The position numbers and the translations under genes were made by a program. A model generated the notes under the pieces. It saw only the letters and a list, made by a program, of their open reading frames with translations, did no database searches and was not told the origin of the DNA. Below, piece by piece: positions 1-47,788 of a stretch of 47,788 bases of DNA. The stretch lies in NCBI GenBank assembly GCA_018698975.1, contig JABIPQ010000119.1, forward strand, positions 1-47,788, in the 5' to 3' direction. The stretch is from Gammaproteobacteria bacterium. Lineage in GTDB: Bacteria; Pseudomonadota; Gammaproteobacteria; Pseudomonadales; Pseudohongiellaceae. Position 1 is the stretch's first letter; each line of letters begins with the position of its first letter.

Positions 1-1073
1 CCCCGGGCTCGTGCAATTCGGCTCATGCCACGGTTACCACCAAGATTGTGGAGAAATTCATCTGATTCAGCAAAGCTGCGTGCGACAAAAGCGACGCCAA
101 TTTTATGCAGGCCAGATGTTACCGAAATACGAATATCACTGAAGCGGCCATTGATTTCAGCCACTGCTGGTGCCTGAATCTGGTCCAGCATGCGCAAATC
201 TTCACCGCCGCCAATATCCCGTTCAAAGATTTTTTCGCCATCAACGGTGACGATAAGGTTATGATTATATTCCATGCCCAGGGTGTAACCGGCACCAGCC
301 ATGCCCAGCACACTAAGTGAATACTCACCATCAACAGGGAAGTTGTGTTCTATGAGGACGCCGCCTCGGGTACCCAAGGGCAAACCGTGAATATGACCAG
401 CCTGATTGGAAGAATCCATACGATATACAACGCTGTCATTCCTCGGAAAAGGATCACCTATAGCCTGCTCACTGACAACTCTGGCTGCAGAAATATACTG
501 ATCAAGGAAGGAAGGGGAAATTTTCAGAACACTGGCGATATTGTCAAAACCATCGCTGTTATCGTCCTTGGGCAGTGACAATTCAGTATCGAGTTTTACT
601 CCAGTGATGTCGTTAATAGCATTAACATATTCTGTCCTGTTAAGCCGGTGAAGGCCGATACGTCCTGGATTGGGTTCCAGCGCAGCATGGCTATCCAGGA
701 CCTTTTCCAGGCTGGATACCAGATCCCAGCGCACGTTTTCTGCTGGTTGCTCCTGGCTTGGCGGAGGCATCACACTGTTTCGAATTTTTCGCAGTGCCAT
801 CTCAAAAATTTCGGCTTCAGCCGCCACTTCCTGTGGACCCAGCAAGGTAAAGTCCACGCCGCCGGCATAATCCTCAAAATTATGGCAAGTCGTGCAATAG
901 CTTTCCACGGTAGACCAGTTGTCTTCCAGTTCTGCCAATGCGGCCTGATAATCACCTGATGCCGCACTTGCTTGAAAGCTTGTCGCTGTCAGTACAACAA
1001 AAAATGGTAATCTGCCAATGAAAACATTCACTGCGGTTAACAAGTACTGCATATTTCTTGAAAATTGACTCAT
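1..1073 (-). CDS. DUF1587/DUF1592-type secreted cytochrome c-like protein (C-terminus beyond window)
   Basis: The minus-strand frame is open from the ATG at 1073 to the window edge, about 357 codons, so the C-terminal part is missing. The N-terminus has a hydrophobic export segment (FFVVLTATSFQASA), then a single haem-binding CTTCH motif near residue 56 and a downstream VMPPP stretch typical of cytochrome-like PSCyt domains. Next comes RLNRTEYVNAINDITG, the hallmark of DUF1587, and a beta-rich region with GLHKIGVAFVARSF resembling the start of DUF1592. Family members are usually over 700 residues and carry DUF1592, DUF1588 and DUF1585 after this point. They are common in Planctomycetes and oligotrophic marine Gammaproteobacteria, often next to a DUF1552 gene; their substrate is not established. 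An ATG seven codons downstream is an alternative start. The call is firm as to family, not function. Confidence 0.85.
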   Translation of the reverse strand, partial: MSQFSRNMQYLLTAVNVFIGRLPFFVVLTATSFQASAASGDYQAALAELEDNWSTVESYCTTCHNFEDYAGGVDFTLLGPQEVAAEAEIFEMALRKIRNSVMPPPSQEQPAENVRWDLVSSLEKVLDSHAALEPNPGRIGLHRLNRTEYVNAINDITGVKLDTELSLPKDDNSDGFDNIASVLKISPSFLDQYISAARVVSEQAIGDPFPRNDSVVYRMDSSNQAGHIHGLPLGTRGGVLIEHNFPVDGEYSLSVLGMAGAGYTLGMEYNHNLIVTVDGEKIFERDIGGGEDLRMLDQIQAPAVAEINGRFSDIRISVTSGLHKIGVAFVARSFAESDEFLHNLGGNRGMSRIARAR

Positions 1074-1274
1074 AAATTTATGCCTGAAAACGCTTTTATC
1101 TCATATTCTCAATTATTCCGATTGTTACGGATCAATACCAATCTACTTACTTCGAAATAGTAGGCTTATTCTACCAATTCTGTGAACAATGGCTTTCACC
1201 ATGAAAACGCTTTAATATTTCTTTAACTACTTGATAATTAAATGTTTTCTATGCCTGGAACAAGGTCTGACAGC

Positions 1275-2225
1275 TTAAATAATCCCCCTGATAGCTCTGC
1301 CGGGCACGTGATACCAGGTTCCCCGGTACAATAACTCCACAAAAAGGGCGGAATCACCATAGATTCCATCATAGTCCGCCATTGGAGCCGCTGCCATGAA
1401 CTGATTCAGACTTCTGCCAGTTCGATAGGCATCTGCCACCTTTTCATAGGCATGATCGAGCATTTGCTTCTGCACCTCCAGGGCCGCTCTTGACTGCACA
1501 CCACCAGATGCAGGCACTACCAGCGTTTCGGCGTCAGCAATATCCAACAGGCCAGAAGTACTTTTTTGAGCTCCGGCAATCGATCCGCCAGTGACATAAT
1601 CAATTAGTGGGTAAGCGCCCACTGTCATCATATCGCCTGTAATTAGTACGTTTGATTCTCTAAAATAAATAAATATATCACCATCGGTATGAAACTGGCC
1701 AATCAGCCCATAGCCCACTGTTTCACCACCATGAACCAAAGAACCGCTTTTGTAAAAGGTTCGATTTGCCTGTTCAGCGGCCGCCAATGGAGTGTAATGG
1801 CGCTCTTCCCAATCAACATAAAAATCGTTGTTCTGCCAAAGCCTGGTGTTTTCATGGGCAATAATATCAACCCCCGCAGGGCCTAGCTTGTGATTGAGAC
1901 CACAATGCTCCGGGCGCCAATTGGTATTGAACAAGGTACTTACCGGTTTCCCCTGCCCCAGCCGGTCTATTTCCTGCTGTAGAGGACCCGAGAACTCCAT
2001 CAGACCACCATCAACTACTAATACGGAATCAACACCTACTGCGACCACTACATTACAGCCTGCCCCGGAAATCAGATGGATATCACCAGTTAAACGGCTG
2101 GTCACCAGATTTTGCTGAGCAATTAATACTGATGGCAACGCCATTGCCAGACCACCCAAAGCAGAACCGGCTAACAAATGTCGCCTGCTCAAGCCACTTA
2201 TATACTGGCTTTTCTGTTTTTTCAT
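1275..2225 (-). CDS. Tat-exported metallo-beta-lactamase-fold protein with degraded metal site
   Basis: A 316-residue protein that begins with a twin-arginine signal (SRRHLL, residues 13-18, followed by a hydrophobic Ala/Leu stretch), so it should be exported folded to the periplasm. The body follows the MBL fold: LVVDGG near residue 71, HTDGD at 179-183 and LITGD ending at Asp198. The canonical HxHxDH motif is replaced by N102-W-R-P-E-H107, and the usual PGHG is replaced by P-A-S-G (238-241). Most of the metal ligands are therefore changed: His to Asn102, His to Arg104, Asp to Glu106 and His to Ser240. His107, His179 and Asp198 remain. Compare the gene at 10553-11425, which keeps every ligand. 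It may bind one metal, act as a binding protein, or be a pseudoenzyme. A good GGGGAAAGG-type ribosome site precedes the ATG. Confidence 0.85.
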   Translation of the reverse strand: MKKQKSQYISGLSRRHLLAGSALGGLAMALPSVLIAQQNLVTSRLTGDIHLISGAGCNVVVAVGVDSVLVVDGGLMEFSGPLQQEIDRLGQGKPVSTLFNTNWRPEHCGLNHKLGPAGVDIIAHENTRLWQNNDFYVDWEERHYTPLAAAEQANRTFYKSGSLVHGGETVGYGLIGQFHTDGDIFIYFRESNVLITGDMMTVGAYPLIDYVTGGSIAGAQKSTSGLLDIADAETLVVPASGGVQSRAALEVQKQMLDHAYEKVADAYRTGRSLNQFMAAAPMADYDGIYGDSALFVELLYRGTWYHVPGRAIRGII

Positions 2226-2392
2226 GCCACCTTTCCCCTCTGGGGTTTACTCCTACAGTCCCTGTAGCTAGTTAAGTCATTGATTACGTTGTCAATTAAG
2301 TTGTTATTAAGTGTGCCTGGAAATTACAAGTTTCTGAAAGTTCCGCCCCTGATTAAAACCCTTCAATTGAGCTCTTCTCTGGAACAGCTGAG

Positions 2393-2518
2393 GTGAAAAA
2401 GGATAAACAGGATAAAACGGTCGGGATATCACTTTCAAGCATTACCGGACTTCTGGCCTGTGCCTGTTTTATAGCCACGCCTTTACTGCTTGATTTAGCG
2501 ATTAATCCAGTGTGCTGA
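2393..2518 (+). CDS. Candidate 41-residue small membrane protein
   Basis: A GTG-initiated frame of 42 codons gives a Lys/Asp-rich start (KKDKQDK) followed by one hydrophobic segment (GLLACACFIATPLLLDLA) and a Cys terminus. A cytosolic charged head plus one membrane span is typical of bacterial small membrane proteins. A partial ribosome site (GGAACAGCTGAG) lies just upstream. The 3' end overlaps the convergent gene at 2502-3317 by 17 nt. Nothing outside composition supports expression, and it could be chance. Confidence 0.25.
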   Translation: MKKDKQDKTVGISLSSITGLLACACFIATPLLLDLAINPVC

Positions 2519-3317
2519 AATCCGGAATTTTCAGACCTCGCTCTTGCAAGTGCTCATCATATATTTGCTCACTGCAGGAATACTCGAGAATCGGGGTCTC
2601 AGGGGAATATCTCAGAGATCCCACTATTCTAACCGGCTCAGTATAAAGCTTGCTGTCCGTCAGCATCATTTCGTTGGTCAGGTATTTCTGTTCTACACCC
2701 TCTTCGTCAGTGACACTTACCACATTCCAGCGCTCAACAATTGTAGCGTCATCTGAATTAGGGGTCCTGCGCATATAGGGATACTGGCGTAAATAGGAGG
2801 TCTCAATAACCAGCGTATCCCCTTCCCAATGACCCACTGAATAACCCATACCAGTATTCAGGATTGGTTCCGGCCGGGGGCTGCCCTCCAGATAAATCTT
2901 GCGGTATTGAAAATATCCTTCCCACAGTAAATTGATAAAGCCTTCTGTCTGTACTATTTCTATTGGAAAAGGCGCTCCCCAGATACTTCTGGGCAGACCA
3001 GGTTTAACACAAAATCCACCGGGGTCATCTGACAAATCATAAGTGGCTTCATATTCGTCATACATCTGTTGTGCAGACTCGTTGAATGGCAGCTCTCTGG
3101 TGCCAGGTTCGAGTCGTGGTGCATTTCGATCAAAACCCGCTGGAAACCAGAGTCCATTTAAATCCAGCTGAGCCATTGCCGCTGATGAGCTCATTAAAAT
3201 GCCCGAGACTATTAAGATGCGGGAGATTATTGAAACGCAGCGTGTTAATAAGCCGTGGCTTATTATTGAGTAGCCTATATAAAGTAATTTCCTGACCATG
3301 TTCTTCCTCAGTACCAC
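2502..3317 (-). CDS. Uncharacterised secreted protein with GHWEGDTLVIET motif
   Basis: A 271-residue protein, or 265 residues if translation starts at the second Met (MVRKLLYIGYS). A long N-terminal hydrophobic stretch ends in SSSAAMAQ, a plausible signal-peptidase site, so the mature form starts at about LDLNGLW. The mature region is beta-rich, with Trp and Tyr throughout and the motif GHWEGDTLVIETSYLR around residues 162-178. That motif with a following IVERW segment recurs in a large family of uncharacterised secreted proteins from Gammaproteobacteria, Sphingomonads and Acidobacteria. No catalytic residues can be named. It has no close operon partner; the next gene upstream ends 283 nt away. 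Function unknown; confidence applies to its being a real secreted protein. Confidence 0.8.
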   Translation of the reverse strand: MVLRKNMVRKLLYIGYSIISHGLLTRCVSIISRILIVSGILMSSSAAMAQLDLNGLWFPAGFDRNAPRLEPGTRELPFNESAQQMYDEYEATYDLSDDPGGFCVKPGLPRSIWGAPFPIEIVQTEGFINLLWEGYFQYRKIYLEGSPRPEPILNTGMGYSVGHWEGDTLVIETSYLRQYPYMRRTPNSDDATIVERWNVVSVTDEEGVEQKYLTNEMMLTDSKLYTEPVRIVGSLRYSPETPILEYSCSEQIYDEHLQERGLKIPDFSTLD

Positions 3318-3478
3318 ATCTAATTAGAATTCAAAATGTACGGCCGTGTGCAAGATTAAAATCCTGAGTATACCTACCAGCCTCACCGTTGCGCGTCTGC
3401 ACAATTGTTATTACATCACCTTCTTTTTCGTGGCAGCTGTGCCAGAGCAAATTTAGCATAATTAGATAGTAGAACAGC

Positions 3479-3496
3479 AATATTGTTGACAATATT
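3479..3496. promoter_or_regulatory. Perfect 8-bp palindrome, possible operator
   Basis: AATATTGT-TG-ACAATATT is a perfect inverted repeat with a 2-nt centre in the 283-nt non-coding gap upstream of the minus-strand gene starting at 3317, about 160 nt from its start codon. The size suits a dimeric regulator, but no specific regulator is recognised and the AT content makes chance possible. The rest of the gap holds no gene I can support. Confidence 0.3.
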
Positions 3497-3573
3497 TTCT
3501 CCAGCTCACATATTTATGCCAGGCTGATACCCCGTCAAAAAAAACCTGAACCTGGACTATTTACCTGAACAAC

Positions 3574-3587
3574 CTTGTCTCTTGTCT
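3574..3587 (-). repeat. Heptamer tandem repeat AGACAAG x2
   Basis: Read in the sense of the adjacent minus-strand gene, the sequence is AGACAAG twice, starting about 13 nt after the stop codon at 3601. It is short, but it matches in form the longer heptamer arrays at 25374-25408 and 30234-30254, which also lie at gene 3' ends and also contain RCAAG. Confidence 0.45.
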
Positions 3588-3600
3588 CTCACATTTAATT

Positions 3601-3873
3601 TTAATTTGTAGCCAAGGTGAAACCGCCAATCAAAATAAAACTAACACCGGCTATATAGCGTAAGTATTTTTCATTTATAAACTCTGCCAGCATACTACCC
3701 GCTAATACGCCTATCGCCGATGCCAGAACAAGGGCCAGTGATGCAGCAAAAAAGACCGTGAGTTTACTGACCTCCTTGTCCGCTGCAAATAACATGGTGG
3801 CGAGTTGGGTTTTGTCACCAAGCTCGGCAATAAAAACTGTACCAACGACCGTTAAAAATATTTTCCATTCCAT
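3601..3873 (-). CDS. Half-size UPF0016/GDT1 family cation transporter
   Basis: A 90-residue membrane protein with about three hydrophobic segments and the family signature E-L-G-D-K-T-Q (residues 17-23), which forms the cation path in TMEM165/Gdt1/MneA transporters. Family members export Mn2+ (and Ca2+ in eukaryotes) across the inner membrane. Full-length members have two such repeats in about 190-200 residues. This one has a single repeat, so it would have to work as a homodimer or with a second subunit. The sequence reads cleanly to a TAA with no sign of a second half. It follows the methyltransferase-like gene at 3961, separated by a strong hairpin terminator, so it probably has its own promoter. 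No yybP-ykoY Mn riboswitch is visible upstream. The family call is strong; Mn as substrate is inferred. Confidence 0.85.
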   Translation of the reverse strand: MEWKIFLTVVGTVFIAELGDKTQLATMLFAADKEVSKLTVFFAASLALVLASAIGVLAGSMLAEFINEKYLRYIAGVSFILIGGFTLATN

Positions 3874-3897
3874 AAAATTATTCTCTGTCTTGCAAAG

Positions 3898-3923
3898 AAA
3901 AGCCGGGCTGCTGCCCGGCTTTT
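3898..3923 (-). terminator. Rho-independent terminator
   Basis: The stem AGCCGGGC/GCCCGGCT with a 4-nt loop is extended by A/T pairs and followed on the minus strand by TTTCTTT. It lies 38 nt after the stop of the gene at 3961-4677 and before the start at 3873. The plus-strand side is also T-rich, but no plus-strand gene needs it. Confidence 0.8.
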
Positions 3924-3960
3924 CTATTTTCTGTTTTCTATTTTAAAACTAATAGTTTTA

Positions 3961-4677
3961 TTACCCTGGTTTTCTTGCAACAAAAATAAATCGATCCACA
4001 TCACGAGCATAAATTGGATCAGAAATCGAACGAGAATGATCATCTGCACTGGTTCGCAATAAATCAGAATCTTCTACAATTTCAAGTCCTGAATTTTCAA
4101 TCCAGGCACGTGCATCAGATTTTAACATTCTGTGCATCATGCCATTTTCCATACCTTCAATACCGATGTGATCAATAACCGCTACCATGCCACCGGGTTT
4201 CAGCACGTCAAAAATTGCCTGGAAATAAGGGCCTGCACGTTCAGAATTATTGTGATGAATATTCAGAGCAGTAACTGCGCGATCAATTGAATTGGGTGCG
4301 TAGTCAGCGACATTTTCAAAATATGCTTCAGTATTATCAAGGCTTGCTGCGACATCTTTTTGCGCCTGGCCATTATTGCGCTGCAAGGCGCGCGGGCCAA
4401 ACTGCGCTATAACTTTACCCTGTGATCCGACAGCGGCAGAAAGTACTCGAGTGTACCAGCCACCCCCTGCACCAATATCCATAACCGTCATGCCCGCATC
4501 AACGCCCAGCAGGCTCATTACCTGGTAAGGTCGACGAGAGCCATCCCTGACTTTGTCAGCTTCAGGACGATTTTCGGACAACATTTTATCCATGAAATCA
4601 GGTGCCATATCAGCATTAGCGCCAACGGCTACAAACGACAAACAAGTACAAATAAATATTTTTTTAATAAATGACAT
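3961..4677 (-). CDS. Exported class I methyltransferase-like protein (COG4798 type), copy A
   Basis: A 238-residue protein with an N-terminal signal peptide (IKKIFICTCLSFVAVGANA). It then has a Rossmann methyltransferase core: motif I D-I-G-A-G-G-G-W-Y-T at 67-76, an acidic/aromatic region, and LKPGGMVAVIDH near 168, the usual motif-III/strand-5 element. Ahead of motif I is the family segment RPEADKVRDGSRRPYQVMSLL. This matches the predicted exported methyltransferases of COG4798, whose substrate is unknown. Export is odd for a SAM-dependent enzyme, because no SAM pool is known in the periplasm. Its neighbour at 4753-5466 is a clear paralogue in the same orientation, 75 nt upstream, so this is a tandem duplication. 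The SAM-binding glycines are intact here. Confidence 0.85.
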   Translation of the reverse strand: MSFIKKIFICTCLSFVAVGANADMAPDFMDKMLSENRPEADKVRDGSRRPYQVMSLLGVDAGMTVMDIGAGGGWYTRVLSAAVGSQGKVIAQFGPRALQRNNGQAQKDVAASLDNTEAYFENVADYAPNSIDRAVTALNIHHNNSERAGPYFQAIFDVLKPGGMVAVIDHIGIEGMENGMMHRMLKSDARAWIENSGLEIVEDSDLLRTSADDHSRSISDPIYARDVDRFIFVARKPG

Positions 4678-4752
4678 TGTGTTTTTTTCCTTTTTACTTT
4701 AAATACTGCCGGACATCACTGCGCTCTTCCGACCTAATCAGTTTTCAATAAT

Positions 4753-5466
4753 TTATTTTGTGAACACCAGAATAAAACGGTCTGTATTTCTGGCTAATAA
4801 TGGCGCAAATGGATTTAGGACACGATCATCAGCATTGGTATGAAGCAAATCGGAATCAATTTGTAATTCCAGTCCGGCAGTTTCAGCCATTGCGATAACA
4901 TCCTGTTTGGCGATCCGGTGAAGACTTGAATTATCAGCGCCCGGATTGCCTTCATGGTCAATGATGATAATTTTTCCGCCAGGCTTGACCATGCTGGCCA
5001 TGTTTTGCAGATAAGTTACACCGGATTCCATATTGGTATGATGTATTTCCAAAGCCGCAATTGCTGCATCTGCATTGCTGGCATCAATCTCACCCAGGTT
5101 ATCAAAAGAAACCTCAACATTACCCAGACTGGCCGCCATATCTCTTGCAGCCTGGCCATTATTTTGTTGTAAGGCTCGTGGGCCTGGATTTGAAATAACT
5201 TTTCCATTGGCACCAACAGCCGCAGAAAGCACCGTCGTATACCAGCCCCCTCCAGCCTGAACATCAACCACTGTCATGCCTTCGTCTATGCCAATCAGGT
5301 TTACTACCTGAACCGGACGTCTGGTTCCATCACGGGCTTTATCCGCAGCAGGACGTGAATCTGCCTGTAATTTATCCAAAAAATCTCCAGCGGGAGCTGA
5401 AAACAATGTATTGGCAAAAAATACCAGGCCAAGGCTTAGTGTAGATTTAATCAGTAATGTCTTCAT
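4753..5466 (-). CDS. Exported class I methyltransferase-like protein (COG4798 type), copy B
   Basis: A 237-residue paralogue of the gene at 3961-4677, aligned over its whole length: signal peptide ending around LFSAPA, ADKARDGTRRPVQVVNLIG, GGGWYTTVLSAAVG, GPRALQQNNGQA, VKPGGKIIIIDHEG and NTDRFILV. The main difference is motif I, D68-V-Q-A-G-G-G, in which the first glycine of the DxGxGxG loop is Gln70. That residue normally packs against the cofactor, so SAM binding may be weakened or changed. The two copies may have split functions, with copy B moving away from catalysis. It is the first gene of the pair in transcription order. The substrate is unknown, and whether either protein methylates anything in the periplasm is open. 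Confidence 0.82.
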   Translation of the reverse strand: MKTLLIKSTLSLGLVFFANTLFSAPAGDFLDKLQADSRPAADKARDGTRRPVQVVNLIGIDEGMTVVDVQAGGGWYTTVLSAAVGANGKVISNPGPRALQQNNGQAARDMAASLGNVEVSFDNLGEIDASNADAAIAALEIHHTNMESGVTYLQNMASMVKPGGKIIIIDHEGNPGADNSSLHRIAKQDVIAMAETAGLELQIDSDLLHTNADDRVLNPFAPLLARNTDRFILVFTK

Positions 5467-5612
5467 TTTTATTACCCTTGGACTATTCGTCTACTTTTTT
5501 AGGTTCATTTATTGAAGCGGGCATCGAAAGTAAACCACCTAGGCGCAGGAATCAAGGGAATCACTGGCCAGGAAGGCCAATTTCACAATTCCTCTAAATT
5601 TCCTGCTGCAAA

Positions 5613-7301
5613 CTAATCGGCAAGATAGTGGCTTTTTTCAACCGGCTTCATGCTCGCATTGGCAATCAGGCCGACACAAAGCAATACGGCCATCAGGTAC
5701 ATGGTGGTGTTATACAGCCCTGATGTAGGATCAATTGTCCCAATTGGAGCTATCTCCATAAGGCTGGCAATAGTAACAGTTTGGGCTGCAACTAGCTGAT
5801 CCAGTTGCTCAACCCCTGTGCCAAATTTTTCCTGAAAATCGACCGGATCAATACGGCTAACCAGATCTTCAATTGCCCTGCTCACAGCTGACTCACGCAA
5901 AGAGGTTATTGCCAACGGCCCTACAACGCCGGCTGTGCTCCAGGCGGTAAGTAATCGTCCATGGATTCCGCCGACATATTTTGTACCAAAAACATCCGCA
6001 AGATAGGCCGGTATTGTGGCAAAGCCGCCACCATACATAGTAAAAATAATCATCGTTGCGGCATAAAACAGCACTAACCAGACCACAGCAGGATTGGCAC
6101 TAACCTGTTGTGCGGCATAGGGTACGGAGCAATACAGCACAATCCCTAGGGCAAAAAAGATCCAGTAGGTGTTTTTTCGCCCCAGATAATCAGAAGAGCT
6201 CGCCCAGATAAAACGCCCGACCATGTTAAATACTGAAATCATGCTGACATACAAGGCAGCAAAAGCACCATCAACGATATTGGGCAGTGTTGTACCAAAA
6301 ATTTCACTCATCATGGTGCTGGCAACACCCAGCACACCAATCCCTGCTGACACATTCATACATAGCACAATCCAGAGCTTATAGAACTGTGGCGTCTTCA
6401 TCGCTTCTTCGATATCAACATTATGGGAGGTAATCATTTTACTGGAATCAGCATCTTCTTCTGGTGCGACCCAGCCTTCTGGCTGCCAGTCATCCGCTGG
6501 AATGCGATAAGAAAATGCCGCAATTAGCATAACCACAAAATATAATAATCCAAGCACAATAAATGTTTGCTCAACACCGGTAGACCCTGTGCCGACCACA
6601 TAAACACCTTCTGCACCCGGCACCAGCATGCTGGCTACATCGTTAGCGCCAACCACAACCACTTCGATTTGCTCCCCGGCCTGCTGCACAAAACGGCGCC
6701 CAGCCTCAGTGATCAGTGTCACCTGATCAGCAGTACCCAGATATTCCGGAGCCTGGTAAAACAGCTGAATAAAATACCTTTTCAGCGGAGCGCCAATCAT
6801 GGCGCCGCCGCCAAATCCCATAATGGCCATTCCGGCAGCCATACCGCGGCGGTCGGGAAACCATTTAATCAAGGTGCTTACAGGTGACACATACCCCAGT
6901 CCCAAACCGCAGCCACCCAGCACACCGTAACCAAAGTACAGTAGCCATAACTGGTGAGTGTAAATACCAATACTGCCGACCAGATAACCCCCGCCCCACA
7001 ATACTGCAGCAGCAGTACCCACCATACGCGGGCCAACCTTGTCCAGCCAATGACCTGCGAGAGCTGCGGCCAGTCCAAGAAAAACGATGGCAACAGAGAA
7101 GACCCAGGTGACATCCTGCAAACTCCAATCGGCGGAGGCTGGTGAAACGACTCCAAATAATCGGGTTAGCGGCGGATTGTAGATGCTCCATGCATAGACC
7201 GAGCCGATACATAAATGAATAGCAATTGAAGCAGGGGGAACTTTCCAACGATTAAACCCAGGCTGCGCAATAATGCGTTCTCTGGATAACAACTCAAACA
7301 T
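5613..7301 (-). CDS. OFA-family MFS transporter (oxalate/formate antiporter type)
   Basis: A 562-residue, twelve-span major facilitator. The N-terminus has IHLCIGSVYAWSIYNPPL, the OFA family hallmark, followed by GHWLDKVGPR and KWFPDRRGMAAGMAIMGFGGGAMIGAP, the loop and TM5 signatures. A soluble insert of about 60 residues lies between the TM5/6 region and TM7 (LKRYFIQLFY to STGVEQTF), as in the longer OFA members. The second half has GGFATIPAYLADVFG. OFA proteins carry small carboxylates, classically oxalate/formate exchange, but many have other or unknown substrates. It lies 43 nt after the Nramp-like gene and downstream of the ThDP enzyme gene on the same strand, so the three may form one operon. 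A strong AGGGGGAG ribosome site precedes the ATG. Family certain; substrate inferred only as a small organic acid. Confidence 0.9.
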   Translation of the reverse strand: MFELLSRERIIAQPGFNRWKVPPASIAIHLCIGSVYAWSIYNPPLTRLFGVVSPASADWSLQDVTWVFSVAIVFLGLAAALAGHWLDKVGPRMVGTAAAVLWGGGYLVGSIGIYTHQLWLLYFGYGVLGGCGLGLGYVSPVSTLIKWFPDRRGMAAGMAIMGFGGGAMIGAPLKRYFIQLFYQAPEYLGTADQVTLITEAGRRFVQQAGEQIEVVVVGANDVASMLVPGAEGVYVVGTGSTGVEQTFIVLGLLYFVVMLIAAFSYRIPADDWQPEGWVAPEEDADSSKMITSHNVDIEEAMKTPQFYKLWIVLCMNVSAGIGVLGVASTMMSEIFGTTLPNIVDGAFAALYVSMISVFNMVGRFIWASSSDYLGRKNTYWIFFALGIVLYCSVPYAAQQVSANPAVVWLVLFYAATMIIFTMYGGGFATIPAYLADVFGTKYVGGIHGRLLTAWSTAGVVGPLAITSLRESAVSRAIEDLVSRIDPVDFQEKFGTGVEQLDQLVAAQTVTIASLMEIAPIGTIDPTSGLYNTTMYLMAVLLCVGLIANASMKPVEKSHYLAD

Positions 7302-7344
7302 AAACTCCCCCTGGCTCTGGACTAAATAGCTTCTACTATCTCTT

Positions 7345-8613
7345 CTACATAAGGTATGTCATGTAGACAAAAATTAACGCAACCACCGTAAGAATGGAAA
7401 TCGTGCCAATACTCCAGTAACGAATGAAATTACCGGGACGATCCTTCTCGGCAATATCAGGACCAAACATTGCCTTATGATTGAGGAAAGAAAAAACAGG
7501 CGCCACAACAAATCCCATTGAGGTCACCCAGGCGATGAAGGTCCCGAATGAGTCCAGCAGGATAAACAGCACCCCCATTACCAGCAGCAGTTCCACGCCG
7601 ATAAAGATGTAATAGATTTTGCCGAACCTGTCCGATTTTTCCCCGGCACTGACAGGAAATATTTCAACCAGCGCCGCCGCCGAAGAACGTGGCATCAAGT
7701 CCACCAGGGTCAACAATGTTGAATACATGACAGTAATCGCCGACAGGGCAATCACCGGATAAATCCACTCACCAATTGTCGAGGTAAACAGGCTTATCAA
7801 CTGGGCCGCAAAATCAGCACCATTGGCCTCCACTTCTACGCCGTTGATATACATCACCAATGTGCCAAGCAAAACAAAACAAATGGCGAGAAATATCGCA
7901 GTGCCATAGCCCACATGAAAATCAAATGCCGCTTCGGCGGTTGTAACTGGTCGCTTGAGACGAATGCTTTTTGCTTTCACCCACAATGACAGGCCAACTG
8001 ATCCTGCCGTGCCGGTTGGCATCCAGCCGGCAACGGCAATCAGAAATAAAATAGTCGGTATCCTGTTTTCGCCGGCAAGCTCAGATCCAATATTGGCAGA
8101 CAGGCTAGCCCCGCCTGTATCAATTGCAGCAATCGCAACAACCGCCGCAATGATGGTGCCGATAGTAAAAAGGATAACCAGTACACGGGTAATATCTTCG
8201 AGCACCGAGTAACGCCCAAGGGCAAGAATAACCATACAAGAAGCCACCAGGCCAAATTCAATACCGAGACCCATTTCAATACCAAACACACTGCGCATGA
8301 TCGCGGCGGTTGTCACAGCGACACCGGAAATGGCAAAGGTATATTCAAAAAGCTGCATCAGGAAAAAAAGAACAACCACCCATTTGCCCATCTTGGCGTA
8401 ACCATCAACGAGGGTCTCGCCAGTGGCGGCTGCATAAGTGGCACCAAACAGGAAGGTCGGATATTTAACCAGGCACACCAGTACGGCATAAGCCACCATG
8501 ATGAGTCCATAAGTGGCGCCGGCTGTTGGCGAAGACACCAGGTGAGACACACCCACTGCCACAGCGGCATAGAGCAAGCCTGGCCCGAACTTTTCTTTCA
8601 AGGTATTAAACAT
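7345..8613 (-). CDS. Nramp-related membrane transporter lacking DPGN and MPH motifs
   Basis: A 422-residue protein with about eleven membrane spans. The start GPGLLYAAVAVGVSHLVSS followed by AGATYG belongs to the Nramp (SLC11-like) superfamily. Classical Nramp metal transporters bind Mn/Fe with DPGN in TM1 and MPH in TM6. Here TM1 reads VSSPTAG and TM6 reads AGWMPTGTAG, so both the Asp/Asn and the Met-Pro-His are missing. A divergent substrate, perhaps not a transition metal, is therefore likely. The frame is open to 8658, but the Met at 8613 is preferred: it has AGAGG five nt upstream and brings the N-terminus into line with the family, whereas the longer version starts inside an inverted-repeat element. 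The gene lies between the OFA transporter and the ThDP enzyme. Confidence 0.85.
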   Translation of the reverse strand: MFNTLKEKFGPGLLYAAVAVGVSHLVSSPTAGATYGLIMVAYAVLVCLVKYPTFLFGATYAAATGETLVDGYAKMGKWVVVLFFLMQLFEYTFAISGVAVTTAAIMRSVFGIEMGLGIEFGLVASCMVILALGRYSVLEDITRVLVILFTIGTIIAAVVAIAAIDTGGASLSANIGSELAGENRIPTILFLIAVAGWMPTGTAGSVGLSLWVKAKSIRLKRPVTTAEAAFDFHVGYGTAIFLAICFVLLGTLVMYINGVEVEANGADFAAQLISLFTSTIGEWIYPVIALSAITVMYSTLLTLVDLMPRSSAAALVEIFPVSAGEKSDRFGKIYYIFIGVELLLVMGVLFILLDSFGTFIAWVTSMGFVVAPVFSFLNHKAMFGPDIAEKDRPGNFIRYWSIGTISILTVVALIFVYMTYLM

Positions 8614-8634
8614 CTTGCCTCTATGCGTTAAATT

Positions 8635-8705
8635 GGGGTCAGAACAAAATTTCCACAAGCTTTATAATTGAAAAAGCGCTCTAAAGAAATATTTTGATCT
8701 GACCC
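8635..8705. repeat. MITE-like inverted repeat with GGGGTCAG ends
   Basis: The left arm GGGGTCAGAACAAAAT (8635-8650) pairs with ATTTTGATCTGACCC (8691-8705) at all but one position, and weaker pairing continues outward. The 71-bp element fills the gap between the ThDP gene stop and the Nramp-like start. GGGGTCAGA-type repeats are scattered in many Gammaproteobacteria, often near IS200-like REP transposases. A half copy appears at 44106-44121. It could also act as a hairpin in the transcript. Confidence 0.6.
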
Positions 8706-8714
8706 GCGTTTACG

Positions 8715-10364
8715 CTACTTCCCATAGCTGGAATAATGTAACGATGATTCAAGTTCCTTGCAGGTAATAAACTCCAGCAAAACTGCTTCGCCATTTTCAG
8801 TGGCTTCAATACCTCTTTTCAAGGCTGCCACAATATCATCAGGGTCGGTGATTCGCTCACCGTATCCGCCAAACGCTTTTGCCATTTCAGAATAATTCCC
8901 GCCAATGTCGGTTGAACGATATTTTTCTGTAGACACTTCCATAATCGGAAGCTCCATGGCCATGCAAAAATTATTAAACAGGATAGACAAAATAGGTATG
9001 CGTTCACGCACTGCTGTTTCAAAATCCATGCCGGTAAAGCCTATCGCCGCATCTCCCCAGACATTGATACACAAATGGTCGGGGCGCGCCAATTTGGCGC
9101 CCATGGCTAAAGGCAAACCATAACCAAGCTGTGTCGTTTTACCCCAGCCAATATAGGATAACGGCGCCTCACTTTCCCAAAACGGAACCAGCTGGTCACG
9201 TGGACTACCGGCATCATGAGTGATCACCACTTTTTGTTTATCGACCAGTTTATTGAGTTCATAAATCACCCGGTAAGGTGTCATGGGCGACTGCTCGGAT
9301 GTAAGTTTAGGTAACCATTGTGCCATCCATGCATCTTTCACTTTTTTAATATCTGCTGGCGTTGATTCTTTTCGACTTTGAGCTTTAGCCAGATCAAGGG
9401 TTTTTAATTCATCAATCAAGGCGCGCAAAGTGAGTTTTGCATCACCGATCAGACCAAGTGCTGCTGGCACATCCTTGTTCAAATCCATCGGATCAAGAGT
9501 GGCATGAATGACTTTTTTGTTATCAGGCATGCGAGTGCCAAACGAGGTAATGGCAAAACTACAACCAATGCCAAAAATAAGATCCGCATCATTAAGAAAA
9601 TGATAAACCGCCAGGGGCGTAGCATGGCCACCGGAACCAATGCTCAGCGGGTGAGTCTCATTGAAGGCACTTTTGCCTTCCAGGCTGGTTGTCACCGGGA
9701 CATTCAGCAGTTCCGCAATTTCCTTTAATTCATCCCAGGCTTTTGAGTAATGAATACCCTGTCCCGCATAGATCACTGGTTTTTCTGCTGCAGCCAGTTC
9801 GACTGCTGCGGCTTTGATACTTTCAGCTTCAGGCGTATATTTGGTTTTATAACTGGGCACATATTCAGAAATGTCTGACTCTTCCTGGCAGACATCCCAC
9901 GGGATTTCCACCAGTACCGGACCAGGCCTGCCATTGCGCAGCTGAGTAAATGCCCGCCGCATAATATTCTGCACTTCAGATCCCGAAGTGATCGGTTCTG
10001 CCCACTTGGTAATGTGCTTCATGTTCAAGGTGGAATTAAAGTTGGGAAAATAATTGGCCAGCTTGCGATCATAGCCTGCGGGCATGATCAGCACCGGTAC
10101 TGACTCACCATAAGCCTGAGCGACACCGCCGAATGCATTTTCTGCACCTGGCCCGTGCTGCATAACAAAAACACCAATCTCTTCACCTGATGTCATGCGG
10201 CTTAAGGCATCAGCCATATGCACACCGGTTCTTTCCTGGCGAACAATAATAGTGCGAATATCTACTTCAGCTGCAGCTTCGATGATGGGATTTAGAGGAT
10301 AAGCAAATAAATATTTAATTCCCTCAGCTTTAAGAATCTGAGCGATGGCCTTTGGTACCAGCAT
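8715..10364 (-). CDS. ThDP-dependent enzyme, 2-hydroxyacyl-CoA lyase/oxalyl-CoA decarboxylase-like
   Basis: A 549-residue three-domain ThDP enzyme. The N-terminal pyrimidine-binding domain has the catalytic Glu44 in RQERTGVHMADAL. The central domain (about 190-320) has KPVIYAGQGI and LIFGIGCSF. The C-terminal ThDP-binding domain has G-D-A-A-I-G-F-T-G-M-D-F-E-T at 437-450 and N-N at 464-465, the GDx...NN diphosphate/Mg2+ motif. The GDxAxGFxGM(D/E)xET form resembles HACL and oxalyl-CoA decarboxylase more than acetolactate synthase. The OFA-type transporter downstream points to oxalate or another 2-oxo/2-hydroxy acid, but no formyl-CoA:oxalate CoA-transferase is in view, so oxalate use is not shown. 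AAGGAAG before the ATG supports the start. Other options are a benzoylformate-type decarboxylase or an acetolactate-synthase homologue. Confidence 0.8.
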   Translation of the reverse strand: MLVPKAIAQILKAEGIKYLFAYPLNPIIEAAAEVDIRTIIVRQERTGVHMADALSRMTSGEEIGVFVMQHGPGAENAFGGVAQAYGESVPVLIMPAGYDRKLANYFPNFNSTLNMKHITKWAEPITSGSEVQNIMRRAFTQLRNGRPGPVLVEIPWDVCQEESDISEYVPSYKTKYTPEAESIKAAAVELAAAEKPVIYAGQGIHYSKAWDELKEIAELLNVPVTTSLEGKSAFNETHPLSIGSGGHATPLAVYHFLNDADLIFGIGCSFAITSFGTRMPDNKKVIHATLDPMDLNKDVPAALGLIGDAKLTLRALIDELKTLDLAKAQSRKESTPADIKKVKDAWMAQWLPKLTSEQSPMTPYRVIYELNKLVDKQKVVITHDAGSPRDQLVPFWESEAPLSYIGWGKTTQLGYGLPLAMGAKLARPDHLCINVWGDAAIGFTGMDFETAVRERIPILSILFNNFCMAMELPIMEVSTEKYRSTDIGGNYSEMAKAFGGYGERITDPDDIVAALKRGIEATENGEAVLLEFITCKELESSLHYSSYGK

Positions 10365-10427
10365 GTACTACTTCCTTAATAATTATTGTTATTGAATTGA
10401 AAATTTTAATATGACTTTGAATATAAC

Positions 10428-10450
10428 AAAGCGCAGTCAATGCTGCGCCT
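10428..10450 (-). terminator. Probable terminator of the MBL-hydrolase gene
   Basis: The stem GCGCAG/CTGCGC with a 6-nt loop is flanked by A/T pairs. On the minus strand it is followed by TTTGTT. It lies about 105 nt after the stop at 10553 and ahead of the ThDP gene start. The stem is short and the T-run imperfect, so this is moderate evidence. Confidence 0.4.
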
Positions 10451-10552
10451 TTATGGTTCTCGTAATGGATTTTATATTTTGCTGCTTTTTCAGCAATTCA
10501 CTATTTTATAGTTATTTCCACTGAATAGTACCTATTAAAAAGTTTAGGGTGT

Positions 10553-11425
10553 TTAGAAGAAACTGCCATAGGCGATTTTGCTAAAAGATTCATTGTTCAG
10601 AAAACCTTCAGGATACCCGCGTACCGGGTTTGTCGCAGTGATTTGCTCCAAAGTCATGCCTGCCGTGATGCCCTCGTAAACTCTGTCGCGAATCGTCTCC
10701 AGCATCTCCACATAGTCAAGCATGTCCTGGCGGCCAGAAAGCTGGCCATGCCCCGGAATAACCTTTGTATCTGCATCAGCCATAGCAATAGCCCCGTGCA
10801 TTACTCTGATAATGCCGTTCAGATTGCCGCCATTAGGTACATCAATAAAAGGCAGGCCATAACGCACAAATACATCGCCGGTATGGATGACATTGGCTTC
10901 CTCAAATTTAAGAATTGTGTCTCCATCGGTATGCCCTGAACCAAAATGCCTTGCCTGCAAGGTGTGACCGTTGTAGTGAAGAGTCATTGAATCTGTAAAA
11001 GTGATTTTGGGCAGACCATCAGCGTTATAGGCATTTTGCTGCACATTAACTACCTGCAGAAAATTATCTTCAGTCATACGCATTCTGGCATTGTTCTGGG
11101 CAATAATGATGGCACCGCCAGCACCAAAATTTTCATTGCCGTCACTATGGTCATAATGAAAATGGGTATTGAAAACAAACTGCACATCATCATTGGAATA
11201 TTCAGCAATGGCTGCTTTGATTTTCCCGGTCAATGGCCCAAATTGATCGTCGATAATAAATACTCCATCTTCCCCTACACTAAGACCAATATTGCCACCG
11301 GAGCCCTCCAGCATGTAAATGCCGTTTGTCACTTCACTTACCGTAATTTCAATTTCATCAAAATCTGTTTGAGCAAAAACCAATATCGGCGTGCAAAGCA
11401 ACGCCATTGCTAATTTTTTAAACAT
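10553..11425 (-). CDS. Secreted metallo-beta-lactamase-fold hydrolase (intact metal site)
   Basis: A 290-residue protein with a Sec signal peptide (KKLAMALLCTPILVFAQ) and a complete MBL-fold metal site: H88-F-H90-Y-D92-H93, H165 in SGHTDGD, the bridging Asp184 in HTGD, and His226 in IPGHG. Members of this exported subgroup (SoxH/quinoprotein-relay-like) are often found near periplasmic oxidation genes, but their substrates are mostly unknown; they are not shown to be beta-lactamases. It is a useful reference for the related protein at 1275-2225, which has lost most of these ligands. The gene is preceded by AAGGAAA and diverges from the plus-strand MoxR/vWA operon across a gap of about 500 nt. 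It is separated from the ThDP gene by a probable hairpin, so it is likely its own unit. Confidence 0.88.
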   Translation of the reverse strand: MFKKLAMALLCTPILVFAQTDFDEIEITVSEVTNGIYMLEGSGGNIGLSVGEDGVFIIDDQFGPLTGKIKAAIAEYSNDDVQFVFNTHFHYDHSDGNENFGAGGAIIIAQNNARMRMTEDNFLQVVNVQQNAYNADGLPKITFTDSMTLHYNGHTLQARHFGSGHTDGDTILKFEEANVIHTGDVFVRYGLPFIDVPNGGNLNGIIRVMHGAIAMADADTKVIPGHGQLSGRQDMLDYVEMLETIRDRVYEGITAGMTLEQITATNPVRGYPEGFLNNESFSKIAYGSFF

Positions 11426-11930
11426 GTTATTTTCCTTAATTTCTTACTTATTCTGCGGAAACATTGGCCAAAAAAAGAGAGAGTATTAATCGTGGTGATC
11501 GTCTTTTTGCTTACCTTTGCTCCCCGCTTTATTGTTTTGGTTTATTGACTACGTTTCCACAGGAGCATAAACCAGCCCGCATAACAGGGCAACTTGGCGG
11601 TAGCAAGGGGCAATAGAATAGACATGAATGTGTCAGTATTATGAAATTAGCCCGCCTTTATTAGGGTAGCCGGTGCGGGGATGGTATTCTTTTGGCAAAC
11701 ATGATTATATGTCTTCCCCCTTTACAAAACGCCATTTTCCGGGGGTAGCAGGGCTTGAGTTCCACTATTTTATGCCTGGTTTACGGCAAGTGGGCACGGC
11801 ATTCAGAAGGAGTTTTTGTGCCTTCTTTTACTGCCGCGGTAATTAGCCCAGAATGAATTAGAATTTCAAGGGTCTTACCCATAGTGGGTAGTTGTTCAAA
11901 CCGAAGCACTTCAAATTACGTATTGGCAGT
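11426..11930. other. Intergenic region between divergent units; likely promoter region of the vWA/MoxR operon
   Basis: About 500 nt without a convincing gene. It must contain promoters for both the minus-strand MBL gene and the plus-strand seven-gene operon. A strong Shine-Dalgarno, AGAAGGAG at 11805-11812, sits five nt ahead of a 12-codon GTG frame (11818-11856), a possible leader peptide. A small hairpin, TACCCA-TAG-TGGGTA, lies at 11876-11890. No convincing -35/-10 pair could be chosen by eye. A TTG at 11892 could extend the next gene by 13 codons, but it sits right behind that hairpin. Confidence 0.5.
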
Positions 11931-14156
11931 ATGATCGAATTTTTCTTCAAATATCCCCGATCAGTATTTAATGACAGCAACTTCATATTCGCCAGCGGTT
12001 GGCCGTTATGGATGATGTTTGGGGTTATTCTTGCCTTTCTGGCCGTTCTGGTCGTGTTGTTTATACGACGGCCGGGCAATATGAACTGGTTGCAGCTCGG
12101 CTCTATCGGTTTTATCCAACTATTAATGCTTGCTGTAGTCATGGTGGTGGTCTGGCAGCCGGCACTGGTATCCGAGCGCCTGCTCAGTGGTGAAAATGCT
12201 GTAGCAATCATGCTCGATACATCCGGAAGCATGACCTTCAATGAGGGCGGGACGACTCGAATGGATCAGGCCCAGTCTTTATTGACCCCGGAATCCCTTG
12301 AAGAAATCGCCGATATTTACACTATCCTGCCTTATGGCTTTTCAGCTACCGCTAATACCCTGGACTCCTTCTCTACCTTGCCCGAACCAGGAGTTGCCAC
12401 CAACCTGGGACAGTCAATTCTACAAACACTGCGCCAGGCTACCGGCGCCTCCCTGGGTGCAGTCATTCTGGTGAGTGACGGCGCAGATAACAGTGGCGCT
12501 ATCAGCCAGGCTGAGATGAGTGAAATTGCTGCTTATGGGGTTCCCGTACACAGTGTTGGTCTAGGCCGCGAAAACATCCCGGAAGACCTCGAGCTCACCG
12601 AGGTCCTGCTCCCTGAAAAAGCCCTCCCTGGCACAACCCTGTCTGCCCGTGTCGGAATACTCCATGACCAGGGTGGCACTGCCAGAATCAAGGTCTATGA
12701 CGGAGACACCTTCTTATCTACAGAAGAAATTGCCCTCAGTGACGGGCAGAATATGACGCTGGCCTTCATTGATATTGAAGTGCCTGAACCTGGTCAGCTG
12801 GACCTGCGTTTTACCCTTGACCCCATCGACAATGAAAGCAATCTGGCAAATAACACACGGGCCCGTGTAGTGGATGTCGAGGAAAGTCGTTACAAGGTTC
12901 TCTATGTGGAAGGCGAGCCGCGCTGGGAATACAAGTTTATGCAGCGCGCCCTGAATGATGATCCCAGTATCCAGCTATCAACTCTGCTAAAGGTCACTCC
13001 CAATAAATATTACCGGCAAGGAATAGAAAGCCCCGAACAGCTGGAAAACGGATTCCCCACTGAGCGAGCCGAGCTGTTTGATTACGATGCCCTGATAATG
13101 GGTAGTCTGAATGCAGCAGAACTGACCAGTGAGCAACAGGAAATGATTCGGGATTTTGTCAGCGAGCGGGGCGGCAGCTTCATGATGCTGGCAGGTCTCA
13201 ATGGTCTTGGCCTGGGCGGCTGGGGTGAAACTGTGGTGAACGAAATACTGCCGTCGCGCCTTAACGCCGAAGAAGCAGCGTTTATCCGTGAAAAGGCGCC
13301 CGTAGCTTTAACGGATAGCGGCCGACTTGCTCCCATGTTGCAATTCAGTGACAGCGAATCGGAAAATGACCGATTGTGGTCTGAACTCCCGGAAGTTGCC
13401 GACTACCAGCAAATTGGTCCTTTACGCCCTGCAGCAACAACTTTACTGGGGGTGAATGTCGAAGGCCGAATTCAGCCTTTGTTAGTCACCCAGCCTTACG
13501 GACGCGGCCAGAGTTATATTCTCGCCACAGGCGGAACCTGGCGCTGGCAAATGAGCCTGCCCGTGGCAGATATGCGGCACGAGACATTCTGGCGTCAACT
13601 CACCAGAGCGCTGGTTGCCAACTCCCCCCGACCTTTTGAGCTTTCAAGCCGCATTGAAAATGAAGAGATTAAAGTCCGTGCCCAGGTGCGGGACCCTGAT
13701 TCCGAAGAAAACCAGGGTCTGGCCATCTCTGCAGTAGTGTCTTCCGAAAATAATGATGTGGTAAGCCTCGAGCTGCAGCCAGTTTCAGGACAGCCAGGTG
13801 TTTATGAAGCGGGTTTCAAACCAGAGCAAACCGGCCTGTACAGTATCGACGCTATCTCCCGTGTCGGAGAAACCCTGGTGAGCTCTTCAACAACTGCAGT
13901 GCGCTACGATCAGGGTCAGGAAATTTTCAATGTACGTCAAAACAAACCTTTACTGGAAAGGGTTGCACAGGTCACCGGTGGACAATACTGGACACCGGAG
14001 CAATGGAATGAAATTCCTGAAGCCATTTCCTATTCCACTGCAGGTATTACAGAACAACAAATCAGTTATTTGTGGGACGCACCGTTCTTTTTTCTCTTGC
14101 TGATACTACTGAAAACCCTCGAGTGGTTATTAAGACGCCACTGGCGGACTATCTAG
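11931..14156 (+). CDS. Membrane vWA / glutamine-amidotransferase-like protein
   Basis: A 741-residue protein read from the ATG at 11931 (the frame is open to a TTG at 11892). It has two N-terminal membrane spans (about 26-45 and 55-77), a periplasm-facing von Willebrand A domain with MIDAS motif D-T-S-G-S (96-100) and VSDGADNSG, then beta-sandwich repeats. A class I amidotransferase-like Rossmann domain follows (VLYVEGEPRWEYKFMQRAL, then MMLAGLNGLGLGGWG), with no obvious catalytic Cys at the nucleophile elbow, and one C-terminal span (APFFFLLLILLKTLEWLL). This build matches COG5426-type proteins found with MoxR and DUF58 genes. MIDAS vWA domains usually bind protein partners through Mg2+. It starts a tight operon; the next gene begins 9 nt later. 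Its role is probably as a membrane anchor or adaptor for the MoxR ATPase, which is inferred from context. Confidence 0.85.
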   Translation: MIEFFFKYPRSVFNDSNFIFASGWPLWMMFGVILAFLAVLVVLFIRRPGNMNWLQLGSIGFIQLLMLAVVMVVVWQPALVSERLLSGENAVAIMLDTSGSMTFNEGGTTRMDQAQSLLTPESLEEIADIYTILPYGFSATANTLDSFSTLPEPGVATNLGQSILQTLRQATGASLGAVILVSDGADNSGAISQAEMSEIAAYGVPVHSVGLGRENIPEDLELTEVLLPEKALPGTTLSARVGILHDQGGTARIKVYDGDTFLSTEEIALSDGQNMTLAFIDIEVPEPGQLDLRFTLDPIDNESNLANNTRARVVDVEESRYKVLYVEGEPRWEYKFMQRALNDDPSIQLSTLLKVTPNKYYRQGIESPEQLENGFPTERAELFDYDALIMGSLNAAELTSEQQEMIRDFVSERGGSFMMLAGLNGLGLGGWGETVVNEILPSRLNAEEAAFIREKAPVALTDSGRLAPMLQFSDSESENDRLWSELPEVADYQQIGPLRPAATTLLGVNVEGRIQPLLVTQPYGRGQSYILATGGTWRWQMSLPVADMRHETFWRQLTRALVANSPRPFELSSRIENEEIKVRAQVRDPDSEENQGLAISAVVSSENNDVVSLELQPVSGQPGVYEAGFKPEQTGLYSIDAISRVGETLVSSSTTAVRYDQGQEIFNVRQNKPLLERVAQVTGGQYWTPEQWNEIPEAISYSTAGITEQQISYLWDAPFFFLLLILLKTLEWLLRRHWRTI

Positions 14157-14165
14157 GAACTGCTG

Positions 14166-15128
14166 GTGACAAATACCACCGCAAACAAAGTGATGAACAA
14201 AGTGATGAACAAACTACAGATCATGTTGCTTCTATTAATAAGCACCATCTTGCTAATACCAAATGCCAACGCCGCTTTATACGTCACTATTGTGCAAGGA
14301 CTGGGTGGCTTACCTGAATATGATGACAAATTTGCCGATCAGGCACAAAAAATTTATGACGCCTCCATCACTCTGGCTGATGCGTCACATGTGACCTCGA
14401 TGGCAGGCGATGATGCAACACGAAGCGCCCTGCTTATTCATTTTCAAAACCTGGCAGAGTCCATGAATGAGGATGATAGAGCGGCTATTTATCTGGTGGG
14501 TCACGGCAGTTATGACGGAGAACAATACAAGTTTAATATTTCAGGACCGGATATCACCGATGCAGATCTGGCTGAAATTCTGGAAAGCTTCCCGGGGCAG
14601 AATCATTTCCTGGTAAACACTTCAAGCACCAGTGGCGCTATTCTCGACGGACTCGAAAGCGACCAGCGTGTCATTATTACAGCCACACGCAATGGCAATG
14701 AAAAAAATGCTACCGAGTTCGGTAATTATTTTGCTGCCGCCCTGGCCAGTGATATTGCAGACATAAATAAAAATAATAATGTCAGCATTCAGGAAGCTTT
14801 CGATTTTGCCGAACGCAGCGTTGCAGAATTTTTTGAATCCTCAGGCAAACTGGCAACGGAGCATCCACAGATTCGAGGTGAAGGCGCAGCAAGTTTCAGT
14901 CTTGCGAGAGTTGAACCGCTCGCAACATCTGATGAGAACCCGCGCATCAATGCTTTTATTAGCAGACGTCTTGAGCTCGATACGGAAATTGAATCACTGC
15001 AATTACGGCGCAATGAATTTTCCAATGTAGAGTATATCCAGAATCTGCAGGCTCTTATTCTGGAGTCAGCCGAGATTAGTGAACAGATAGACAGTTTACG
15101 GGAAGGCACGCAGGCAAATGTTCAATAG
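14166..15128 (+). CDS. Caspase/C13-fold secreted protein with Cys replaced by Ser (pseudo-caspase)
   Basis: A 320-residue protein starting at GTG 14166, supported by TAGGA six nt upstream; ATGs at 14193 and 14205 are alternatives inside a 12-bp direct repeat (AAAGTGATGAAC, 14187-14210). A signal peptide ends at NANA (about residue 36). The body looks like a clan CD peptidase: AAIYLVGHGSYDG, with the dyad His at 113, then HFLVNTSSTSG (148-157), where family members have Cys in the C-x-S-G box. That position is Ser154. Next come RVIITATRNGNEKNATEFG and VSIQEAFDFA, typical for caspase-like and legumain-like proteins. A C-terminal helical stretch (260-315) follows. It is probably catalytically dead or an unusual Ser form. 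It lies between the vWA protein and a metallopeptidase, so it may bind substrate or scaffold. Fold assignment is by motif only. Confidence 0.75.
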   Translation: MTNTTANKVMNKVMNKLQIMLLLLISTILLIPNANAALYVTIVQGLGGLPEYDDKFADQAQKIYDASITLADASHVTSMAGDDATRSALLIHFQNLAESMNEDDRAAIYLVGHGSYDGEQYKFNISGPDITDADLAEILESFPGQNHFLVNTSSTSGAILDGLESDQRVIITATRNGNEKNATEFGNYFAAALASDIADINKNNNVSIQEAFDFAERSVAEFFESSGKLATEHPQIRGEGAASFSLARVEPLATSDENPRINAFISRRLELDTEIESLQLRRNEFSNVEYIQNLQALILESAEISEQIDSLREGTQANVQ

Positions 15129-17493
15129 GCCTAACAACACATATTCTTTTTATGACCTCGCTGCTCCCGTTCTTGCAAGTGTTTCTGTAAGTATTGCCGC
15201 AGAAGTTGCCAGGCCGACTGCTATTGTTCTTCTTGCCGTTCTTCCCTCCATAGCTTCACATTCCACTTTTGCCCGTGACCATCTTTATGGCGCCATAGAT
15301 AACCAAAGCCTGCTCCAGTGTGAAACCCTGAACTGGGCAGGACAGTTACTGGAAGCTGCGGCCTGCTATAGCGGGCTGCACAACCGAGAGCAAACGTCGC
15401 AAATCCGCGCCGAAGCTTTCTGGGCACAAGGCGACCTGCAAAATGCCAACACACAGTTTCAGGATGCCATCAAGCGCTTCCCTGAAGACCCAATGGTAAG
15501 GGTACGTTGGGGTGAGCTTTTTATAGATTCATACCAGTATTCCGAGGCCTATACCCTGTTTGGTGAAGCGCTGGAAATTGATCCTGAAAACTCCTGGGCA
15601 CATATCGGTGCTGCATCCGCCCTCAGCGAAGGTGGCGATCCGGAAGTCCTTAACCAGCATTTAAACAAGGTCATGGAAGAAGGTCTTGCTCCCCATGGCG
15701 CCAAATTGCGCGCCATGATGATGGTGATTCGCTCTCTCTTGCGCCAGGATCGTTATCAGGAAGCCGAGCGATCTCTGGAAGAGGCTTTTGAATTTGCGGA
15801 AGATGAAAGTCTGGCCACCATGGAACTTAAAGCTCTGAGAGCCTCCTATGAATTCATGACGCGTGGCGATTACCAAGTCTGGATTGATGCATCCCTGGAA
15901 GAAAGTCCTGGCTATGGCGATGCCTGGTTCATTCCCGGCTACCATGCCACGATAATTCGACGCTATGAAGAAGCAGGTGACTTTTTTAAGGAAGCCGTCA
16001 CCTTGCAGCCCGACCACTGGGAAGCTCATATTTACCTGGGCCAGAATTACCTGCGCCTTAACGACATCAATGACGCTATCAGGCATGTGAATATTTCTTA
16101 TGATGGCAATGCTTTCAACCCGATGACAGTCAACCTGCTTCGCCTTCTGGACACCTTCACCGAGGACTTTGTGTCCATTACCTATCCGGATCCACCAGAA
16201 GGTCCCTTACCAGAACTTGTCGTCAAGCTGCACAAAGAAGAGCGTGATGTGCTGAAAAATTACGCCCGTAAATTATCGGAAGACAGTATTGATGTGTATA
16301 CCGAGCGTTACCGTTTCGAACCGAAAGAACCCATCATTGTAGAAATTTATCCCAACCATGAAGATTTTGTAGTGCGCTCCATCGGCATGCCCGGCGTGGG
16401 TATTCTTGGTGTCACTTTTGGTTATCTATTTGCCATGGATTCACCCACCGGTCATCCCGATCAGAGATACCATTGGGGAACAACGCTATGGCATGAAATG
16501 GCTCATGTTTTTACCCTAAAGGCCACCGGCAACCTGGTACCACGCTGGTTCAGTGAAGGTATTTCAGTGTATGAAGAATGGCGTACCGGTCCCATACCTG
16601 GCCGAAAAATTCCTACTAATGTTTTGCAGGCCATGGCAGAAGATAAATTCCTCCCTATTGCTGTTCTCGATGATGGCTTTATGCGGCCGAATTATGATGG
16701 GCAGGTGATCGTTTCCTATATGCAGGCCGGCTTGATTTTTGACTTCATCGACCTTGAATACGGCTTCGACAAAATTGTCGACATGCTTTATCTATTTAAC
16801 GAAGACATCACCCCTGTTGCAGCCATTGAGCAGGTTCTGGGAATTAGTGACAGCGAATTCGATCGCCACTTCAAGCAGTTTATTGATATTGAGTACGGAC
16901 CCTTGCTTAATGGTCTGGGCGTCTGGATGGAAGATATGCGTGCCGGCTATGAAGCCTTGCAGGCAGAAAAATGGGAAGAAGCCGCGGCGGCAGCAGAACG
17001 TGCAGTCTTCACTTACCCGGATTACGTAGAAAATGACAGCCCATATATTGTCATGGCACGGGCATACGAAAAACTTGATAACAAGGAAGAAGAATTTCAG
17101 GCTCTGCAAACGTTCTGGCAAAAAGGCGGTTATCTGCCCGCAGCCCTGCTCAGTCTTGCCGATTATTACCTGGAACGTAAGATGAATAGCGAGGCCGAAG
17201 CTGTCCTGATGGATACCAGCTATGCCGACCCCTTTATTGAGGATCTGCATGTAAAACTGGGCGACCTCTATATGGACACACAAAGGCCGGCAAAAGCTTT
17301 GGAAGAATTTGAAGTACTGCTGGCACTGGACCCATTGGATAAAGCCTCAGCCAATTACCGTATTGCCAATGCCTATAATGCGTTGGACAATGATGAAAAA
17401 ACCATGGAATACCTGATGACAGCGCTGGATATTGCACCCCAGTTCAGACCGGCCCAGCAGTTGTTGCTGGAAATGAGCAGGACAAGTAATTAA
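15118..17493 (+). CDS. TPR-containing gluzincin metallopeptidase (peptidase MA-like)
   Basis: A 791-residue protein whose ATG overlaps the end of the previous gene by 11 nt, so the two are probably translationally coupled. A hydrophobic segment (about 33-48, AIVLLAVLPSIASHSTFA) suggests export or an anchor. N-terminal TPR repeats (about 65-340) include YSEAYTLFGEALEIDPENSWAH. The central peptidase domain has H459-E-M-A-H463 and Glu480 in RWFSEGISVYEEW, a complete HExxH...E zinc site of the gluzincin/peptidase_MA type. More TPRs run from about 610 to the end (ALEEFEVLLALDPLDKASA). A zinc protease flanked by TPRs suggests a substrate-recruiting periplasmic enzyme. Unlike its pseudo-caspase neighbour, it keeps every catalytic residue and is probably the working protease of the operon. 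Confidence 0.85.
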   Translation: MFNRPNNTYSFYDLAAPVLASVSVSIAAEVARPTAIVLLAVLPSIASHSTFARDHLYGAIDNQSLLQCETLNWAGQLLEAAACYSGLHNREQTSQIRAEAFWAQGDLQNANTQFQDAIKRFPEDPMVRVRWGELFIDSYQYSEAYTLFGEALEIDPENSWAHIGAASALSEGGDPEVLNQHLNKVMEEGLAPHGAKLRAMMMVIRSLLRQDRYQEAERSLEEAFEFAEDESLATMELKALRASYEFMTRGDYQVWIDASLEESPGYGDAWFIPGYHATIIRRYEEAGDFFKEAVTLQPDHWEAHIYLGQNYLRLNDINDAIRHVNISYDGNAFNPMTVNLLRLLDTFTEDFVSITYPDPPEGPLPELVVKLHKEERDVLKNYARKLSEDSIDVYTERYRFEPKEPIIVEIYPNHEDFVVRSIGMPGVGILGVTFGYLFAMDSPTGHPDQRYHWGTTLWHEMAHVFTLKATGNLVPRWFSEGISVYEEWRTGPIPGRKIPTNVLQAMAEDKFLPIAVLDDGFMRPNYDGQVIVSYMQAGLIFDFIDLEYGFDKIVDMLYLFNEDITPVAAIEQVLGISDSEFDRHFKQFIDIEYGPLLNGLGVWMEDMRAGYEALQAEKWEEAAAAAERAVFTYPDYVENDSPYIVMARAYEKLDNKEEEFQALQTFWQKGGYLPAALLSLADYYLERKMNSEAEAVLMDTSYADPFIEDLHVKLGDLYMDTQRPAKALEEFEVLLALDPLDKASANYRIANAYNALDNDEKTMEYLMTALDIAPQFRPAQQLLLEMSRTSN

Positions 17494-17575
17494 TCAGGCA
17501 CTTTGTAGATTATGGTCAACGAAAAATAATAGAGACAACCCACAAGAATATAGGTAAGACATACAGGAACGTGAT

Positions 17576-18610
17576 ATGAGCGAAGAAGTTAACGAAGCAT
17601 TTGATACCGATGAAACCAGAGAGCTGGTCAAGTCATTCCAGATTGCCAACAGTAAAATCCGCGATCAAATAGCCGGCACTATTATTGGCCAGCAGCACAT
17701 TGTGGATAATCTGCTCATCACATTGTATGTGGGTGGTCATTGTTTAATAACAGGAATGCCCGGCACGGCAAAAACCCTGCTGGTACATACCCTGGCCTCG
17801 GCACTGGGGCTGACCTTTAAACGCATTCAGTTTACCCCTGACCTGATGCCTACTGATATTACCGGCACCGACATGGTTGAAGAAGATCAGAGTACCGGTA
17901 AACGTGAGTGGCGCTTTGTTCCTGGACCAGTGTTTACCAACGTACTGCTGGCCGATGAGATTAACAGGACGCCACCAAAAACCCAGGCAGCTCTGTTAGA
18001 AGCCATGCAGGAAAAAACCGTGACTGTCCGGGGCCAGCTGCATACCCTGGATAAGCCTTTCCTGGTGCTGGCCACACAGAATCCGATTGAACTGGAAGGC
18101 ACCTACCCATTACCGGAAGCGCAACTTGACCGCTTTTTGTTTAACGAGATCCTGGATTACCTGTCACCTGAAGAAGAAGTGGCCGTACTTGACCGCTTTA
18201 CCCGACGTGTTGACATGCCGGAAGTGGAAGCCTGCACCACCAGTGAAGAAATTACCAAGTTCCAATGGCTGGTCCGTCAGGTGCCAATTTCAGAATCTGT
18301 TACCCGCTATGCTGTGGATGTGGTCAGGGCAACTCGCCCATCGGATCCTCTGGCTACTGATATGATTAAAAAATATATCAACTTTGGCTCCAGTATCCGT
18401 GCTTCGATGAATCTGGTGCTGGCCTCCAAAGCCCGCGCCCTTATGGATGGCCGCTACCATGTCACACCGGACGACATTAAATCCCTGGCGCCCCCTATTC
18501 TGCGTCACCGTGTATTACCAAATTATTATGCAGAGTCTGATGGCGTCACTGTCGATGACATTCTCAACAGTATGCTAAATGAGATACCAGCACCGACTGC
18601 AGCTAGCTAA
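17576..18610 (+). CDS. MoxR-family AAA+ ATPase
   Basis: A 344-residue cytoplasmic AAA+ protein. Walker A is G-M-P-G-T-A-K-T (60-67), Walker B is VLLADEIN with Asp127/Glu128, and sensor 1 lies in LATQNPIELEG (Asn169). Then come LPEAQLDRF and a C-terminal AAA lid with GSSIRASMNLVLASKARALM. Length and motifs match the MoxR/AAA_3 group, whose members act as chaperones that mature or remodel partner complexes together with vWA-domain proteins. The gene lies 82 nt after the metallopeptidase and 36 nt before the DUF58 gene, which is the classical MoxR-DUF58 order. It is likely the energy source for the whole operon. A strong call for family; the client protein is unknown. Confidence 0.95.
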   Translation: MSEEVNEAFDTDETRELVKSFQIANSKIRDQIAGTIIGQQHIVDNLLITLYVGGHCLITGMPGTAKTLLVHTLASALGLTFKRIQFTPDLMPTDITGTDMVEEDQSTGKREWRFVPGPVFTNVLLADEINRTPPKTQAALLEAMQEKTVTVRGQLHTLDKPFLVLATQNPIELEGTYPLPEAQLDRFLFNEILDYLSPEEEVAVLDRFTRRVDMPEVEACTTSEEITKFQWLVRQVPISESVTRYAVDVVRATRPSDPLATDMIKKYINFGSSIRASMNLVLASKARALMDGRYHVTPDDIKSLAPPILRHRVLPNYYAESDGVTVDDILNSMLNEIPAPTAAS

Positions 18611-18646
18611 GCAGAAAATTAGAGCGATTAAAATGAAGATGAACCG

Positions 18647-19564
18647 ATGAGCCCTGGCAGCACTGAAACGAGAAATGCCCAGACCCGCCTGCTGGATCCC
18701 AGCGTGCTGGCCAGCATGTCGAATCTGGAGCTGGTGGCCAAAGCTGTTGTAGAAGGTTTTGTGAATGGCCTGCACCGCTCACCCAAGTTTGGCTTCAGCC
18801 AGGAGTTTGTTGAGTACCGGGAATACTCGGATGGCGATGACCCACGTTATATCGACTGGAATGTTTTTTCACGCACTGATCGTACCTATATCAAACGCTT
18901 CATGGGCGAAACCAACAGCCACTTGATGCTCTTGCTGGATACCAGTGCCTCAATGGGCTTTGGTAGCGCTAGCACCAGTAAACTGCAATATGGCAAATAT
19001 CTGGGAGCCAGTCTGGCCTATCTCTCATCGCGCCAGCATGATGCTATTGGTGTGATGCTGTTTGACGATGACGTGGTGGATTATCGGCCTCCAGCCAGCA
19101 AGGTAGGCTCCCTGCAAGGGGTCATCCACACACTGGATAAGGCCGAAGCCTCTATGGGCACAGACATTAATAAACCCATGAATCGCTTTCGTGAACATGT
19201 AAAAAAACGCGGCCTCGTTGCTGTCATTTCAGATTTTTACTGTGATGCAGAAGAACTGCTGGAGAATATTCGTCCTCTGGCTATGCACGGGCAGGACGTG
19301 ATTATGTTTCATCTGCTGGATTCTGATGAGCTGGATCCAAAGATCAAGCAATCCACTCTTTACGAAGATATGGAAACCGGCCAGGCCATAGAAGTAGAGC
19401 CTACCTATATGGCAAAAGCCTATCGGGAAAAGATTCAAAACCATATTAAAAATATAGAAGAAGCAGCCAACGGCATTCGCGCTGATCATGTATTGATTAA
19501 CACTGCTGATCCACTGGATAAGGCGCTGCATAATTATTTAACATTCAGAGAGAAGAGGGGTTAA
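18647..19564 (+). CDS. DUF58 vWA-like protein
   Basis: A 305-residue protein with the DUF58 signature YREYSDGDDPRYIDWNVFSRTDR (split here as YREYSDGDDPR at 57-67 and IDWNVFSRT at 69-77) followed by a vWA-like fold with D-T-S-A-S (98-102) and VISDF. No membrane span is visible, so it is probably cytosolic or peripheral. DUF58 proteins almost always lie beside MoxR ATPases and are thought to be their adaptor or client; direct biochemistry is thin. It ends 3 nt before the GTG of the BatA-like gene, so translational coupling is likely. It should recruit MoxR to the membrane vWA proteins coded on either side, though this is inference from neighbourhood. Confidence 0.92.
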   Translation: MSPGSTETRNAQTRLLDPSVLASMSNLELVAKAVVEGFVNGLHRSPKFGFSQEFVEYREYSDGDDPRYIDWNVFSRTDRTYIKRFMGETNSHLMLLLDTSASMGFGSASTSKLQYGKYLGASLAYLSSRQHDAIGVMLFDDDVVDYRPPASKVGSLQGVIHTLDKAEASMGTDINKPMNRFREHVKKRGLVAVISDFYCDAEELLENIRPLAMHGQDVIMFHLLDSDELDPKIKQSTLYEDMETGQAIEVEPTYMAKAYREKIQNHIKNIEEAANGIRADHVLINTADPLDKALHNYLTFREKRG

Positions 19565-19567
19565 TCC

Positions 19568-21580
19568 GTGGCATTGCTAGGTCCCTTATTTCTTCTTGGT
19601 CTTCTCGGCATAGGCCTGCCAATATGGCTGCATCGCCTTGAAACCCAGGTCACAGAACGGGAGCAATTCAGCACCACGATGTTTCTGGAACCTGCCAGGA
19701 AACGCATCCATGTGCAAAGGAAGCTGAAATATTTGCTGCTCATGGCCCTGCGTATTCTCTTTTTCCTGATTCTTGTGCTGGCCTTTGCCCGACCGGTCCT
19801 TTTCTCTCCACCCCAAGCCCTGATAACTGAAGACACCACACATCATGTCATTGTGCTGGATACTTCATTTTCCATGCAGGCTGGCGACAGTTTCGCCACG
19901 GCTTTGCAACGCGTCCAGGATATTATCAATGGGCTGGGCGATGACGAGGTGGCAAGCCTTTATACGGCCTCATCAGGCATTACGACGGTGGCGACTGCCA
20001 CCCCGGACGGCGCTATCCTCATTCAGGCTCTGAGCGGCCTTGCTCCGGACAATGGCAAGCTTGATCTGGGCACTATGGTGACCAGTATGAATACCCTGAT
20101 CGAGGCAAGTCAGGCCAACTTTGTACTGCATTTTATCAGTGATTTCCAACAGACCGGCCAGGCCGTCCGTTTTGCCGACATGATCCCTGATGTCATCAAT
20201 GGCAGACCAGTTCTACTGGAGCTTGAGCGGGTGCAAACAAATAACGCGGCAAACTGGATGGTTGATTCCGTTCTGGTGAGCAATCGTAATGCTGTTGAAG
20301 CCGGCATTCGAGGCTTTGCAACCAATGAGGATTCCTCAGAGCGCACCATCACCCTGAGCATCAATAATATGCTCCAGCAGGAACAACAGGTCACACTCAA
20401 TGGAGGAGGTCTGAGCTTTATAAATTTTGATAACGTTGTCTTTGAGGAAGGTGATAATCGTATTGATATCAGACTGTTACCCAATGATTCTCTGGCCGGT
20501 GATGATATTCGTCACACGGTGTTTGATAACTCACCACCAGCACCGGTGCTATTGCTGACCGAAAATCCGCAATCACTGGGCGTTACCTATATCTCTGCTG
20601 CCTTGGAAACCGCGCCAAGGGGCTATGAAGTGATCACCCAGACTCTTGCTGATCTGGATGCGCGCGTCCTGCAGCGCTATCCCTGGATAGTGATAGAAGA
20701 CATTGGGGCGATAAATGCCAGTCTGGCCACTGCAATCACCGATTATGTAAGTGGCGGTGGCGCAGTGCTGGCCGCGGCAGGCGAATCCAGCCTTGGCCTG
20801 GACTCGGTACCCGTTCTGGACCTGGCAGTGGGCAGTAACCCGATACGCCGCGAAAACCGGAACCCAATTACCATGATAGATAATAGTCACCCTGCCCTGT
20901 CGGAAACCTCAGGCTGGGGCTCGGTAAATATGCAAACTCTGCCAGTGAGTTTAAACGGTGATGAGCGCGTGCTGATTGCCCAGGCAGACAATCGACCGGT
21001 ATTACTGGAAAGCAATATTGGCCGCGGTCGAATAATGCTATTAACCACGGCGCTGGACAATACACTTAGCGACCTACCCGTGAAACCGGTCTTTGTCAGC
21101 TTCATGGCAGAAGCTGCACGCTATCTGTCCAATGAAAACCTGTTAATCCGCGAGCAGATAGCAGAAAGCTTTTTGCAACTATCCCTTGCTGGGGGCTCTT
21201 CAGGTCAGGTCTATGATCCTGATGGCGTAAGTTTGCTGTCACTGTCAGATACCACCCAGGCCCAGGATATTCCTTTGAATAAAACCGGTTATTATCAGGT
21301 CTTTTCCTCTGGAGGCGAGGTTCTGGTTGCCGTGAACCCTGACCAAAGGGAGTCAGATCTCACAATAATGGATGCCCAGGTATTACAAAACTGGCAGAAT
21401 GTGGTGGCAGGTACTGCTAATTCAGGAGAACAGGCTTTAAATTCAGAGTCTGGTGTTGCTGACGAAGACCTGGAAGAAAATGAAATCTGGCGAATTTTCC
21501 TGATTCTGCTTGCACTCATTGTCATTGCGGAATCACTACTGGGTAACCAGCATTTACGCATAAGGACAGGAACCCTATAA
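19568..21580 (+). CDS. BatA-like membrane vWA protein
   Basis: A 670-residue protein with a GTG start at 19568, preceded by GAGGGG. The N-terminus is the BatA/aerotolerance domain (PLFLLGLLGIGLPIWLHRL, span 3-21, then a basic segment and a second span at about 54-74). A vWA domain has MIDAS D-T-S-F-S (98-102) and FISDFQQTG. A class I amidotransferase-like Rossmann region (about 320-500, PVLLLTENPQSLGVTYIS) carries no recognisable nucleophile. A final span (about 643-660) lies near the C-terminus. It shares its overall plan with the first operon gene, so the operon codes for two large membrane vWA/GATase-like subunits, perhaps a heteromer. Bat proteins are linked to oxidative or envelope stress in other bacteria, but their mechanism is unsettled. 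Confidence 0.88.
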   Translation: MALLGPLFLLGLLGIGLPIWLHRLETQVTEREQFSTTMFLEPARKRIHVQRKLKYLLLMALRILFFLILVLAFARPVLFSPPQALITEDTTHHVIVLDTSFSMQAGDSFATALQRVQDIINGLGDDEVASLYTASSGITTVATATPDGAILIQALSGLAPDNGKLDLGTMVTSMNTLIEASQANFVLHFISDFQQTGQAVRFADMIPDVINGRPVLLELERVQTNNAANWMVDSVLVSNRNAVEAGIRGFATNEDSSERTITLSINNMLQQEQQVTLNGGGLSFINFDNVVFEEGDNRIDIRLLPNDSLAGDDIRHTVFDNSPPAPVLLLTENPQSLGVTYISAALETAPRGYEVITQTLADLDARVLQRYPWIVIEDIGAINASLATAITDYVSGGGAVLAAAGESSLGLDSVPVLDLAVGSNPIRRENRNPITMIDNSHPALSETSGWGSVNMQTLPVSLNGDERVLIAQADNRPVLLESNIGRGRIMLLTTALDNTLSDLPVKPVFVSFMAEAARYLSNENLLIREQIAESFLQLSLAGGSSGQVYDPDGVSLLSLSDTTQAQDIPLNKTGYYQVFSSGGEVLVAVNPDQRESDLTIMDAQVLQNWQNVVAGTANSGEQALNSESGVADEDLEENEIWRIFLILLALIVIAESLLGNQHLRIRTGTL

Positions 21581-21653
21581 ACTCTGGTAATAAAACGATA
21601 GTAAAGAAGCAATAGTTAAGAAACTATTCAGACAATAGACAGGCATAAAATAG

Positions 21654-24600
21654 ATGAATACTTCCGATAGACTGGATCAGTATCTCGACGCCTTTAAGCA
21701 GCGTCTTCGAAAACTCACCTTGCTGCAGGGTCTGGCCGCTACTGTAGTAGTGTTGCTGGTGCTGTCTGTTATTGGCGCCTGGTTTTCCACTGAAAGTGGT
21801 TTTGCCGGTGATACTGTTGCCGCTTTCCGTATTATCCTCGTCCTCGCAGTCGCCGCAGTCATCATTACCAGAATCATTCGTCCCCTGCAGGATCTTGATG
21901 CCGATATCAGCAGCAAGGTAGAGGAACGTTCACCGGATTTCGGTGGTCGCATAGAAACCTATATGCAGATGCGGGAAAGCAATAACCCTTTCCGCGACCT
22001 GCTTGCTGAAGATGCCTTGCAAGTCAGTGATAGCCACCCTGTTCGACAGGAAATCAATCAGAGAGATTTTGCCATCGCCAGCGCCATCGGCGGCACTGCC
22101 CTTGTCGTTTTACTTATTCTTCTGGTTGCCGGTCCCGGCATGATGAATTACAGCCTGCGCAATTTATTTGCCGGGTGGGCCTTTGATGATCTTTTACCGC
22201 CGCAATCCATCACTGTTACTCCCGGTGACCAGAGTGTCCGTCTTGGTGCAAACCTCAGAGTAATGGCGGTCATGGAAGGCTTCACTCCTGATGATGCCGT
22301 CATCCATGTGCGTGGAACCGGTGGCCAGTGGCAGGATGTTGAAATGGTAAAAAGCCCGGCGGGCTTTGAGTTCACTTTTTTTTCCCTGCAGGAAAACATG
22401 AACTACTTTATTACTACCACGGGAATTCGCAGTCCTGAATATACAATTCAAGTGGTGGAAGTTCCCGGCATCGAAAGTCTTGAGCTTACTTACAATTATC
22501 CGGAATGGACTGAACGTGATCCGGAAACCTTTGAACTGGGTGATATTCGAACTTTGCCCGATACCCGCATTGAACTGAAAATTACCACAACTGCACCCTT
22601 GCCCGATGGCGAGCTGGTATTGAATGAAACTGGCCAGGGGCTTTCTGTTGATGGTGTTGAGGCCACGACAGAATTTATGGTCACTGATGAAGGCGAATAT
22701 TACATTGCCGCGATTGTCGGTGGTGAGCAAGTACGCCTGAGCGATGACTACTTTATCCGCATTGCCGAGGACGGCAAGCCAGTCATCGAATTCATCCGCC
22801 CTGGTGGCGACTGGAATGCCAGCAATATTGAAGAAGTCACTGCTCGCATTGAAGCCAGTGACGATTTTAATCTGGAAGCATTGACCCTTAAATATTCAGT
22901 CAATGGTGGCGACTGGCAAAGTGTTTCTCTCGCTGAAAATATTCGCGATATCACTGCCGAGCATATTTTTATGCTGGAAGATATTCGCGTACCTGAGGAA
23001 GAAATAGTCGAAACCAATGTTGGTGCTTTCACCGTTGTTACCTCGGAAGAGGAACGCATTCAGAAATCTGAAGATGACTATGTCAACCTGATGATTGGTA
23101 GTGACGACAGCGAAGCCCCGGCCCCCGCAGAAGTCCCACTGGTACCCGGTGACCTGATATCATTCTACGCCGAAGGCAATGACCGCACCCAGACTGTGCG
23201 CACAGATATGTTTTTCATCCAGATACAGTCCTATGCCCGCCGTTATAGCCAGTCACAACTCTCCGGTGGTGGCGGTGGTGGCGGTGGTGGCGGTCCTCAG
23301 GATGAGATTTCTAACCGTCAACGACAAATCATTACTTCCACCTGGAACCTGATTCGTGAACAGGCAGAAGATGCCAGTGCTGGTCAGGTTCAGGTCAACT
23401 CCACCTTGTTATCTGAACTGCAGACAACTCTCGCAGAACAGGCTGCAACATTAGCCCAGCGTACACGTGCCCGTCAGCTGGACAATATGGACGAGCAAAT
23501 TGAGCAATTTGTTACCAATATGGAACAGGCTGTACAAAATATGTATCCAGCGTCTGAGCGTCTGGCGGCAATAGAGCTGGACGAAGCCATTCAGCCAGCC
23601 CAGGAAGCACTGCAACATCTGCTGCGTGCGGAAGCAGTTTTCAATGAGTTCCAGGTCAACAACCAGCAAGGCGGTGGCGGTGGCGGCGGTGGTGGCCGCG
23701 CGCAACAGGATCTGGCAGAAATGTTCGAGCTGGAAATGGACCTTGAACTTAACCAATATGAAACCGGTAGCAATGCCTCGCCTCAGGCCCAGCAAGCCGA
23801 AGAAGAAGACATCATGGATCAGCTGGACGAGCTGTCACGCCGTCAGCAACAGCTGGCCAATAACCTGCGTAACGAACAGCAAATTTCTGAAGCGCAGCGT
23901 TATCAGCAGGAAATGCTGAGGCGCGAAGCCCAGGAATTGCAGGATCGTCTGGAAGAGTTGCAGCAGCAGCGCGAAAGCCTGCAGCGTGGACAGGGACAAC
24001 AGACTTCCCAAAACCAGCCCCCACAAGGCGAGCAATCTGGACAGCAAGGTCAACAAGGTGGGCAGCCCGGACAACCAGGGCAACAGGGCCAGCAGTCCAA
24101 TCAGGAAGGCCAGCAAGGCGAACAACAGGGTGAGCAAGTTGCACAAAGCGAACTGCAACGGCGGCTGGACAGTGCCATTCGCGCCATGGAACAAAGTGCC
24201 GAGGCAATGCGCAACAATGGCAGCGCCGAAGAGCGCCAACAAGCTGCGGATGAAGCCGGACGACAACTGGAAGGTGCCCGTGAACAAATAGCGGCTGATC
24301 AGCTGGCAGACATGCAATCTTCGTTCAGTAATATGGCTGACCAGGCTGAGCGCATGCTCAGGGAACAACAGCGCCAGGAACAGGTCCTGGAACAAGCCAT
24401 GGCGAAAGCGGTTGAGGAAAGAGAATCTGGTGAAGATCCAAACAGTCGCGGTATGGAGCTGCAGGAAGAATGGCAACTGGCGCGCGAAAAGGCAGAACTG
24501 GCAGCGGATCTTTCCAGTTTGCAGGAACAGATGCTCAGCTCCATGCAACGTTTTGGTGACGAGGTCCCCAATGCCTCAAGAGAATTACAGCAAGCCAACC

Positions 24601-25367
24601 AGGAAATCGTGGAAAGTGAGCTGGAACAGGCCCTTACCAATGCCGGCCTGTACATTGATGCCGGTTATGCACTTTATATTGCTGGCAACGAAAGTGCTGT
24701 AACCGCTGAAATGCGCAAGCTGGCGGATTCATTGGACGATGCTCAGGAAATGGTATTAACACAAGGTGCCCCTGGCACGTCTGATCTGGAAGTTGCCCAG
24801 CGACAGGCTCAGGCCCTGCGCGCTCAGCTACAGGAACAGCTGGCACAAAACCCTCAGCCTGGACAGTCAGGGCAAGAAGGTCAGGAAGGACAGCAAGGTC
24901 AGCAGAATCAGCAGGGACAACAAGGCCAGCAGGAAGGTCAGCAACAGGGCGGTGGTAATTCAGGGGGTGATCGTTTCGCCCTTGGCCCCCGCTTCGGAGC
25001 CTGGAATGGCGTGGATCCACTTAATAATGGCCCAATAGATTTACCCGACCAGTTCTATGGCAATCTTGATCAGTTTACTGACATCGCCAGGGATGCTGTG
25101 CAGGATCTGGAACTCAACACTGAAGAGCTGGCCCAGATGCTTGACTGGATCCGACAGCTGGAAGCCACGCGCCTGAATCGCAACGAAGCAATTCTCGCCG
25201 GCGAGTACAATGACATGCTGGCTTTAATTGAGCAGCTGGAAGTTGGCCTGCAACTGGATAACGATAGCAATAACCCCAACAATGTGCGTACAGCCACTCA
25301 AGATCTTATTCCCGATGAATACAAGGAATCTGTGGCGGAGTATTTCCGGCGTCTAAGCAGGGAATAA
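21654..25367 (+). CDS. DUF4175-like giant membrane protein with Gly runs and Gln/Gly-rich segments
   Basis: A 1237-residue protein with three N-terminal spans (about 25-44, 56-74 and 139-160) and then an Ig-like beta region (about 185-510). A long helical coiled-coil part follows, with ten Gly in a row coded at 23265-23294, nine Gly at 23670-23696, and two low-complexity Gln/Gly segments (about 23980-24140 and 24850-24960) made of GQQ, GQPGQ and EGQQ units that resemble collagen-like linkers. The overall plan matches DUF4175/TIGR02302 proteins, which end MoxR-DUF58-vWA operons in Alpha- and Gammaproteobacteria. The flexible linkers suggest an extended periplasmic stalk. Simple repeats at DNA level make it prone to length changes and assembly error. 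It is the last gene, followed by a heptamer repeat and a terminator. Function unknown. Confidence 0.85.
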   Translation: MNTSDRLDQYLDAFKQRLRKLTLLQGLAATVVVLLVLSVIGAWFSTESGFAGDTVAAFRIILVLAVAAVIITRIIRPLQDLDADISSKVEERSPDFGGRIETYMQMRESNNPFRDLLAEDALQVSDSHPVRQEINQRDFAIASAIGGTALVVLLILLVAGPGMMNYSLRNLFAGWAFDDLLPPQSITVTPGDQSVRLGANLRVMAVMEGFTPDDAVIHVRGTGGQWQDVEMVKSPAGFEFTFFSLQENMNYFITTTGIRSPEYTIQVVEVPGIESLELTYNYPEWTERDPETFELGDIRTLPDTRIELKITTTAPLPDGELVLNETGQGLSVDGVEATTEFMVTDEGEYYIAAIVGGEQVRLSDDYFIRIAEDGKPVIEFIRPGGDWNASNIEEVTARIEASDDFNLEALTLKYSVNGGDWQSVSLAENIRDITAEHIFMLEDIRVPEEEIVETNVGAFTVVTSEEERIQKSEDDYVNLMIGSDDSEAPAPAEVPLVPGDLISFYAEGNDRTQTVRTDMFFIQIQSYARRYSQSQLSGGGGGGGGGGPQDEISNRQRQIITSTWNLIREQAEDASAGQVQVNSTLLSELQTTLAEQAATLAQRTRARQLDNMDEQIEQFVTNMEQAVQNMYPASERLAAIELDEAIQPAQEALQHLLRAEAVFNEFQVNNQQGGGGGGGGGRAQQDLAEMFELEMDLELNQYETGSNASPQAQQAEEEDIMDQLDELSRRQQQLANNLRNEQQISEAQRYQQEMLRREAQELQDRLEELQQQRESLQRGQGQQTSQNQPPQGEQSGQQGQQGGQPGQPGQQGQQSNQEGQQGEQQGEQVAQSELQRRLDSAIRAMEQSAEAMRNNGSAEERQQAADEAGRQLEGAREQIAADQLADMQSSFSNMADQAERMLREQQRQEQVLEQAMAKAVEERESGEDPNSRGMELQEEWQLAREKAELAADLSSLQEQMLSSMQRFGDEVPNASRELQQANQEIVESELEQALTNAGLYIDAGYALYIAGNESAVTAEMRKLADSLDDAQEMVLTQGAPGTSDLEVAQRQAQALRAQLQEQLAQNPQPGQSGQEGQEGQQGQQNQQGQQGQQEGQQQGGGNSGGDRFALGPRFGAWNGVDPLNNGPIDLPDQFYGNLDQFTDIARDAVQDLELNTEELAQMLDWIRQLEATRLNRNEAILAGEYNDMLALIEQLEVGLQLDNDSNNPNNVRTATQDLIPDEYKESVAEYFRRLSRE

Positions 25368-25373
25368 AGGCAG

Positions 25374-25408
25374 TTACAAGTTACAAGTTACAAGTTACAA
25401 GTTACAAG
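25374..25408 (+). repeat. Heptamer tandem repeat TTACAAG x5
   Basis: Five exact copies of TTACAAG start six nt after the stop of the DUF4175-like gene and end just ahead of its terminator. Seven is not a multiple of three and the array is non-coding, so its copy number can vary freely. Same style as the arrays at 3574-3587 and 30234-30254. Confidence 0.9.
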
Positions 25409-25421
25409 GATATGACAATTT

Positions 25422-25457
25422 AAGCCGCCCGATTTATCAAAATGTGGCGGCTTTTTT
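25422..25457 (+). terminator. Rho-independent terminator of the MoxR/vWA operon
   Basis: The stem AAGCCGCC (25422-25429) pairs perfectly with GGCGGCTT (25446-25453) around a 16-nt loop, and a run of six T begins at 25452. It follows the last gene of the seven-gene plus-strand operon by about 55 nt. Confidence 0.85.
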
Positions 25458-25547
25458 GTGAAATCTGTAAATAAAACCTTTTAAAACCTCTTCTAGCCTG
25501 GGGCATTAGCTCATTTTGGGAGGTTATTTATACCGGAGTAATTATAA

Positions 25548-26465
25548 ATGCATCATTCAATAAAAATTAAATTACTGGCCTTGGCTTTAAGTGCTCTGCC
25601 TTTTCAACTTAGTGCGCAGGAATTTATTGCCGGCGAACCTTTAAGCTCAGTTAATGAAGCGGGCGTCACCATGCCCATGTCGGATAATGTCAAAGTATTC
25701 GGCAGCTTTCATTTTACCGAAAGCTGTACTTTTGATGCGGACAAAAATTTAATTCTTGCCATGAATGCAGGCAACCGTGCTGAAGGGGCTGAGCAGGATG
25801 GCTTTGTATCATTAATTAATCCGGACGGCAGTGTGCACACCGCCAAGTGGATCGGCGCTACACGCGATGGCCTGGAATTGCATAACCCACTGGGTAGCGC
25901 AGTAAGTAATGGCGTTTTATATACCGTGGATATTGGTTATTTACGCGCTTACGATCTGGCCACAGGCTCGCCAATCAGCTCTGTTCCTGTGCCTGGCTCA
26001 ACCATCCTCAATGGTATTGCTGTGGCTGATGATGGCACCGCTTATATTTCCAATTCCCGCGATCCGGAACTGATTTATCAAGTTACCCCTGACGGAAGCG
26101 CATCTGTTTTTGCCCAGGGTGGCGATTTAAATGTTCCCAATGGCGTCGCCATGGATATGGATGGCAATATTGTGGTGGTCAATATCGGTAATAACACTGT
26201 CATTACCTATGCCCCCAATGGCGATCTTGTGCGCACTGAATATGCCGCAGAAGCGGGCAATGATGGCCTTGTGGTAACAGCAGATGGCACCAAGTATGTC
26301 AGCAGTGTGCGTTTTGGCAGCGTCTCCAGGATCAGACCAGGTCAGGACGCAGAGATTATTGCCTCAGGCATCCCCAGCGCGGCTTAAATGTGTTACGACT
26401 CGGTACAACATCAGCTGGTTATTCCCCTCAATCCAAATAATGCTTTAGCCTTTATTAAGCTATAA
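25548..26465 (+). pseudogene. SMP-30/NHL-type secreted beta-propeller interrupted by an in-frame TAA
   Basis: The frame 25548-26387 gives 279 residues with a signal peptide (LLALALSALPFQLSAQ) and propeller blades such as LNGIAVADDGTAYISNS, VPNGVAMDMDGNIVVVN and NDGLVVTADGTKYVSS, as in SMP-30/gluconolactonase-like proteins. It stops at TAA 26385-26387 right after IASGIPSAA. Reading past that codon in the same frame gives MCYDSVQHQLVIPLN and NNALAFIKL, ending at TAA 26463-26465. This is the expected last blade of the family, about 26 residues, so one nonsense change (from CAA or GAA) has probably removed the closing strands of the propeller. It may be a recent pseudogene, a sequencing error or a read-through site. 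GGAG lies upstream of the ATG. Confidence 0.75.
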
Positions 26466-26488
26466 AGCAGGATGGAAGCCTTAACAGC

Positions 26489-26899
26489 ATGCCTTTAATA
26501 AATCCTAAAATCCTGTATTCACTATTAATAAGTTTATTAGCAGGTTTGTCGACATTGGCCCACGCTGCGATACCTGATGAAATCAGCGTTATCTCTGGCA
26601 CTTACGCCGGGCGGGCTTACAACGGCAGTAATCTTGACCCAGTGGTTACTGTACTGGCCTTTGATACCCGCGGCCGCTTTGCCGGCACATATAAAGTTGA
26701 TGATGAGAACGGGATCTATGAAGGCAGGCTTTCCAATTTAATTCCCGAGGGTAATCGCGCCTTCTCTCTGGAATGGACAGACCAGTTCGGCGAAGGTTTT
26801 GTCCATCTGGAATTTAGCACCGACTATTCTTCTTTTAGTGGCTACTGGACAGACATTGATGGTGACGATCAATTCCCCTGGAATGGCCGTCGTCAATGA
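26489..26899 (+). CDS. Small secreted protein of unknown function
   Basis: A 136-residue protein with a clear Sec signal peptide (LYSLLISLLAGLSTLAHAA) and a mature part of about 110 residues predicted to be beta-rich: ISGTYAGRAYNGSNLDPVV, FDTRGRFAGTYKVDDENG, FVHLEFSTDYSSFSGYWTD. The repeated G-T-Y/G-Y-W pattern suggests a small beta-barrel or sandwich. I do not recognise the family. It follows the broken propeller gene by 23 nt on the same strand, so the two may have been one unit. GGAAG lies upstream of the ATG. Confidence 0.65.
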   Translation: MPLINPKILYSLLISLLAGLSTLAHAAIPDEISVISGTYAGRAYNGSNLDPVVTVLAFDTRGRFAGTYKVDDENGIYEGRLSNLIPEGNRAFSLEWTDQFGEGFVHLEFSTDYSSFSGYWTDIDGDDQFPWNGRRQ

Positions 26900-26972
26900 T
26901 ATGAGTAAAGTTATAAAGTCCCTTTAAAATCCGTTAGCATATACTGCCAACATACATTGCCAAGGAAAAACC

Positions 26973-27359
26973 ATGAGACTCTTACACCACACCTGCGTTA
27001 GTTCCAATGATCTCAACAGAGCTACTGAATTCTATATTGAAGTCCTTGCTCCCCTTGGCGCTAAGCTGGTTGGTACAGTGGAAGGACATTCCGCCATGTT
27101 TGGCACCGACGAAGGGCCCGAGTTTTTTGTCCTGAGCCCGGCTAATGGCGAACCTGCAACAGTTGCCAACGGTGGCACCTATGGCTTGAAGTCGCCAACC
27201 CGTGCAGGTGTTGATGAATTTCATGCGAAAGGAATTGCCATGGGCGCTATTGATGAAGGCGCACCAGGACCGCGTGATTTTGCACCGAATGCTTATGCCG
27301 CCTATATGCGTGATCTGGATGGCAACAAGATATGTGCAGTGTGTTTTGCCGAGCCTTGA
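26973..27359 (+). CDS. VOC-family (glyoxalase/dioxygenase fold) protein
   Basis: A 128-residue single-module VOC protein. It starts MRLLHHTCVSSNDLNRATEF, with the usual first metal-ligand His and helix, continues with YGLKSPTRAGVDEFHAKGIA, and ends with AAYMRDLDGNKICAVCF, the last strand with the D-x-D-G-N-K motif of the glyoxalase/bleomycin-resistance superfamily. Members bind a divalent metal and act as lyases, epimerases, dioxygenases or antibiotic-binding proteins; two copies form the active barrel. The substrate cannot be told here. AAGGAAA precedes the ATG. It is followed by REP elements and a convergent hydrolase gene. Confidence 0.88.
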   Translation: MRLLHHTCVSSNDLNRATEFYIEVLAPLGAKLVGTVEGHSAMFGTDEGPEFFVLSPANGEPATVANGGTYGLKSPTRAGVDEFHAKGIAMGAIDEGAPGPRDFAPNAYAAYMRDLDGNKICAVCFAEP

Positions 27360-27373
27360 TAGAGGGTCAGATA

Positions 27374-27479
27374 GCAGGCTGCGCCCTTTTCCGACCTACA
27401 TAGATTCACGAATCTATGTAGGAGCGGTTTTAACCGCGAATGAAAGGTTCTTTTTCTTCGCGGTTAAAACCGCTCCTAC
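27374..27479. repeat. REP/BIME-type palindromic element with GTAG heads
   Basis: Three nested structures fill the gap between convergent genes. A degenerate REP on the minus strand reads GTAGGTCGGAAAAGGGCGCA (27380-27399). CTACATAGATT-CACG-AATCTATGTAG (27396-27421) is a perfect 11-bp inverted repeat. GTAGGAGCGGTTTTAACCGC at 27418 is mirrored by a reverse copy ending at 27479. GTAGGAGCGG-type units resemble Pseudomonas and Stenotrophomonas REPs that are mobilised by RAYT transposases. The array may also stop transcription from both sides. Confidence 0.75.
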
Positions 27480-27488
27480 CAAAAGTAA

Positions 27489-28784
27489 CTAATTATCCAG
27501 GTTCAGACGACTGCCCTCAAATTCTCGCTGAATTGGCAGTCCCCTGGGGTCCATACTGACCTGCTCAAGAAACAGGTCTAACTCTTCTATCATCTCACTG
27601 TAAAAGGGATTAAAAGCAATTCTCTCAATAAGCCCCAAGGCCAGATTTTCATTAGTAGGTTCACCGTAAAAATCCCTTTCCCCGTCCTTGCAACGCGCAA
27701 ACCTGTCATTGGGCTGACCAAAATAATGTCCGCAATAGCGATATGCTCCGTCTCTCCCGTAATAAGGATGATCCGCAGGAGTCATGAGACCCAGGTGGCC
27801 CAGGCCCAGAATACCTTGGTCCGGCGTATTACTGATTTTTACCTGGGTCTTGTTATACGGTGGCAGTTCACGCTGTGTATATAACAAGGTAAAACTCAGC
27901 GGATTATCCTGTGCCACCATGAAATCAAACGTGGCCTGGGCATCTACGGTCGTATCCTGAGCCGACGCAACAGTAAAAACCGGTATAGACAGAGGCGTAT
28001 CATCCAGAGTCTTGTGAGTTTCCTGAATCAGTGACCAGGTTTCGGCGGCGGACCTGAAGGGAAAGGATTCATAGCGGTAAACAGCATCATCAGGTTCCAG
28101 CTCAAACCATGCTGCCGCTGGAAACAGTTTTCCGACAAGACTCAGGATGCGAGCCAGGCGAGAAGCTTCAGTCACCATCATGGCAGGAGCAAACAGAACC
28201 AGGGCATCTACTGCCGAATTATGAAGTGCTTCCAAAACAGCCAGGTTGCCACCCACTGAATGTCCGCTTAAAAATATTCTGTCTGTTTTATCTGACAGCT
28301 GCTGAGTTGAGAATTCCACACTTTCAAGCCAATGCTCCCAGGTCGACTCAAGCATATCTCCAGGCCGTGATCCATGACCGGGTAGCAAGAGTCCTAATAC
28401 ATAGAAGCAGCGCGAATTAAAATGCTGCGCTAATGGCTTCATGCTCCAGGGGGAAGCAATTAAGCCATGTACCAAAACTATGCCATCGGGATATTTCCCA
28501 TCAGCATTTACCGGGCAGTCACTGTCCGGCTCCAGGATATAGGGCAACAGCTTGGATACTTCTTCATCAGAGGGCGTGTCGAGTCGGGAGGCACGGATGC
28601 GTCGTTCTGAGTAGTCGATATAGTCTGCAAAACTACTGCTGGCAAAATCAAACGACTCATCAAAAGACGAGGGTACATGCCATTCCTCCAGCTCCTTACC
28701 TACAGATAAAAACAGGCCCAAAACCGGGATCATCAATACAATGACAAGCATCATTGCTGCAAGTAAACGCAGACCGGTATTCAT
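27489..28784 (-). CDS. Membrane-anchored alpha/beta hydrolase
   Basis: A 431-residue protein with an N-terminal hydrophobic anchor or uncleaved signal (about 7-27) and an alpha/beta-hydrolase core: oxyanion-hole HG at 106-107 in VLVHGLIASPWS, nucleophile Ser176 in GHSVGG, a likely acid in SAQDTTVD and a late His in GLGHLGLM. This fits the serine aminopeptidase S33/monoglyceride-lipase-type fold. A substrate such as a lipid ester or small ester is plausible but not shown. It lies 24 nt after folA on the same strand, so it may be read from the folA-thyA transcript, although it has no link to folate metabolism. Its 3' end faces the REP element. Confidence 0.85.
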   Translation of the reverse strand: MNTGLRLLAAMMLVIVLMIPVLGLFLSVGKELEEWHVPSSFDESFDFASSSFADYIDYSERRIRASRLDTPSDEEVSKLLPYILEPDSDCPVNADGKYPDGIVLVHGLIASPWSMKPLAQHFNSRCFYVLGLLLPGHGSRPGDMLESTWEHWLESVEFSTQQLSDKTDRIFLSGHSVGGNLAVLEALHNSAVDALVLFAPAMMVTEASRLARILSLVGKLFPAAAWFELEPDDAVYRYESFPFRSAAETWSLIQETHKTLDDTPLSIPVFTVASAQDTTVDAQATFDFMVAQDNPLSFTLLYTQRELPPYNKTQVKISNTPDQGILGLGHLGLMTPADHPYYGRDGAYRYCGHYFGQPNDRFARCKDGERDFYGEPTNENLALGLIERIAFNPFYSEMIEELDLFLEQVSMDPRGLPIQREFEGSRLNLDN

Positions 28785-28808
28785 CTCTTTGGCATTACCA
28801 ATTAAATT

Positions 28809-29312
28809 TTAACTTTTATCGAGTACTATAAAACTGTAAGCGTAGGGGTTGGGCCCTGAGGCATCAAAGTCTTCCCGGGCCACTTCTTTCCAGAGACTAC
28901 GGTCAAATTCAGGAAAAAATGTATCTCCATCGACATTGGCATGGACTTCAGTGAGATACAGGCGATCTGCAACAGGCATGGCCTGTGTATAAATTTCTGC
29001 TCCCCCGATCACCATGGCTTCGCTTATTCCATCTATTTCGCCAATGCTTTCGCATAAGGCTTTTGCGGCGGATAGAGAGTTTACTGTCTTTACACCTTCG
29101 GCAGAAAAGTCCGCGTTGCGTGTCACTACAATATTAGTCCGGCCCGGCAAGGGTTTGCCTATGGACTCAAAGGTTTTACGTCCCATAATGACAGGCTTAC
29201 CGAGAGTAATACGTTTAAAATATTTCAGGTCTTCCGGGAGGTGCCATGGCAGATTGTTATTACGGCCAATTATCCGATTCTGAGCCATAGCCCATACCAG
29301 TGAAATTTTCAT
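28809..29312 (-). CDS. folA: Dihydrofolate reductase
   Basis: A 167-residue DHFR that reduces dihydrofolate to tetrahydrofolate with NADPH in the cytosol. Visible are the substrate-pocket segment [13 protein letters not shown] with the catalytic acid Asp28 (Asp27 in E. coli), [12 protein letters not shown] for cofactor and folate binding, [11 protein letters not shown], and [12 protein letters not shown] near the C-terminus. Length and order are normal. Its start overlaps the thyA stop by 4 nt (ATGA type), so the two are translationally coupled. This is fitting, since ThyA produces dihydrofolate that FolA recycles. Downstream lies the hydrolase gene. Confidence 0.97.
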
Positions 29313-30103
29313 ACTGAGATTGGCGCCGCAATATGAGGAAGCGCCTGGTAGTCAAGAATCTCAAAATCCTCAAAAGCATATTCATATAAGGATTCAGGCT
29401 TACGCTTGATGTTAAGCCGCGGCAACGTTATTGGTTTGCGCGTTATCTGTTCCCTGGCCTGATCAAGATGATCCAGATATAAATGCACATCACCACCGGT
29501 CCAGACGAAATCCCCAACATCGAGATCACATTGCTGTGCCATCATATGTGTCAATAATGCATAGGACGCAATATTAAATGGCACGCCAAGAAAAGTATCA
29601 GCAGAACGCTGGTAAAGCTGACAGGACAGCTTGCCGTTCGCCACATAAAATTGAAAAAGTGAGTGGCATGGTGGCAAGGCCATTTCGTCCACATAAGCGG
29701 GATTATAGGCGACAACAATATGACGTCGTGAATCAGGATTATTTTTAATATTGTTAATAACATTTTCTATCTGGTCGACGGCCTGACCATCTTTGCCCGG
29801 CCATGAGCGCCACTGGAAACCATACACCGGACCAAGCTCACCATTTTCATCTGCCCACTCATCCCAGATCCTGACCTTGTTATCTTTTAGATACTTGATA
29901 TTAGTATCGCCATTCAAAAACCAGAGCAATTCAATAACAATTGAGCGAATATGCAACTTCTTTGTGGTAAGCAGCGGGAAGCCCTCTGACAAATCAAAAC
30001 GCATCTGATGTCCAAACACAGACAGCGTCCCGGTACCGGTGCGATCCTCTTTCTTCGCGCCGTTTTCGAGGATATGTTCCACCAGATCAAGGTATTGTTG
30101 CAT
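29309..30103 (-). CDS. thyA: Thymidylate synthase
   Basis: A 264-residue ThyA, the usual length, which methylates dUMP to dTMP using methylene-tetrahydrofolate. The catalytic Cys146 lies in [14 protein letters not shown], preceded by [13 protein letters not shown] with the phosphate-binding Arg pair, and followed by [18 protein letters not shown] and HLYLDHLDQ. All key residues are intact. It sits between lgt (upstream, same strand, 121 nt gap holding a REP-like unit) and folA (4-nt overlap). This lgt-thyA-folA order is common in Gammaproteobacteria. Confidence 0.98.
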
Positions 30104-30158
30104 TTACAGATCTCTTCTTTTATAGATTAAATTTAAATTATATCTCTGTCGAATGACA

Positions 30159-30182
30159 GCCTGCGGCCTTTATCCGACCTAC
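30159..30182 (-). repeat. REP-like unit, GTAGGTCGGATAAAGGC
   Basis: On the minus strand the sequence GTAGGTCGGATAAAGGCCGC closely resembles the unit at 27374-27399 (GTAGGTCGG then AAAGG/GCGC). It lies between the lgt stop and the thyA start. It starts with the GTAG head expected of RAYT-type REPs, so it is probably a solo REP. Confidence 0.55.
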
Positions 30183-30224
30183 GGTATTACCAAACCAGCT
30201 GGGCATGACGCTCTTGCCAAAAAC

Positions 30225-31061
30225 TTATCGCTTGCCTCTTGCCTCTTGCCTCTTTTCCCTTGCCTCTGTCTTGCCAAAGTAATCAAATTTGTAAGCAGCA
30301 ACAAGAATAGCCAGCCCACCAATAACCATTGGTATGGATAACTGCTGCCCCTTGGTTAACCAGTCAAAGGCAACAAAACCCAGGTGAGCATCCGGCTCCC
30401 GGTAGAACTCAATATAGGTACGAAAAACGCCATAAGCAACACAGAAAGCGCCTGTTACCGCAAATGCCGGACGAGGTTTTGAAGAGTAGAACCAGATAAT
30501 AACAAACAGGCTAAGTCCTTCCAGGGCAAACTGATAAAGTTGAGAAGGGTGACGCGCGATCTTCAATGCGTCACCGGGAAACACCATCGCCCAAGGCACA
30601 TCAGACGCCCTTCCCCATAACTCACCATTAATAAAATTACCGAGTCGTCCAAAGGCCAGCCCCAGAGGAGCGAGCGGAGCGGTAAAATCCATTACCTGGT
30701 ACACGGATTTGTCCGTACTTCGAGCAAACAGCCATAAGGCAATACCCACGCCTAGCAAACCACCATGGAATGACATGCCACCCTGCCAGATATAAAACAG
30801 GGACAGGGGGTTTTCCAGCAAACCTGCAAAATTATAAAACAGCACATAACCAATACGTCCACCGAGGATTACGCCAATAGCGCTGTTGGTGATCAGGTCG
30901 CTAACCTGCAGGCGGTTCCAGCCAGAGTTCCTGCCTTGCGCTCGGACATTACCCAACCACCAGGCCGCAGCAAAACCGGCAATATAGGTAAGGGCATACC
31001 AGTGAATCTTTAAGGGTCCCAGAGAAATGGCGACGGGGTCTATTTGAGGGTATTGCAGCAT
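30225..31061 (-). CDS. lgt: Prolipoprotein diacylglyceryl transferase
   Basis: A 278-residue inner-membrane enzyme with about seven spans that transfers diacylglycerol from phosphatidylglycerol to the lipobox Cys of prolipoproteins. Typical motifs are GGRIGYVLFYN, the catalytic-region His99 in GGMSFHGGLLG, and the Lgt signature GRLGNFINGELWGR with Arg139 and Asn142. YREPDAHLG lies near the C-terminus. The last 17 or so residues (KTEAREKRQEARGKR) are coded partly by a heptamer tandem repeat (30234-30254) and look like a recent add-on; the stop codon lies just outside the array. It sits upstream of thyA and downstream of ptsP in the usual order. Confidence 0.97.
   Translation of the reverse strand: MLQYPQIDPVAISLGPLKIHWYALTYIAGFAAAWWLGNVRAQGRNSGWNRLQVSDLITNSAIGVILGGRIGYVLFYNFAGLLENPLSLFYIWQGGMSFHGGLLGVGIALWLFARSTDKSVYQVMDFTAPLAPLGLAFGRLGNFINGELWGRASDVPWAMVFPGDALKIARHPSQLYQFALEGLSLFVIIWFYSSKPRPAFAVTGAFCVAYGVFRTYIEFYREPDAHLGFVAFDWLTKGQQLSIPMVIGGLAILVAAYKFDYFGKTEAREKRQEARGKR
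30234..30254 (-). repeat. Heptamer tandem repeat AGGCAAG-type x3, inside the lgt 3' end
   Basis: Three perfect heptamers (GCCTCTT on the plus strand; AAGAGGC, rotating to AGGCAAG, in the gene sense) plus degenerate neighbours lie in the last codons of lgt. They code for the Lys/Arg/Glu-rich tail. Since seven is not divisible by three, any change in copy number shifts the frame of the Lgt C-terminus. Same type as the arrays at 3574 and 25374. Confidence 0.75.
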
Positions 31062-31207
31062 ATAAAGTTGGCCTGGGCAGCGCAGTGATTTACTGTGAAA
31101 ATCCGGTTCAAATTGCTGATCGAAGTATAGCTTTTTTGACGCAGACTTATTAGCACAACAAAAGTGCTGTAAGGGAAATTTATTGAGAGTTTTACCTGGC
31201 TGCCTGG

Positions 31208-33481
31208 CTAACTATTGCTCGAGGTCCGCAGCAACCTGTCTACGCCGGCATTATAAAGCTCTATATCAACCAGAGCCTTCACTGCCTCGGTATCATCTTC
31301 CGCCAACACCTTTTCAAGCAGTTCTTTTGCCTGCTGGAAAGTAACATTGCGAATCACCGACTTCACTTTCAACAGGCTGGTCGCATTCATAGATAGCACT
31401 TCATAGCCCATAGCCATCAACAACACCGCAGCGCCAGGATTGCCTGCCATTTCACCACAGATGCTCAGGCGCATATTTTCTCGATGAACATCTTCGGCAA
31501 TCTGTTTCAAGGCACGCAGTACCGAGGGGTGCATTGTGGAATATATGCCGGCAACGCGTGGGTTGTTGCGGTCAATAGCCAACAGGTATTGGCTCAGGTC
31601 ATTACTGCCAACAGAGATAAAATCCACTCGACTGGAAAGCGCCTTGACCTGGTACATCAATGCCGGGATTTCAATCATTACCCCAACACTGGGTTTTACC
31701 ACTTGCAGACCTTCTTCGAGGATTTCCTGGTACGCACGCTTGATAAGACGCAGCGAATAATCCACCTCGTTCATATTGCTGATCATCGGCAACATGATCT
31801 GTAGATTATCAAAGCCGGCACTGGCTTTAATCATTGCCCTCACCTGGCTTATAAAAATCTCCGGGTGGTCCATACTCACTCGAATTCCACGCCATCCGAG
31901 AAACGGATTTTCCTCATTGATGGGAAAATACGGTAGCGGTTTGTCGCCGCCTATATCAAGAGTACGCATGGTGACAGTCTTCGGATAGAAAGCATCCAGC
32001 TGCTGACGATAAATTTCTGTTTGCTCGGTTTCCGTGGGAAAACGTTCACGTAACAGGAAAGGCACCTCTGTGCGAAACAGGCCAATACCTTCGGCTCCCC
32101 GCTCTATAGAGCGCAGCACATCGGTCATTAAGCCGGTATTCACCCAAAGCTCAATCCGTTTACCATCGAGGGTTTCACAGGGCAGATCCTTGATTGTTTC
32201 AAGGCCTTCGGATAGCTGCTCCTCTTCACGAACAATCTCCAGGAAGCGCTCACGTAACTCATCGGAGGGATTACTGTAAACACGGCCGTTATAACCGTCG
32301 ACAATAATTTCCTTGCCATCAAGTTCTGAAAACGGCAGATCCTGAATACCCATGGCAGCGGGAATGCCCATTGCCCGGGCCAGAATTGCCACATGTGAGT
32401 GACCGGAACCTTTTGAAGAAACAATGCCTGCCAGGTTTTCCTTGGGCACTTCCGCCAGCATTGCTGCAGATAATTCCTCGCTGACCAGAATGCAGCGTTC
32501 AGGATATTTTTGGTTTTCCTGTTCCTTCTCTTGCAGATAAAAAAGGACGCGCGAGCATAGATCCTTGATATCGGTAGCACGCTCACGCAAATAGTCATCA
32601 TCCATATGTTCCAGATTTCTGACATGATCTTTTGCTACTTTGGCCAGGGCCCCCTGGGCCCAACTTCCTTCCTTGATACGCGCGATAACTTCAGAGCCCA
32701 GGGCATCGTCACTAAGCATGTGCAGATAAGCATCAAATAATTCACGCTCTTCCGGACGCAACTGGCTCTTGATTTTCATCTTGAGCTCGCTGATATCAAT
32801 TCTTACTGCATTCAGGCATTCATTAAAAAATGCAATTTCCTTTTTAATATCATCTGTTTTGCGCTTGGGAATAGCACTCAGATCTGCCGGAGGAAAAACT
32901 GTGACGGCTTCTGCAATCACTACCCCTGGCGCACCAGCAACCCCGTCAAAACTGGCGTCCGTTGTTTTCAGCCCGGTAGGACTAAATCCGGTAATAGCAC
33001 CGCGAGCCTCTTCATTAGCGATAATGCCCGCCAGCTGGGCTGACAAGGTAATGAGGAAAGCCTCTTCTTCAGCATCAAAGGCCCGAACATCAGCTTGCTG
33101 AACAACGAGTACGCCAAGTACTTCACGATGGTGAATAACCGGAACGCCCAGGAATGATTCAAACTCCTCCTCGCGGGTTTCCGGAATATAAACATAACGA
33201 GGGTGGGAAGACGCGTTTTCAAGATTAACCGGTTCCGCACGCTGGGCAACAAGTCCTACCAGACCTTCTTCAAGTGACAAGCTGGCTTTTCCAACCGAAG
33301 AGGCATCCAGGCCTTTAGTCGCCATCAAAACATAGCGTTCAAGATTATTATCGAGCAGGTAAACTGAGCAGACACGGGTTTCCATTGCCTTTTGCACCCG
33401 TCGAACAATAATTTCCAGGGAGGCATTGAGGTCCTTTGCCTCATTCACTTCCTGAATGATACTGCGCAATGTTTCTAGCAT
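31208..33481 (-). CDS. ptsP: Phosphoenolpyruvate-protein phosphotransferase PtsP (EI-Ntr)
   Basis: A 757-residue EI-Ntr. The N-terminal GAF domain (about 1-165) includes METRVCSVYLLDNNLERYVL and LGVPVIHHREVLGVLVVQQ. It is followed by the PEP-utiliser domain with the phospho-accepting His near residue 363 in GSGHSHVAILARAMGIPA. The TIM-barrel PEP-binding domain has GIGLFRTEVPFL, GWRGIRVSMD, FISVGSNDLSQYLLAIDR and LSICGEMAGNP. It moves phosphate from PEP to NPr and then to PtsN, a regulatory chain that senses nitrogen status; the GAF domain probably binds glutamine or 2-oxoglutarate. rppH lies 18 nt upstream in the same direction, the usual rppH-ptsP pair, so they share a transcript. Confidence 0.96.
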   Translation of the reverse strand: MLETLRSIIQEVNEAKDLNASLEIIVRRVQKAMETRVCSVYLLDNNLERYVLMATKGLDASSVGKASLSLEEGLVGLVAQRAEPVNLENASSHPRYVYIPETREEEFESFLGVPVIHHREVLGVLVVQQADVRAFDAEEEAFLITLSAQLAGIIANEEARGAITGFSPTGLKTTDASFDGVAGAPGVVIAEAVTVFPPADLSAIPKRKTDDIKKEIAFFNECLNAVRIDISELKMKIKSQLRPEERELFDAYLHMLSDDALGSEVIARIKEGSWAQGALAKVAKDHVRNLEHMDDDYLRERATDIKDLCSRVLFYLQEKEQENQKYPERCILVSEELSAAMLAEVPKENLAGIVSSKGSGHSHVAILARAMGIPAAMGIQDLPFSELDGKEIIVDGYNGRVYSNPSDELRERFLEIVREEEQLSEGLETIKDLPCETLDGKRIELWVNTGLMTDVLRSIERGAEGIGLFRTEVPFLLRERFPTETEQTEIYRQQLDAFYPKTVTMRTLDIGGDKPLPYFPINEENPFLGWRGIRVSMDHPEIFISQVRAMIKASAGFDNLQIMLPMISNMNEVDYSLRLIKRAYQEILEEGLQVVKPSVGVMIEIPALMYQVKALSSRVDFISVGSNDLSQYLLAIDRNNPRVAGIYSTMHPSVLRALKQIAEDVHRENMRLSICGEMAGNPGAAVLLMAMGYEVLSMNATSLLKVKSVIRNVTFQQAKELLEKVLAEDDTEAVKALVDIELYNAGVDRLLRTSSNS

Positions 33482-33499
33482 GGTGAAAGAATACGCATA

Positions 33500-34024
33500 T
33501 CAGGAGGCTGTTTTTCCTTGGTTATTGTTCTCATCGCTGAGGTCCTGCAAGGCATCATTGAAGGGCCGGATTAATTCCTCCAGCGCTTTTCTGTATACCT
33601 TGCGCTTAAACGATACCACCTGGTTTACCGGATACCAGTAGCTTACCCAACGCCAGTGATCAAACTCCGGTTTTTCGCTTAAATCAAAACGAATTTTTTG
33701 TGTATCTGACAACAGTCGCATTAAATACCATTTTTGTTTCTGGCCTATGCAAACAGGGTGGGAATTCTGCCGTATCAAATGACTTGGTAATCTATAACGC
33801 AGCCACTTATCAGTACTGGCAATAATTTCCACATCTTCCGGGGCTAGACCCACTTCTTCATTTAATTCTCTAAAGGCAGCCTGCTCAGGTGACTCATCCC
33901 GCTGAACACCGCCCTGGGGAAATTGCCAGGCATCTTGCCCAAGGCGCTTCGCCCATAGCAATTTGCCATGCCCATTAAAAATAATTATGCCCACATTGGG
34001 CCTGAAACCATCCGAATCAATCAC
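33500..34024 (-). CDS. rppH: RNA pyrophosphohydrolase (Nudix)
   Basis: A 174-residue Nudix hydrolase that removes pyrophosphate from the 5' end of mRNA and so begins its decay. The start [17 protein letters not shown] matches the family exactly. The Nudix box reads [20 protein letters not shown], with the REx2EE metal-binding residues intact, then [22 protein letters not shown] near the C-terminus is typical RppH. It is the first gene of the rppH-ptsP pair. There is a gap of about 125 nt to gcvH upstream with no clear terminator. Confidence 0.97.
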
Positions 34025-34150
34025 GTTTATCCACTACCACTTTTGATCAATAACTCTGCACCACAGGCAGGCCAAGCTCAAAATATTTAATAAGGTTTCA
34101 CATTCACAGAGACCGCTAATAATTGCGGCATCGCAGTTCGCCAGTACTTG

Positions 34151-34537
34151 CTAGGCGTCGTGGCTTTCCCTGTAATCCTCGGCACTGAGCAGCTCCTTGA
34201 GCTCCTCTTTATTACTCATGCGGATTTTAATAATCCAGCCATCATCATAGGGCGAGGAATTGATGGTCTCCGGGCTCTCTTCCAGCAGCGAATTTACGGC
34301 TATTATTTCGCCGGAAACGGGTGCATAGATGTCCGAAGCGGTTTTGACGGATTCAACGACACTGATTTCGTCACGAGCAGACACCTGGCTATTAACATCA
34401 GGTAACTCGACAAACACGACATCACCCAGTTCATTCTGGGCATAATCACTGATTCCAACTGTGGCAACGCCATCTTCCCCTGGTTTAAGCCATTCGTGGG
34501 ATGAAGCGTAATACAGGTTTTCTGGTGTTTCACTCAC
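34151..34537 (-). CDS. gcvH: Glycine cleavage system H protein
   Basis: A 128-residue lipoyl carrier that shuttles the aminomethyl group from P to T protein in glycine cleavage; it can also be an intermediate in lipoylation of other enzymes. The lipoylated Lys65 lies in [16 protein letters not shown], with [11 protein letters not shown] at the N-terminus and [11 protein letters not shown] near the C-terminus. The frame is open to an ATG at 34624, but GTG at 34537 is preferred: it has AGAGGA seven nt upstream, gives the family's normal length, and the extra 29 residues look unlike any GcvH. No gcvT or gcvP is adjacent, so it is a solo copy here. Confidence 0.93.
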
Positions 34538-34544
34538 ATGCAAT

Positions 34545-34550
34545 TCCTCT
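34545..34550 (-). promoter_or_regulatory. Ribosome binding site deciding the gcvH GTG start
   Basis: AGAGGA on the minus strand lies seven nt before GTG 34537. A nearer ATG at 34539 is followed at once by TGA and cannot be used. Confidence 0.7.
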
Positions 34551-34678
34551 GATTCACTGACTTTCCCTGTCAGATCTTTTTTGCCGCCTGAAGCGTTTTT
34601 ACATTCAGCACGACAAAATGACATGAATGCATCATAAGATTGATCACGCCATCCTGCAAGATGGAAATAAGATGGGTA

Positions 34679-36298
34679 TCAGCTTGCTTGCCGGCTGCCC
34701 CGGGCATTACGTATTAGCAGGTAAACCGGAATAAGACCTATCGCTATCAGGGTCACAGCAGGCAATGCAGCACGCTCCCATTGCCCTTCAGCGGTCATAC
34801 TGTAAATACGTACTGCCAGGGTATCCCAGCCAAATGGCCGCATAATAAGAGTCGCAGGCATTTCCTTCATTACATCTACAAATACGATGGTAAAAGCGGT
34901 TATCAGCCCAGGTCTGAGCAAGGGAATGTATATCTGGCGCAACAAGCGGCCAGGTTTTGCTCCCAGACTTCGTGCAGCATCAATTACAGACGGTTTAAGC
35001 TGCTCCAGACCCGAATCAATAGGAGCGTAGGCCACTGCCAGAAAACGGCAGGAATAAGCAATTATAAGGGCCAGCACAGTGCTTCCCAGCAAGGTTCCGA
35101 AACTGCGATCAAGGTAGGTAAAACCCAGCATGATGCCCACTGCCAGTACTGAGCCTGGCAAGGCATAACCAAGGGTTGCAATGCGGATAGAAAAGTTACT
35201 CCAGCGCTGGACCAGGGCTGACCCTGGCAGGCGTTTAACAAAAGCCAATAACAAGGCTATAGCCACTGTGATGAAACCGGCAATAGCACCAAGACCCAGG
35301 GTATGGCCAAGAAAGCCAAGGAAACGTCCGTCCTGTTCTCCAAATCCAGCTTCAAACATCCATACCAGCAACTGCCCAAGCGGGACCAGAAAGGCAATCA
35401 GTAAAACCACCGAACAATATACTGATGCTGCCAAAGCAGACCTGCCTGTTAACTGATAAGCAGATTTATTACTGCGTTCTCCATCCTGGGTATAGCGCGC
35501 ATGGCTCCTGGACTGCTTTTCCAGAACCAGGGTGACTCCCACAAACAGCAACAGCAGAGAGGCCAGTTGTGCGGCTACAGTGAGATTAAACAAGCCATAC
35601 CAGGCACCATAAATTGCTGTCGTAAAAGTATCGTAATTAAACACCGACACTGCACCAAAATCTGCAAGAGTCTCCATCAACGCCAAGGCCAGACCGGCAA
35701 CGATGGCAGGTCGTGCTACTGGTAAGGCAATTTTTAAAAATGCCTGGCTGCGGTTTAAACCCAAAATGCGCCCGGCATCCATTAAATTGCGGCCCTGATT
35801 TAAAAAAGCGCTGCGCGCCAGCATGTAGACATATGGGTAAAGCACGAGGCTGAGAATGAAGATAACACCCGCCGCACCCTGAACATCTGGAAACCGGGTT
35901 TCCGGCCCAAGGTGCTTGCGTAAAAAAGTTTGTAAAGGCCCTGAAAAGTTCATCAGGCCCAGGAAAACGAAAGCCATTACATAGCCGGGTATAGCCAGTG
36001 GCAGCATCATGGCCCACTCAAAGAAGCGCCGTCCCGGGAAATTGCATAAGGTAGTTAACCAGGCCAGACTAACCCCAAGAAGCACAACACCAATGCCCAC
36101 GCCAAAGACCAGCAGCAAAGTATTTACGGCAAGCCTGTCGAGTTTGGTATCAAATAGATGCTGCCAGATGGCCTGCTCACCAGTGCCTACAGTGCCCCAC
36201 TGAAGAATGATAATAAGCAGAGGAAAAATAACGATTGCTGCGGCTAGAAACGCAAGTCCTCTCCAGAACCAGTTTCCGCCACTGAACAAGGGATTCAT
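34679..36298 (-). CDS. Iron(III)-type ABC transporter permease (FbpB/SfuB-like)
   Basis: A 539-residue inner-membrane protein with about twelve spans and two copies of the binding-protein-dependent permease fold, as in FbpB/SfuB/HitB. EAA-type loops are visible as MDAGRILGLNRSQAFLKIALPVARPAI in the first half (the DAGRILG part) and DAARSLGAKPGRLLRQIYIPLLRPG (the DAARSLGAKPG part) in the second. ADFGAVSVFNYDTF is typical of iron(III) permeases. It lies 9 nt after the binding-protein gene in the same direction, and its expression should follow the Fur box at 37427. The ATP-binding subunit is not in this window, so it must be coded elsewhere or shared. Thiamine or phosphonate transport is a less likely alternative. 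Confidence 0.9.
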   Translation of the reverse strand: MNPLFSGGNWFWRGLAFLAAAIVIFPLLIIILQWGTVGTGEQAIWQHLFDTKLDRLAVNTLLLVFGVGIGVVLLGVSLAWLTTLCNFPGRRFFEWAMMLPLAIPGYVMAFVFLGLMNFSGPLQTFLRKHLGPETRFPDVQGAAGVIFILSLVLYPYVYMLARSAFLNQGRNLMDAGRILGLNRSQAFLKIALPVARPAIVAGLALALMETLADFGAVSVFNYDTFTTAIYGAWYGLFNLTVAAQLASLLLLFVGVTLVLEKQSRSHARYTQDGERSNKSAYQLTGRSALAASVYCSVVLLIAFLVPLGQLLVWMFEAGFGEQDGRFLGFLGHTLGLGAIAGFITVAIALLLAFVKRLPGSALVQRWSNFSIRIATLGYALPGSVLAVGIMLGFTYLDRSFGTLLGSTVLALIIAYSCRFLAVAYAPIDSGLEQLKPSVIDAARSLGAKPGRLLRQIYIPLLRPGLITAFTIVFVDVMKEMPATLIMRPFGWDTLAVRIYSMTAEGQWERAALPAVTLIAIGLIPVYLLIRNARGSRQAS

Positions 36299-36307
36299 GG
36301 TTTAGTC

Positions 36308-37402
36308 CTAGCGATAATCAGCACGATCCATCAACATCACTGCAGCAGACTGCAGACGACCCGCTGCTTCCACATTTAAACTATCCGGAGTGAAGTCGCC
36401 CCAGGCTGCAACCTGTGCTACCGGTTCTACTTGCGGATTTGCAGGATATTCAAGATTCAATTCTGAAAACATGCTTTGAGGTGTTTCAGTTGATAGCCAT
36501 TCAATCAAGCGAATAGCTGCTGCAGGGTTTTTTGCATAGCGTGTGACACCTGCCCCTGATATGTTGACATGAACGCCACTGGATTCCTGGTTTGCCCAGA
36601 ACAAGGCGGCCGAAATATCCGGGTTTTGAGCTTGTAGCTGGCCAAGATAATAAGTATTTACCAGGCCAACATCACACTGCCCGGCAGCAATGGCTTCAAT
36701 CAATAATGCATCACTGCTAAAAACCCGTGTTGCCAGATTGTCCACCCAGCCTTCTACAATATTCTGGGTTTCAGCCTCACCAAGCCGCTCTATCAGAGTA
36801 GCCACAAGGGACATATTGTAAACCTTGCGGGATGTGCGCAGACACAACCTGCCCTGCCATTGCGGATCTGCCAGGGCCTCGTAAGTGCTTAAGGTGGCAG
36901 GATCAACACGCTCGGTGGAATAGACAATGGTTCTTGCCCTCACTGACAAACCAAACCATCGATTCATCGGATCTTGCAAATTCTCAGGAATATTTTTTTC
37001 CAGAACTGTTGACTGTATAGGCGCCAGGAGTCCTTTTTCTGCCGCTGACCATAAATTGCCCGCATCCACGGTATAAAGGATATCTGCGAAAGTTCGATCA
37101 CCTTCTGCCTGTAAGCGGGCGATCAACGGGCCATCTTCTCCAGTCTGGTATTGCACTTCAATACCGGTCTCAGCCGTAAAGCGATCGAACAAAGGCTTGA
37201 TCAGGTGTTCCTGACGGGAAGAGTACACAACCACAGGCCCGTTAATCACTGTGCTTGTGTCAGGGTCATTGGATGCCGGTGAGGATTCTTCTGAAATTTG
37301 TATTTCGGGCTGTTGTTGATCAGCCACAGAAGGCTGATCTGTGCAGGCAACAGACAGGGCCAGTGCCAGAAAACATAGTAAACCCAGTGGCATGCGAAAC
37401 AT
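36308..37402 (-). CDS. Iron(III) ABC transporter substrate-binding protein (FbpA-like), probable lipoprotein
   Basis: A 364-residue periplasmic binding protein. The start at ATG 37402 is chosen because GGAGGAGG lies five nt upstream; an ATG seven codons further up has no such site. The signal MFRMPLGLLCFLALALSVAC ends in a Cys that suggests a lipoprotein, though the lipobox is not ideal. The mature part has VVVYSSRQEHLIKPLFDRF, IEVQYQTGEDGPLIARLQAEG and the double-Tyr iron-binding motif NTYYLGQ. These match class FbpA/FutA ferric-binding proteins. It is the first gene of the two-gene operon, directly downstream of a Fur box, which fits iron-starvation control. The protein binds Fe3+ and hands it to the permease at 34679. 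Confidence 0.92.
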   Translation of the reverse strand: MFRMPLGLLCFLALALSVACTDQPSVADQQQPEIQISEESSPASNDPDTSTVINGPVVVYSSRQEHLIKPLFDRFTAETGIEVQYQTGEDGPLIARLQAEGDRTFADILYTVDAGNLWSAAEKGLLAPIQSTVLEKNIPENLQDPMNRWFGLSVRARTIVYSTERVDPATLSTYEALADPQWQGRLCLRTSRKVYNMSLVATLIERLGEAETQNIVEGWVDNLATRVFSSDALLIEAIAAGQCDVGLVNTYYLGQLQAQNPDISAALFWANQESSGVHVNISGAGVTRYAKNPAAAIRLIEWLSTETPQSMFSELNLEYPANPQVEPVAQVAAWGDFTPDSLNVEAAGRLQSAAVMLMDRADYR

Positions 37403-37426
37403 TGGAACCTCCTCCAAAACCAAAGC

Positions 37427-37447
37427 AAATGATAATTATTATCATTT
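37427..37447 (-). promoter_or_regulatory. Fur box upstream of the iron ABC genes
   Basis: AAATGATAA-TTA-TTATCATTT is a perfect 9-bp inverted repeat with a 3-nt centre, close to the classical Fur consensus GATAATGATAATCATTATC. It lies 25 nt before the ATG of the binding-protein gene, where bound Fe2+-Fur would block transcription. This supports repression in iron-rich conditions. Confidence 0.88.
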
Positions 37448-37548
37448 AGAAAAACAAGGATAAATAGTTGAATTCACGAAAGATTCACCTTTAGGCAGGA
37501 AGCACATGCTCTTCAAAGCCGGTCTTTTGTGCGCTTTTAGCTAAAGAC

Positions 37549-38805
37549 CTAAAACCCCATGGCACCGCGCATTAGTTCATGCTTCACCATGGGGACTTTA
37601 TCAGTGATATTGAGGCCGCTATTGCGCAAGGTCTTCAGCATAAGATCCTCTGACGCAAACAGGCGCTTAAACCCTTCCATAGCTGCCATCATGACTAAAT
37701 TCTTGCCTTTCCGGCTGCGCTGATAGCGGCTAAGTACCTGATGACTGGCGTAGTCCTCGCCTTTATCCAGTGCCGCAGAAATGACATCAGCCAAAGCCTG
37801 CGCATCCGCAAAGCCAAGATTCACACCCTGGCCTGCGAGTGGGTGAATTGTATGGGCTGCATCGCCGATCAAAGCGATATTGTCCAGAACATAATCTGTT
37901 GCATGTCGTTGCCACAGTGGAAAACCCACCCTTTTATCGACACTTTCTATGCGTCCCAGCTTGAATTCAAAGGCTTTGCCCAGACTTTCCTGAAACGCCT
38001 CATCATCCAGGCTTAATAATTCATCTGCTTTGTCTGTGACACATGACCAGACAATAGAGCAATATTGCTGCTTTGCTGCGCCAAGCCCGGGTAAATGAAG
38101 GGGAAGAAAGGCCAGCGGCCCGGTCTTCATAAAGCGTTGCCAGGCCGTATATTGATGAGGGTTTTCGGTTTTTACTGTCGTGGCAATAGCCTTGTGGCCA
38201 TATTCCCACTCACTTAATGAAAAGCCTCCCTGTTCCCGAATAAAGGAATTACCGCCGTCTGCACCTATCAATAATTTCGCTTCAAGTACCTGGCCACTGG
38301 CCAGTGTCACATGAACAGGGCATGTATCCTGACCAGCCTGGTTTTGGACGGCTTCAACACCGGTAATTTTATCCTGATGGATAAACCTGAGCTGCGGCTT
38401 TGCTTTAGCTACCTCATATAATGCAGTGGTCAGCAGGCGATTCTCGACAATATGGCCCAGTGATGGAGCATGAATTTCCGACGCTGAAAAATGAATTGAC
38501 CCGGTGCCGTCTCCATCCCATACATGCATGTCTTCATAGGCACAAAGTCGAACAGCTTTTACAGGATCCCAGGCGCCGAGAAGCTCGAGAAATGACTGGC
38601 TAGCCACTGTCAGCGCACTGACACGTGAGTCAAAGGTCGACTCTGTCGCGTTCCTGGAAAGTTCATCCGATGTAATTACTTCCTTACCTGCATCAACAAC
38701 TATAATTTGCAGTCCCGACGCAGAAAGTGAGCATGCAGCGGCAAGACCAACTGGTCCGCCACCGGCTATTACAATATCTGCTTTTACTGTGTCTTTATTG
38801 CTCAT
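37549..38805 (-). CDS. UbiH/UbiF/VisC-family FAD-dependent hydroxylase (ubiquinone biosynthesis)
   Basis: A 418-residue flavin monooxygenase. The FAD dinucleotide site is IVIAGGGPVGLAAA (about 12-25), the NAD(P)H/FAD motif is LLIGADGGNS in mid-protein, and the second FAD motif is ALIGDAAHTIHPLAGQGVNLG. Together these are typical of the UbiH/COQ6 group that hydroxylates the aromatic ring of the ubiquinone precursor. Which ring position (UbiI, UbiH or UbiF) cannot be told from the sequence alone. The accessory factor gene ubiK lies about 3 kb away. It diverges from ribA across 126 nt. The length is normal and no key residue is missing. Confidence 0.92.
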   Translation of the reverse strand: MSNKDTVKADIVIAGGGPVGLAAACSLSASGLQIIVVDAGKEVITSDELSRNATESTFDSRVSALTVASQSFLELLGAWDPVKAVRLCAYEDMHVWDGDGTGSIHFSASEIHAPSLGHIVENRLLTTALYEVAKAKPQLRFIHQDKITGVEAVQNQAGQDTCPVHVTLASGQVLEAKLLIGADGGNSFIREQGGFSLSEWEYGHKAIATTVKTENPHQYTAWQRFMKTGPLAFLPLHLPGLGAAKQQYCSIVWSCVTDKADELLSLDDEAFQESLGKAFEFKLGRIESVDKRVGFPLWQRHATDYVLDNIALIGDAAHTIHPLAGQGVNLGFADAQALADVISAALDKGEDYASHQVLSRYQRSRKGKNLVMMAAMEGFKRLFASEDLMLKTLRNSGLNITDKVPMVKHELMRGAMGF

Positions 38806-38931
38806 TATTTAATCTGTCTGTTGATTACTCAGGGGTTCGAATTATGCGGTATTCGCGCAGATAAATTAACAGCTAAGCCCCAATTTCTGGTAAAGTTCAC
38901 GCCCGGAAAATTTCAGGATCAAGTACATCCC

Positions 38932-39516
38932 GTGACTGTGACATTCATTGCCTCATCAAAGCTGCCCACCGAATTCGGAGAATTCGTCATCCATGCCTTT
39001 GAAGACGCCACAAGTAAAAAAGAACATATCGCACTGGTTTATGGACAACTAAATGCCAGTGATAAAGTGCTTTGCCGCCTCCACTCTGAATGCCTGACAG
39101 GTGATGCTCTTTTCAGTCTGCGTTGCGACTGTGGCTCACAGTTAAAAGAAGCCATGAAGAGAATTGCGACCAGAGGAAGTGGCCTTATTCTTTATTTGCG
39201 ACAGGAAGGCCGAAATATAGGTTTAGCCAATAAAATCAGGGCTTATCAATTGCAAGACGAAGGTGCCGATACTGTAGAAGCCAACCAGGCGCTGGGTTTT
39301 GATGCCGATGAGAGGCGTTACGATATGTGCCAATCCATGTTAGCTCACCTTGGCGTTTCAGATATCGAATTGATGACTAACAATCCCCTTAAAGTTGAGG
39401 CTTTGCGGGAATTAGGCCTTTCCATCAGCAGAATTCCCATAATTACCGGGGAAAATTCACACAATCAGGCTTATCTGGCAACAAAACGCAGTAAATTGGG
39501 GCATATTCCCCACTAG
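38932..39516 (+). CDS. ribA: GTP cyclohydrolase II
   Basis: A 194-residue enzyme of riboflavin synthesis that opens GTP to the diaminopyrimidine precursor. The zinc Cys residues fall at 54, 65 and 67 (HSECLTGD, LRCDCGSQL), exactly the E. coli positions, when GTG 38932 is taken as start; this decides against the TTG at 38821, to which the frame stays open. RQEGRNIGLANKIRAYQLQ carries the catalytic Arg and the GTP-binding segment, and TNNPLKVEALRELG is typical. The ribosome site is weak (AGGA 13 nt upstream); GTG 38938 is an alternative. It diverges from the ubi hydroxylase and converges on the DUF1499 gene, with no other rib gene nearby. Confidence 0.95.
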   Translation: MTVTFIASSKLPTEFGEFVIHAFEDATSKKEHIALVYGQLNASDKVLCRLHSECLTGDALFSLRCDCGSQLKEAMKRIATRGSGLILYLRQEGRNIGLANKIRAYQLQDEGADTVEANQALGFDADERRYDMCQSMLAHLGVSDIELMTNNPLKVEALRELGLSISRIPIITGENSHNQAYLATKRSKLGHIPH

Positions 39517-39534
39517 CTGAAATCTGGGGAGGGT

Positions 39535-40272
39535 TTAGTTCTCTACACCCAATCTGGCATTAAGCATGCTGGTAAAAGTACGAATTCGCTTCGCATTGAC
39601 GCCAATATCGCTTCTACCAACACGGGACTTACTGCGTACATCCAAAATGGTTGAATTAGCCGTACCCGTTGTCAGCCGGACCACCACATCATCTTTAAAG
39701 CCAAACCATTTTGTCGTCTCTGTGGCCTCAACTCTGCCGTCTGCCAAATTGGCATCCACTATTTCCCAGCCCAGTGCAGTGGCAACATCAGTTACTGCAG
39801 AAAACACCTGTTCTGGAGATTGGATATAAACAATCGACATGATGTCTGGGTAAAACTGACGTTGCAGTTCAGCGGTTTCACCACCAAGATACTCCGGTGG
39901 ATTAGGCGCATCAGCACGCAATGGCACTATCGCTACAAACTGTGGCGGGGATTCAATACTGGTAGTTATATCGTGAATTGGCGGGACCTGCGATGCTATC
40001 TGCTGTTGTCGGTAAGGCAAATAGAATGCTGTCAAACCGGCCAGAGCTGATAGAAAAAGTATCAGGACTTTTAATCCCACAGGACGTTGCCAAAGCAAAT
40101 AGAAAATCACCAGTCCAACACTGGTAATACCCGCATAGGCACAATAACGCAAAAGGGTAAATGCCTGACCCAGTTCAAAGACCCCATTGACATAGCCTGT
40201 GCCGGCAAGATACAGAAGCAACAGGGATAAAAACCCGAGTAAAGAAACAATGGGGAAAAAGACTTTATTCAT
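39535..40272 (-). CDS. DUF1499-family membrane protein
   Basis: A 245-residue protein with four likely N-terminal spans (about 5-26, 37-62, 66-90, overlapping loops) and a soluble C-terminal DUF1499 domain: YPDIMSIVYIQSPEQVFSAV, VEATETTKWFGFKDDVVVRL and LDVRSKSRVGRSDIGVNAKR. The motif RSxSRVGxSDxGxNAxRI is the family hallmark. Some DUF1499 proteins are found in chloroplasts and proteobacteria; their role is not known. It converges with ribA (18-nt gap) and diverges from rsmE across about 130 nt. Confidence 0.88.
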   Translation of the reverse strand: MNKVFFPIVSLLGFLSLLLLYLAGTGYVNGVFELGQAFTLLRYCAYAGITSVGLVIFYLLWQRPVGLKVLILFLSALAGLTAFYLPYRQQQIASQVPPIHDITTSIESPPQFVAIVPLRADAPNPPEYLGGETAELQRQFYPDIMSIVYIQSPEQVFSAVTDVATALGWEIVDANLADGRVEATETTKWFGFKDDVVVRLTTGTANSTILDVRSKSRVGRSDIGVNAKRIRTFTSMLNARLGVEN

Positions 40273-40400
40273 GGGATGCCTTTGAAATTCTTATTAAAAT
40301 TGATCATATCAGGACTTTCTATATAGGAGAAATGTTTCCCCCTGAGGCACAATATGGCTGATAATCCCATAACTCCCATTTTGTAGAAGCTTTGTCCAGT

Positions 40401-41123
40401 ATGCGAATTCCCAGAATTTACCTGACCCAATCCCTGCAAGCAGATAACGAAGTACGGCTGGATCCCCGTGGTGCACATTATTTATTCTCGGTGCTGCGTA
40501 TGAAGCCTGGCATGTCGCTTATCGCCTTTGATGGCTCAGGAATGGAATATCATGGAACTATTAGTGAGCTGAATAAAAAATCGGGTCTCATCTCTGTAAA
40601 CGAGTCGTGTAGGCCAGATACTGAATCACCTCTGAAAACCATTCTTGGGCTCGGCATATCAAGGGGAGAGCGCATGGATTATGCCATTCAAAAAAGCACA
40701 GAAATGGGCGTGCAAATTATTCAACCTTTGTTTACAGAACATTGTGAGGTCAAACTGGATGACAAAAGAGCAGATAAAAGGCGCGCTCATTGGCAGCAAA
40801 TAAGTATCAGTGCCTGTGAACAAAGTGGGCGAGTTATGCCACCGCAAATTTGCCCGCCCCTGTCTCTGAATAATTGGCTGGAGGAAGTGTCTTGCCAGTA
40901 CAAATTTCTGCTGGATCAGGAGCAGCAGGGAGTCATTGAAGACATAAAAAACCCTCAATCTGTTGCCTTGTTGATTGGCCCGGAAGGAGGTATTTCAGAC
41001 AATGAAAAAGCCCTTGCCATAAGCAAGGGCTTTTACGGTTTAAGCCTGGGTCCGAGGACTCTCAGGACAGAGACAGCACCAGTTGCGGCGCTAAGCCTGT
41101 TTCAATTCCTCTGGGGGCGCTAA
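40401..41123 (+). CDS. rsmE: 16S rRNA m3U1498 methyltransferase
   Basis: A 240-residue SPOUT-fold methyltransferase that modifies U1498 of 16S rRNA. The start ATG 40401 (MRIPRIYL) is chosen over TTG 40392. The PUA-like N-terminus has GAHYLFSVLRMKPG. The trefoil-knot C-terminal domain has LLIGPEGGISDNEKALA and LGPRTLRTETAPVAALSLFQ, the SAM-binding hallmarks. The coding sequence contains a perfect 12-bp hairpin at 41006-41034, within the NEKALAISKGFY stretch, described separately. It converges on glnK with a 27-nt gap. Confidence 0.96.
   Translation: MRIPRIYLTQSLQADNEVRLDPRGAHYLFSVLRMKPGMSLIAFDGSGMEYHGTISELNKKSGLISVNESCRPDTESPLKTILGLGISRGERMDYAIQKSTEMGVQIIQPLFTEHCEVKLDDKRADKRRAHWQQISISACEQSGRVMPPQICPPLSLNNWLEEVSCQYKFLLDQEQQGVIEDIKNPQSVALLIGPEGGISDNEKALAISKGFYGLSLGPRTLRTETAPVAALSLFQFLWGR
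41006..41034 (-). terminator. Perfect terminator-like hairpin inside rsmE, probably ends glnK transcripts
   Basis: The stem AAAAGCCCTTGC pairs with GCAAGGGCTTTT around a 5-nt loop, all 12 pairs perfect. On the minus strand it is followed by a fifth T (GGGCTTTTTC), giving a classical intrinsic terminator for glnK, whose stop lies about 117 nt away. On the plus strand it sits about 90 nt before the rsmE stop, where it could shorten some rsmE messages. Confidence 0.7.
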
Positions 41124-41150
41124 TTAAGTCCTCTTTTAAAAAGGAAGACT

Positions 41151-41522
<372 letters not shown>

Positions 41523-41630
41523 CTAATCTGCCTTTGCATTGCACGAGTATAAGCTAGTTAAGTTAAAAAAACGATTCCCCGTACTGCTCACCTGAATTAA
41601 ACTTTCTCAACCCAACAATAGGTAATTACT

Positions 41631-41909
41631 ATGCTAAACAATGAGTTCCTAAACGATCTGAGTAACAGGATTTCCAAGCTGATTCCTATGGCTACCAGTG
41701 TCAGGGAAGATGTCGAGGGCAGTATTCATGAGGTCCTGCAAAGTGCTTTTTCGCAACTAAATTTAATCACCCGGGAAGAGTTCGATGCTCAGCTTAAGGT
41801 GCTTGAAAGAGCAGAAAATACCATTGCAGCACTGGAAGTAAAAATTACTGCCCTGGAGGAAGGCCAGGAAATGATGCCCCGCTCTGCTGTGGAAAACGAA
41901 AAGCAATAG
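41631..41909 (+). CDS. ubiK: Ubiquinone biosynthesis accessory factor UbiK (BMFP family)
   Basis: A 92-residue protein of the BMFP/YqiC family: an amphipathic N-terminus (FLNDLSNRISKLIP) followed by a helical region and a C-terminal coiled coil (LKVLERAENTIAALEVKITALEE) that makes trimers. UbiK binds UbiJ and lipids and helps the aerobic Ubi complex. The Ubi-type hydroxylase at 37549 fits this role. Its last 65 nt overlap, on the other strand, with the end of comM. Length is normal and the frame is clean to TAG. Confidence 0.9.
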   Translation: MLNNEFLNDLSNRISKLIPMATSVREDVEGSIHEVLQSAFSQLNLITREEFDAQLKVLERAENTIAALEVKITALEEGQEMMPRSAVENEKQ

Positions 41910-43389
41910 CCTCCATCAGGTGACTCCTGCCAATGTCTGTGGCGTCATCCAGGTCTGCAATTGTTCGCGCCATTTTCAGAATTCTGAAAAAAGCCCTGGT
42001 AGATAATTTAAATTGTTGCATGGCCTGTTTCAGTCGCTGCTCATCCTCTGAAGATAATTTGCAGTGTTTACGCATTTCAGCCTGACTTAAAAAGGCATTA
42101 TTTTTTCCTGCCCGGGCAAATTGCCGTGCACTCGCCTGCGTTACTCTGGCTCGGATTTCTTCACTGTTTTCACTATTTTTTTGATTGCCTTTCAGTAAGC
42201 GCTCCCGGTCATAGTCACTCAAGCTTGAAACATTTACGTGCATATCAATCCGATCCAATAGCGGTCCGGAGACCCTTGCCTGATATTGCCTTACCTTTTC
42301 TGTGCTGCAACGGCAGCGGCCTTCCGTGTCGCCAAGATAGCCACACGGACATGGATTCATTGCAGCAATTAACTGAAACCTGGCCGGTAGCCTTACCTGA
42401 TAACTGGCACGGGAAATAGAAATATAGCCTGATTCCAGTGGCTCTCTCAGGACTTCCAGTACCTTCGGGCTGAATTCAGGGAGTTCATCAAAAAAAAGAA
42501 CCCCATTATGCGCCAGGGTTATTTCCCCCACTTTCAAGGTGCTTCCTCCTCCCACCAGGGCGACTGCTGAGGCGGTATGATGAGGAGCCCTGAAAGGTGG
42601 AACACGCCAGTATTCAGGTTTAAATGCCTTGGCGGCGATGGAGCGCAATGCTGCAACGGCCAGAGCGCCAGATTCATCCATAGGTGGCAAGATGGTACAA
42701 ATTCTACTTGCCAGCATGGTTTTGCCTGCTCCCGGAGGACCCAGCATCAGCAAATTATGATTCCCTGCAGCGGCCACAGTTAACGCGCGACGAGCCGCCG
42801 ATTACCCGATGACATCGCTCATGTCTTCATTGAAATACGGCTCACGCAAGGTGGTAGATGTTGGCCTTGCCAGCTCGCTGGCATGATTCAGAAGGCTTAA
42901 TACATCCAACAAATGCGGAGCAACAAGGGTTTTTCCCTTGCTAAGCAAGCCGGCTTCTTTTTCATTATCCTGGGGAATAATTACTTCATGCCCTGCATTC
43001 TGGGCCGCCATTATTCCCGGTAGCACCGCTGTAATTGCCCTCACTTCACCTGATAAAGCCAGCTCTCCAAGAAATTCGATGTCCTGCAAGCTCTCTGTAG
43101 GTAGCTGGCCGGAAGCCGCCAGAATCCCGATAGCAATGGCGAGGTCATAACGCCCACCACTTTTGGGAAGATCTGCTGGGGCAAGGTTAATGGTGATGCG
43201 TTTGTCAGGGAAATCCAGCTGTGAGTTGAGAAGCGCGCTCCTGACCCTTTCTTTGCTTTCCTTAACGGCTGTTTCCGGCAGGCCCACAATAGTGAATCCC
43301 GGGAGACCATTGGAAAGATGTGCTTCCACGCGCACCATTGGCGCGTCAATTCCTATATTTGCACGGGTAAGTACGACGGCTAGCGACAT
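41845..43389 (-). pseudogene. comM: YifB/ComM Mg-chelatase-like AAA+ helicase, interrupted by one in-frame TAA
   Basis: Read through, this is 514 codons plus stop, close to the 506 residues of E. coli ComM, the helicase that helps branch migration during natural transformation. The N-terminal part (43389-42805, 195 codons) holds the Lon/S5-like domain: NGLPGFTIVGLPETAVKES, INLAPADLPKSGGRYDL. It stops at TAA 42804-42802 in DVIG-stop-SAARRALTVAAAGNHNL, exactly where homologues have VIGQ. The frame is unchanged afterwards and gives Walker A GPPGAGKT, LFFDELPEF, NPCPCGYLGD and LLDRIDMHV. So one base change (CAA to TAA) explains the break. A GTG at 42777 could restart the AAA+ half. It may be a pseudogene, a read-through or a sequence error. 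The last 65 nt overlap ubiK on the other strand. Confidence 0.85.
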
Positions 43390-43567
43390 TACTCGATCCT
43401 TGAGTAAGGTGAGGCTTTCTGGCTGACAAAACGCCTGCAGAAATAACTAATAGATACTTATATAAATAGTGCAGATTTGGGTGTTTCGCAAATGCTGGCA
43501 ACAACTAAACGCCAGGCTGTCACTTTTAATGTAAAAGCCTGGGGTAAAAGGCGGGAGTTTTTATCAA

Positions 43568-44011
43568 TTACTGAACAGCGGAAAGTATGTAATCTACCGT
43601 TGCCATAACGTCTTCATTTGAGCAGCTCATGCAAAGACCTTTTGCTGGCATGGCATTATTGTTGAAGCCATTGATTGCATTTTCATAAAGCGTATCCATG
43701 CCTTTATCAATACGTGGCTGCCATGCAGCCGCATCCCCCATGATAGGTGAGTTATTAACACCACTGGCATGACAGGCAACACAGTAAGTATTATAGGTCT
43801 GCTCAGGGTCCTGAGAGCCGCTATTAGCAGCAACAGAAGCCATACCGAGGCCTCCGGCACAGGAGTCACCAACAACACAAACAGAGCCAGCTGGTGCGAT
43901 GCGTTCAATTATTTTGTCATCAGAAGCGGCAAGCAGCAGCCCTGAAAACACCATCATGATTGCTGTAATAAGTATCTTTTTTGAAAAGATTGATCCAGAT
44001 TGTTGAATCAC
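43568..44011 (-). CDS. Cytochrome c5-type monohaem protein
   Basis: A 147-residue periplasmic or membrane-anchored cytochrome with an N-terminal hydrophobic segment (about 12-29). The haem motif is C77-V-A-C80-H81, the distal ligand is probably Met121 in NAMPAKG, and the C127-M-S-C130 pair makes the disulfide typical of class I c5 cytochromes. A Gly/Ala/Cys-rich N-terminal linker (VCVVGDSCAGG) comes before the haem domain, as in c5 homologues of Gammaproteobacteria. It carries electrons, likely to a terminal oxidase. It is a single-gene unit between comM and the matrixin gene. Confidence 0.9.
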   Translation of the reverse strand: MIQQSGSIFSKKILITAIMMVFSGLLLAASDDKIIERIAPAGSVCVVGDSCAGGLGMASVAANSGSQDPEQTYNTYCVACHASGVNNSPIMGDAAAWQPRIDKGMDTLYENAINGFNNNAMPAKGLCMSCSNEDVMATVDYILSAVQ

Positions 44012-44105
44012 TGTAATTCCTCGTACTGTAATAATTGGGCCTTAAATGCTGCACCCTGGTGAAATTTGAGGCGGGGATTATACCTGTAATTACACTATTA
44101 CGGTA

Positions 44106-44121
44106 CTGACCCCAATTTTTT
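44106..44121 (+). repeat. Half copy of the CTGACCCC repeat
   Basis: CTGACCCCAATTTTTT matches one end of the inverted-repeat element at 8635-8705 (reverse complement GGGGTCAG). No partner arm is evident nearby. It lies between the cytochrome c5 start and the end of the matrixin gene, and may be a decayed remnant or a terminator part. Confidence 0.4.
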
Positions 44122-44131
44122 CGTGTGGGAA

Positions 44132-45577
44132 TTACTCAATGGCCAGGGTAATTGCTTTGCCATTAAAGTATATCTCCCCGGGAGCAGCATCAAGAGAGTA
44201 GCCCAGGAATATCTGAATTGTGAGGTCGCTTACACCAAAAGCCTCGGCTTTAAGATTCTTGAGAATAGAAAAGTTTTCCAGTGGCGCAAGAGCGCTGGTT
44301 TGACTAAAAGCGGGAATACTGGATAGCTTGTTAATTTGTTTAAATTTGCCTGCCGAGTTTTTTGCCAACTTTTGCCCACTGCTTAATAAAGCCAGGGTAT
44401 AAAAAGAAGCACTCTGGCCTACATGAAGAGGATCGGGCTGAATACTGGCAGAGACGTCAATGGTTTCAGATGGCAGGAAGCTGCTTTTATAAAGCATTCC
44501 ATCCGCTGTTGCTCCACCATGAAAAATACTCTTTGATGATGCCCCTGAGGCAGAGCTGGCCTTGCTCAGAATTGGTAAACTGTTATCGGAAATACTGATT
44601 TTATAGCTGCCGGTATTACCAGGACATTTAAAAGGCTCAACAAAGGTATTGGCCAAAACCAGGTACTCGCCAGCCGGAAAAGTCGCGGTGATCAGGGCGT
44701 CGCATTTTCCAGCAGAATCATCATCAAACTCGACACCATTTAATTTCTCATCGGTGACGATTAAAACAGAGTCCAACGCTGATGACTCCATCATAATATT
44801 CAGCCTGGTTTCTGTTTCGAGGTTAATCCGGTAAGTGTCCACAAAACTTGTGTCCTGACCGCCTCCATATAATTCAAGGACGGCACAATCACCCTCTACC
44901 AGAGAATCTTCAATGACAGAATTGGGAGACAAGTCCGCTATTGCACAATCCCCAGGCCCGCCATACAGGGAGTCGGCGCCAGCAATATCGTCCGCCTGCA
45001 ATGAATCCAGATTACCAATTGATGAGGACATCATGGCCTGCTCATTATCTTCATGACCCAGACCCAGAGCATGGCCCAATTCGTGAAGCGCAACCCGTCT
45101 GAAGTCTATTTCAGGCCGACGCGGACCACTGTAAATATCCCAGCTAAACGCATTGTTAAACAGAATATCTGTTTGATCAATGAGAGCAAAACCCAGGTTC
45201 CCGGGAAGTGCAATCGACAAAGTAAGCGCCAAAACACTTTGCCCAAATTCATTACCACAAACATCATCTGAAAAGTTCACGCCATTAAACGAGTCTCCAT
45301 TTCCCTCTGGAAAATCCATATTTTCAGCATTGGCACTATAACCTTCACAAGGGTCCACAAAAGTAGAATTTATCAGAAATGAGAACGCCGTTTCATCAGA
45401 CCATTGCGCCAATGAATCTTCAAAGCCATCATTCCAGGAAATTCCGGAAGGAGCCAGGCCTGGAATATCGACAAAAAATGTCGCCTCTGCGTCTGGCCAG
45501 CGATTACCATCGAGATTAAACGCCAGGGCGGCGGCAGGAATACATATTAATGAAATGAGACCAGTGGCTTTACGCAC
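44132..45577 (-). CDS. Secreted matrixin-type zinc metalloprotease
   Basis: A 481-residue protein with a signal peptide (ATGLISLICIPAAALAF). The catalytic domain (about 22-205) has the metzincin motif H165-E-L-G-H169-A-L-G-L-G-H175 and a Met-turn at Met183 (AMMSS). This is the arrangement of matrixins, which use three His for Zn2+. A Ca/PPC-like beta domain follows (about 215-330, ETRLNIMMESSALDSVLIV, GEYLVLAN). The last 150 residues are low in recognisable motifs. No canonical pro-peptide with a Cys switch is seen. It lies 3 nt after the start-side gene at 45581 in the same direction, so the two are one operon. The substrate is unknown; a secreted or outer-membrane target is plausible. Confidence 0.88.
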   Translation of the reverse strand: MRKATGLISLICIPAAALAFNLDGNRWPDAEATFFVDIPGLAPSGISWNDGFEDSLAQWSDETAFSFLINSTFVDPCEGYSANAENMDFPEGNGDSFNGVNFSDDVCGNEFGQSVLALTLSIALPGNLGFALIDQTDILFNNAFSWDIYSGPRRPEIDFRRVALHELGHALGLGHEDNEQAMMSSSIGNLDSLQADDIAGADSLYGGPGDCAIADLSPNSVIEDSLVEGDCAVLELYGGGQDTSFVDTYRINLETETRLNIMMESSALDSVLIVTDEKLNGVEFDDDSAGKCDALITATFPAGEYLVLANTFVEPFKCPGNTGSYKISISDNSLPILSKASSASGASSKSIFHGGATADGMLYKSSFLPSETIDVSASIQPDPLHVGQSASFYTLALLSSGQKLAKNSAGKFKQINKLSSIPAFSQTSALAPLENFSILKNLKAEAFGVSDLTIQIFLGYSLDAAPGEIYFNGKAITLAIE

Positions 45578-45580
45578 AGC

Positions 45581-46198
45581 TTAATCTCCTGACATGGTGT
45601 CAAGATATTCATAAACAGCATCACGTAACTCTTCTGGCGTTGAAGGACTATAGTAAGCTTGCTCAACAAGCTTATTGCTAAATTTCATATTGCGTAGCTT
45701 CACCGCTAAAATGGAATTTTTATTATCGCCAAGCTCCACTATATTTTGGCCATCACGATGTAATTGAGTTGCAAGGAATTCATTCCCTTTAATATCAGCG
45801 ACTATTCTAAAATGTCCTTGAGACCAGCCCGTTAGTGGGTTAACTGCTTTTATAGATCGATCTTCTATGAAATAAAAGCCACGCTCACCGGAAACAGGAA
45901 TGTCCTGGCCGGCAACGCTTACTGATATTCCATCTTGAAAACCGCCAACAAAATCCAGCTCTAAAAACTCTCCGGGTTCTTCACCCTTCAATACATCATC
46001 GACTTTGAGCAGCACACGTGTATAAATCAATTCCCCTGAAGCAAATGGCTTCACGGATATCACTTCGCCTTCAATGATCAGTTCAGAAAGACTTACTAAA
46101 GATTCAAAAGAAAGCTTTTGAATTGTTGTAGCCATAGAAAATGGGATGCTAAATAACAGAAATACAGAGTAAAACGATATCTTTAGATTAAATTTCAT
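45581..46198 (-). CDS. Secreted protein of unknown function, partner of matrixin
   Basis: A 205-residue protein from ATG 46198 (MKFNLKISFYSVFLLFSIPFSMA); a TTG at 46222 and ATG at 46213 are alternatives. The signal peptide ends at about SMA. The mature region opens IQKLSFESLVSLSELIIEGEVISV and carries VDDVLKGEEPGEFLELDFVGG, a pattern seen in secreted beta-barrel proteins found next to matrixin-type proteases. I do not know the family's function. The gap to the protease start is only 3 nt, so translation is coupled. It could be a chaperone, inhibitor or anchor of the protease; this is inference from position. Confidence 0.65.
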   Translation of the reverse strand: MKFNLKISFYSVFLLFSIPFSMATTIQKLSFESLVSLSELIIEGEVISVKPFASGELIYTRVLLKVDDVLKGEEPGEFLELDFVGGFQDGISVSVAGQDIPVSGERGFYFIEDRSIKAVNPLTGWSQGHFRIVADIKGNEFLATQLHRDGQNIVELGDNKNSILAVKLRNMKFSNKLVEQAYYSPSTPEELRDAVYEYLDTMSGD

Positions 46199-46229
46199 AG
46201 CTTTCAAAACCATTGTTGGCAATGTCTAT

Positions 46230-47315
46230 TCAGAATTGTGCCGATTGATAACTACCATCCATTACATCACGCCACCAGGGCTCATTATTCAAATACCATT
46301 TAACGGTCAGTGCCAGACCTTCTTTGAAATCACCTTCTGGTGCATAGCCTAATTCTGTGGAAATTCGCGAGGCATTGATCGCATAGCGCACATCATGGCC
46401 CAGCCGGTCTGCTACAAAGGTTATCAAGCTTTCGCTTAACCGACCCTCACTGGCCGGACTCTCTGGAAACCTTTGTTGTAAATCGGCATCTTCAGCAATT
46501 AATTGATCTACGATTTCACACAATAATTTTACCGTATCAATATTGGTCCATTCATTATTGCCTCCTATATTGTAGGTCTCACCATGCGTACCATTTTGCA
46601 TTACCAGTTCTATACCACGACTGTGATCATCCACATATAACCAGTCTCTTATCTGCAAGCCATCGCCATAAATAGGGAGAGGTTTTCCTTCCAGAATATT
46701 TAATAAACAAAGTGGCAGGAGTTTTTCAGGAAACTGGTAAGGTCCATAATTGTTGGAACAATTACTGGTGGTTACCGGCAAGCCAAAAGTATGATGATAT
46801 GCTCTCACTAAATGATCAGAACTGGCTTTACTGGCTGCATAGGGTGAGTTTGGTGCATATTGGGTAGTTTCCGAGAAGGCCGGATCATCAGGGCCGAGGC
46901 TACCATAGACTTCATCTGTTGATACATGATGGAATAACTTTCCTTCAAAGCCACCTACTTTTTCCCAGACATTCCTGGCCGCTTTAAGCAGCGAATGCGT
47001 GCCAACAATATTTGACTCAATAAACGCATCCGGACCTGTTATTGATCTGTCTACATGGCTTTCCGCGGCAAAATGAACGATTGTGTCTACATTATTGCCC
47101 GTGAGCGCCTCTTCTACCAAAGATTGATCACAGATATTTCCTTTGATAAAAGTAAATCTTGGTTCTACGCGAAACTCGGCCAGATTATTCAAATTTCCAG
47201 CATATGTCAGCGCATCAAGTACTATCACTTTCACATCTTTGTGTTTACCCAGCAGGTATTGTACAAAATTTGCGCCGATGAAGCCGGCGCCACCTGTTAT
47301 TAATACGTTTTTCAT
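46230..47315 (-). CDS. rfbB: dTDP-glucose 4,6-dehydratase
   Basis: A 361-residue short-chain dehydrogenase-like enzyme that makes dTDP-4-keto-6-deoxyglucose, the second step of dTDP-rhamnose synthesis. It shows the NAD site ITGGAGFIGANFV, the active-site segment HVSTDEVYGSL, the catalytic Y-x-x-x-K in YAASKASSDHLVRAYHHT, NCSNNYGPYQFPEKLLPL, and DWLYVDDHSRGIE for substrate binding. All key residues are present. Its ATG shares one nt with the rfbD stop (TAATG), so the two are translated together. The rhamnose probably goes into O-antigen or another surface sugar. Confidence 0.97.
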   Translation of the reverse strand: MKNVLITGGAGFIGANFVQYLLGKHKDVKVIVLDALTYAGNLNNLAEFRVEPRFTFIKGNICDQSLVEEALTGNNVDTIVHFAAESHVDRSITGPDAFIESNIVGTHSLLKAARNVWEKVGGFEGKLFHHVSTDEVYGSLGPDDPAFSETTQYAPNSPYAASKASSDHLVRAYHHTFGLPVTTSNCSNNYGPYQFPEKLLPLCLLNILEGKPLPIYGDGLQIRDWLYVDDHSRGIELVMQNGTHGETYNIGGNNEWTNIDTVKLLCEIVDQLIAEDADLQQRFPESPASEGRLSESLITFVADRLGHDVRYAINASRISTELGYAPEGDFKEGLALTVKWYLNNEPWWRDVMDGSYQSAQF

Positions 47316-47788
47316 TAATTCAATTTTGCCTTTTTAATTTCTGTTAATACTTCCTGCAATTGATCTTGCCAGGGAGCTGTACTTTGCCCCAGCAGACTTT
47401 CAGTTTTAGAGGAATCCAATGCTGAATATTCGGGCCTGGCAGCGGGTGTTGGAAATGAAGTCGTCGGAATTGGAATTACTCTGGTATCTGTATGCAAAAT
47501 TCCCAGTTTTCTTGCCTGTTTCTGAATCTCTACAGCAAAATCATACCATGTGATAACTCCCTTATCGGACCAATGGAATATCCCTTCTGCAGACTCGATA
47601 GCAGCAAACTTCCATATAATCCTGGCCAGACTTATCGCTGAAGTTGGAGAGCCATATTGATCATTAACAACACTGATCTCATCGCGGGCTTCCATCAACA
47701 TTAACATTGTGGTCAGGAAGTTTTTGCTGAAGGGTGAATATAACCAAGATGTGCGAATAATAATGGAGTTATCTGGATGATAGGCAAG
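47315..47788 (-). CDS. rfbD: dTDP-4-dehydrorhamnose reductase (N-terminus beyond window)
   Basis: The open frame runs from the window edge through 157 codons to TAA at 47315. Visible are IIIRTSWLYSPFSKNFLTTM, EISVVNDQYGSPTSAISLA and EGIFHWSDKGVITWYDFA, all characteristic of the C-terminal half of RmlD/RfbD. The N-terminal NAD-binding half is missing only because the window ends. It makes dTDP-L-rhamnose in the last step. The upstream ATG cluster at 47707 is internal, not the start. Confidence 0.95.
   Translation of the reverse strand, partial: LAYHPDNSIIIRTSWLYSPFSKNFLTTMLMLMEARDEISVVNDQYGSPTSAISLARIIWKFAAIESAEGIFHWSDKGVITWYDFAVEIQKQARKLGILHTDTRVIPIPTTSFPTPAARPEYSALDSSKTESLLGQSTAPWQDQLQEVLTEIKKAKLN

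Follow-up and report, generated by a model that had tools for sequence, protein, structure and literature searches.

A caspase-fold protein with serine at the nucleophile site: a putative hydrolase encoded in a MoxR–vWA gene cassette of Gammaproteobacteria

What is a protein of the caspase–legumain type doing with serine where the catalytic cysteine should be? The question is raised by a gene at 14166..15128 (+ strand, as for all features below) of the window, by which we mean the whole stretch of 47,788 nucleotides analysed here. A first-pass annotation had pointed out the exchange, and had suggested either a binding or regulatory pseudoprotease, working beside an intact metallopeptidase, or an unusual serine protease. 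We have approached the problem by computing the predicted fold of the product, the position of its dyad, the conservation of both dyad residues and the make-up of the surrounding gene cassette. The best reading, to which we give a probability of about one half, is that the protein is a Ser–His hydrolase of caspase fold, with a swapped nucleophile, that acts in the periplasm.

The gene product and its predicted fold

Translation from the GTG at 14166 gives a C13-like (caspase/legumain fold) protein of 320 amino acids, in which VGHGS occupies residues 111–115 (hence His113), HFLVN begins at residue 147 and the nucleophile box reads N151-T-S-S154-T-S-G157. The residue numbers of the first-pass annotation are therefore right for this start, and the two segments that it quoted, VIITATRNGNEK and SIQEAFDFA, both stand in the translation as written. 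The true start may instead be the ATG at 14193 or 14205, because in the same-genus homologues L007 and L008 the residues MNK immediately precede the hydrophobic stretch, where the window itself carries MNKV as a short tandem repeat. Residues 1–36 (14166..14273) form a presumed Sec signal peptide, with the hydrophobic stretch LQIMLLLLISTILLI and a probable cleavage site at LLIPNANA/A. When stop-to-stop frames were compared, every family row holding its own start had a similar signal-peptide-like stretch (best 15-residue Kyte–Doolittle mean 1.40 to 3.03; L024 entered this comparison without its start). Judged by these N-termini, the protein is apparently exported to the periplasm.

Four conserved boxes follow, the first being the dyad histidine with its flanking glycines, G112-H113-G114 (14499..14507). 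After the His loop comes a family box, K122-F-N124-I-S-G127-P-D129 (14529..14552), whose N124, G127 and D129 are invariant in 65 aligned family rows. The nucleophile box (14616..14636) has Ser154, encoded by AGC at 14625–14627, in place of cysteine. Beyond it lies T174-R175-N-G-N-E179 (14685..14702), with T in 65/65 rows, R in 60/65 and E in 64/65, presumed to lie on the S1 side of the pocket. An EF-hand-like loop, discussed below, and a helical hairpin near the C-terminus (model residues 223–275; 14940..15098) complete the predicted layout. Ten rows of the genus labelled g8 (L016, L017, L019–L023 and L026–L028) are longer by 7 to 24 residues in the segment that joins the nucleophile to the T-R box, presumably at roughly the position of the activation linker of caspases.

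An AlphaFold2 model built from 59 aligned rows has a mean pLDDT of 88.3 and a pTM of 0.82, and the blocks around the histidine and the serine average 93 and 90. The best Foldseek match in the PDB was to legumain (4nok, E 1.3e-8), and VIA-align placed legumain (4nol) highest (Z 21.2, rmsd 2.3 A over 193 residues), followed by Arabidopsis metacaspase-4 (Z 19.7), GPI transamidase (Z 18.0) and caspase-7 (Z 17.2); most of these alignments leave out the C-terminal hairpin. Given the confidence of the model and these matches, the caspase–haemoglobinase fold of clan CD is well supported for the predicted structure, and the first-pass proposal of a caspase-like fold, which another fold would have overturned, is borne out. 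A single-sequence search of solved structures found nothing convincing (best E 0.58), and an NCBIfam scan offered a single caspase hit, a weak one (16.6 bits, with the cut-off at 140). The Pfam model Peptidase_C13 (PF01650) was matched just above its cut-off (26.5 bits against 22.8).

Does Ser154 really occupy the nucleophile position? When profiles of 27 rows each, one of the Ser family and one of Cys C13 proteins, are aligned with each other (99.1% probability, E 4.3e-19), NTSSTSG falls on ISACYSG; the Cys C13 profile itself finds human legumain (E 5.8e-10), and its Cys box falls on legumain's EACESG. A second route leads to metacaspase-4: the family profile matches 6w8s (E 9.4e-6), with the serine on the cysteine of DSCHSG, and also the C139A mutant 6w8r (E 6.9e-6). 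By both routes of profile comparison, Ser154 is at the clan CD nucleophile position.

Conservation and origin of the His–Ser pair

The window's protein has a homologue in all 59 genomes of its taxonomic family (its own included) and in one of 36 other genomes of the order. Among 61 distinct aligned rows (the window and 60 others), His113 and each of the GHG glycines are present in all, and Ser154 in 60; L001–L004 and L006 duplicate L007, L008, L011, L010 and the window and were removed beforehand, and the fragments L024 and L047 are counted in the 61 but were left out of the family alignment (A1). A class-wide search gave matches in 47/369 genomes, seven of which, the window's own included, hold full-length family members (E values up to 2.9e-59, followed by a gap to 5.1e-13); the six further members all have both His and Ser (6/6; L133 and L136 duplicate L069 and L070). 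In a phylum sample, 18/398 genomes matched at 1e-8, the only strong match being the window's own and the others being Cys proteins. A homologue with VGHGS and VDASSAS (Ser 1/1) is carried on a plasmid of Gemmatirosa kalamazoonensis (phylum Gemmatimonadota); its gene (L169:10196-12711) seems to be split over two frames, by a real frameshift or a sequence error. The family thus comes to 68 distinct members, 67 of them in the window's class and the other the Gemmatimonadota plasmid copy, which is absent from the trees. Among these, His113 is present in 68 and Ser154 in 67, with Asn in one, and Cys, Ala, Gly and Thr in none. The question of whether homologues mostly keep Cys, on which the first-pass annotation had made its interpretation depend, is thus answered in favour of serine; Ser in 67/68 homologues is more than chance.

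The single Asn row (L056:3755-4675) departs from the window's protein at T152 (Met) and S156 (Gly) as well, but keeps the histidine, and is a candidate degenerate member. In L014 (G018:C9:294942-295865) the matched stretch includes one TAA, probably the gene's own stop, as the frame ends just before the end of the match.

This constancy is seen against considerable divergence elsewhere, pairwise identity among family rows falling to 20% (median 32%). Parsimony on a tree of 65 family rows, with position 154's own column kept in the trees, counts 23 codon changes but only one amino-acid change at position 154 (24 and 0 at position 113), whereas the median column has 12 changes and the adjacent residues 151, 152, 153 and 155 have 8–10 each; Ser154 is among 21/274 columns with at most one change. 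Its codons are AGY in 59 rows, TCN in five and AAT in one, with at least four switches between AGY and TCN that have serine at both ends. Strong constraint on this site is therefore supported; the first-pass annotation had surmised selection on the fold. Gly112 and Gly114 are likewise invariant in the 65 rows, while the glycine after S156 is kept in 29/65.

A PF01650 search at E 1e-4 detected 22/274 genomes of the class and missed the window's own, so that the Ser family is borderline for this model. With the limit set at E 0.01, 15/59 family rows matched and the Gemmatirosa frame did not.

When and how often did the exchange occur? When 65 Ser rows and 43 Cys (C13/C14) rows are placed in one tree, all the Ser rows lie on one side of a branch (SH-aLRT 95), so that one Cys/Ser change suffices. 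The tree shows grouping, not direction or date, because long branches meet (the program gave a warning) and the Cys rows had been pre-selected: the outgroup was chosen by a pattern requiring Cys in the box (43/53 such rows were used), and 'all Cys', both in the 27-row Cys C13 alignment (A2) and in the tree, thus holds by construction. Without this filter, 66 rows from outside the family (some being the same gene fetched twice) had Cys in 58, a gap in six, Pro in one (the second repeat of L135) and an apparent Ser in L079, an alignment slip in a protein whose true box is DSCHSG. Most simply, then, the clan CD nucleophile would have changed from Cys to Ser once, in the ancestor of the family, and have been kept since. 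A good protease can result from such a change: TEV protease given a serine nucleophile is reported to have lost activity about 10^4-fold and to have regained near-wild-type activity after ten rounds of directed evolution (PMC4576821).

Two simpler accounts of the serine may be considered at this point. One is a recent local loss, a sequencing error or a chance resemblance, for which it might be said that a single base separates the AGY codons of Ser from the TGY codons of Cys; it is refuted by Ser in 67/68 homologues (the other having Asn) and by the single 65-row group on the tree, and we give it almost no weight. The other is that the oxidising periplasm drove cysteine out of the family. In its favour, the domain stretch is Cys-free in 64/67 Ser-family rows; it is weakened, however, by the finding that several of 19 Cys C13 relatives, with two Cys each in the domain, have (by eye) export or lipoprotein-like N-termini, so that export alone fails to explain the swap.

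The gene cassette and the EF-hand-like loop

The gene is the second of a group of seven. It is preceded by a gene for a vWA-like protein (11892..14156), recognized by neighbourhood comparison and by vWA matches below cut-off, in which DxSxS is kept (18/18 rows). It is followed, with an overlap of 11 bases in the listed ORF, by a gene for a TPR protein with a Peptidase_MA_2 domain (15118..17493; HEMAH...SEG). Further downstream are genes identified by Pfam and neighbourhood comparison for a MoxR-type AAA+ ATPase (AAA_3; 17576..18610), a DUF58 protein (18647..19564) and a BatA/two-anchor vWA protein (19568..21580; also by NCBIfam), and finally one for a Q/G-rich protein of 1237 amino acids (21654..25367), which gave no Pfam match at E 0.01 and which we take to be DUF4175-like. 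That an intact metallopeptidase gene lies alongside, as claimed at first pass, agrees with the Pfam match and with the retention of HExxH and SEG in 18/18 rows.

In 20 wide loci, picked by us as representatives, the order vWA – Ser protein – TPR-metallopeptidase is invariable (20/20); MoxR and DUF58 genes come next in 19/20 (L157 ends with its contig) and BatA in 18/20, and a large seventh gene lies at one or other end of the cassette in 18/20. Gemmatirosa kalamazoonensis KBS708 has all seven genes in the same order as the window. In L146–L148, L150–L152, L160 and L161 the seventh gene is upstream of the vWA gene, not at the end, and in L146–L152, L160 and L161 the frames for the TPR-metallopeptidase and MoxR lie about 0.8–0.95 kb apart. 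With the threshold at E 1e-30, the vWA partner was found in 7/369 genomes of the class, exactly the seven that have the Ser protein. From the constant gene order and this co-occurrence, the Ser protein is a fixed part of the cassette wherever this was looked for. Because nearly all relatives examined retain both the serine and the histidine that partners it, within the same gene cluster, the Ser form looks like a long-maintained design and not a broken gene. The possibility that the cassette is a known defence system was rejected, as a PADLOC scan of the seven proteins named no system and gave only weak MoxR matches (E 2.4e-4 to 4.5e-3); a search of a phage collection gave no match.

Residues 199–210 (DINKNNNVSIQE; D199-I-N-K-N-N-N-V-S-I-Q-E210, 14760..14795) fit an EF-hand loop. 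D199 and E210 are invariant, the pattern D-x-[DNS]-x-[DNSG]-x-x-[ILVM]-[STAD]-x-x-E is found throughout the family rows (65/65), and the corresponding residues of the Gemmatirosa frame are DLDKDGGVSLLE. In the model the loop lies between helices 149–156 and 172–189, with a short strand at 169–171 (model numbering), the helix–loop–strand–helix order of an EF-hand, and it is therefore a putative calcium site. SIQEAFDFA, which had been cited as part of an intact clan CD pattern, is indeed present, but it is not a general clan CD signature: its start forms the end of this loop. An EF-hand-like loop was also found in 4/60 Cys-box proteins scanned (L078, L089, L083 and L137; three were checked in register), one of which (L083) has a Pfam EF-hand_5 match at E 0.0016, below its cut-off. 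The scan used the first Cys box of each protein, which was the wrong one in L115, and the 27 rows of the Cys C13 alignment were rescanned; none of the 27 had the loop.

Possible catalysis, its alternatives and known relatives

If the Ser protein is an enzyme, how might it work? Its signal peptide would send it to the periplasm, where it would fold in the manner of legumain, the EF-hand-like loop lying between two helices after the fifth strand and perhaps holding calcium. Ser154, activated by His113, would then attack a peptide or ester carbonyl, and the oxyanion hole would be built from main-chain NH groups, those of Gly114 and of the nucleophile itself. The substrate may be an envelope protein, on which the enzyme and the TPR-metallopeptidase would act together within a membrane system that the MoxR ATPase operates with its vWA partners; we infer this partnership from the fixed nature of the cassette. 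Most likely, in other words, we are dealing with a putative hydrolase or acyl transferase that works beside a metallopeptidase under a MoxR–vWA membrane system.

Alternatively, catalysis may have been lost and the old groove may bind a peptide or a partner (such as the TPR-metallopeptidase or the vWA proteins), Ser154 and His113 being kept for a ligand or for loop stability. Several published examples lend weight to this idea: Trypanosoma brucei MCA4, with a substituted dyad, is reported to be an inactive pseudopeptidase (PMC6657590), about 70% of the caspase domains fused as effectors to vWA proteins in MoxR–vWA ternary systems are reported inactive (PMC7159879), conserved clades of pseudo-orthocaspases with YS or YN exist (PMC6426788), and dyads that keep His but not Cys (HA, HP, HG) have been reported (PMC7475262, PMC6426788). 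Moreover, the adjoining metallopeptidase is intact and could supply the activity, and the Asn of L056, the patchy conservation of the glycine after S156 and the absence of the window's own genome from the PF01650 search results all sit awkwardly with an enzyme. What inclines us towards catalysis is that the prokaryotic substituted dyads described in these sources are mostly YS, YN, YA and FS, in which His is lost (QC, HA, HP and HG also occur; PMC6426788, PMC7475262), whereas the Ser family keeps its His in every member examined; both GHG glycines are also retained in the 61 and 65 rows counted, and Ser154 has never given way to Ala, Gly, Thr or Cys. A conserved pseudoprotease is the main competitor, and one that we judge to fall a little short of an even chance. 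A different Ser–His chemistry, with the protein as an esterase, deacylase or transacylase of lipids, glycans or lipoproteins, could be accommodated by its apparent export, by boxes (K122–D129 and T174–E179) unlike the conserved columns of the Cys C13 rows, and by fold relatives that include GPI transamidase and asparaginyl ligases. The best 50 rows of each fold search are nevertheless all peptidases or peptide transferases, and no lipid- or sugar-specific features were seen, so we consider this unlikely.

To our knowledge, clan CD in MEROPS holds only cysteine peptidases. We tentatively suggest, at a little less than even odds, that the Ser family is the first natural lineage of serine peptidases (or acyl transferases) in this clan, characterized by a His–Ser dyad and a calcium-type loop, exported, tied to a MoxR–vWA membrane machine beside a metallopeptidase, and present in at least two phyla. 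A Cys/Ser switch is known from the PA clan; a lineage that kept its His while swapping its nucleophile would be a natural instance in another fold. If active, the Ser protein would represent a new catalytic type for the caspase fold; if inactive, it would be an unusually constrained pseudoprotease, with likely partners named by its operon. In either event it offers a concrete lead on the targets of MoxR–DUF58–BatA envelope operons. Fold and family are known, but in the open-licence literature we found no description of a clan CD peptidase with serine, of a legumain from bacteria or of such a cassette, nor of a family in which a universal His–Ser form, an EF-hand-like loop and a fixed MoxR cassette go together, which is weak evidence that none exists.

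The closest comparison is with legumain and peptidase family C13 (PF01650), with which the window's protein shares the fold (at a Z of 21.2), the HG box and the nucleophile turn, besides passing the Pfam cut-off. It has the features of clan CD at large, a caspase–haemoglobinase fold in the model and a His in the HG motif (68/68), and differs from C13 cysteine peptidases in its serine (the catalytic Cys being found in 0/68), its EF-hand-like loop and its other conserved boxes. The Cys p20 proteins L078, L089 and L083 (Pfam Peptidase_C14) have the HG box and the loop in register with those of the Ser protein, but their nucleophile is Cys, and the loop lies 17 to 47 residues farther from it along the chain.

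With the pseudo-orthocaspases of cyanobacteria and Rhizobiales the family has in common the caspase fold, frequent Ser at the Cys position and the formation of conserved clades, and if a substituted His–Cys dyad is taken as the mark of that group, p20 membership being left aside, its His–Ser dyad in a caspase fold would bring it in; as described in the sections of the papers cited here, however, pseudo-orthocaspases mostly lack the His (YS, YN, YA, FS) and are of the C14 p20 type, and no such cassette is mentioned there (PMC6426788, PMC7475262). The replacement of Cys by Ser is reported also for T. brucei MCA4 (PMC7475262, PMC6657590), although the accounts consulted disagree on how HS and YS are to be assigned to MCA1 and MCA4 (PMC6657590, PMC6426788); MCA4 is a eukaryotic metacaspase, reported to be inactive (PMC6657590), and a single protein, whereas the serine here is a family-wide state. 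Finally, the MoxR–vWA ternary conflict systems are described as combining MoxR and vWA proteins with caspase-like and sometimes metallopeptidase parts (PMC7159879), as does the present cassette. The Pfam and NCBIfam matches of the cassette genes, from general and not component-specific models, name no VMAP, STAND/iSTAND, FtsH or propeller protein. In contrast to those systems, the caspase-fold and metallopeptidase parts described here are separate proteins, apparently exported, and encoded in a fixed order with DUF58 and BatA.
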